A DNA stretch of 31,975 nucleotides from a virus. Position numbers and translations under genes: made by a program. A model generated the notes under the pieces. It was not told the origin of the DNA and searched no databases. It worked only from the letters and a program-made list of their open reading frames with translations. The stretch is taken from positions 1-31,975 of IMG/VR virus record IMGVR_UViG_3300042261_000055; one strand, given 5' to 3'. Below, piece after piece: positions 1-31,975 of this stretch (position 1 is its first letter; each line of letters begins with the position of its first letter).

Positions 1-207
1 AGCCTTGACCCCTTTGCCCACTAAACGGGCTTTATCGCTCTTCTCTTTGAAGTCAGGGTCGTTCATCACCCATTGGCGAAAGGTCACTTCATTGCGGTTA
101 ACCGACTGCATAGCAGCGGTAATCGTTGAACCTTGCTCAAGTTGGTTGAGAACTCTCTGTTGAGCCTCGTGCTTAGGGATGTCCACTTTCCCTGGTTTGC
201 GTCCCAT
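1..207 (-). CDS. Putative terminase small subunit, N-terminal part (cut by window edge)
   Basis: The 69 visible codons begin MGRKPGKVDIPKHEAQ and continue open to the window edge. The pattern of a short basic N-terminus, a helix-turn-helix-like stretch (LNQLEQGSTITAAM), then F/W-x-x-W and NDPDF is typical of DNA-recognition domains of phage small terminases and related HTH proteins. The ATG at 205-207 has a strong ribosome site, GGAGGC, three bases upstream (211-216). The gene reads leftward away from a 760-base control region, as would the first gene of the packaging/late operon. Family assignment is by pattern only; a generic HTH protein is the alternative. Confidence 0.5.
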   Translation of the reverse strand, partial: MGRKPGKVDIPKHEAQQRVLNQLEQGSTITAAMQSVNRNEVTFRQWVMNDPDFKEKSDKARLVGKGVKA

Positions 208-263
208 TTTGCCTCCGTTATATCACAGTAATAACGCTACCTGTTAAACGGCAGAATATCCCC

Positions 264-312
264 ATATTAATATATTATATATAAATATATATTTTAAATA
301 TATATTATATTA
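264..312. other. A/T-only tract (possible DNA unwinding element)
   Basis: Forty-nine consecutive A/T bases made largely of ATAT steps and short self-complementary blocks. It lies about 60-110 bases upstream of the terminase-like start. It could serve as a melting region of an origin or as an UP-element-rich promoter segment; the sequence alone does not decide. Confidence 0.5.
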
Positions 313-333
313 CGTCGCGTAGCCCGCAAGAGG

Positions 334-371
334 CGGAGCGACGCTCCGTATAGATATATAAATATCTATAC
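334..371. repeat. Two adjacent perfect inverted repeats (GC then AT)
   Basis: CGGAGCG-A-CGCTCCG (334-348) is a perfect 7+7 palindrome around one base. It abuts GTATAGATAT-ATAA-ATATCTATAC (348-371), a perfect 10+10 inverted repeat with a four-base loop. The pair could be an operator, a cruciform or an RNA terminator/processing structure. A similar GC-rich palindrome followed by A/T-rich sequence occurs at 13170-13215. Confidence 0.6.
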
Positions 372-432
372 ATATAAGATAACCTGTTCAAAACGTAAAA
401 CCGAACAAAAAATATAGAAATATTTTATATAA

Positions 433-448
433 GTCGCCCATTGGCGAC
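433..448. repeat. Inverted repeat GTCGCC/GGCGAC
   Basis: Six-base arms around the loop CATT. On the + strand it is followed by ACAAAAG, with no real T tract; on the - strand it is followed by A/T-rich DNA. It could be a weak terminator or an operator. Confidence 0.4.
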
Positions 449-557
449 AAAAGTGCTGGTCAGAGTATATATATAGGGGGCTATATAACAGAAAATTTTT
501 GGGTGATACTATAGGTCCCCCCCCCACGCACGTTTAACCAATGTACCCTCATAGAAT

Positions 558-576
558 ACCGACCATTAGGGTCGGT
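558..576. repeat. Inverted repeat ACCGACC/GGTCGGT
   Basis: Perfect seven-base arms around a five-base loop (ATTAG), inside the divergent control region. The dyad form suits a dimeric DNA-binding protein. No repressor gene is recognised in the window, so the binding partner is unknown. Confidence 0.45.
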
Positions 577-722
577 TATACCGATTAGATATAGCGGGGA
601 TGGATGTCCCCTATTGGATGGATGATTACTTACCCTTACTTACTATCTCTTACCCTTGTTTAATTCTTACGTGTTAATTAATAAATAGAATTAATGGGAA
701 TAGGCAGGGGCAGACTCTCTCC

Positions 723-818
723 CTAGTCGGTCCGTCGCCACCCCGTAATTGGTAATTAATAGATGATTAATAAAGAATAGGTAGATGACTAGTCAATAAG
801 ACTAGGTGACTAGACTAG
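723..818. repeat. Cluster of GACTAG / CTAGTC hexamer repeats
   Basis: GACTAG occurs at 787-792, 800-805, 808-813 and 813-818, and its complement CTAGTC at 723-728; 787-794 is the palindrome GACTAGTC. The copies lie 70-180 bases upstream of the first early gene's promoter region. They look like iteron or operator sites. The spacing (13, 8, 5 bases) is irregular, which argues against classical iterons. Confidence 0.4.
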
Positions 819-893
819 GAGTCTCCTCCAATTCTTGGGAGTTAGGTTAATTCCATTAGTCCGAGAGTGTGACTCAATTCACTAAAATATCTA

Positions 894-920
894 TTGACTT
901 TATAAGTTGAGCGTAATAAT
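894..920 (+). promoter_or_regulatory. Candidate promoter of the rightward early operon
   Basis: TTGACT (894-899, 5/6 match to a sigma-70 -35 box) is followed after 15 bases by AATAAT (915-920, 5/6 match to a -10 box). The spacing is short; an alternative TAATCT with 17-base spacing has a poorer -10. The early operon's first ATG is at 968. Confidence 0.3.
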
Positions 921-967
921 CTTCCCTCATAACTTAATAATTAATCATTAGATGGGAGAATAAGAAT

Positions 968-1291
968 ATGAGCACAATTGCAATTAGCGCGGGACGTAAT
1001 ATTGGGAGCGTCCCTATGGATGCGAGCAAATGGGACGCAATGCGCTCCCAATTAGTTAACGCGTTAGAAATAATCGGAGCGGACATCTATACACGCGACG
1101 CGCTAGGCGCGGGAGAATGGATAGATGATGCAGGAGAAGTTATACGCGAGGAGAGTGTGACTTACGTTGCGAGCGTAGACGATAACTCCATCCCAGAATT
1201 GCAAGAGCATCTCGCGCATATTGCGCGGAAGTATATGCAAGACGCTATCGCGCTCTTAGTCGGTAATTCTATCCTAGTGAAGGGAGCCTAA
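968..1291 (+). CDS. Hypothetical early protein (107 aa)
   Basis: First gene of the rightward operon, with GGGAG nine bases before the ATG. The protein is acidic and soluble, with no membrane segment and no cysteines. I do not recognise the family. Its codon choice, like the next three genes, favours GCG, CGC, ACG and TTA/CTA, unlike genes after 2.6 kb. Being first behind the divergent control region suggests immediate-early expression, a place often used for host-takeover functions; this is inference. Confidence 0.75.
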   Translation: MSTIAISAGRNIGSVPMDASKWDAMRSQLVNALEIIGADIYTRDALGAGEWIDDAGEVIREESVTYVASVDDNSIPELQEHLAHIARKYMQDAIALLVGNSILVKGA

Positions 1292-1293
1292 TC

Positions 1294-1848
1294 GTGGAGA
1301 CATTAGTACACCTAGAAAATTGCGAGGAGTTAGGCGCTACGTGCGTCTCTTGCGAGGAGCACGCGTGCGACGCGTCCGACTTTAACTATTCCGACTTTAA
1401 TCAAGAGGAGCGCCTATGCGAGACGTGCTATTACGAGGACTTAAGCGACGGAGCGTCCGTCGTGCATCTTCTAACTCCTGGCGCTAGCGAGATGGCTAAA
1501 TACTATTTAGGAGAATATCGCGCTATAGATGAGTACGGCGACCCTATTTACCATATTAGGCGCAAGTACCATAAGACGGACGCGTGGCGTGGATACTATG
1601 AGACATCCGTAGACGGGACCATAGAATACGACGCGGGAGCGGACTTATGGGGAGAATCTACCGACATCCGCACGCTAGCGGAAAGATTACACGACGACTT
1701 CAAGAATGGAGTCCTACCGATACCCGTCTATATCGTAACGGACCCGACTTCTAACGTATTCGCTATCGCAATGAGTGTCTTAATAGCGCCACGCGATAAG
1801 GAGACGCTAGACTTATGGCTTAATGGTGAGTACGTAGAAGAGGACTAA
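1294..1848 (+). CDS. Hypothetical protein with Cys-rich N-terminus (184 aa)
   Basis: Begins at GTG two bases after the previous stop, with AAGGGAG seven bases upstream. Residues 10-46 hold seven cysteines in CxxC-like spacing (CVSC, CETC), which looks like a metal-binding module. The remainder is acidic and rich in aromatic residues, ending in an amphipathic segment. I do not recognise a family. Ala is mostly GCG here, part of the compositional island spanning roughly 968-2590. Confidence 0.7.
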   Translation: METLVHLENCEELGATCVSCEEHACDASDFNYSDFNQEERLCETCYYEDLSDGASVVHLLTPGASEMAKYYLGEYRAIDEYGDPIYHIRRKYHKTDAWRGYYETSVDGTIEYDAGADLWGESTDIRTLAERLHDDFKNGVLPIPVYIVTDPTSNVFAIAMSVLIAPRDKETLDLWLNGEYVEED

Positions 1849-1857
1849 TACTCACGT

Positions 1858-1921
1858 CCCCGCGCTAGTGGAGCATATTAGGGAGCGATACCCTAGCGGG
1901 GAGCGATAGGCAGACGCCTAT
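1858..1921 (+). repeat. Tandem hairpins between early genes
   Basis: CCCCGCGCTAG (1858-1868) is imperfectly complementary to CTAGCGGGG (1893-1901). A smaller stem, TAGGG/CCCTA (1879-1895), is nested within it. A second hairpin, ATAGGC-AGAC-GCCTAT (1906-1921), follows. No T tract follows, so these are more likely RNA stabilising, processing or attenuating structures than intrinsic terminators. Confidence 0.45.
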
Positions 1922-1949
1922 TAACTAAGTTAGACGGGAGAAAATAATT

Positions 1950-2237
1950 ATGGGAAGAGTATTAGCGGAAGAGTTAGCATCTAGCGACATTCCATTAAGC
2001 GCACAATTGGCGCATCATCTACGCGGGAATCATTACCCGCCCGTACCTATTGAGATGGTGGAGCCGTGCATTAAGGCTATTGATACCGTGCAACGTGCTC
2101 AATGGGGAGACGCATCATCTAGCGACCTAGTGGAATTACCTAATGGCGTGTCCTATCGTGGAGAGACATCCGCTCCCGCATATGCGCTCGTGGAGTCTTT
2201 CCATCTGGACGCGTTTATCGAATGGGACGGTGAGTAA
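1950..2237 (+). CDS. Conserved actinobacteriophage-type protein (95 aa)
   Basis: Contains the stretch LASSDIPLSAQLAHHLRGNH followed by PPVPIEMVEPCIKAID and a C-terminal RGETSAPA segment. This resembles a small protein that I recall in many actinobacteriophage genomes, where its function is unknown. The ATG has GGGAG upstream. It ends in a TAATG junction with the next gene, implying coupled translation. It supports the assignment of the phage to an actinobacterial host but gives no molecular role. Confidence 0.7.
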   Translation: MGRVLAEELASSDIPLSAQLAHHLRGNHYPPVPIEMVEPCIKAIDTVQRAQWGDASSSDLVELPNGVSYRGETSAPAYALVESFHLDAFIEWDGE

Positions 2238-2419
2238 TGTCTACCATAATGAGCGCACCTAATCTAGTCCTATGCCTGGCAGGGGAGCACGAATGTCTAC
2301 CCGCGATTATGGTGGAGATTATTAAAGAGAATGAGGACTTACTCAAGTTGGTCCGAGAATATGGCGCGGGACGCGCATCTTATGAGCAAGTCTTGGAACT
2401 ATCTAAGGAGTTTATCTAA
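2237..2419 (+). CDS. Small hypothetical protein (60 aa)
   Basis: TAATG overlap with both the upstream and downstream genes, so it is translated as part of a tight unit. The C-terminal half looks like an amphipathic helix. No recognised domain. It shares the unusual GCG/TTA-rich codon style of its neighbours. Confidence 0.6.
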   Translation: MSTIMSAPNLVLCLAGEHECLPAIMVEIIKENEDLLKLVREYGAGRASYEQVLELSKEFI

Positions 2420-2589
2420 TGGCGTTAACACGTAGAGGACTTAGAGTGCGAGCGATAGTGCGCTTTATATTCTGGCTAGCCGTATTCTGGTTAGCCTTCT
2501 GGTTAATTGATATTGTGACGACCCCAGATGAGTGTCGCGTAGCGGTGGAAGATATGTCGCAATTCTGCCTAGACTTAATTTATCCATAA
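2419..2589 (+). CDS. Small membrane protein (56 aa)
   Basis: Basic N-terminus (RRGLRVRAIVR) followed by a strongly hydrophobic segment (FIFWLAVFWLAFWLID, about residues 16-31) and an acidic tail with two cysteines. This is the layout of a single-pass inner-membrane protein. The ATG overlaps the previous stop (TAATG). Function unknown; early phage membrane peptides often modify host envelope or superinfection, but nothing here shows that. Confidence 0.6.
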   Translation: MALTRRGLRVRAIVRFIFWLAVFWLAFWLIDIVTTPDECRVAVEDMSQFCLDLIYP

Positions 2590-2619
2590 GAATCACAGAC
2601 GACAGGAGAAGGGTAACTA

Positions 2620-2685
2620 ATGGCGCAAGACAATTTACGATTTAATAAAGAAACATTTTTGAAAGCGTGCAAGGTTCAGCCTTAA
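2620..2685 (+). CDS. Very short ORF (21 aa), uncertain
   Basis: A good ribosome site (ACAGGAGAAGG) precedes the ATG, but the ORF has only 21 codons. Its stop is the TAA inside the CTTAAGAC motif at the head of the first structured RNA element. It may be a leader peptide whose translation reaches the RNA element, or chance. Confidence 0.3.
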   Translation: MAQDNLRFNKETFLKACKVQP

Positions 2686-2787
2686 GACAGAAGAAATAAA
2701 TGTGACGCAAGTCACAGCCTCAAATCCTTTACAGAGGGCGCGTGTTCGTGGCACGATTGAGGCACTAGGTAAGGAGAAGCCTTACCT
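2681..2787 (+). ncRNA. Structured RNA element, copy A
   Basis: CTTAAGACA is followed by hairpin H1, TGTGAC-GCAA-GTCACA (2701-2716). Next is a three-way junction: closing stem P2 GCCTCAA/TTGAGGC (2717-2723 with 2757-2763), P3 TCCT/AGGG with loop TTACAG (2725-2738), and P4 CGTGT/GCACG with loop TCGTG (2741-2755). A further hairpin AGGTAAGG/CCTTACCT (2767-2787) precedes the ATG at 2811. Copy B at 2968-3075 aligns without gaps across H1-P4. Of 20 differences, 14 form seven two-sided compensatory pair changes. A cis-regulatory leader (riboswitch-like or protein-binding) is the simplest role; a stable sRNA is an alternative. Confidence 0.65.
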
Positions 2788-2824
2788 TAAACAGACAGGA
2801 AGAAAAACAAATGGAAATCATTAG
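2702..2824 (+). CDS. Possible small ORF overlapping RNA element A (40 aa)
   Basis: GTG-started ORF encoding a basic protein (VTQVTASNPLQRARVRGT...). The reading frame runs through the whole RNA structure and overlaps the ATG at 2811. The equivalent frame in copy B is also open (29 codons) but the compensatory changes between copies are mostly non-synonymous, so selection appears to act on RNA pairing. I list it because the composition is protein-like; it may be non-coding. Confidence 0.3.
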   Translation: MTQVTASNPLQRARVRGTIEALGKEKPYLKQTGRKTNGNH

Positions 2825-2972
2825 AGAACTATCAGTAGACAAGTGGGGAATTTGGATTGATACATATTTCTTTGACTTCTATCTACACACCCGCACCATC
2901 ATCACCGCGCTACTAATTGGCGCAATCTTAAGAACCCGCAAAGTTATCAAAGACAAGAAGCGCAAGTCTTAA
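2811..2972 (+). CDS. Small membrane protein between the two RNA elements (53 aa)
   Basis: MEIIRELSVDKWGIWIDTYF leads into a hydrophobic segment ending TIITALLIGAIL and a highly basic tail (RTRKVIKDKKRKS), a positive-inside pattern for a single-pass membrane protein. AGGAAG lies upstream of the ATG. Its stop codon is the TAA of the CTTAAGAC motif that opens RNA element B. It is flanked by both RNA copies and is the first gene downstream of copy A, so it is a likely regulatory target. Function unknown. Confidence 0.6.
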   Translation: MEIIRELSVDKWGIWIDTYFFDFYLHTRTIITALLIGAILRTRKVIKDKKRKS

Positions 2973-3075
2973 GACACAACTTAATATGTGAGGCAACTCA
3001 CACCCCCGAACACTTCACAGAGTGCGACTATTCACGATAGTATCGGGGCACAAGGGAAAGCAAGGCGCAGACCCT
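2968..3075 (+). ncRNA. Structured RNA element, copy B
   Basis: CTTAAGACA, then H1 TGTGAG-GCAA-CTCACA (2987-3002), P2 CCCCGA/TCGGGG (3004-3009 with 3043-3048), P3 CACT/AGTG with loop TCACAG (3011-3024) and P4 ACTAT/ATAGT with loop TCACG (3027-3041). Junction bases A, CG and A match copy A. A weak AGGG/CCCT stem (3053-3075) follows. The ribosome site AAGGAGG of the next gene sits 8-14 bases upstream of its ATG, largely in the loop of a possible CCGC/GCGG hairpin. This suggests control of 3098-3421. No known RNA family was recognised. Confidence 0.65.
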
Positions 3076-3097
3076 AACCGCTAAGGAGGCGGAAATT

Positions 3098-3421
3098 ATG
3101 GAAACAGAATACAACGGCTGGACAAACCGCGAAACGTGGTGCACTAATCTATGGATAGATAATGAGTTCGGTCTATATGAGCAAGTCCAACAAATGGCAA
3201 AAGAAGAAATCGCAGGACACGACAAGGGCGAAGAGATTAACCCTCACTACTTAGGCGAGCAGATTAAAGAAATGTTTGAAGAGTTGTTCGACTTTGAAAG
3301 CATAGTTTCTAATCGTGAATTACTTGTTATGATGAACGACATCGGCTCTTTATATCGTGTGAACTGGAAAGAAATCGCAGGAAATATCTTAGACGAAAAC
3401 AAGTTGCAGGAGGCGAACTAA
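3098..3421 (+). CDS. Phage protein of the NGWTNxETW type (107 aa)
   Basis: Starts with YNGWTNRETWCTNLWIDNE, a signature recalled from a widespread family of small phage and bacterial proteins of unknown function (possibly the one called DUF7249; not verified). The rest is acidic and helical. A perfect AAGGAGG lies eight bases before the ATG and directly follows RNA element B. It is TAATG-coupled to the next gene. The role is unknown. Confidence 0.75.
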   Translation: METEYNGWTNRETWCTNLWIDNEFGLYEQVQQMAKEEIAGHDKGEEINPHYLGEQIKEMFEELFDFESIVSNRELLVMMNDIGSLYRVNWKEIAGNILDENKLQEAN

Positions 3422-3612
3422 TGAGCAAGAGCACGAGAGAACTAATCGGAGCGACCTTATTCCTCCTAATGCTGGCAGGGCTAGGGTTGCTTGCAATCTT
3501 CCTCTTTCAATCTTACTTCCACCCTTACGAGAAAGATTGCCACCTCGAAGCGGTAGGTAAAGTCTGTAAAGTTGCTTATCACCTTTACTGGAAACCAACC
3601 CTAAGCATTTAA
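3421..3612 (+). CDS. Small membrane protein (63 aa)
   Basis: Residues about 9-30 (IGATLFLLMLAGLGLLAIFL) form one strong transmembrane helix. A short exterior or periplasmic tail with two cysteines follows. Translation is coupled by TAATG to 3098-3421, so the pair may act together. No family recognised. Confidence 0.65.
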   Translation: MSKSTRELIGATLFLLMLAGLGLLAIFLFQSYFHPYEKDCHLEAVGKVCKVAYHLYWKPTLSI

Positions 3613-3635
3613 GGACTTAAGACAGGAGAAAACTA

Positions 3636-3716
3636 ATGAGCGATTTAATTCAATGTGATTTTTGTGGGGAGTGGTATGAACACGAATTTGAAAAGTCAGA
3701 AGAGGGAGAAGAATGA
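3636..3716 (+). CDS. Mini zinc-knuckle-like peptide (26 aa)
   Basis: MSDLIQCDFCGEWYEHEFEK: one CxxC followed by His and an acidic tail. It has a good ribosome site, part of CTTAAGACAGGAGAA, and overlaps the next gene by ATGA. Too short for family assignment, but the context and ribosome site support expression. Confidence 0.45.
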   Translation: MSDLIQCDFCGEWYEHEFEKSEEGEE

Positions 3717-3820
3717 GAACTTGGGAAGAGCAACTATCCGACCCAATAGAGGGCGAGACTTACGAACCTTATTGTGGCGATTGCTTAGTGCCTATCACAG
3801 AGTGTGGGTGCAAGCCGTGA
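3713..3820 (+). CDS. Small Cys-rich protein (35 aa)
   Basis: Acidic N-terminus and a C-terminal Cys cluster (YCGDCLVPITECGCKP) that could bind one metal ion. ATGA overlap upstream; GAGGGAGAAG serves as ribosome site. Its end overlaps the next GTG start. Function unknown. Confidence 0.5.
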   Translation: MRTWEEQLSDPIEGETYEPYCGDCLVPITECGCKP

Positions 3821-3948
3821 AACTACAAGCAAAGACACAAAAAGATAATATGAAATTATGCTTGCACTGCGAACGATACTTTATCGGGGCGTATGCACAC
3901 CACCAACGAATTCACAAACGAGAAGAGACAGAACAGGAGAGTTATTAA
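3817..3948 (+). CDS. Small C2H2 zinc-finger protein (43 aa)
   Basis: CLHCERYFIGAYAHHQRIH fits a C2H2 zinc finger (CxxC, aromatic residue, closely spaced His). I chose the GTG that overlaps the previous stop (GTGA); an ATG at 3850 would give a 33-residue form. Neither has a strong ribosome site, so coupling is likely. Such a finger could bind DNA, RNA or protein. Confidence 0.5.
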   Translation: MKLQAKTQKDNMKLCLHCERYFIGAYAHHQRIHKREETEQESY

Positions 3949-4184
3949 TGAGCAAGAAGTATTGCTACATCATCTCGTATGACGAGCAAGAGCAGGAGTG
4001 GTTTCTTGATACTGATATGGAAGAGCAACGATTTAAGTACGGAACTATCTACGATTATGACTTAAGACAGTGGGAGTATGCCTACACTGGAGACGGAGAA
4101 TACAATGGTCAAGAAGAATATAGGAATGGTCAGGTCGTTGACTTAATTGAGCGACTTAATAAACTAGAGACACCTAAAGGATAG
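3948..4184 (+). CDS. Acidic hypothetical protein (78 aa)
   Basis: The ATG at 3948 (MSKKYCYIISYDEQEQEW) is favoured over longer in-frame starts because ACAGGAGAG precedes it and it forms TAATG with the previous gene. The protein is very acidic and Tyr/Trp-rich, with alternating pattern suggesting beta strands. DNA-mimic behaviour is conceivable from its charge but not shown. Confidence 0.65.
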   Translation: MSKKYCYIISYDEQEQEWFLDTDMEEQRFKYGTIYDYDLRQWEYAYTGDGEYNGQEEYRNGQVVDLIERLNKLETPKG

Positions 4185-4194
4185 GAGAAATAAA

Positions 4195-4326
4195 GTGGAG
4201 CACATTAAAGAAGTAAAAGAATTACACGATTTAATTGGTAACGCATATTGCCTTTATGAATTATCAGAAAACGCTTTTAATTATTGGTTAAAGGTAGCAG
4301 GACTAGAGATAGGAGTAAACAAATGA
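4195..4326 (+). CDS. Small hypothetical protein (43 aa)
   Basis: GTG start with GATAGGAGAA nine bases upstream; ends in an ATGA overlap with the next gene. Predicted mostly helical. No domain recognised. Confidence 0.5.
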   Translation: MEHIKEVKELHDLIGNAYCLYELSENAFNYWLKVAGLEIGVNK

Positions 4327-4565
4327 GTTTAGAATTAAAGAACGCAAGTGTAGATGTAACTGCCTACGATAAGAACATTGAGTTTACTTACAATGGTGAA
4401 ACCTATGAGGTTATTTTGCATTGGGATAATCAGCAAGGATATGAACTAATGTGGGTTACCTATGTAGGGCAAACCCCTCAGTGGGCAATAGATTATTATG
4501 ACGAGACAGGAGAAGACTTAGAGTATGCACTCGATGTCTTAACAAACTTGGAGGTAAACCTATGA
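4323..4565 (+). CDS. Acidic hypothetical protein (80 aa)
   Basis: Starts at the ATG overlapping the previous TGA, with ATAGGAG upstream; an earlier in-frame start lacks a ribosome site. Acidic, aromatic-rich (YELMWVTYVGQTPQWAIDYY) with likely beta-hairpin character. Coupled by ATGA to the next gene. Family unknown. Confidence 0.6.
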   Translation: MSLELKNASVDVTAYDKNIEFTYNGETYEVILHWDNQQGYELMWVTYVGQTPQWAIDYYDETGEDLEYALDVLTNLEVNL

Positions 4566-4855
4566 AAGTAAGACGCGTAGTTGAAATGCTTTACCAAACC
4601 TATGACCCTGAGCAGGAGATTATGGCGGTATGGATTGGGTCAGAGGGATTTGAAACTAAAGCAGGGGTATGGCAACGAGCAGTAGAACTATTTGAAAAAG
4701 ATAATTATATAGATAATGATTTCATTGACGCAGTTCGCAACCTAGTATGGGACGCAGACGCAGAGATAGAACAAGAAGAGAGCGAGAAGTTACACGCTAG
4801 TCTAGCAATAGATAGTTACTTGGAGCGAGTGCGAGAGGAGCAAGCAAATGTGTGA
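4562..4855 (+). CDS. Hypothetical protein (97 aa)
   Basis: N-terminal pattern (VVEMLYQTYDPEQEIMAVWI) resembles the start of small phage proteins that describe ratios or fractions in low-complexity sense only; no reliable family. The C-terminus is an acidic helix. Linked by ATGA upstream and an eight-base overlap downstream. Confidence 0.6.
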   Translation: MKVRRVVEMLYQTYDPEQEIMAVWIGSEGFETKAGVWQRAVELFEKDNYIDNDFIDAVRNLVWDADAEIEQEESEKLHASLAIDSYLERVREEQANV

Positions 4856-4991
4856 GGCTTGCGACTTAAGTAATGATACTTGCAGATGTGTCCCTTGTCG
4901 TAGTTGTGGACACGACACCCCGCCTGATGATATGTGGCAGGGTAAGTGTAGTTCGTGTGAAGATAGTCAAATGGTTAGGGGAATAATGTGA
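4848..4991 (+). CDS. Cys-rich zinc-ribbon-like protein (47 aa)
   Basis: Nine cysteines in 47 residues: CEAC, CRC, CRSC and CSSC blocks, enough for two metal sites. GAGGAG lies upstream of the ATG. Overlaps both neighbours (8 bases upstream, GTGA downstream). Part of the cluster of tiny Cys-rich proteins of this operon; role unknown, perhaps protein-protein or nucleic-acid binding. Confidence 0.6.
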   Translation: MCEACDLSNDTCRCVPCRSCGHDTPPDDMWQGKCSSCEDSQMVRGIM

Positions 4992-5215
4992 GCAAGGTAT
5001 ATCAAGTAACCTACGAATTCAAAGGTGTTGAAGTGGTCAATGTATTCTTAGATGATACCATTGTGATACCAGATGATTTCCAGAATTGGACACTGATAGC
5101 GCAAGACGAGTGGCTATATGAGAACCAAAGTTATTCTAAGAAACAATTCACAGATACCACTTGGGGTAATGCAGTTAATATCCTACCGACTAGTAACTTA
5201 AAGTTGGTCAAGTAA
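4988..5215 (+). CDS. Hypothetical protein (75 aa)
   Basis: GTG start preceded by AGGGG, overlapping the previous stop, and joined to the whiB-like gene by TAATG. Beta-rich appearance, no cysteines, no membrane segment. No recognised family. Confidence 0.6.
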   Translation: MSKVYQVTYEFKGVEVVNVFLDDTIVIPDDFQNWTLIAQDEWLYENQSYSKKQFTDTTWGNAVNILPTSNLKLVK

Positions 5216-5574
5216 TGTTTGATAGCGTAGAGAAGTTACCGACTTGGCATAAGGACGCAGAGTGCCAACGACATTACGACCCTGACCTATGGTGGTATGA
5301 CTACCCATTACCTAGTCAACCTGACGAACGAGCAGAGACTATCCTGCGTGTATCGGTAGCACTTGAGTATTGTTCGGCGTGTCCTGTCCGTAAAGAGTGC
5401 CTCGCAGAGGGTCTTAAGACTGATAACCTACACGCTGGTAGTATTTGGGGCGGTATGTTGTTCTCAGATAGACGCAAGATGTTAGGCAAGCGTGCCAATG
5501 ACCGCTACTACAACGAACGCTGGCTCAAGGCTGGCTTAAACAGACTAAGCAGAAGAAGAAACTCAGGTGTTTAA
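5215..5574 (+). CDS. WhiB-family Fe-S transcriptional regulator (119 aa)
   Basis: Four cysteines (C17, C53, C56, C62) in the CSACPVRKEC layout match the [4Fe-4S] ligands of Wbl proteins. GSIWGGM (75-81) is the conserved G-x-W-G-G turn, followed by an Arg-rich DNA-binding tail (LSRRRNSG). Wbl proteins bind sigma-A region 4 of the host RNA polymerase and reprogram promoters; phage versions are known from actinobacteriophages. Its presence indicates an actinobacterial host. It is TAATG-coupled on both sides and sits in the early operon, so it probably alters host or phage transcription soon after infection. Confidence 0.9.
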   Translation: MFDSVEKLPTWHKDAECQRHYDPDLWWYDYPLPSQPDERAETILRVSVALEYCSACPVRKECLAEGLKTDNLHAGSIWGGMLFSDRRKMLGKRANDRYYNERWLKAGLNRLSRRRNSGV

Positions 5575-5999
5575 TGCAAGAACGAAAGCCAATGGTGGTT
5601 GCGTTTATCGTAGCCTTGATATGGGTATGGGCTACGCCCGTGATAGAAGAACCGACAAAGATTATTCCTATTAAGATACCGATAATTAAAGCAAGAACCA
5701 AAGCAACAATGGCAGAAAAGAAAGCCAATAAGGAAATGGCTAAAGATTTTGCTTGGGCTGGCTATGGTTGGCGTGGACAACATTGGACTTGTATTGAAAA
5801 ACTATTTACTGCCGAGAGTAGGTTTGACCACTTAGCAAACAACCCTAAGTCTACTGCGTATGGTATCGGTCAGGTCTTAAATGAAACCTCAAGCGACCCT
5901 GCAATACAGATATTAAAAGCGTATCAGTATATTAACTTTCGTTATAGTGGGTCTCCCTGTAAAGCGTGGGTCTTCCATCTTAAGACAGGACATTACTGA
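5574..5999 (+). CDS. Membrane-anchored lytic transglycosylase-like protein (141 aa)
   Basis: Residues 7-21 (MVVAFIVALIWVWAT) form a signal anchor. A linker rich in Lys and Ile leads to a compact SLT/lysozyme-like domain: YGWRGQHWTCIEKLFTAESR, N-x-x-S-x-AYGIGQ, then a D-x-x-IQ...YI..RY segment and C-x-AW. E81 in AESR is the candidate catalytic glutamate. Such proteins cleave the glycan chain of peptidoglycan. It lies far from the lysis genes (13.4-14.3 kb) and on the opposite strand in an early-type operon, so a role other than final lysis, such as local wall remodelling, is possible. Confidence 0.8.
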   Translation: MQERKPMVVAFIVALIWVWATPVIEEPTKIIPIKIPIIKARTKATMAEKKANKEMAKDFAWAGYGWRGQHWTCIEKLFTAESRFDHLANNPKSTAYGIGQVLNETSSDPAIQILKAYQYINFRYSGSPCKAWVFHLKTGHY

Positions 6000-6175
6000 T
6001 GTTAGACTTACGGGGCAAACCTGTAGTAGTATGCGTATGTGGTAGCAAAATGTGGCAATTAAATGTGATGTGGGATACAGAGACAAGGGCAGTAGGTTGG
6101 TATGACCTTAAGCAAACTTGTATCGTATGTGGCGCATTAGCCACCGCACCTACACCAATAGACGAGGAGATATAA
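5999..6175 (+). CDS. Small zinc-ribbon protein (58 aa)
   Basis: Two Cys pairs (VCVCGSKMWQ at the N-terminus and CIVCG near residue 45) separated by a beta-like stretch form a typical zinc ribbon. TGATG overlap with the transglycosylase gene. Related small ribbons occur in actinobacteriophages, with unknown function. Confidence 0.6.
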   Translation: MLDLRGKPVVVCVCGSKMWQLNVMWDTETRAVGWYDLKQTCIVCGALATAPTPIDEEI

Positions 6176-6472
6176 ATGGATTATGTACTAGGGGCAATAA
6201 TAATTTTAATATGGGTTGGCATTTTAGTTGGGTCTATTAATCTTTTAATGAACACAATATCTTTTGATGATGGCTTGTTTGAAAGTAATTTACTAAACAT
6301 TGGACTTGCTATTGCTGGTTTGATTGTATGTATTGCTAGTGTGTTATGGTTGATAAGTAACGTAAAAGATAAGCCTTGTGTTAAATACGACACAACTTAC
6401 CAATACAACTCAGCGACCAAGACTACTATGCCTGTTCAGTATTGCGCTGTTGAGGGTGAGTGGGTTAAGTAG
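6176..6472 (+). CDS. Two-helix membrane protein (98 aa)
   Basis: Hydrophobic helices at about residues 4-24 and 42-62, with a polar Cys-containing C-terminal domain (about 35 residues). GAGGAG upstream of the ATG; TAGTG overlap downstream. The two cysteines flanking a Tyr/Thr-rich stretch could form a disulphide outside the membrane. Function unknown. Confidence 0.65.
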   Translation: MDYVLGAIIILIWVGILVGSINLLMNTISFDDGLFESNLLNIGLAIAGLIVCIASVLWLISNVKDKPCVKYDTTYQYNSATKTTMPVQYCAVEGEWVK

Positions 6473-6642
6473 TGCCGACATATGACTACGAGTGTCCAGG
6501 TGAGGGCTTAAGACGTGAGTTGCAACTACCAGTAGGACACGAGCAACCAATGTGCGAAACTTGTGGCGCACCAATGAACAGAATTTATACAGCAAACCCT
6601 ATCCACTTCAAGGGGTCAGGGTTCTACAAGACAGGGGGATAA
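6472..6642 (+). CDS. FmdB-like zinc-ribbon protein (56 aa)
   Basis: MPTYDYECPG at the start, MCETCGAPMNRIY in the middle and HFKGSGFYKTG at the end match the compact FmdB/CxxC regulatory-protein family. The usual second cysteine of the first CxxC is absent (CPGE instead), leaving three Cys, so metal binding may be altered. GTG start overlapping the previous TAG. The family's function is not firmly established. Confidence 0.7.
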   Translation: MPTYDYECPGEGLRRELQLPVGHEQPMCETCGAPMNRIYTANPIHFKGSGFYKTGG

Positions 6643-6643
6643 G

Positions 6644-6805
6644 ATGTGGGGAAACTATAAATTATTTTGTACAAAATGTGATGCAATTTGTGAGGGCTAC
6701 GCTGGTAACAATACAGAGTGGGCAGATGATTGTGTGTGGTGTGGATTAGATACAGGCACACGCTCTTTTATGGAAGGCTTTAAGATTTTACAGGAGAGAA
6801 AATGA
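6644..6805 (+). CDS. Small zinc-ribbon protein (53 aa)
   Basis: CTKC, a further Cys, then CVWC: a four-to-five-Cys ribbon. AGGGGG precedes the ATG by about six bases; the stop overlaps the next ATG. Family unknown. Confidence 0.55.
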   Translation: MWGNYKLFCTKCDAICEGYAGNNTEWADDCVWCGLDTGTRSFMEGFKILQERK

Positions 6806-6903
6806 TTGAACTAGTATGTCCAAAGTGTAATGAAGTATTTGAAAGACGAGGCGCAAAGCGCGGTGGCAAACCTTATTGCAACAAGTGTAGTGCTAAGAAA
6901 TGA
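6802..6903 (+). CDS. Mini zinc ribbon (33 aa)
   Basis: CPKC and CNKC separated by 16 residues with a basic linker (RRGAKRGG), a self-contained zinc ribbon. ACAGGAGAG is an excellent ribosome site. ATGA overlaps on both sides. Likely a nucleic-acid or protein-binding knuckle. Confidence 0.55.
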   Translation: MIELVCPKCNEVFERRGAKRGGKPYCNKCSAKK

Positions 6904-7013
6904 TTAAGTTATTAGAAAGAACAGGACACATTTGGTTTCCTATTCTAGCCCTATCAGGATATATCGCTTTCGTCTTGTCCCTCTATTTCATTCTCGTCGC
7001 TATCGCTGGCTAA
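6900..7013 (+). CDS. Single-pass membrane peptide overlapping the sigma gene antisense (37 aa)
   Basis: MIKLLERTGHIWFPI leads into a strong hydrophobic stretch (ILALSGYIAFVLSLYF continuing to the end). Coupled to the previous gene by ATGA, without a strong ribosome site of its own. Its last 60 bases are antisense to the acidic C-terminal tail of the sigma-like gene (6954-7625). Either a real last gene of the early operon or a by-product of that tail's codons. Confidence 0.4.
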   Translation: MIKLLERTGHIWFPILALSGYIAFVLSLYFILVAIAG

Positions 7014-7625
7014 GTCGTGGTCAATGAATGGTTTATGACCACCTAACCTACGGATTAACCTATTAATAGCGCGGTTGTGTCTCATACGAGCACTATCTTC
7101 TGACCCAAGACTTAAGACATTAGCAATCTCTTTGAAGTCCATAGGTTGTGCGTGTCTTAAGAAAAGAATTTGTCTATCATCTTTGCTTAGTTTCCAGTAT
7201 GCGCTATCAATCTCTAGCATAAAGACCATCACGTTACCACCCTCTGATGGTGCAGTGGGGCGACCAACTCTACCAAGATTTAGTTTATGTGTTACGCCAA
7301 ACTCCTGTCTTAATACGGCAGGAAGAATTGCTTCCACAATTGACGCATCATAGTAGTAAAGGTCAGAAGTATCATAGCCAATAGTCTTTGCTTTCCACTT
7401 CTGGCAGTAATCAATCGCTTGGTTGCGCAGAGATTTGTAAATTAAATTTTTAGCATCCCTCTCACCTTTGGCTTCCCACTCCTTTAACTTATTAGGATGT
7501 TCAGCAAACCATAACCAAAGGTTCTGTCTTAGGTCAGAGACTTCTACCATATCAAACTTCCTATGGTATTCAATGGCAACACTATCTACAATGTATTCCC
7601 ACTTCTTTACTTCATCCCAATTCAT
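6954..7625 (-). CDS. RNA polymerase sigma-factor-like protein (223 aa)
   Basis: An N-terminal region 2-like part (VEVSDLRQNLWLWF..., NLIYKSLRNQAIDYCQKW) and a C-terminal region 4-like HTH (LSKDDRQILFLRHAQPMDF-KEIANVL...RMRHNRAINRLIRRL) resemble sigma-70/ECF-type proteins and related phage sigma-like proteins. A very acidic tail (about 25 residues) follows. I chose the ATG at 7625 with GAGG upstream over a TTG three codons earlier; it overlaps the end of the upstream gene. Last gene of the replication operon; it may direct host RNA polymerase to late promoters, which is inference. Confidence 0.65.
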   Translation of the reverse strand: MNWDEVKKWEYIVDSVAIEYHRKFDMVEVSDLRQNLWLWFAEHPNKLKEWEAKGERDAKNLIYKSLRNQAIDYCQKWKAKTIGYDTSDLYYYDASIVEAILPAVLRQEFGVTHKLNLGRVGRPTAPSEGGNVMVFMLEIDSAYWKLSKDDRQILFLRHAQPMDFKEIANVLSLGSEDSARMRHNRAINRLIRRLGGHKPFIDHDLASDSDENEIEGQDESDIS

Positions 7626-8109
7626 CCGCCTCAATACCTTTTATCTGCTCAATCGGCACTCGCCATCCGTCTATGTCTGCTTTGTAATAGTTGTCGTTCA
7701 TATAATCATCTGCTTTGAATGAGCCATAAATTTCTACCTGAGAATAATACTCTTCATCTAAAACTTTAACACCAACAATTGTTCTACCAATATCTTTTTT
7801 CCAGAATGGAATTGAATCTTGGGTGCGAACGGTTCGTATCTCTAAGTCTCCGACATCAGATATATTCTTGCGTTGCTTGTGGTATTCATTAGGATACCAG
7901 GGGACCGACCATTGTAGGTTGTATGTTCTAGCCACCGCCCACTCAGCAACATTCGCTCTGATGTTAGCGTTAATCTCTGGCTCTAACTTGCCTAGTCTTT
8001 TACCTGCTGCATAGTTAGGTCGGTCAACCGAACCAAACTTGGTGAGCCAACGCTCTACCGCAAGCAAAGTGCAGACACGAACTTCATCTTTGGTTAGTTG
8101 AATTATCAC
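7612..8109 (-). CDS. PD-(D/E)XK nuclease-like protein (165 aa)
   Basis: GTG start in a GTGA overlap. A helix with E56 (NVAEWAVARTYNL) is followed by a strand with D88-x-E90-x-R92 (VGDLEIRTVR) and V-x-V; this helix-strand layout with E, D and E-x-R/K resembles a small endonuclease-like phage family. R instead of K at the last position means the activity is uncertain. The C-terminus (DGWRVPIEQI) fits a closing strand. Located among replication genes. Confidence 0.45.
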   Translation of the reverse strand: MIIQLTKDEVRVCTLLAVERWLTKFGSVDRPNYAAGKRLGKLEPEINANIRANVAEWAVARTYNLQWSVPWYPNEYHKQRKNISDVGDLEIRTVRTQDSIPFWKKDIGRTIVGVKVLDEEYYSQVEIYGSFKADDYMNDNYYKADIDGWRVPIEQIKGIEADELG

Positions 8110-8474
8110 TTATCCCATTTATCTCTTAGCACCATCAATGCAATGACGGCATAGTTAGCCAAGTCTTTATATGTATCTTCAATTGATTCATAGTTAGCAG
8201 ACTTATTGTTGTAATGCAAGTTCTTTAATCGTGCCATCTTGTCGTGCATACGCACAAGTAGTCCATTGATTGCACCGCCAGGTGCTTCAGATATATTCTT
8301 TGGTCCGTAATCCATATGCTTACGCACTAATAAATTACCTAACTCCCACATAATATCCATTACATCTTGTTCAAAAGTAGTGGCACTTCTATCGTTATCT
8401 TCAAACGAGTTTCCAAGTTCTGGACTTCTGTTATCTTCAGCCCCAAGTCGGTTATGTATTGAATAATTTGCCAT
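8106..8474 (-). CDS. DUF1599-like nucleotide-metabolism-associated protein (122 aa)
   Basis: KHMDYGPKNI, GLLVRMHDKMARLKNL and ESIEDTYKDLANYAVIALM are the core motifs of the DUF1599 family found in phages, thought to be linked to nucleotide modification or MazG-like nucleotide handling. The N-terminal 40 residues are polar and variable. The stop overlaps the next GTG. Its place between primase and nuclease-like genes fits nucleotide or DNA metabolism. Enzymatic activity is not established. Confidence 0.7.
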   Translation of the reverse strand: MANYSIHNRLGAEDNRSPELGNSFEDNDRSATTFEQDVMDIMWELGNLLVRKHMDYGPKNISEAPGGAINGLLVRMHDKMARLKNLHYNNKSANYESIEDTYKDLANYAVIALMVLRDKWDK

Positions 8475-8480
8475 ACTTCT

Positions 8481-8840
8481 TCACTCTCCACCCTCTTCTT
8501 GCTCATTAAACTTCCCCTCTAATAATGACTTAAGACTATCTTCAAAGCGTAACATCTCTGAATCTACCACTACGTCTTCAATCATATCTTCAAGGACATC
8601 TGAATCGTGTTCCGCAGCGAATAGTGTAACATAAGTAGATTGTGTAATTTGTCTTATTTGTTCTGGATTATCTGCATACTCATAGAAAAATCTAAGTAAA
8701 GAACCAATCATTAACTTATACCCGCTGGGCAAAATTATTGCTGGGTCAAACTCATCTTCATCTTCAGGTATATGATGGTCCACTAAATCAAATCCTGATT
8801 CAAAGTGTTGACCACATTCTTCGCAAAAGTAATCATCCAT
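8481..8840 (-). CDS. Acidic protein with N-terminal C2H2 finger (119 aa)
   Basis: FCEECGQHFESGFDLVDHHI forms a C2H2-type zinc finger. A helical acidic body follows. It overlaps the primase TOPRIM ORF by eight bases (ATGGATGA). Proteins of this layout are known from actinobacteriophages near replication genes; role unknown, possibly an accessory factor. Confidence 0.6.
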   Translation of the reverse strand: MDDYFCEECGQHFESGFDLVDHHIPEDEDEFDPAIILPSGYKLMIGSLLRFFYEYADNPEQIRQITQSTYVTLFAAEHDSDVLEDMIEDVVVDSEMLRFEDSLKSLLEGKFNEQEEGGE

Positions 8841-9456
8841 TAAATTTTACCTTGGACCTAATATAATCTAGTCCATATTGCACATACATTGAATTAACAT
8901 CTTCCCCGTCAGGTAATTGGACGATAGTAACTGGCAGTTCGCGGGCAAGACTACGGGCGAATTCTGTTCCTGCCTGGTCTCCGTCAGCAAAGACGAACAC
9001 TCTCTCAAAGTCTGCAAGCAATCGTGTGTAGTGTCGCTTCCACGAGTTCGCACCTGGAACTCCAATGCAAGGTATACCAATGCAAGCAGACATAGTAAGT
9101 GTATCAAGTTCACCCTCACATACTCCTATAAAATCTCCAGCCCTTTCAACATCAAGGACGTTATACATCTTGGTCTCTGCACCAGTAAGCCCCATATACT
9201 TAGGCTCAACCGCGGGGTTTAGCGACCTAAAACGTAAGTCTACAATACCAGTCTTAGTGATATAAGGAATAGATAACCTACCAGCAAAGGCTTCGTGACC
9301 TGTTTCAGGCTCTACGACTACGCCTAATCGCGCCAGACGTGCTACCTCTAGAGGAATTCCTCTTTGCTTGAGGTAGGCTTCCGCCTGATAAATGTTTTCC
9401 GCGTATCGTTCTGTTGCTCGTCCCAACAATTCTTTCTGCGAATGACTTTGCTTCAC
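8833..9456 (-). CDS. DNA primase, TOPRIM part (207 aa)
   Basis: A DnaG-type catalytic core: linker with YLKQRGIPLEVARLARLGVV, GRLSIPY, then the TOPRIM signature E114-G-E116-LDT and D158-G-D160-QAG, which coordinate catalytic metal ions. It makes RNA primers for the replicative polymerase. It lacks the zinc-binding N-terminus, which lies in the overlapping upstream ORF (9305-9685) in another frame. The GTG at 9456 has GGAGGG 11 bases upstream, a perfect but somewhat distant ribosome site. Either a separately translated subunit or the product of frameshifting; an assembly indel is the mundane alternative. Confidence 0.8.
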   Translation of the reverse strand: MKQSHSQKELLGRATERYAENIYQAEAYLKQRGIPLEVARLARLGVVVEPETGHEAFAGRLSIPYITKTGIVDLRFRSLNPAVEPKYMGLTGAETKMYNVLDVERAGDFIGVCEGELDTLTMSACIGIPCIGVPGANSWKRHYTRLLADFERVFVFADGDQAGTEFARSLARELPVTIVQLPDGEDVNSMYVQYGLDYIRSKVKFNG

Positions 9457-9685
9457 GAATATCTATTCCCTCCTGCTTTGAAATTATTTGTAAACTATTT
9501 CCTTGTACTCCACACGCAAAGCAGATGAAGATGTTCTTATCAAGATTTGCACTTCCAGACTGGTGTGTATCAGAGTGAAAGGGACACTTAAGGTTAACTT
9601 GTCCGTGTGTGCTTCTGAGTTTTGCTCCATAGTGCTCAAGGATTTCCTTGATACTTGGCAAGTCGTTATCAATTTTTATCACCAT
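9305..9685 (-). CDS. DNA primase, CHC2 zinc-finger part (126 aa, possibly frameshifted)
   Basis: C34, H37, C55 and C58 in CPFHSD...FICFACG form the CHC2 zinc finger of DnaG-type primases, which recognises template. After about residue 85 (AKSFAERIVG) the sequence turns Ser/Arg-rich and unlike primase. Meanwhile the +1 frame carries the expected continuation (RATERYAENIYQAEAYLKQR). The last 152 bases overlap the TOPRIM ORF. The start overlaps 9669-10013 by 17 bases, with GGCAGG upstream of the ATG. Confidence 0.75.
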   Translation of the reverse strand: MVIKIDNDLPSIKEILEHYGAKLRSTHGQVNLKCPFHSDTHQSGSANLDKNIFICFACGVQGNSLQIISKQEGIDIREAKSFAERIVGTSNRTIRGKHLSGGSLPQAKRNSSRGSTSGAIRRSRRA

Positions 9686-10013
9686 ATCCTGCCTCTCGCA
9701 GTAGCCACACTAGGTCTTCACCTCTAAGAAGTGTAACCCAATCACCTACTGACTTCTCTCCTTGTCCATTAAGTCTTAAGACTACAATGCCGAGGTCTTC
9801 ACTCTTCCTGTCTTTTAGTTGTGCAATTGCAGCAGCAGGATTAAATCCTGTGCGTGCTTTTATTTCCCAGTCAATACCAATCGTCCCAGTAATATCAGTA
9901 CCACTGCGCCCTGCGCCAGTAGATTCAGCAAATGGAAAACCATTCTCTGATAGGTAGTTAGCCCAAACCTTTTGAGTTCGGTAACCTCTATGTTTACGGG
10001 ATTGACTTGGCAC
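9669..10013 (-). CDS. Hjc-like PD-(D/E)XK endonuclease / resolvase (114 aa)
   Basis: An N-terminal basic segment (SRKHRGYRTQKVWANYL) and the core GRSGTDITG...WEIKAR with D40, E50 and K52 match the PD-(D/E)XK catalytic site of small Holliday-junction-type resolvases. Q65 and K67 lie in the next helix. It would trim or resolve branched DNA made during replication. GTG start adjoining the previous stop. Confidence 0.65.
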   Translation of the reverse strand: MPSQSRKHRGYRTQKVWANYLSENGFPFAESTGAGRSGTDITGTIGIDWEIKARTGFNPAAAIAQLKDRKSEDLGIVVLRLNGQGEKSVGDWVTLLRGEDLVWLLREAGYGDKN

Positions 10014-10223
10014 TTAAGGCGCGCTCTTATCTCCAGAGATGATACGCACTGCCCACTCAAGTCCATCAACTACACCATCAGTGTATTCACCCTTAACTTC
10101 GGGACGCTCTGCTAATATCTTATTAACAATACGACCCAATTTATCTTTGACCATTAAGTCTGCTTGTGCAAGAATGGTTGCACGCATCTCTTGGGTCATA
10201 TCGTCTTCTTCTTCTCTAATCAT
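10014..10223 (-). CDS. Small helical protein (69 aa)
   Basis: Charged helical protein (LVKDKLGRIVNKILAERPEV, DGVVDGLEWAVRIISG). AGGAATACAA precedes the ATG. It abuts the resolvase-like gene and follows the helicase. Similar small proteins are seen in actinobacteriophage replication regions; role unknown, perhaps an accessory factor. Confidence 0.55.
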   Translation of the reverse strand: MIREEEDDMTQEMRATILAQADLMVKDKLGRIVNKILAERPEVKGEYTDGVVDGLEWAVRIISGDKSAP

Positions 10224-10231
10224 TTGTATTC

Positions 10232-11014
10232 CTAGTTTGCTTCAGGTAAGTCTGCCATATACATATATTCAGGATTAAAAGACAACCACACATTTATGTT
10301 AGCATTAGCGTCTGCTTTCCCATAGCGGTTCTTCACTGGTGATATAGCCATTGATGTTCCCACAACTCCAAGTGTAGCAATTAACGCTGGAAGTTGTGCC
10401 ACCTTACCCTGTAATGCAGAACGTGGCTGGCAAGGTCGTCCCTCCACCGCCTCAGACGTATGATGTAAAACAATAACACCAGCATTTGTGTGTCTGGCTA
10501 AAAACTTTAATTCCTTCATAATGGCACGCATTGATGCGAACTCTTCCCCGCCATCTGTTGCAATATCCATCAAATTATCTACGAAAATAGCCACAGGTGG
10601 ACATCCCCATAGTTCTTCAAAGGCTTGAACCTCTTCATCAATATCTTGTAAGGTTGGACTAGATTCAAACGACCACACAATGTGTGAACCCCGCGAGAGT
10701 GTTGCCTTTGTCCAACCAATATCATTCTGTAGTAGATGTTCTACATCTGATTGGTTCTTACCTGAAATCATTGAGGCTAATCGCATAGCCATTGTGTGTG
10801 CGTTAGTATCTGCTGAGATATACAGAGTAGGTACACGCATATTAAGTGCCAAGGCTAGGGCTAGCGTTGACTTACCTACGCCTGGCGTTCCTGCCAGCAT
10901 AGATACTTCTGCCCTACGAAAGATAATCTTATTGTTATCAAATGCTTTGAACACAGAGGGCAATGGTTCTCCACCAATGTCTGCTCTGCCTACACTACGG
11001 ACAAGGGTTCTCAT
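10232..11014 (-). CDS. DnaB/RecA-fold ATPase, likely replicative helicase core (260 aa)
   Basis: Walker A GTPGVGKST (42-50), Walker B-like VAIFVDNLMD, and a later HH-T motif (VIVLHHTSEA) plus an Arg-rich PRSALQG loop fit RecA-fold DnaB or RadA-type ATPases. The length is about that of the DnaB C-terminal domain; no N-terminal primase-interaction domain is present. Probably the phage helicase working with the primase encoded just downstream. AAGGG lies before the ATG, which overlaps the previous stop (ATGA). Confidence 0.8.
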   Translation of the reverse strand: MRTLVRSVGRADIGGEPLPSVFKAFDNNKIIFRRAEVSMLAGTPGVGKSTLALALALNMRVPTLYISADTNAHTMAMRLASMISGKNQSDVEHLLQNDIGWTKATLSRGSHIVWSFESSPTLQDIDEEVQAFEELWGCPPVAIFVDNLMDIATDGGEEFASMRAIMKELKFLARHTNAGVIVLHHTSEAVEGRPCQPRSALQGKVAQLPALIATLGVVGTSMAISPVKNRYGKADANANINVWLSFNPEYMYMADLPEAN

Positions 11015-11157
11015 TTAGAGTAATCCCTTTCAATAATAAAATACCAAAATAAAAATTTTACAATGACTGATGGTTCAGAAAAATAAAGTTCAATACCAAG
11101 ACTTAAACCATCACCCTTGCCAAGAACAAATGCAACCTTGCCAATAATAATCATCAT
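11011..11157 (-). CDS. Small protein, paralogue of its upstream neighbour (48 aa)
   Basis: Contains LGKGDGLSLGIELYF, matching FGKWSFGIELYK of the neighbouring gene, then a hydrophobic aromatic C-terminus. ATGA overlaps on both sides. Beta-hairpin-like; no known family. Confidence 0.5.
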   Translation of the reverse strand: MMIIIGKVAFVLGKGDGLSLGIELYFSEPSVIVKFLFWYFIIERDYSK

Positions 11158-11294
11158 TTATATAACTCAATTCCAAATGACCACTTGCCAAAGTTAATTC
11201 CGATTTCCCATTCGTTAGCGATTGGATGTCCCCAGTTGGTTGCATAGATACCAAAGTCCCAAGACATATCATTGTGTGTTCTAATAAATCTCAT
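11154..11294 (-). CDS. Small aromatic-rich protein (46 aa)
   Basis: Encodes MRFIRTHNDMSWDFGIYATN and ends in WEIGINFGKWSFGIELYK. A clear GACAGGAG ribosome site follows a CTTAAGA motif. Trp/Gly/Ile-rich, likely beta. Coupled by ATGA to its paralogue. The function is unknown. Confidence 0.55.
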   Translation of the reverse strand: MRFIRTHNDMSWDFGIYATNWGHPIANEWEIGINFGKWSFGIELYK

Positions 11295-11367
11295 CTGTAA
11301 CTCCTGTCTTAAGATGATACAGGGGCAATTGACTTCCCCACTACAACTACCCCTATATCAATTCTAT

Positions 11368-11760
11368 TTAATTAACTGGTTTGCATTGGTCAGCACCTTG
11401 TGGTTGAGGGCAAGCCCAGAACGCATAAGGTTGACCGTTCTTCTTTGATACTCCGCTACGGAAAATACGCCCCCCGTGTACACAAGTTGGATTAGTAGAA
11501 CCTGTAGGTGCGGGACTCTGCGCCTGGGTTGAAGCGGAGGATGTGAATGGCTGAGTGCTTGGCGTGGAAGCGGTTGTCTGCAGGGGGGCTACATTGTATG
11601 CCGCAACTACTAGACGTTGAACGCTTGCAATCTGTGGTGAATAATCACCAATACCCTCTAGCAATACTGATAGTTCATCAGCAGTGTTAGCGCGAATGTT
11701 AATCATATCCCCTGATGGGGTTTTGTAGGAAACCTGTAGTTTCCAGTCCTCATTACTCAC
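11368..11760 (-). CDS. Zinc-ribbon protein with Pro/Ser/Thr linker (130 aa)
   Basis: Residues 1-55 form an alpha/beta domain, 56-90 a Ser/Thr/Pro/Gln linker, and 91-130 a zinc ribbon (CVHGGRIFRSGVSKKNGQPY, FWACP, QCKP). The ribbon pattern with G-x-SKK-x-G and F/W-x-CP resembles topoisomerase-type DNA-binding ribbons and those appended to phage nucleases and SSB-like proteins. Located between nuclease and helicase, so DNA binding is likely. GTG start with AAGGAG upstream. Confidence 0.6.
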   Translation of the reverse strand: MSNEDWKLQVSYKTPSGDMINIRANTADELSVLLEGIGDYSPQIASVQRLVVAAYNVAPLQTTASTPSTQPFTSSASTQAQSPAPTGSTNPTCVHGGRIFRSGVSKKNGQPYAFWACPQPQGADQCKPVN

Positions 11761-11878
11761 TGTCTTTCTCCTTTGGTATTAAAAGACTAAACAAATGTCT
11801 TGTTTCGTCTTGAGTAATTACTTTCAAGCCCGAAGCAGTAAAAATGCCACGACCTAAAATGTTATGGTTGATATTCAT
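11753..11878 (-). CDS. Small hypothetical protein (41 aa)
   Basis: MNINHNILGRGIFTASGLKV continues into a helical tail. TAATG with the nuclease gene upstream and overlap with the next GTG imply coupled translation. AAGAGAAG acts as ribosome site. No domain recognised. Confidence 0.5.
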   Translation of the reverse strand: MNINHNILGRGIFTASGLKVITQDETRHLFSLLIPKEKDSE

Positions 11879-12480
11879 TACTTCTCTTTCGTAAATGTGC
11901 AGTGTTCTGTTAATCCACAGAAACTACAACTAGATAGATTCGGTAGAAATATACCAGATTTGCGGGCTTTATCAAATGCAGCCACCATAAATTCTAGTTT
12001 GTCATAAGTGTATCCACTTAGGTCAATCATCTCTCCTGTCCCCGCCTCACGGCTCATCCAGTAGTTACCTAGATTGACTTGCACACCAAATGTTTGTTCC
12101 AACCCAATCTTGTAAAAACCAAGTTGAAGAAACGAAGTCGGTCTGCGTGACGAGGTTTTGAGGTCAAGAATCACAAGTTCTCCGTTAACCTCAAACACTC
12201 GGTCAATCACCATCTTCACAGGTACGTCTGCGATTACGGGATTGAGTTCTAGTTCAATGGCTCGGACACCTTGAGGTGTCTTCCAAATCTTCCAATCAGG
12301 ATTATTCTTACGCCATAAGATGTATTGCTCTACCCAGATAGGACCCTGAGTATTCCACCAGTTAGCATCTTCCTTATTTGGATTTGCTTTGGTTGCTCTG
12401 CCAGCAACACGGATATTAATTAAATCTAAATCTTTAGTCTCTGTCTGCCAAGCAGACTTCCATAGTTCAACACTAATCAT
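11878..12480 (-). CDS. RecB/Cas4-like PD-(D/E)XK exonuclease, main part (200 aa)
   Basis: D93, D106-x-K108 and Q119-x-x-x-Y123 (MVIDRVF, VILDLKTSS, LQLGFY) are the nuclease core motifs of RecB/Cas4/AddB-type exonucleases. C185, C188 and C194 near the end are three of the four expected Fe-S cluster ligands. The fourth, plus the N-terminal helices, lies in the overlapping ORF 12473-12661. I placed the start at ATG 12480, overlapping that ORF's TAG; the frame is open upstream to 12540. Likely processes DNA ends in replication or recombination. Confidence 0.75.
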   Translation of the reverse strand: MISVELWKSAWQTETKDLDLINIRVAGRATKANPNKEDANWWNTQGPIWVEQYILWRKNNPDWKIWKTPQGVRAIELELNPVIADVPVKMVIDRVFEVNGELVILDLKTSSRRPTSFLQLGFYKIGLEQTFGVQVNLGNYWMSREAGTGEMIDLSGYTYDKLEFMVAAFDKARKSGIFLPNLSSCSFCGLTEHCTFTKEK

Positions 12481-12661
12481 TGTTCTTATCCCACTCTTCT
12501 GTCGCTGCGTGGAACGCACGACCACCAGCAGACCAGACACTAGGCTCTTCAGGTAGTTGTAGCAATCTGCCTAAGTAATACTGATACCCACAGGTCAGGT
12601 AAGTTGTAAAGGCTGAGTAAGAAATATGACCAGGTAATTGATAGTCACCAAGTTGAATCAT
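12473..12661 (-). CDS. RecB/Cas4-like nuclease, N-terminal part (62 aa)
   Basis: HISYSAFTTYLTCGYQYYL with C24 is the typical N-terminal Fe-S cysteine segment of this nuclease family; GRAFHAATEEWDK normally continues directly into the domain found in the next ORF, one frame over. It stops with TAG 8 bases into that ORF. ACAGGAGAAAAG precedes the ATG. A complement of this ribosome site lies in the leader (12702-12709). Confidence 0.65.
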   Translation of the reverse strand: MIQLGDYQLPGHISYSAFTTYLTCGYQYYLGRLLQLPEEPSVWSAGGRAFHAATEEWDKNND

Positions 12662-12665
12662 CTTT

Positions 12666-12734
12666 TCTCCTGTTCTATTTATTACTTAAACCCCCAGGAG
12701 GACAGGAGATGACTCAACTAGGGGCTTAAGTAAT
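12666..12734 (-). promoter_or_regulatory. Leader with long hairpin and anti-ribosome-site element
   Basis: On the transcript, arms at 12721-12734 and 12681-12694 pair 13 of 14 bases. The loop contains TCTCCTGT (12702-12709), exactly complementary to the ribosome site ACAGGAGA (12666-12673) of the nuclease gene. The 7-base link between the second arm and the ribosome site is short to span a 14-bp stem, so the two pairings look like alternatives: a translational switch. Chance complementarity to this phage's common ACAGGAG site is the alternative. Confidence 0.45.
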
Positions 12735-12767
12735 TCTATTTATTTATTCAGTTATAGTAGAACTATA

Positions 12768-13151
12768 TCATACATTATCGGTAGATGATGCACGAGACAC
12801 GGTTCTAATTCTGTGGCAATTAGCACAGACAACTTCACACTTTTCTATTTCTTTTTTAATCGCTTCCATTGACCTAGTTAAGGAAGTAGCAATGTTAAAT
12901 TTTTTATCCTTAAGGTGGTCAAAATCTAATGCGCTAGGATGTTCATTATATCCACAATCGGTACATCCTTTTTCTAATTTATATTTATTTAGAAAATCTA
13001 ATTTTAATTTACGAACAGATTTTATATATTCATATGATGCTGTCTTACATAGACAGCAGAATTCTTTTTTGAGTCTTATATGCTTTTGATAACCACTTCT
13101 AGTACCGCATACGGCAGACTCAGGTCTGCCTCGCTTTTCCCTTATAATCAG
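12768..13151 (-). CDS. HNH endonuclease without a standard start codon (127 aa)
   Basis: Coding content is clear: KRGRPESAVCGTRSGYQKH, CCLC, then the HNH core CTDCGYNEHPSALDFDHL and EKCEVVCANCHRIRT. Two CxxC pairs and D-H of the bba-metal fold are intact. The frame is open from a TAG at about 13170 to TGA at 12768 and contains no ATG, GTG or TTG before the core. CTG at 13149-13151 with an AGAAAGAGA stretch upstream is my best guess for the start. Such genes are usually mobile homing-type endonucleases. A lost start, a missing first exon or CTG initiation are all possible. Confidence 0.65.
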   Translation of the reverse strand: MIIREKRGRPESAVCGTRSGYQKHIRLKKEFCCLCKTASYEYIKSVRKLKLDFLNKYKLEKGCTDCGYNEHPSALDFDHLKDKKFNIATSLTRSMEAIKKEIEKCEVVCANCHRIRTVSRASSTDNV

Positions 13152-13169
13152 TGTATTCTCTTTCTATTA

Positions 13170-13191
13170 TATAAGGGGCTCCGCCCCTATA
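13170..13191. terminator. GC-rich hairpin in A/T-rich DNA, possible terminator
   Basis: GGGGC-TCC-GCCCC (175-187 within 13170-13191) flanked by TATA on each side, which extends the stem with one bulged A. A/T-rich DNA follows on the right; on the left are TAATAGAAAG bases. It lies between the lysis operon terminator and the HNH gene and may insulate them. Confidence 0.4.
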
Positions 13192-13309
13192 TATATCATA
13201 TTATTATATATCAATTATACACATAACTTCAAAAGAAAGTCAATTCAATGAGTAACCGACACACCGAAGAATTTCCTAATTGGTTTGAGACGACCCCTGC
13301 TAGAAACAC

Positions 13310-13354
13310 AAAAAGAACCCCCCAGCCTAGTATTTCTACTAGACCAGGGGGTTT
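13310..13354 (-). terminator. Intrinsic terminator of the late/lysis operon
   Basis: On the - strand, AACCCCC/GGGGGTT and CTAGTA/TACTAG arms form a long hairpin with a small internal loop and a four-base loop, followed by CTTTTTGTG. It stands 40 bases after the holin-like gene, the last gene of the leftward late operon. This placement and the T tract make termination convincing. Confidence 0.8.
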
Positions 13355-13390
13355 ATGTGTCTTAAATCGGCTCTGGTGACCTCTGAGAGG

Positions 13391-13606
13391 CTATTCTGCG
13401 GAGCCTCGTCCGTATTCCTTTTCGTTCTTATCTGCCCATTTAGCCAGTGGTGCTGCCAATGCGCCAATCAGTACAGCATATTCAGGTTTTAAATCAGTCA
13501 GCAAAGCAATACCCATAGTGATACCTGCTGCAAGCAGGGCACGTAGATAAGACTTAAATGCTGCTATCTCTTTAGGTCCTAAGAATTTATCAATCAGTTT
13601 CTTCAT
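13391..13606 (-). CDS. Holin-like membrane protein (71 aa)
   Basis: A short amphipathic N-terminus (MKKLIDKFLGPKEIAAFKSY) is followed by two hydrophobic segments (about 22-37 and 43-56) and a charged tail. This matches small two-helix holins of actinobacteriophages. It overlaps the CHAP endolysin gene by four bases and ends the operon before the terminator. It would open the membrane for lysis timing. Confidence 0.65.
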   Translation of the reverse strand: MKKLIDKFLGPKEIAAFKSYLRALLAAGITMGIALLTDLKPEYAVLIGALAAPLAKWADKNEKEYGRGSAE

Positions 13607-14094
13607 TTCTTACTCCATTTTGGTCGTCCAAAGCCAACGATATATACAGGCAGTTTGCGCTTATTGTTGGCTTTGTAAGCGCGTACCTTCTTAGCAACAC
13701 AGCCACCATTTGACTGGCTACCTGTCTTGCCATCTTCGGTAGTATTGCCTTCCACCGTAAGAAGTGTACCGTCATTGAGTACCTCAATAACAATACCTAC
13801 GTGGTCTACCTTCTCTCCGTTAGGGAAATCAAAGAATACTATATCACCATATTCAGGCTTCTTAGAGCCAATGTTGTGCCATTGTCCTTTGCCCTGAAAT
13901 CCTGCTACACCAGCAGGCGTATATACACAACTAGGTATCTTTAAACCTACCTGCTTTGCACACCAATCAACAAAGTAACCGCACCAGAATTGCCCATTGT
14001 TATTATTGTATTTAACTTTGTTAGAGTTGGCTGGCTTTTCAGAAGTACCAACTTCTTGAACTGCTGTAAAACAGAAGTCTTCTCTTTGCCCCAT
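13603..14094 (-). CDS. CHAP-domain endolysin (163 aa)
   Basis: A single CHAP domain: C38 in FWCGYFVDWC, H98 in KVDHVGIV and E115/N117 in VEGNT form the catalytic set of amidase/peptidase CHAP enzymes. YGDIVFF is the usual strand before the His. There is no separate wall-binding domain and no signal peptide, so it depends on a holin. Flanked by two small membrane proteins, forming the lysis cassette. It cleaves peptide bonds in peptidoglycan. Confidence 0.85.
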   Translation of the reverse strand: MGQREDFCFTAVQEVGTSEKPANSNKVKYNNNNGQFWCGYFVDWCAKQVGLKIPSCVYTPAGVAGFQGKGQWHNIGSKKPEYGDIVFFDFPNGEKVDHVGIVIEVLNDGTLLTVEGNTTEDGKTGSQSNGGCVAKKVRAYKANNKRKLPVYIVGFGRPKWSKK

Positions 14095-14096
14095 TG

Positions 14097-14300
14097 TTAT
14101 TTACCTATAAGTTCCTTGACTAAATCAGTAAGCAGGTTTACTTTTTCATTTAATAAATTAACTTTATCTTTTAAACTCTCGCCAGAATTAGGTTTAAGTT
14201 CATATAAATAATGTTTAACTAAGAATCTAACTCCAGCAACAACAGCACCCACTAGGGCAAGTAGTGCAGTTGATATACCTGCCCATTCGTTTATAGTCAT
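14097..14300 (-). CDS. Membrane protein with C-terminal coiled coil (67 aa)
   Basis: MTINEWAGISTALLALVGAV provides one membrane helix (to about residue 28), followed by a polar hinge (YELKPNSGES) and a heptad helix (LKDKVNLLNEKVNLLTDLVK). Such proteins often lie beside phage endolysins and may act as holin or antiholin. Overlaps the propeller-like tail gene by one base. Confidence 0.6.
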   Translation of the reverse strand: MTINEWAGISTALLALVGAVVAGVRFLVKHYLYELKPNSGESLKDKVNLLNEKVNLLTDLVKELIGK

Positions 14301-16240
14301 TATACGGTCCTTACCATTATTTGAATTATGCCACCGAAACCATCAAATCTTTTATCAGGTGGAGTCATACGAGTAAATGATATTTGCTCTATGACTACTT
14401 GCCGACTCTCACCAGTGGTGAGGTCCTGCCAAGTAATAACGTCTCCGCCTTCTTCAATGTTTTCTAGTAGTTGTAATCGCTCTAATGCTTTACCTTCATA
14501 GCCAGATACAACATTGTATCTATCTGTTTCAACATCAAAGCAATAGACAGGAAATTTTATAATTCTTTGGCGAGGCGTAGCAATAGTAGCCTTTGCTTGG
14601 TAGCCCTTAAATATTGGACCTTCGCTAGTAGTGGTAGCATCACGAGTAAATGCAAACTTGTAGGCTACATATTCTTGTGCAGTTTCAGGTTGAGAGGTAG
14701 TTACTTCAACAGCAGTTACACCTGTCTCGTAGGTAATATGTTCATATGCTATATCATCTTTATCAACAGTTTGAAGAGTAAGTGAACCATAGGTAAAATC
14801 ACCACGTGCAAGTAAACGCTTAAAGTTCTTAGGCTCTAGTGTGCCATATCTAATATAGCCAGTAGTTAGATAGCCAGTAGATGCAAGAGTTGAAGTTGAT
14901 TGAATAGCAATACCATTACTGCCAGATGTAGTAAATGCTATCTGGTCTGTATTGCCTACAAAATCTACGCTAGTTGCATATCCAGTAACTCCATCTAGGT
15001 ACGTATCTTTAGCGTAGGCAAATCTTAAAGTTTCTATTTCAGTTCCTAAATCAATCCTATATAATCCAGCATAGGTATTGATAGAACCAGTTACGTAGAC
15101 AAATCTATCTCTAAATGCAAAGTCTAATCCTGTATTAGAACTTTCAATGATTAGTGGACCATAAGTTAAGTTACCAGTAGTATCACTAATATCGGCTACT
15201 CGGACACCTTTGTTAGTGCCGATTACTAAATATCCTAAGTAGGATTCAATCTTATGTGGATACTCACCACTAGGTAATTGTGCTGCAATAATACCTGATG
15301 TAAGAGTTGGCATTACACCAGAAGTATTTAAAGTAAACTTATAAATTGCACCGCTAGTGCCAGCATAACCAGCAGCATAGATAGCAGAACCGCCCTCGGA
15401 TATAGATGTCCAAGTCCAGTCAGCATTTGGATGTGTATAAGTAGCAGTTGGTAGTGTGTGAGTAGTGCCCTTTGCGTTAGTTAATTCATAAATAGATGCG
15501 CCAATACCAGCAACAAGACGTTGCTTAACCCAGTTTAGTTTTACCTTTTCGCTACCAGTATTATAGTAACGAGAATAACCAGCAGTAGGAGTAGCAATAG
15601 GACCTGTGTAGATATGGTCATTATCTGCTATAAAAAGATTAACACCATCTGTAGCAATATCTAAAATAGCAGTATCTAATGGAGTTGCTATTGTAGTTAC
15701 ATCTGTATAGGTAACTGCAGTACCATCAGGTGTATAGTTCTTGATAGTTGTACTTGCTGGAATCCAACCAAGAATTTTATCTGTTGAACCATCTACTATA
15801 GATATAAGTTTATATATACCGCTAGTTACACCAGTTAGGTTACTGGTTTCTTTAAGTAAAGTTACCTGCCCCTTAGTCCATACATTTACATTATTGCTAT
15901 CTTTAAACATACGATATTCGTGTTCAAGTGTAGTACTAGGATGTTGTGGGTCATAGAAGGTAATACCAGTACCAGCGTGGAAGGACATTTGGCTACGAAT
16001 CCACCAACCAGTAAGAGATTGTTCTCCTGGTTCTGTGCTACTATCAAATTGTTCTTTACGATATGGAGCAGTTTGTCTGATGTATGGACGTTCATCATTT
16101 ATAGCATAGAAGAATGGTTGTCCACCAACCGCTACGTCATATGAGTCAGATGTATTCTGCCAGTATGTACTTGTAGATACGATACCAACATCAACCGCAA
16201 TAGCCCGTTCTTCACGACCTTCGGTTATATCTCTAGTCAT
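14300..16240 (-). CDS. Tail protein with beta-propeller-like repeats (646 aa)
   Basis: Repeated YLGYLVIGTNKGVRVADI-, DFAFRDRFVYVTG- and DGVNLFIADNDHIYTG-like strands with Gly/Thr-rich turns suggest a beta-propeller. The N-terminal WWIRSQMSFHAG and C-terminal IQIMVRTV look virion-like. In short-tailed phages a propeller-bearing nozzle occupies a comparable position; minor tail protein is the safer name. It follows the adhesin cassette and precedes lysis genes in the late operon. Confidence 0.55.
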   Translation of the reverse strand: MTRDITEGREERAIAVDVGIVSTSTYWQNTSDSYDVAVGGQPFFYAINDERPYIRQTAPYRKEQFDSSTEPGEQSLTGWWIRSQMSFHAGTGITFYDPQHPSTTLEHEYRMFKDSNNVNVWTKGQVTLLKETSNLTGVTSGIYKLISIVDGSTDKILGWIPASTTIKNYTPDGTAVTYTDVTTIATPLDTAILDIATDGVNLFIADNDHIYTGPIATPTAGYSRYYNTGSEKVKLNWVKQRLVAGIGASIYELTNAKGTTHTLPTATYTHPNADWTWTSISEGGSAIYAAGYAGTSGAIYKFTLNTSGVMPTLTSGIIAAQLPSGEYPHKIESYLGYLVIGTNKGVRVADISDTTGNLTYGPLIIESSNTGLDFAFRDRFVYVTGSINTYAGLYRIDLGTEIETLRFAYAKDTYLDGVTGYATSVDFVGNTDQIAFTTSGSNGIAIQSTSTLASTGYLTTGYIRYGTLEPKNFKRLLARGDFTYGSLTLQTVDKDDIAYEHITYETGVTAVEVTTSQPETAQEYVAYKFAFTRDATTTSEGPIFKGYQAKATIATPRQRIIKFPVYCFDVETDRYNVVSGYEGKALERLQLLENIEEGGDVITWQDLTTGESRQVVIEQISFTRMTPPDKRFDGFGGIIQIMVRTV

Positions 16241-16263
16241 TATGCTCCTTGATTAAAGTTTTA

Positions 16264-16494
16264 TTACTTAGATAGTGCAGTAATTTCCTCAGCAGTAAGT
16301 CCTAACGCCGCTAACTTAGCCTGTGCGCTAGCCTTTGCCTCTGCTGCTGCTGCTTCTACCGCCTTACGCTCTGCTTGTTCTGTAGCGTATGCTTCTGCAT
16401 TTGCTTCCATCTCCGCGATTTCCTCAGCAGTTAGTTCGATAACTTCCTGCTCGCCTGTTTCGCAGTTGATGATTACCTTAGTTGGTTTATCCAT
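16264..16494 (-). CDS. Small coiled-coil protein of the tail region (76 aa)
   Basis: After a short beta segment (KVIINCETGEQEVIELTAEE) the protein is an Ala/Glu-rich helix (about residues 24-62), ending LGLTAEEITALSK. Such proteins beside tail fibre genes often assist assembly. No signal or membrane segment. The role is inferred from position. Confidence 0.55.
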   Translation of the reverse strand: MDKPTKVIINCETGEQEVIELTAEEIAEMEANAEAYATEQAERKAVEAAAAEAKASAQAKLAALGLTAEEITALSK

Positions 16495-16502
16495 TATTTT
16501 TC

Positions 16503-17024
16503 CTAACTGTTCTTAATTCCGTAAAGATAGAATGATGAGCCTGAAACAAAGTTAAAACCTTGCTGATAAAAAACAAGAGATGTAATTGCAGATGTATTGT
16601 TCCATAAACCAGCAGTAGCGCCTCTTAGCCAAATTGAAGAACTGTTATTTTCTGCTCCATAATCACCAGACATAGGTTTTGCTACAGAAGATAAATAATT
16701 TGGAATGTAGATTTCAATAGAAGAAAAAGTGTTTGCAGTAATACTGCCAGCATCAACAGCATTTTCAAACCACAATCTTGTGGTTGCCGTTCGTCTTGAA
16801 GATGAAGCCGTTGTATTGTATCCATTTATTTCTGTACTTGAATGATTAGCGCTAGTGCCATTTACTGATAATTGCAATGAACCTAGATTACCACCATCAT
16901 CACTTCTTGCCGATATTTTTACCAACAAATCGGTATAAGTTGCAGGAATAGCGCTAAAGGTAACTGAAGCGGCTGAACTGCTTAGTGTGTTGGAAGAAAT
17001 TAGGGTGTATGTAGGACTAGCCAT
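16503..17024 (-). CDS. Tail-associated adhesin-like protein, paralogue 3 (173 aa)
   Basis: SSSAASVTFSAIPATYTDLL and C-terminal LYGIKNS match the other two paralogues at 17517-18005 and 18008-18610; the middle differs. Ser/Thr-rich beta sandwich, likely a receptor-binding or decoration domain. Its ATG lies in the last eight bases of the HNH gene, so translation depends on that gene's end. No N-terminal LAGN anchor. Confidence 0.6.
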   Translation of the reverse strand: MASPTYTLISSNTLSSSAASVTFSAIPATYTDLLVKISARSDDGGNLGSLQLSVNGTSANHSSTEINGYNTTASSSRRTATTRLWFENAVDAGSITANTFSSIEIYIPNYLSSVAKPMSGDYGAENNSSSIWLRGATAGLWNNTSAITSLVFYQQGFNFVSGSSFYLYGIKNS

Positions 17025-17517
17025 TCTTTACCTTCTTTGCATTACGTCTTGTAGTTGCTTGATGGCAAGGTAGGCATACCGCCTTACCGCTTCTCCAAAC
17101 TTTAATGTTTGTTTCCGTCCATTCGTGTAGATTGTTTTTACATAATCCTACATTTGCTCTAACGCTTGCGCCTTTGGCTACGTTATCTTCCATAGATGTA
17201 AGTTTCATATGGTTTGGATTAATGCAACGGCGGTGTTTGCAAGTTGTTCCGCTTATACATTCGGAAGGATTGTGGCAAGTATGGTCTACAACCATTCCAT
17301 CTGGAATCTCGCCATACTGGCTAAACCAAGATAGACGGTGAACAAAGATAGCGTGTTGCTTTCCGTTGATAATACGGCGCATTTTGCCATAACCATCTTT
17401 AACTACTGACTTATTCCATAACCAGCAAGACTCTGAATCAAGAACATTAACGTCAGCAAACAAACGATTCAATAATAAATCGTTAGCAAGCATTTCGTGT
17501 TTAGCAATTGTTGCCAT
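17017..17517 (-). CDS. HNH homing-type endonuclease within the tail cassette (166 aa)
   Basis: CWLWNKSVVKDGYGKMRR, FVHRLSW, GEIPDGMVVDHTCHNP and CINPNHMKLTSMEDN are the hallmarks of phage HNH endonucleases, with the catalytic DH and zinc-binding cysteines intact; a second CxxC-like pair (LPCH) lies near the basic C-terminus. It overlaps both neighbouring tail genes by one and eight bases, an exact fit typical of a free-standing homing gene that settled between paralogues. Confidence 0.85.
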   Translation of the reverse strand: MATIAKHEMLANDLLLNRLFADVNVLDSESCWLWNKSVVKDGYGKMRRIINGKQHAIFVHRLSWFSQYGEIPDGMVVDHTCHNPSECISGTTCKHRRCINPNHMKLTSMEDNVAKGASVRANVGLCKNNLHEWTETNIKVWRSGKAVCLPCHQATTRRNAKKVKNG

Positions 17518-18005
17518 TATGCCGCCTTAATTCCGTAGATAGTAGCAATAGTTCCAGTAGCAAAATCACCTGAACTAACTTTTAAGGTAACCGTATTGAT
17601 TGCAGATGTCGAGCGCCATAAACCAACTATATTTTCAACAATGCCGCTGCCGTTTTGGTCATTAGCCCCAGAAGATAAATAAGTTTTATAGGTAGAACCA
17701 GCATAAGAAAATACATCAATTTGAATGACGCCCTTTTGTGCTGCATAAATAGCGGATACGCTTCCAGCCGTTTGATTTGTTGAGGCAGCGGATAGTGCGC
17801 TTGTGCCATTTCCGTAAAGTCGTGTTCGTGAATAATTTGTTGCAGTGTCCGAGTTAAATTGAATTTGAGCAGTAACGTCTACACTTGAATTACCTACCAA
17901 TATCACTTTTAAATCAGTATAAGTAGATGGAATACTGCTAAAGGTAATTGAAGATGCTGCGCTTGATAGCGTAGTGGTAGCGATTGGTTCGTAAGTAACT
18001 GCCAT
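17517..18005 (-). CDS. Tail-associated adhesin-like protein, paralogue 2 (162 aa)
   Basis: TLSSAASSITFSSIPSTYTD and ending IYGIKAA align with the paralogues on both sides. Central part predicts beta strands (QIQFNSDTATNYSRTRLYG). No anchor domain at the N-terminus. TAATG overlap with the HNH gene, which separates it from paralogue 3. Probably displayed on the virion and host-range related. Confidence 0.6.
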   Translation of the reverse strand: MAVTYEPIATTTLSSAASSITFSSIPSTYTDLKVILVGNSSVDVTAQIQFNSDTATNYSRTRLYGNGTSALSAASTNQTAGSVSAIYAAQKGVIQIDVFSYAGSTYKTYLSSGANDQNGSGIVENIVGLWRSTSAINTVTLKVSSGDFATGTIATIYGIKAA

Positions 18006-18007
18006 TG

Positions 18008-18610
18008 TTAAGCCCCCTTAATGCCATACAAGGCAAAACTAGAATACTGGGCAAAATTGCCTAAATCTTCTGTTAAAGTAATTGAAGTAACTGCAGAAGT
18101 TGATTGCCAAAGATTAGAGTAATACCAAACTTCTCCACTACCATTTGCATCATAACCCTCTAAATGACGTAAAGTTTTATACTTATTGGTATTTGTATAA
18201 TCTAAAATATCTAACACTGAAACACCAAAGATTCCAGCAGTTTCTCCGCTCTTTGGTGGAAATGTTAAAATTGCTTTTGTTAAACCAGTAGAGCCATAAG
18301 CACTAACGCTACTACCTTGTCCATAAAGATAGTGATAGGTATAGTTTGCACCACTATCAGAATTTAATGTTAAATAAACATTTGTTGCATTTCCTGTAGT
18401 CTGACTAGCACAACGCGCTAACATTCGTAATTGCAAATGCTTGTAAGTTGACGGAATAGATGAGAAAGTTACAGAACTTGCTGCAGTTCCAAGTGTTTGC
18501 GTAGCGATAGACTCGAAAGATGGTGGCACATAGGAAGGATTGCCAGCCAAGAATGAATCATACTTAGTGATGTTAGTTAGGCTAGAGCCAGATAGTTTTG
18601 TAATTGCCAT
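18008..18610 (-). CDS. Tail-associated adhesin-like protein with anchor, paralogue 1 (200 aa)
   Basis: N-terminus (about 32 residues) contains FLAGNPSYVPPS, shared with the glycine-rich protein at 18906-19787 (MLAGNTAYIPLS). The remainder matches paralogues 2 and 3 (AASSVTFSSIPSTYKHLQL, ending LYGIKGA). The common N-terminal peptide looks like a virion attachment tag carrying alternative distal domains. Confidence 0.6.
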   Translation of the reverse strand: MAITKLSGSSLTNITKYDSFLAGNPSYVPPSFESIATQTLGTAASSVTFSSIPSTYKHLQLRMLARCASQTTGNATNVYLTLNSDSGANYTYHYLYGQGSSVSAYGSTGLTKAILTFPPKSGETAGIFGVSVLDILDYTNTNKYKTLRHLEGYDANGSGEVWYYSNLWQSTSAVTSITLTEDLGNFAQYSSFALYGIKGA

Positions 18611-18903
18611 TACTCAATCACCTCGTGTTCTGGATTAGTGCATACCCATTGGCAAGTATCTTCATTAAGAGTTATCTCTGGGTGGCAATTAGGATTAGGG
18701 AAAATAAAAGCATCACGAACTGAGTCATAGGTATAACCAATACCTGCGTAGTTCTTGCGAAAATTATTATTGTAAGAAGTTTGTATCCAAGTGCCACCAA
18801 GGTTATCAATCAACCACTGGTAACCCTCATCAGGGTCGTTGTTATCTCCAACAGTTACACGAAGAACGATGTTGTTATTGTCAAGTTCTGCCCAATGAGC
18901 CAT
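18610..18903 (-). CDS. Conserved aquatic-phage tail-region protein (97 aa)
   Basis: MAHWAELDNNNIVLRVTVGD, then GGTWIQTSYNNNFRKNYAGI and PNPNCHPEITLNEDTCQW, resemble a compact protein recalled from many aquatic phages where it occurs with tail fibre genes. The three-element layout (start, KNYAGIGY, LNEDTCQW) is nearly diagnostic. Probably a structural or host-contact protein. Confidence 0.75.
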   Translation of the reverse strand: MAHWAELDNNNIVLRVTVGDNNDPDEGYQWLIDNLGGTWIQTSYNNNFRKNYAGIGYTYDSVRDAFIFPNPNCHPEITLNEDTCQWVCTNPEHEVIE

Positions 18904-18905
18904 AA

Positions 18906-19787
18906 TTAACCTCCAACTTGTGCGCGTGTGTAGCGAACAACCACGATGCCTGAACCACCAGCGCCACCAGAAAAACTTGCAGAACCTGAACCGCCACCAC
19001 CATTGCCGCTATTAGCAGAGCCGCTAGAACCGCCATTGCCACTTGTTCCAGGTGCACCACCAGCAGCAACTGTTCCAGCATAAGAACTTGAACCAGAACC
19101 TGCGGAACCTGCAGAACCAGATGAACCCTTGCCACCGCCACCGCCAGCAACAATGTTTGCGCCAGTGCCAGCAGAACCGCCAGAGTTTCCTTGTCCCGAT
19201 GTTCCACTGCCACCACTGCCAGAAGAACTTACGGTGCCATCGTTGTTGTTGTAATTCATACCTCCACCGCCACCAGAGCCACCAGAGTTGCCACCAAAGT
19301 TGCTGCTAGAAATATTGCTTGAACCAGGGAACGGTCCACCAGCGCCGCCTCCAGTAGTTGAGGTAGAATTAAATGAACTACCGCTACCATTGTAGCCACC
19401 GTACAGGTTCCCACCAGAACCATAACCAGCAGCACCACCACCACCAATAGTTACAGAATAAGACCCAGCACCTAGCGATTGTGATGTTGGATTAACCATA
19501 CCACCACCACCACCACCGCCGCCTTTGTAGCGAATAGTTCCGCTACTTGTACCTGGTCCACCACCACCACCACCTGCGACAACAAGAATATCTGCAGTTA
19601 ATCCACTTGTTCCGCCTGTAATAGTTAAAGTGCCATTGCTTGTAAAAGTATTGTAATAATAAGTTGCATCCGAAGTAAGCGTTCCACCAGAAACACTTAA
19701 AGGAATGTAAGCGGTATTGCCAGCGAGCATAGACCTGCTCTTCGCAAAGCCTTGCAATATGCTGGACTTACTGGCTCTAGAAATCAT
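18906..19787 (-). CDS. Glycine-rich tail protein (293 aa)
   Basis: The anchor SMLAGNTAYIPLS is followed by TFTSNGTLTITGG and ADILVVAGGGGGG, and the end GGSGIVVVRYT; this is the phage glycine-rich domain built of polyglycine helices packed as a bundle. Over a third of the residues appear to be Gly or Ser. In tail adhesins such bundles present host-binding loops. Length and composition suggest rapid evolution by slippage of GGN repeats. Confidence 0.75.
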   Translation of the reverse strand: MISRASKSSILQGFAKSRSMLAGNTAYIPLSVSGGTLTSDATYYYNTFTSNGTLTITGGTSGLTADILVVAGGGGGGPGTSSGTIRYKGGGGGGGGMVNPTSQSLGAGSYSVTIGGGGAAGYGSGGNLYGGYNGSGSSFNSTSTTGGGAGGPFPGSSNISSSNFGGNSGGSGGGGGMNYNNNDGTVSSSGSGGSGTSGQGNSGGSAGTGANIVAGGGGGKGSSGSAGSAGSGSSSYAGTVAAGGAPGTSGNGGSSGSANSGNGGGGSGSASFSGGAGGSGIVVVRYTRAQVGG

Positions 19788-20116
19788 TAAGCGATTTCAC
19801 TTCCAAACGCTGTAAAGGTTAAGTTGGCAGTTGATGCGTATACAGTAATAACATCTGTTGCACCTAGAGTAATACCAAGAGTAAGTGCTGTTGAATCAGA
19901 TGCGCCAACAGTTACATCATAAGCAACATACTGGCTGTTAGCCAATGCTGCACCTGCCACACGAACTGCAATACGGAAGGTTGCTGATGTTGCTGCTAGA
20001 TTTGCTACTACGATAGTAGATACTACTGTGCTTGTAGAGGCAGGTACGGTATATAGAGTTGTTGCTGTTGTCGCTGCTGGGTTTGACTGCCCAAGGACTT
20101 TGTAAGTTGTTGCCAT
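19787..20116 (-). CDS. Small beta-sandwich virion protein (109 aa)
   Basis: Ala/Thr/Val-rich with alternating hydrophobic strands (TTLYTVPASTSTVVSTIVVA, GITLGATDVITVYAST). TAATG-type one-base overlap downstream. Common in aquatic phage tail regions as a decoration or collar protein; function inferred by position and composition. Confidence 0.6.
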   Translation of the reverse strand: MATTYKVLGQSNPAATTATTLYTVPASTSTVVSTIVVANLAATSATFRIAVRVAGAALANSQYVAYDVTVGASDSTALTLGITLGATDVITVYASTANLTFTAFGSEIA

Positions 20117-20131
20117 TTATTTTCTCCTTAG

Positions 20132-22048
20132 TTACATTCCACCGAGCATAAAGACGGTTGGTGTTGGGTCGGTTGTGATTGTTGCCCACGAAGCAGAAGT
20201 TCCGTTCGTAGTCAAATATTTTCCTGAGTTTCCAGTCTGGCTTGGTAGTGCATCTACTGATGCCCAAGATGATGTAGAACCATCTGTAGTTAGATACTTG
20301 CCAGAGTTTCCTGTTTGGCTAGGCACTACATAGGTAGTTGAATCTGTAGCCACTAAAGTCTTAGATGATGGAATTGTAGTTCCGTTAACGCTTGTAGCGG
20401 TTGCTACACCAATATTAGGAGTAGTAAGAGTTGGACTTACTTGCATTACAAAGGTAGTACCAGTACCAGTCTGAGCAGCAATAGATGTTGCTGCACCCAC
20501 TGATGTAATTGGACCAGTTAGGTTAGAAGGTGCAACAGTTACGTTATCTACATAGTACTTAGTTGCCGCATCCTGATTAGAAGTAGGGTTTCCCATACCT
20601 GTAATCTTGCTAGTGCCCATTGCAATAGCACCAGTCATAGTGCCACCAGCAAGCGGTAACTTGGTTGCAATTGAGTTAGTTACTGTGGTAGAAAATGAAG
20701 CATCATTATCAAGGGCAGCAGCCAACTCATTAAGAGTATCAAGTGCGCCAGGAGCAGAAGCAATTAAATCTGTAATCTCTGTCTGAACATATGCGGTAGT
20801 TGCAATCTGAGTAGTGTTGGTATTAGCAGCAGCAGTAGGTGCTGTAGGCACACCAGTTAGTGCAGGGCTAGCAAGCGGAGCATAGGTGCTTGATGCAGTA
20901 GAAGTTGCTAACTTAGCATCTATCTGAGTCTGAATTGCAGATGATACGCCATCTAAGTATCCAAGTTCAGTTGCAGATACGCTAGATGATGGAGCAATCT
21001 TGGTCCAGTCAATAGCAGCAGAAGCATTAATATCTGCATTTACTATACTGTTAGTTAGGTTAGTTTTGCTGTATGCAATCTGAGCAGATGAGTTAACATC
21101 TGCATTTACAATCGCACCAGTAGCGATAGCAGTTGTTAAGGTTGCATTACCTGTTCCGTCAAAAGATACCGCACTAGCCTCTATATCGCCTGTAAGACTA
21201 AAATCACGGGCATTATCTAAAGCGGTAGCAGTATCTGCATTACCAGTTACATTTCCAGTAACGTTTCCTGTTACGTTACCAGTCACATTACCTGTGATAT
21301 TACCTGTAAAGGTTCCAGCAATAGCACCAGTACCAGTAATAGTTGGGCTAGTTAAAGTCTTGTTAGTAAGAGTCTGTGTACCAGTCAGGGTAACTACACC
21401 TGTAAGGGTATTGCTTGCTGAGTCAATTGTCTTATTTGTTAAAGTCTGAGTTGTATCTGTGCCAACAAGAGTTGTTGTGGCGTTCGGCAGAGTAATTGTT
21501 CTATCTGCTGTTGGGTCAGTTACTGTAAGAGTTGTCTCATACGCATCTGCGGTAGTACCCTCAAATACAATACTTGCATCACTTAGAGTTAAACCAGAAA
21601 CTGTTGGACTTGTGAGAGTCTTACCAGTCAGGGTTTGAGTCTTATCAGTACCTACTACGTCACCTTCACCAGATGCAATACCGTGCATAGAGTGAGTAGA
21701 AGTACCATCATTGTAGGCAGCCGTTGCTTCAATATGTAGATTAGATTCACGGTAATCTCTACCAATTGCCATATGTCGCACTACAGCACCAGCAGAGTGC
21801 GCTACACCAGTTGAGCCATCAACAGCACGAACAATTGTTAATGTATTAGTAGATACTGCCGATACATCTACAATCTCTTCAAGTGCTGTATCTGGGTCAA
21901 TTACTACTGTAAAATATTGACCAGAAGAAACTGTAGCACCACCTAGTAGTGATGTTCCAGATACAACGTTTGCCGAAGTATCGCTAGAAGTTATCGCCGA
22001 AGCAAGAGTTGTTTGCTGCGAACGAGATGAGTATTTACGTGTTGTCAT
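20132..22048 (-). CDS. Tail fibre protein (638 aa)
   Basis: The N-terminal 100 residues form a virion-binding domain. TQTLTNKTLTSPTI repeats appear several times, then a GNVT run, then PTAPTAAANTNTTQIATTAY, a very common tail-fibre motif. TGNSGKYLTTDGSTSSWA appears twice near the end. This is a trimeric fibre pattern. The C-terminus is short after the repeats, so the receptor tip may be in the following adhesin-like genes. Confidence 0.8.
   Translation of the reverse strand: MTTRKYSSRSQQTTLASAITSSDTSANVVSGTSLLGGATVSSGQYFTVVIDPDTALEEIVDVSAVSTNTLTIVRAVDGSTGVAHSAGAVVRHMAIGRDYRESNLHIEATAAYNDGTSTHSMHGIASGEGDVVGTDKTQTLTGKTLTSPTVSGLTLSDASIVFEGTTADAYETTLTVTDPTADRTITLPNATTTLVGTDTTQTLTNKTIDSASNTLTGVVTLTGTQTLTNKTLTSPTITGTGAIAGTFTGNITGNVTGNVTGNVTGNVTGNADTATALDNARDFSLTGDIEASAVSFDGTGNATLTTAIATGAIVNADVNSSAQIAYSKTNLTNSIVNADINASAAIDWTKIAPSSSVSATELGYLDGVSSAIQTQIDAKLATSTASSTYAPLASPALTGVPTAPTAAANTNTTQIATTAYVQTEITDLIASAPGALDTLNELAAALDNDASFSTTVTNSIATKLPLAGGTMTGAIAMGTSKITGMGNPTSNQDAATKYYVDNVTVAPSNLTGPITSVGAATSIAAQTGTGTTFVMQVSPTLTTPNIGVATATSVNGTTIPSSKTLVATDSTTYVVPSQTGNSGKYLTTDGSTSSWASVDALPSQTGNSGKYLTTNGTSASWATITTDPTPTVFMLGGM
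21241..21310 (-). repeat. 12-base tandem repeat encoding GNVT units
   Basis: About six 12-base units in the fibre gene encode GN(V/I)T in tandem, then GNAD. The units differ at synonymous positions, so the array is old enough to have drifted. It probably forms a rigid segment of the fibre shaft. Confidence 0.7.
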
Positions 22049-22056
22049 TTCCTTAC

Positions 22057-23004
22057 CTATCGGCTATAGTGTACACGAATTGGATAATATTGTTGTTGTC
22101 TTTGCGTTTCTTCATTTAAACGCTGAACATATAAAGCATACAATTGTTTAGTTGCACTTTGAGATGCACCATACGGACGCTTACTATCTGTTTCGTCTGC
22201 TTGTGGACTTACCTGTGATGCACGGGCAGGGTCAAGATAAGTAAGCAAACGATAAGATGCACCAAGAGTAATTACATCTTTACAGGAACTTGGTAGTCCA
22301 GATATAGTTTCAAATACTTGTGCATTAGTTGCACTTAATGTTCCTAAACTTGAAAAAGGAACTGGGTCTGTAGCATAAACAATTTTTACAGTTCTACCAG
22401 AAGTAACATAATCTCCAATGGTTACTGTTTGTGGGTTAGAACCATCATCAAATGCAGTAGCATTTGCAGCAGAATCCCAAGACCATCTGCGTATTGGAAT
22501 CCATTCCTGAGATGGTCCGATTGCTTGCCAAGAAATACTTAATATATTTTGAATATTTAAATCATATAATGCGTAGGTTGTTTGAGCAGCATTAAAGGTA
22601 AAAGTTGTTGAGTCAACAGCAAATATTGAAGAACCTACAGCATTGATAGTGTCATTAATTGCTTTCTTAACTACATATCGTGGAAAGGTAGGAGAGATAG
22701 TAACCTTAGATTCTGTTGTATGAGTAGCAGCAGTAGTACCTAAGTAGCCACGACCAAAAGGAGATACCGTAGCAGTGTTAGCAATACGGTCAAATGAATC
22801 AATCCATAATAACTCTTCATCAATCTCAACTATACCTTTGCCAAGATTTTCAGTTGAATTTAAAGATAATATAGTTGGAGATGCAATTGTAGAAGTGGTG
22901 GTAGAAATAGCAGAAGTCAGATATGTCGCTCTATCTTGCTGATAGGTATATCCAGCAAGATTGATTTGGACCTCATCCATTAATTCTGTTAATGTGGTTG
23001 TCAT
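22057..23004 (-). CDS. Putative head-tail connector / adaptor (315 aa)
   Basis: Helical N-terminus (TELMDEVQINLAGYTYQQDR) with an inserted beta domain (IVEIDEELLWIDSFD), then a helical part (FPRYVVKKAINDTINAVGS), a long beta region, and a helical end. This mixed plan is reminiscent of connectors downstream of capsid genes in short-tailed phages. Placed between glycosyltransferase and fibre genes. Name is inferred mostly from order. Confidence 0.5.
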   Translation of the reverse strand: MTTTLTELMDEVQINLAGYTYQQDRATYLTSAISTTTSTIASPTILSLNSTENLGKGIVEIDEELLWIDSFDRIANTATVSPFGRGYLGTTAATHTTESKVTISPTFPRYVVKKAINDTINAVGSSIFAVDSTTFTFNAAQTTYALYDLNIQNILSISWQAIGPSQEWIPIRRWSWDSAANATAFDDGSNPQTVTIGDYVTSGRTVKIVYATDPVPFSSLGTLSATNAQVFETISGLPSSCKDVITLGASYRLLTYLDPARASQVSPQADETDSKRPYGASQSATKQLYALYVQRLNEETQRQQQYYPIRVHYSR

Positions 23005-23684
23005 TACTTCCTCTTGTTTCCTACGAACGCATTGTAATAATTTATATCAAAAGAAAACCGCTTCATATGCGGTACTGTCGCGCCTGTGTGCGCATATACT
23101 GGAATATCAACTTTGTCACATAATGAGAAAAAGTAAATATCCTCACCCATAAAGTTCTTACCGTGTCCAATATCGGAGAATAAAGGAACAGTTGGTAATA
23201 CTTCACGGATTCTATCTACAACGCTACGGTGCATTAGTACAAATCCCATACCAGCAGCGCCTACTTTTATTAACTTGTCTTTTGGCAAAGGGTGCACTCT
23301 TGAAATGCCAATTTCTTGTTCTTTTTGCACAAACCAGAATAATGTAGGTTTAGGTTCCATTAATGATTCTTCTGGATTATCTGTAGTAAAATATACGCCA
23401 GTTAAAATTGGGCGTTCTTTTTCATCTTTATTATCCCAAAGAAGTTTAAATGTATCAGGACTAATAACTACATCAGAGTCTACCCAGAGTAGCCAGTCTG
23501 ATTTATTTCCATCATACCAGTGATTTATTACACGGTCTCTTTGTCTAGCAATTTGATTGCCCTGACTTCGTAAAGTTGTAACAACTTCTACTCCAGAATG
23601 TAGCATTACATCTGTAACACCCTGCATAAATCTACCATCAACCATACCATTATCGCACCAAGCGATAGCCAGTTTGTTATTCAT
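23004..23684 (-). CDS. GT-A-type glycosyltransferase-like protein (226 aa)
   Basis: LRSQGNQIARQRDRVINHW followed by SDWLLWVDSDVV with a D69-x-D71 metal site, GAAGMGFVLMHRSV, and FMGEDIYFFSLCDK...H. This is the GT-A nucleotide-sugar transferase layout. It may glycosylate virion proteins or host surface glycans. Its position inside the structural operon, between connector and small virion proteins, favours a virion target. No membrane segment. Confidence 0.7.
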   Translation of the reverse strand: MNNKLAIAWCDNGMVDGRFMQGVTDVMLHSGVEVVTTLRSQGNQIARQRDRVINHWYDGNKSDWLLWVDSDVVISPDTFKLLWDNKDEKERPILTGVYFTTDNPEESLMEPKPTLFWFVQKEQEIGISRVHPLPKDKLIKVGAAGMGFVLMHRSVVDRIREVLPTVPLFSDIGHGKNFMGEDIYFFSLCDKVDIPVYAHTGATVPHMKRFSFDINYYNAFVGNKRK

Positions 23685-23704
23685 ATTGTCCCTTTAGTTT
23701 TAAA

Positions 23705-23962
23705 TTACCACTTAACTTTGTCAGCCCAATATGCTGCAGACATTTTGCCTTTAGCAATATTCTTAGCGTGACGTGCTTTAAATGACCTTTGTCTAGCAGT
23801 AGGTTGTCTATCTCCAGTTACACCTTGTTGTCCAAATCGGATAGTCTTTACTTGACTACCTTCTTTAGCCACTACTACGTGTGACTTTTTTGGATGGTTA
23901 GGTGTACGTTTAGGCTTGTTATAGCCAGATACGCCAGCACGTGTTAATCTTGAATCTTTCAT
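23705..23962 (-). CDS. Basic conserved aquatic-phage protein (85 aa)
   Basis: KPKRTPNHPKKSHVVVAKEG, VKTIRFGQQGVTGD and RSFKARHAKNIAKGKMSAAY, ending WADKVKW. I recall a highly similar small basic protein from cyanophages and other aquatic phages. ATG at 23962 with GGTGGAG upstream and ATGA overlap with the previous gene; a TTG four codons earlier is less likely. Function unknown; the high charge suggests DNA or virion binding. Confidence 0.75.
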   Translation of the reverse strand: MKDSRLTRAGVSGYNKPKRTPNHPKKSHVVVAKEGSQVKTIRFGQQGVTGDRQPTARQRSFKARHAKNIAKGKMSAAYWADKVKW

Positions 23963-24111
23963 ATACTCCACCAACCCTGTGTTACTGCCTTACCAGAAGC
24001 AATCAATTCTTTGCGGTATCTATGTATTTCTTCCCAATTAGTTTCGTGAGTGGGTTTATTACATAATGGACAAATAGGGGCACCCATAATTTCGTATACG
24101 TGCCTACACAT
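23959..24111 (-). CDS. Small Cys/His protein (50 aa)
   Basis: MCRHVYEIMGAPICPLCNKP with a later His and WEEIHRYRKELIASGK. One CxxC and further Cys/His could bind zinc. AAAGGG precedes the ATG by seven bases; ATGA with the next gene. This is one of the smallest genes of the structural operon. Confidence 0.55.
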   Translation of the reverse strand: MCRHVYEIMGAPICPLCNKPTHETNWEEIHRYRKELIASGKAVTQGWWSI

Positions 24112-24113
24112 TG

Positions 24114-24281
24114 TTAACCCTTTTTCTTCCTAAGCATTGAAGCCTTCTTCTTCTTTGTTACTTTCTTTAATTCCATTCTTTTTTCAGCCATAGGTTCCAT
24201 CATCTCTGCTTTAGCATATGCTTTTGCAGCCTTCTTACCTGTTGGTGTATAAGGGAATTTCTTGTTTCCTACTTTTGGCAT
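24114..24281 (-). CDS. Lys-rich small protein (55 aa)
   Basis: About a third of residues are Lys or Arg (KKVTKKKKASMLRKKKG at the end). TAGGAATG precedes the ATG. The gene lies between two small virion-region genes with near-zero spacing. A charge-neutralising DNA-binding or capsid internal role is possible. Confidence 0.55.
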   Translation of the reverse strand: MPKVGNKKFPYTPTGKKAAKAYAKAEMMEPMAEKRMELKKVTKKKKASMLRKKKG

Positions 24282-24282
24282 A

Positions 24283-24594
24283 TTACATTCCTATCTCTTT
24301 CATAGTATCTGCTACTCGTTGGTCTATTTTTTGAGCGGCTGGCATAGTGTCAGCATCATATGGTTTATTTAGTTTTTCAGAGGCTTCCCGTGCAGCATTA
24401 ATATGTCGCCAAGTTGTTCCTGCTGGTTGGATACCTTCAGCCCTTGCAGCCCGATATGCAGCCAATTCTCCATCCCATTTTTTTTGGGCAATTGGTTTTC
24501 TGGCATCTCCAGGTGATAGTTCTAGAGTACCAATCTTGCAACCAAAACAACCCTCTACATATTCTGGATGTTTCTGTATTTGATGTAGGCTCAT
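24283..24594 (-). CDS. Conserved actinobacteriophage structural-region protein (103 aa)
   Basis: HPEYVEGCFGCKIGTLELSP with CxxC, then RAEGIQPAGTTWRHINAARE, recalls a protein found in Actinobacteria phages and some other aquatic phages. The N-terminal CFGC could bind metal. ATGA overlap with the upstream gene. Function unknown. Confidence 0.65.
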   Translation of the reverse strand: MSLHQIQKHPEYVEGCFGCKIGTLELSPGDARKPIAQKKWDGELAAYRAARAEGIQPAGTTWRHINAAREASEKLNKPYDADTMPAAQKIDQRVADTMKEIGM

Positions 24595-24860
24595 ATTTCA
24601 GTAAAATTATCCTCAGTAACGCCAACTCCTGCAGCAATTAATGCTGTCTTGGTTGCTGTATTAACAGTATGATTACATCCACCACGATAGAACTCATCAT
24701 AGGTAGCAATATCACTATCTATAGGATACATTACTCGTGAGTAAGTTGCACCAGATTTAGCGATAGCAACACCTTTATTTAATTTAAAAAAATAAAATAG
24801 TCTATGTAGACCAATAGGTCCTTCTTCTACAATTGGTGTAGTAAATATATAACTAGACAT
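24591..24860 (-). CDS. Small virion-region protein (89 aa)
   Basis: FTTPIVEEGPIGLHRLFYFF and YPIDSDIATYDEFYRGG. Beta-rich appearance. Located directly after the major capsid gene and preceded by GGAGGATA. Perhaps a head-completion or decoration protein, on position only. Confidence 0.55.
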   Translation of the reverse strand: MSSYIFTTPIVEEGPIGLHRLFYFFKLNKGVAIAKSGATYSRVMYPIDSDIATYDEFYRGGCNHTVNTATKTALIAAGVGVTEDNFTEI

Positions 24861-24882
24861 TATCCTCCTTAATGAACTTACC

Positions 24883-24914
24883 CTTAGATAGGGATATTGC
24901 TATCCCTACCTAAG
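24883..24914 (-). other. Long hairpin after the capsid gene
   Basis: Arms CTTAGATAGGGATA and TATCCCTACCTAAG pair over 14 positions (one G-T) around a GCAA loop as read on the transcript. No T tract follows. It lies ten bases after the capsid stop and 23 bases before the next start. Probably an mRNA 3'-end stabiliser/processing site or partial terminator that raises capsid over downstream products. Confidence 0.6.
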
Positions 24915-24924
24915 TGTCAATCAA

Positions 24925-25872
24925 CTAAGCGATTGATGAACCTGACTCAATGCGGTATAGAGCCTCTTCACGGTAGCGAGCAAAGCCTAGTACGCCATAC
25001 CAACCCATTGGGCGGTGACGCATTAAGCGGTCTACTACTGGTCCGATAACAATATGTGGCTCTTCTGCCACTGCTTCAGCAAGTGCTTGCTGACCACAAA
25101 GAATTGTGCGATACACCTTTGCAGATGAAGCACCATCAGTTGCTGAGTACATACGTGGAGTTTCAACAAAGAACGCTCCACCATATACTCCGATTTCGCC
25201 AGCCCATACACGGTCTTGATTAGTACCATATTGATTTGGTACTAGCCAGTTACCTGTGTCAGTAGCAAGGCGGAAATCGTGGGATACTTCTGGGTGAATA
25301 CCAGCCCAGAAATTTGTGCCCTTACGAGCAACTGCTTTATTAGTACGAAGTTTTGCAACTGCCTTATGAACGTTAGCAGAACTTAAAGTTGCTGCTGCAG
25401 TAATTGTAGCGGTTGATGTTGCTGTTGAACCTGAGTAGATTACGTTTGAACCACCACGCAATGTTGTCATTGCGAGAGAATCAATAGAATCTGCTAGGTT
25501 AAAAGCAATGATGTTTGCGATTGCAGGGTCAACATCTGCAAGAGAGAATAACTCTAATGCACGTGTTACCAACACGGAATTACCATACTCATTAAGAGTA
25601 ATGGTTGTTGAGGTTGGTGTTGACATTGCTACTGCTGTTGGGTCAGTATCTTCTGTCAGAGCAGTAGTTGCTGCTGATAGGTCAACATATCGTTGTAAAA
25701 CAACTGTTGAGCCTGGGATTGCCTGTTTTGCTGGACGCTTATCTGCAACAGAACGAATTAGTGGTTCTGAACGGAGAGCGAACTCTAGCAAACGGTCATA
25801 TGCCTTTTGTACTAGACCAGCACTGTTGGCAGTTCCACCTAGAGAGGCGGAATCTGTTGATACATATGCCAT
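24925..25872 (-). CDS. Major capsid protein, N4-gp56-like (315 aa)
   Basis: PGSTVVLQRYVDL, ATTALTEDTDP, TTITLNEYGNSVLVTRALEL and LADVDPAIANIIAFNLADSI are characteristic of the N4-gp56 major capsid family (HK97 fold). The C-terminus (GWYGVLGFARYREEALYRIE) gives a beta-rich end. A scaffold-like gene precedes it. Its length is close to the family's usual 300-400 residues. Ribosome site GGAGGTGAC lies upstream of the ATG. Confidence 0.85.
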   Translation of the reverse strand: MAYVSTDSASLGGTANSAGLVQKAYDRLLEFALRSEPLIRSVADKRPAKQAIPGSTVVLQRYVDLSAATTALTEDTDPTAVAMSTPTSTTITLNEYGNSVLVTRALELFSLADVDPAIANIIAFNLADSIDSLAMTTLRGGSNVIYSGSTATSTATITAAATLSSANVHKAVAKLRTNKAVARKGTNFWAGIHPEVSHDFRLATDTGNWLVPNQYGTNQDRVWAGEIGVYGGAFFVETPRMYSATDGASSAKVYRTILCGQQALAEAVAEEPHIVIGPVVDRLMRHRPMGWYGVLGFARYREEALYRIESGSSIA

Positions 25873-25902
25873 ATTGTCACCTCCAAGTGACTATGAACGG
25901 AA

Positions 25903-26373
25903 TTATTGTTGCGAGCGAAGCACATTCAATAACGCATCCATTGAATCTGCGTTATCAATGCGATAATTTAAATCTTCTGCTCGGTCAGGAGTAATCGCAT
26001 TTTGAGAAACAACATCTTGCTGGCGTAACGCTGCAGTATCTTGTTTGTTCTGAGGCTCGTCTGCTTGAATACCAAATAATTCAGCGTTATCCTCAAGCCA
26101 GTTTGAAACTGATTCTTCTGAGAAATCTCCATCTAAATCTTTTAGGATTAGGCGTGCAGCCTTTGGACTTACTCCCTTTTTTGCTAGGACTTCGGTTACG
26201 GTTTTCTCACGTTGAACTTTGGTTAATGATTCCAATTGTTCAGTAAGTTCCTTGATGCGCTTTTCGTCAGACCTCTTAGCCTTACGTAATTTCTTAAGTA
26301 AGTCATTATCGCTAAGAGATGTTTCTGAATCAAAATCATCATCTTCGTCATCCCAGTAATTGTTGTTGCTCAT
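25903..26373 (-). CDS. Capsid scaffolding protein (156 aa)
   Basis: Acidic N-terminus (NNNYWDDEDDDFDSE), long charged helices (LLKKLRKAKRSDEKRIKELT...QLESLTKVQR) and polar end (DALLNVLRSQQ), the normal look of scaffolds placed just before capsid genes. I start at ATG 26373, with AAAGGG eight bases upstream, rather than at a GTG three codons earlier. Confidence 0.75.
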   Translation of the reverse strand: MSNNNYWDDEDDDFDSETSLSDNDLLKKLRKAKRSDEKRIKELTEQLESLTKVQREKTVTEVLAKKGVSPKAARLILKDLDGDFSEESVSNWLEDNAELFGIQADEPQNKQDTAALRQQDVVSQNAITPDRAEDLNYRIDNADSMDALLNVLRSQQ

Positions 26374-26492
26374 AGCAACCACCCTTTCTATTCGTTGTTA
26401 GTTCGCAGACCTCAATTGCCATTAGGGGGATGGGTTGGCTTCTGCTTCCAGTCTGTTACGCTCAATGGTGCTGGTCAGTCCATTAAGGATTC

Positions 26493-28292
26493 TTAGAATT
26501 GTCCCTGTGTTTGCTTTGTTAAACTGGTGCGAGACATACCAGATTGACCGCTAAAGGAACCAACTTCAAGCGCAGTTAAGCGTTCACGCTTCTTCTGTGC
26601 TTCAGCAAGAGAGTTAAAGATTTCCTGCTCTGCTTCTGCTAGTCCATATCCTTGTGCGGTGCTGCTATAAATTTGAGAAAGTTTCTCTGATGTAGGCAGA
26701 ATATCTGCAATAGTTGCATAACCCTTTTGAGCCTCAGCCATAGATACGCCTTGAGCAGCAAGTTGTTCTGCTGTAGCAACGCCAGGCTCAATGCCCTGAC
26801 GACGAGCAACTGTTCCAATTTCTGCTGCTGCAACTTGACGTTGAATCTTCTGTAACTGTTGATTAGGGTCAAGAACATAACCAACCATATCGTTGTTACT
26901 AATTCCATAGTAGTCACGTAGCGTATTGATAAGTGCTGGGTCAGCATTTTGAACTCGCTGAACTGCTGTTGCTACACGAGTTGATAGTTCTGCAGCCGAT
27001 ACGTCATTGGATATAAATTGCTTTACATAAGCATCTGTATCAAACTGAGTTAAGCCATAGGCTCTTAGAATCTGACGGTAACTATCTTCTAGGTTAATAT
27101 ATTCTGCAGGGCTAAGAACAGCAAGACCCTTCTTTAAGCGGTCTGCGTTAGCAGCAAAGCGCATTTGATATTCAGGTTGTTCTTGCAACTGAATAGTAAT
27201 TGTTGCTTCAGTTGCACCATTCTGAGCCAAGTCAATAATCTTTTGAGATAGGCTACTTAAGCCATACTTTGCAAATCGGTCTTGAAGAACTGTAATGATT
27301 GACTGACGATTAGCATAACCTGTACCAGTTGTAGTAGCAGAGGTTGTGGTTCCTGTAGTAGTTCCACTAGTAACTGTTCCGCTAGTCGTACCACTGGTTA
27401 CGGTTCCAGAAGTGGCTCCACTAGTTACAGTACCTGTAGTTGCACCACTAGTAATAGTTCCTGTTTTAGTACCGCCTGTTACAGTTCCAGTAGTTGCTCC
27501 ACTAGTGACCGTGCCCGTAGTCGCGCCACCAGTAACTGTGCCAGTGGTTGCTCCTCCTGTTACAGTACCTGTAGTAGCCCCACTAGTTACAGTTCCAGAA
27601 GTGGCACCAGAAGTAGATGTAAGTGTAATATTGCCTTTATCATCTACTATAGGCTGATTAATTAAAGCATTGGCTCCAGTAATGTCGCCTGTCTGTGATG
27701 CTTGAGTTGCTCCACCAATAGAACGAGCGCCATAAGCACGCATATTTTCAGTAGTGTTTGGAGCACGATATAATTTCCATTCACCAGAAATATCATCTCC
27801 AATCCAAGCATAATAATAAATATAATTACCATCTGGCTTAGGAGCAGTAGGACGCATAAAAAAATTAAGCATTGGGTCAGACTTAGTGCGTTCAGCAACT
27901 GCAATTTGTTGCGCTAATTCTCTATCTGATTTAACCGCTAAAATCTTTTCTTCTCTACTTAATGAGTTCCATTCTTCAGGGGTCATATTTGCTACAGATG
28001 TAGCCTCTAAAATTTTCTTTGCTACAGCAGGGTCAATAGAAGCAATGTCTGCACTTAACCCTGCTTTCTTGGCAGCCTCATAAGAAGCAATATCTTTAGC
28101 ACGAACATCTGCAGTAGATACAGTTGAGACTGTAGCGGTAGGTGTAACAGCAGTAGTTGTTACTGTTGGTGCAGGAGTAGATGCAGTAGTAGGTGTTGGT
28201 GTAGGAGCGGGAGCAGAAGTCGTTTTTGCTTGCTCAAGAAGTTTAGCCAACTCTGCTAAATTTATATATTCTTCACCTGGTTCAATAGGCAT
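26493..28292 (-). CDS. Putative internal virion protein with repeat domain (599 aa)
   Basis: A helical N-terminus, Pro/Thr-rich linker (TPAPTVTTTAVTPT), a helical part with YYYAWIGDD, then about ten nine-residue GATTGTVTS repeats, then a helical C-terminal half (SIITVLQDRFAKYGLSSLSQ, AELSTRVATAV). It stands with three other large genes upstream of the scaffold, which have no portal-like motifs I recognise. A virion interior or ejection protein is the best guess. Confidence 0.45.
   Translation of the reverse strand: MPIEPGEEYINLAELAKLLEQAKTTSAPAPTPTPTTASTPAPTVTTTAVTPTATVSTVSTADVRAKDIASYEAAKKAGLSADIASIDPAVAKKILEATSVANMTPEEWNSLSREEKILAVKSDRELAQQIAVAERTKSDPMLNFFMRPTAPKPDGNYIYYYAWIGDDISGEWKLYRAPNTTENMRAYGARSIGGATQASQTGDITGANALINQPIVDDKGNITLTSTSGATSGTVTSGATTGTVTGGATTGTVTGGATTGTVTSGATTGTVTGGTKTGTITSGATTGTVTSGATSGTVTSGTTSGTVTSGTTTGTTTSATTTGTGYANRQSIITVLQDRFAKYGLSSLSQKIIDLAQNGATEATITIQLQEQPEYQMRFAANADRLKKGLAVLSPAEYINLEDSYRQILRAYGLTQFDTDAYVKQFISNDVSAAELSTRVATAVQRVQNADPALINTLRDYYGISNNDMVGYVLDPNQQLQKIQRQVAAAEIGTVARRQGIEPGVATAEQLAAQGVSMAEAQKGYATIADILPTSEKLSQIYSSTAQGYGLAEAEQEIFNSLAEAQKKRERLTALEVGSFSGQSGMSRTSLTKQTQGQF
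27321..27611 (-). repeat. 27-base tandem repeat inside a virion gene
   Basis: About ten units of 27 bases encode (S/G)GATTGTVT-type repeats, with changes at single positions (TK, TI, TT variants). The unit is conserved at the protein level and variable at third positions. It should form an extended, Thr-rich linker; array length may vary between strains. Confidence 0.75.
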
Positions 28293-29227
28293 TACATCAA
28301 CCCCATATCCTGTAGAACTTTAAGCGACAACGTATCAATGGTTGCTACCGCGTTATCTGTAAATGCCCAGTCAGCAGTTTTCTTAGCCTCGCGTTCAATT
28401 AACCACTGCGGCGGCTTAACAAACTGACCTGTCTTTGGGTCTTGGAACTGTGCAAACTTCTTAAACAATGGGTCATTTTCTCCGAACGAATTAGCATCAC
28501 GTTCTAAAATTGTTGCTAAGGTTTGCTTAATGTAAGAAGCCTGGATGTCCATAGACTTACCATTGTTAATTCCCTCAGCGAACGCTGGATAAGTTTCAGC
28601 AGCAAGCGAACGAATCTGTCCCTGAATATCTTCAATGGTTGTAGTACCAGCAAATAAGTCAGTGCTTGCAGATTCCCAGAACTTCTCATTGTAAAGATTT
28701 GCTACGCCAAATGCTGAAGCATAACTACGAAGACCAGTAACATCACCAAGAACATCTCCACCAATCTTGCCAACTTTGCCAGTTGCAATGATTGCTGCAT
28801 CAATCTGATTATCGTCCATACCTGACTGGTATGCCTTAGTAATCAAATCAGTAAAGGTTGCTTCATCTAGGCGTACGCCCTTGCCAGCAAGTCTCTTGCG
28901 TTGAGCAAGAACATATTTATTTAATTCATCTTGGAATACTTCTGGCTGTTCAAGTTTTTGCTTAAGACGTGAACGAACAGTCGTACTTAAGGTTGTGTAA
29001 TACTTAGTCTTGAATAGAGCCTCAAGAGCAGCACCAGTCTTGCCAACCTTAAATAGGTTATAGACATTTGTAAGTTCACCACCGTAAGTTGGGTCAGCAA
29101 GAAGAGCCTCGCTAATTCCATACTGCGCTGCATCCTTAATGCCAGCGTTAGCAGCAGCCTCTGCTGCTTGTTGTGCAAGGATTGCTGCCCAATCAGTTGT
29201 TACACCCTCTTCTGGAGCAATAGCCAT
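28292..29227 (-). CDS. Putative internal virion protein (311 aa)
   Basis: Ala-rich helical N-terminus (DWAAILAQQAAEAAANAGIK) and helical bulk with FTDLITKAYQSGMDDNQIDA and LAAETYPAFAEGINNGKSMD, ending NAVATIDTLSLKVLQDMGLM. The C-terminal part (FAQFQDPKTGQFVKPPQWLI) recalls virion proteins from other large-gene modules in aquatic phages. One-base overlaps on both sides. Function inferred from order. Confidence 0.45.
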   Translation of the reverse strand: MAIAPEEGVTTDWAAILAQQAAEAAANAGIKDAAQYGISEALLADPTYGGELTNVYNLFKVGKTGAALEALFKTKYYTTLSTTVRSRLKQKLEQPEVFQDELNKYVLAQRKRLAGKGVRLDEATFTDLITKAYQSGMDDNQIDAAIIATGKVGKIGGDVLGDVTGLRSYASAFGVANLYNEKFWESASTDLFAGTTTIEDIQGQIRSLAAETYPAFAEGINNGKSMDIQASYIKQTLATILERDANSFGENDPLFKKFAQFQDPKTGQFVKPPQWLIEREAKKTADWAFTDNAVATIDTLSLKVLQDMGLM

Positions 29228-30006
29228 TAAGCACCTGCCACATTCTTAGATAGCCAATCAGCAAATGTAATGCGCTGTTGACGCTCAAAATCTTCGGCAA
29301 ACATTTCTTTGCCTTTCTTAGCAAGAAGTTCTTCTATCCCAGCCGTAGTTGCACCAGGCGTACTTGTAGTTGTAGTAACACCAGAAGCATCTGTAGTGGT
29401 CTTAGTAACTGAAGCCTTCTTTGTATACTTAGCAATCTCTGACTGAAGAATGTTTAGTTCATCTGCGGTAAGGCTTTCTACAGTACGACCAAACTTGCTC
29501 TGTAGTCCCTCGTCAAGCCAAGAGCGTATTTGCTCAGGGCTATAGATAGTTACAGACTTTGAAGTTGATGGACCTGTAGTGGTGTCTCCTCTTGAGTACC
29601 AATCAAGATATTGGTCAACAGTAATCTTTGACTGGAATCCACTTGCTGAATACCACTTGGCTGCGCCATATACGGCTGCTTCCCAGATTGCCTGGACCTT
29701 TGGTGGGCTTACCTTTTCGCCCTTGCTTATGTAACCCTGAGAGCGTAAGCGAGATACAAAGTTATTGTAAGTCTTCTGGTCCCAAGTATAAAACTCAGAA
29801 ACCATATCTGCTGCAGACTTAGTTTCATCTACAAGGTTTGGCTTGTTTACATTGAGATAAGTACCCGCAACAGGGTGTGGGCTTAGTCTACTTACTTTAG
29901 TGGTCTTCTTTACAGGACCAATGTAAACAAGATTGCTGCCTGTTGAACTACCGCCTGAGCCATTTAAGGCAGCCATTTCATCTTGTTCAAAACCAGAAGT
30001 ATACAT
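29227..30006 (-). CDS. Putative internal virion protein (259 aa)
   Basis: A disordered N-terminus (GSGGSSTGSN), a helical domain (MVSEFYTWDQKTYNNFVSRL, PKVQAIWEAAVYGAAKWYSA), a second domain (YSPEQIRSWLDEGLQSKFGR), and a Thr/Ser linker before the helical end EDFERQQRITFADWLSKN. It precedes two other large genes with similar linkers. No enzymatic motif seen. Confidence 0.45.
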   Translation of the reverse strand: MYTSGFEQDEMAALNGSGGSSTGSNLVYIGPVKKTTKVSRLSPHPVAGTYLNVNKPNLVDETKSAADMVSEFYTWDQKTYNNFVSRLRSQGYISKGEKVSPPKVQAIWEAAVYGAAKWYSASGFQSKITVDQYLDWYSRGDTTTGPSTSKSVTIYSPEQIRSWLDEGLQSKFGRTVESLTADELNILQSEIAKYTKKASVTKTTTDASGVTTTTSTPGATTAGIEELLAKKGKEMFAEDFERQQRITFADWLSKNVAGA

Positions 30007-31975
30007 TACAACAAGCCTTTCGTAAGGTCATCTTTTTCAAGCATACGTGAATAAACTCTTTCAAATGTAACATCTTTATCAAGAAGCAAACCAACAAAAG
30101 AATCCCAACGCTCACGTAAATCTAGATTCTCTTGAGCATCAATTGATTGGCTGTTACGCATTGAAAGTTCTCTACGTATAAATTCTCTACCCTGAATATA
30201 TTTCTTTAGAGTAATCATATCTTGACGCTGTGATACACGAGGGTCATTAACTACTTTGTTAGCAAAGTTAAGGAACTTGTTTACCTTATTGGTATCAATC
30301 TTTCCATACTCATCTGCCCAAGAAGGATTGTTCCTACTAAGTGCAGCAACAAATGCTTGCTTTCTATCCTTAAGATATTCAGCACCCTTAGAGTTAATGC
30401 TCTTAAAACCACCATTGATACGCTCTGCTTCAAGCATTGCCATACCCTTGCGGTAGGTAATCCAACCCTTTTCAGCCTGAGTGCTTGCAATAGCCTCATA
30501 TGGGTCTTGTAGTCCTCTGAAGTTAATCGTAGAACCTGGAGCAATTGGGTCTTCATATTGGTTTCCGTAAACTGTAGGTGAGAACTCACCCTTGTTTGCA
30601 TCTCCAACTAAGAACCAACCATACTCAGGTTGCTCTGCAATTAAGTCAGATAGTTCTTTTGAACGCTGATATGCGCTAAGAGTTGCAGCAATACCAGTAT
30701 TGTTCTTAGATAGACTTACTGTTAAATCGTAGTAGTCATCACCATACTTAGCATAGAATTGTTCTGCTGCTGTATCAGGATTCTCTTCACGTAAGCGGTG
30801 GTATTCGTCAATATACAACTGATATGGCGAGCGATATGAAACTGCTGCTGGCATTGTTGCACTAGTAACCACACCAAGCATAAGGATACGAATAGCCTTC
30901 TCATTGATTTCTACTTTAGTTGGAGCAGTTGTTCTCTCGCCTAAATCAAAGCGAGTAGATTCTTCTGCTGCAATAAGCGCAGTTAATCTTGCACGCATAG
31001 GGTCTGATTCATTCATAGCAGCCCACGCTTTACGCGCTGCTGAAGACTGAAGAACTAAATCTATTGCCTTGCGGTCAGTTGCACCATAAGGAAGAATCTC
31101 TGTGAATATCTTATTCTTCTCTTGCTCAGGGAATTTACGTAGCAACTGAGAAGCAGCAAACTGCACGAACCAACCAGCGCCAGGATTCCACCAAGCACCG
31201 CCCTGAAATAGCAGGTTAAGGCTTGGCTTTGGAATAGATACAGTTCTATCAATACCTATGCGCTTAGTCCATTCGCCAGGGAAATTAATGTAGGTAATAC
31301 CATCACGTTCTTCAACCATACCTGCACGGTCTGGCGCTTCATAAACAATGTTAAGACGACGTAGAGTTGATGGGTCATTAACCACAATACGGCTCCACTT
31401 CTGAAGAACATCTGAGAACGCACCGAAGAATGGGAATATATACTTCATCTGATGTGCAGCATCTGTCTTCTCAGATACGTCATATACAGTTCTACGCATT
31501 TCTGACCTAGCCCACTGACGAGCCTTGCTCTCTATTGAACGTAGGTAACGTGGGTCTACAGTATCGCCCTTAGTTGTTTCAATTGCACGTGAGACCAATG
31601 CTGCCAGACGGCGGCGATACAAGTCCACATATAATGGAGAACGAACTAGTGTGCTTTCTGGAACTTCACCAGCATACTTATAGAACTTATCAGCAATGTA
31701 TGATGGAATTGCTGCAATTGGATTACGTTCAGTTGCTGCAGCAATCTGAGTTCCGTTTACTTCTGGACGGCGATTGGTGTCTGAGAAGTAACTCTTAATA
31801 TCATCTGCGTTAAGTCTGCCCTTTGCTGCCTTATCCCTTAAGCCAACAGCCCATTCTGGGAATAGGTGACGGACATTCTCATAGTTCTCTTCTGCAATTT
31901 CACGAGGATTTTTACCTGTAGTACGGCTAATCTTCTTAGCAATCTCACGACCAATAGGGTCTTTAGTTAGGTAAT
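30006..31975 (-). CDS. Large virion or polyvalent-type protein, C-terminal part (cut by window edge)
   Basis: At least 656 codons in the window, open to the edge; a GTG at 31626-31628 is in frame but lies within the continuing protein, so I do not use it as the start. AHQMKYIFPFFGAFSDVLQK, WSRIVVNDP and GGAWWNPGAGWFVQFA look like the large internal or polyvalent proteins of other aquatic phages. The sequence is helical and without enzyme motifs here. It probably carries more domains upstream. Confidence 0.5.
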   Translation of the reverse strand, partial: YLTKDPIGREIAKKISRTTGKNPREIAEENYENVRHLFPEWAVGLRDKAAKGRLNADDIKSYFSDTNRRPEVNGTQIAAATERNPIAAIPSYIADKFYKYAGEVPESTLVRSPLYVDLYRRRLAALVSRAIETTKGDTVDPRYLRSIESKARQWARSEMRRTVYDVSEKTDAAHQMKYIFPFFGAFSDVLQKWSRIVVNDPSTLRRLNIVYEAPDRAGMVEERDGITYINFPGEWTKRIGIDRTVSIPKPSLNLLFQGGAWWNPGAGWFVQFAASQLLRKFPEQEKNKIFTEILPYGATDRKAIDLVLQSSAARKAWAAMNESDPMRARLTALIAAEESTRFDLGERTTAPTKVEINEKAIRILMLGVVTSATMPAAVSYRSPYQLYIDEYHRLREENPDTAAEQFYAKYGDDYYDLTVSLSKNNTGIAATLSAYQRSKELSDLIAEQPEYGWFLVGDANKGEFSPTVYGNQYEDPIAPGSTINFRGLQDPYEAIASTQAEKGWITYRKGMAMLEAERINGGFKSINSKGAEYLKDRKQAFVAALSRNNPSWADEYGKIDTNKVNKFLNFANKVVNDPRVSQRQDMITLKKYIQGREFIRRELSMRNSQSIDAQENLDLRERWDSFVGLLLDKDVTFERVYSRMLEKDDLTKGLL

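Follow-up and report, generated by a model that had tools for sequence, protein, structure and literature searches.

The RNA elements reported here constitute a previously undescribed, strongly covarying family, found in phages whose hosts belong to a bacterial order that is among the most abundant in fresh water. Their common core is a three-way junction of the stems P2, P3 and P4. We infer that, in the phages of freshwater actinobacteria ('Ca. Nanopelagicales'), these cis-acting, tRNA-like junctions mark the borders between genes of the first operon, and favour, tentatively and as something short of probable, a role in the tRNA-like border processing of phage early mRNA. If this reading were true, tRNA punctuation would be extended to phage early mRNA. 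In some copies one and the same DNA stretch seems to mark the gene border in two ways, as a fold and as a promoter. Since the element recurs several times per genome and two of its carriers are in culture (the phages E7 and F5, on 'Ca. Planktophila' LanE-43) these proposals are testable now, and the element would help in recognizing the early operons, and perhaps the hosts, of uncultured actinophages.

Window copies and their features

The window, i.e. the whole stretch of DNA analysed, is an entire IMG/VR record of 31,975 bases. It encodes a WhiB-like protein, a sigma-like factor and a phage major capsid protein, and therefore belongs to an actinophage. Two copies of the element (Table 1) had been pointed out in an initial annotation, and recomputation reproduces the comparison made there: a gapless alignment of positions 2701-2765 with 2987-3051 has 45 of 65 identities. 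Fourteen of the 20 differing bases make up seven pairs altered on both sides (one in the hairpin H1, two in P2, one in P3 and three in P4); of the others, two turn G-T pairs into Watson-Crick pairs, one abolishes a closing pair (2717-2763, the outer pair of P2, which is C-C in copy 2) and three lie in loops. The fold drawn for them is likewise recovered: each copy folds on its own into H1 followed by the three-way junction, with z scores of -2.9 and -4.0. A third, diverged copy begins 9 nt past a stop codon at 1848 and has a P5-like hairpin at 1906-1921.

Table 1. Features of the element copies and their surroundings in the window
Feature	Position	Strand	Description
Operon start	868-922	+	CRP-type site TGTGACTCAATTCACT, 10 nt, TTGACT, 17 nt, TAATCT
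Third, diverged copy	1854-1908	+	without H1; P2 1858-1863/1896-1901; P4 loop AGCGATA
Copy 1 H1	2701-2716	+	TGTGAC-GCAA-GTCACA; hairpin and CRP/GlxR-type palindrome (TGTGA-N6-TCACA)
Copy 1 three-way junction	2717-2763	+	P2 2717-2723/2757-2763; P3 2725-2738; P4 2741-2755
Copy 1 junction joints	A2724, CG2739-2740, A2756	+	
Copy 1 -35-like hexamer	2728-2733	+	TTTACA; P3 tip, 11 nt past H1
Copy 1 -10-like hexamer	2752-2757	+	CACGAT (nAnnnT); spacer 18
Copy 1 P5 hairpin	2767-2787	+	AGGTAAGG-AGAAG-CCTTACCT; begins 3 nt past P2
Gene after copy 1	2811-2972	+	53 aa, no family
Copy 2 H1	2987-3002	+	TGTGAG-GCAA-CTCACA
Copy 2 three-way junction	3003-3049	+	P2 3003-3009/3043-3049; P3 3011-3024; P4 3027-3041
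Copy 2 -35-like hexamer	3014-3019	+	TTCACA; 11 nt past H1
Copy 2 -10-like hexamer	3038-3043	+	TAGTAT; spacer 18
Copy 2 P5 hairpin	3053-3075	+	AGGG...CCCT
SD in hairpin loop	3078-3092	+	CCGC-TAAGGAG-GCGG; after copy 2 P5
Gene after copy 2	3098-3421	+	DUF7249, PF23907

The small genes behind the elements mostly belong to no family, the DUF7249 gene of the window alone being recognized. Relatives of the product of the gene after copy 1 are encoded behind elements of the contigs L187, L204, L223 and L225. The relative in L012 of the gene after copy 2 likewise has its Shine-Dalgarno (SD) site in a hairpin loop, CCGC-TCAAGGAGG-GCGG (near 4760-4775).

The sequence CTTAAGACA, with which each copy had been said to start, is instead the 3' end of the upstream ORF (2620-2685 and 2811-2972, respectively) and is mostly not kept before homologues; elsewhere it occurs within leaders before SD sites, and we do not count it as part of the element. 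As CTTAAGACA(GGAG) it lies repeatedly directly before or in ribosome sites (3616-3624 and 5979-5987 in the window, and in many contigs), as a start-associated sequence of its own.

A covarying RNA family and its carriers

Homologues were collected in several steps of increasing reach. A first pattern, composed from loop and joint bases, matched 23 contigs, with true homologues, as judged by pairing, in three of these; a second sequence pattern raised the total of distinct ones to a dozen. The 12 homologues chosen in this way, by sequence pattern and not by pairing, have paired bases in 94.6% of cells and changes on both sides in 10 of the 22 pairs, and their covariation score is 0.347, as against 0.149 for shuffled alignments and at most 0.055 for slid structures. 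A covariance model built from this dozen (R1) retrieved further diverged copies without H1, on the same contigs and the same strand. With a descriptor of junction geometry we found 20 H1-less elements in 12 contigs, together with one further chance-looking match, and none in three shuffled windows; a pattern for the H1-less type matched 41 viral contigs, many of them with several elements.

A second model (R2) was made from 52 descriptor-chosen elements. In related phage contigs R2 has 99 matches at E values, themselves rough, of up to 0.001, from 51 sources and with 73 distinct sequences. Across these the covariation score is 0.530 (0.158 shuffled, at most 0.113 slid) with 210 double-change cells as against 60 in shuffled alignments, and a MAFFT alignment made without fitting to the model gives a like result. 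Since the pairing of the R2 elements is partly built in by the descriptor, the 12-homologue test is the less biased of the two. The descriptor also forbids A-C pairs, and a strand test by G-U versus A-C pairs is therefore not valid on this set. The third window copy scores 15 bits (E 0.13) with R1, in the training of which it had no part, and 22 bits with R2, which has it in its training set. Up to four elements were found on one contig; since the contigs are partial, copy numbers are minima, and the pattern searches reach only relatives that retain the chosen bases.

The alignments show that the family shares the P2/P3/P4 junction, with its stems kept by compensatory change. Conservation does not follow the overlapping ORF at 2702-2824; this ORF was rejected as the conserved unit in view of single-base length differences in P4 and in the joint between P3 and P4, combined with the covarying stems. 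In Rfam 15 no element was matched at gathering score, the only such matches being tRNA genes elsewhere in two contigs. The initial proposal of an undescribed structured phage leader RNA thus holds, on account of a large covarying family with no gathering-level Rfam match and no conserved reading frame; absent from it were the operator in H1 with its hexamers, the extent of the family, most of which is without H1, and the tRNA-like core.

There are two types of element. Type A, with 27 distinct members including both window copies, has H1 directly 5' of P2; type B, to which most of the family belongs, is without it. Relaxing the pattern by removing the H1 stem gave no new type A elements. Among the carriers are the cultured 'Ca. 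Planktophila' phages E7 and F5 (OX376640 and OX376641), the first phage isolates on 'Ca. Nanopelagicales' (PMC10202952), with three and two elements, respectively. Those of E7 are at 1381-1437, 1747-1797 and 2157-2211 on the minus strand, the last being of type B. Two GC-rich actinophage contigs (L214 and L218) have one element each, without P5. No convincing match was seen in the actinophages ChuckDuck, Schmidt, Appa and DismalFunk (the last in part only), and a sequence pattern search of host genome contigs gave 14 chance-looking matches. The Microbacterium phage Appa (L222) does contain, at 31935-31988, an intergenic T-arm (GCCGG-TTCGAGT-CCGGC) with a GCCCC/GGGGC stem that is not called as a tRNA; this stretch scores 13.6 bits with R2, which is chance level.

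Gene borders and likeness to tRNA

Members of the family lie at gene-gene junctions, usually 6-11 nt past a stop codon, and are confined to the first genes of the operon. Type B elements mostly begin 6-9 nt past the stop codon (27 of 36); in type A, the TGA within H1 often serves as stop codon (distance 11). The trinucleotide ACA precedes 44 of 57 elements, mostly in both types. Downstream of P2 the order is AC[GTA], the P5 hairpin, a GACAGGAG-like SD site and the start codon: P5 begins 2-4 nt past P2 in 45 of 56 cases (mean z -2.7), and start codons are mostly 40-57 nt past P2.

The proteins encoded downstream of 54 elements cluster into 31 unrelated groups. The element had been called riboswitch-like, and a junction-binding ligand or phage protein that regulates how the following gene is translated would fit the leader position before SD sites and the conserved P4 loop and joints. 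These 31 groups do not form one pathway, and a ligand-specific riboswitch is therefore unlikely; there are, moreover, several copies within one phage, and a conserved alternative pairing with the SD site was not seen. We regard a riboswitch or autoregulatory operator as very improbable and do not retain the term. Leader repeats before unrelated genes, limited to one actinophage group, are also known from the cluster K mycobacteriophages: their SAS and ESAS recur in the leaders of some unrelated genes, half of these sequences having inverted repeats; SAS is an invariant 13-bp GGGATAGGAGCCC located at the start codon and ESAS a 17-bp inverted repeat (PMC3203893). The present element, in contrast, is a covarying three-way junction placed 40-60 nt before the start, and GGGATAGGAGCCC was not found at the start codons of element leaders, which have GACAGGAG-type sites instead.

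The architecture of the junction resembles a tRNA that lacks its anticodon arm: an acceptor-like P2 of 7-8 bp is separated by one unpaired A from a T-arm-like P4, with P3 as a third arm. P3 is variable and the P4 stem short, with a G-C-closed loop that is mostly TTCRNGA. The lengths of P2 and P4 trade off, being 7+4 in 24 elements, 8+3 in 22, 7+3 in 10 and never 8+4 (Fisher p 3e-8, though the sequences are related). The distance on the 3' strand from the loop to the end of the stem is thereby held at 12 nt (46 of 57; 11 nt in 10), as it likewise is in tRNA. The first pair is G-C in 51 of 57 elements and the next base is A in 52, the 3' end reading AC[GTA]AG; A as against G at position 73 counts as evidence, while C74 was demanded by the descriptor and does not.

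The element is nevertheless tRNA-like and not a tRNA, because it has neither an anticodon arm, only 2-4 nt lying between P3 and P4, nor a CCA end, because its T-loop is not canonical and because RF00005 and ARAGORN found ordinary tRNA genes with no element among their matches. In a test of the 57 elements for the canonical T-loop TTCRANY, TTCR was common, but position 58 is A, C or T and position 60 is A. Reciprocally, R2 gave only two matches in 396 actinobacterial genomes, both of them tRNA-like: one tRNA-Arg and one fragment with an acceptor stem and a T-arm. The actinobacterial sequence L226 has, at about 1500, an acceptor stem and T-arm that ARAGORN does not call; it may be what is left of a tRNA, or another tRNA-like element. 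One tRNA gene recurs with an equal Rfam score (47.4 bits) in three phage records (L185 3087-3158, minus strand; L187 6618-6689; L199 record 24414-24485), and the L185 copy is tRNA-Arg(ACG) according to ARAGORN.

The nearest known counterparts are tRNA punctuation, as in mitochondria, which shares the 7-bp acceptor-like stem, the T-arm-like hairpin, the 12-nt ruler and the position at gene borders, and the tRNA-like mascRNA/menRNA of MALAT1/MEN-beta (RF01684), which likewise lie inside a long transcript. RNase P and RNase Z recognize the acceptor stem plus T-arm and cut tRNA-like elements such as the animal mascRNA, and RNase P also cleaves some bacterial mRNAs and phage RNAs (PMC4919922). When RF01684 was run on 18 phage records, most of the eight best matches were elements from end to end, several of type B, with a best score of 21.7 bits as against a cut-off of 42.5 and with matches in all control genomes too. 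Unlike mascRNA, the phage element is intercistronic and occurs in many copies per genome, and its processing is deduced here from sequence.

In the processing model that we prefer, the element within the polycistronic early RNA would be cut at its edges, most simply by host RNase P and/or RNase Z; the upstream message would then have its 3' end just beyond the stop codon, and P5 would open the downstream one. Given its position past the stop codon and ahead of P5, the element could separate messages by excision or by blocking exonucleases. A variant of the latter kind dispenses with the tRNA enzymes: the junction would insulate or protect by blocking 3'-5' exonucleases a short way beyond the stop codon or the 5'-3' RNase J arriving from upstream, or another nuclease would cut. 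The tight placement relative to stop codons, P5 opening the next leader and the restriction to the first genes of the operon would all suit such an element, which would have no need of a real T-loop, and a real one is not kept. The tRNA-like 12-nt ruler and the reciprocal matches of the tRNA and mascRNA models would, however, have to be coincidence, and for RNase III the helices are too short for the usual site; we hold this variant to be unlikely, if worth keeping in mind. In phage T7, RNase III sites between the early genes divide the polycistronic early message. These are likewise structured RNAs between early genes; their fold differs from that of the present element, a putative cleavage target.

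By analogy with HK022 put RNA, the nascent junction might instead bind RNA polymerase and permit terminator read-through. Such an RNA would be cis-acting and indifferent to the gene that follows, as is the element, and copies do occur early in operons headed by a CRP-type promoter. Stop codons and ribosome sites, however, and not the promoter, determine their placement, and there are several per operon, which makes this analogy improbable.

A putative promoter layer of type A elements

In type A elements a second, putative signal is superimposed on the fold. All 27 H1 sequences fit TGTGA-N6-TCACA, the GlxR motif (PMC7999487); in most of them the P3 tip, exactly 11 nt past H1, reads TTTACA, TTGACA or TTCACA, and 26 of the 27 have nAnnnT at a spacer of 17 or 18. 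Type B elements, which lack H1, generally also lack the -35 hexamer. Judged by these consensus matches, type A seems to combine a CRP/GlxR-type operator with a -35/-10 promoter. Actinobacterial CRP/GlxR-dependent promoters resemble it in the palindrome and in -35 and -10 hexamers at helical phase; unlike them, it has its -35 in an RNA hairpin tip and its -10 in P4/P2 of a covarying RNA. The type is thus unusual in that promoter and RNA fold would constrain the same 60 bases.

A similar layout recurs at stand-alone promoters: many early operons open with TGTGA-N6-TCACA, 10/11, 21 or 31 nt, TTGA[CG], about 17 nt and nAnnnT. The spacings from operator to hexamer keep to the helical phase expected of CRP/GlxR-type activation, and the layout suggests that the early operons may use a host regulator of the cAMP type. 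This recurrence, together with the fit of the 27 H1 sequences to the operator with hexamers at fixed spacing, could mean that type A is in essence a CRP/GlxR-dependent promoter acting as DNA, with the RNA fold as its by-product. Most members of the family, however, retain the same covarying fold without H1 or the -35 hexamer, and N1 and N6 of the palindrome centre pair in 26 of 27 H1 sequences as against 5 of 21 stand-alone sites. The promoter is therefore an addition to the fold and not a substitute for it, which leaves a promoter on its own quite improbable; the extra pairing fits a double use of H1, as DNA site and as RNA hairpin.

Two other readings of H1 were set aside. Its GNRA loop is no proof of an RNA-only hairpin, as the GCAA/GTAA centre also occurs at stand-alone promoters and other H1 centres are GAAA, CAAA, TCAA or GGAA. 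Pairing of the H1 UGUGA with the UYACA of the P3 loop explains the conservation less well than do the operator and the -35 hexamer.

Transcription is predicted to start close to where P2 ends, immediately ahead of P5, and at a stand-alone promoter of E7 the first leader begins with a P5-like hairpin and GACAGGAG. The P2/P5 border thus looks like a site where the 5' ends of messages may form: in type A the operator and the -35/-10 hexamers would initiate near the same point at which processing would cut, and the genes behind could gain their 5' end by either route. The fuller proposal, that the element is an anticodon-arm-less tRNA mimic used as punctuation and cut by the host tRNA-maturing enzymes, with some copies doubling as a CRP-dependent promoter of the same 5' end, appears to us possible if rather doubtful. 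Further operon-start sites of the CRP/GlxR type occur at L012 4200, L037 2597 and L225 2491 (minus strand).
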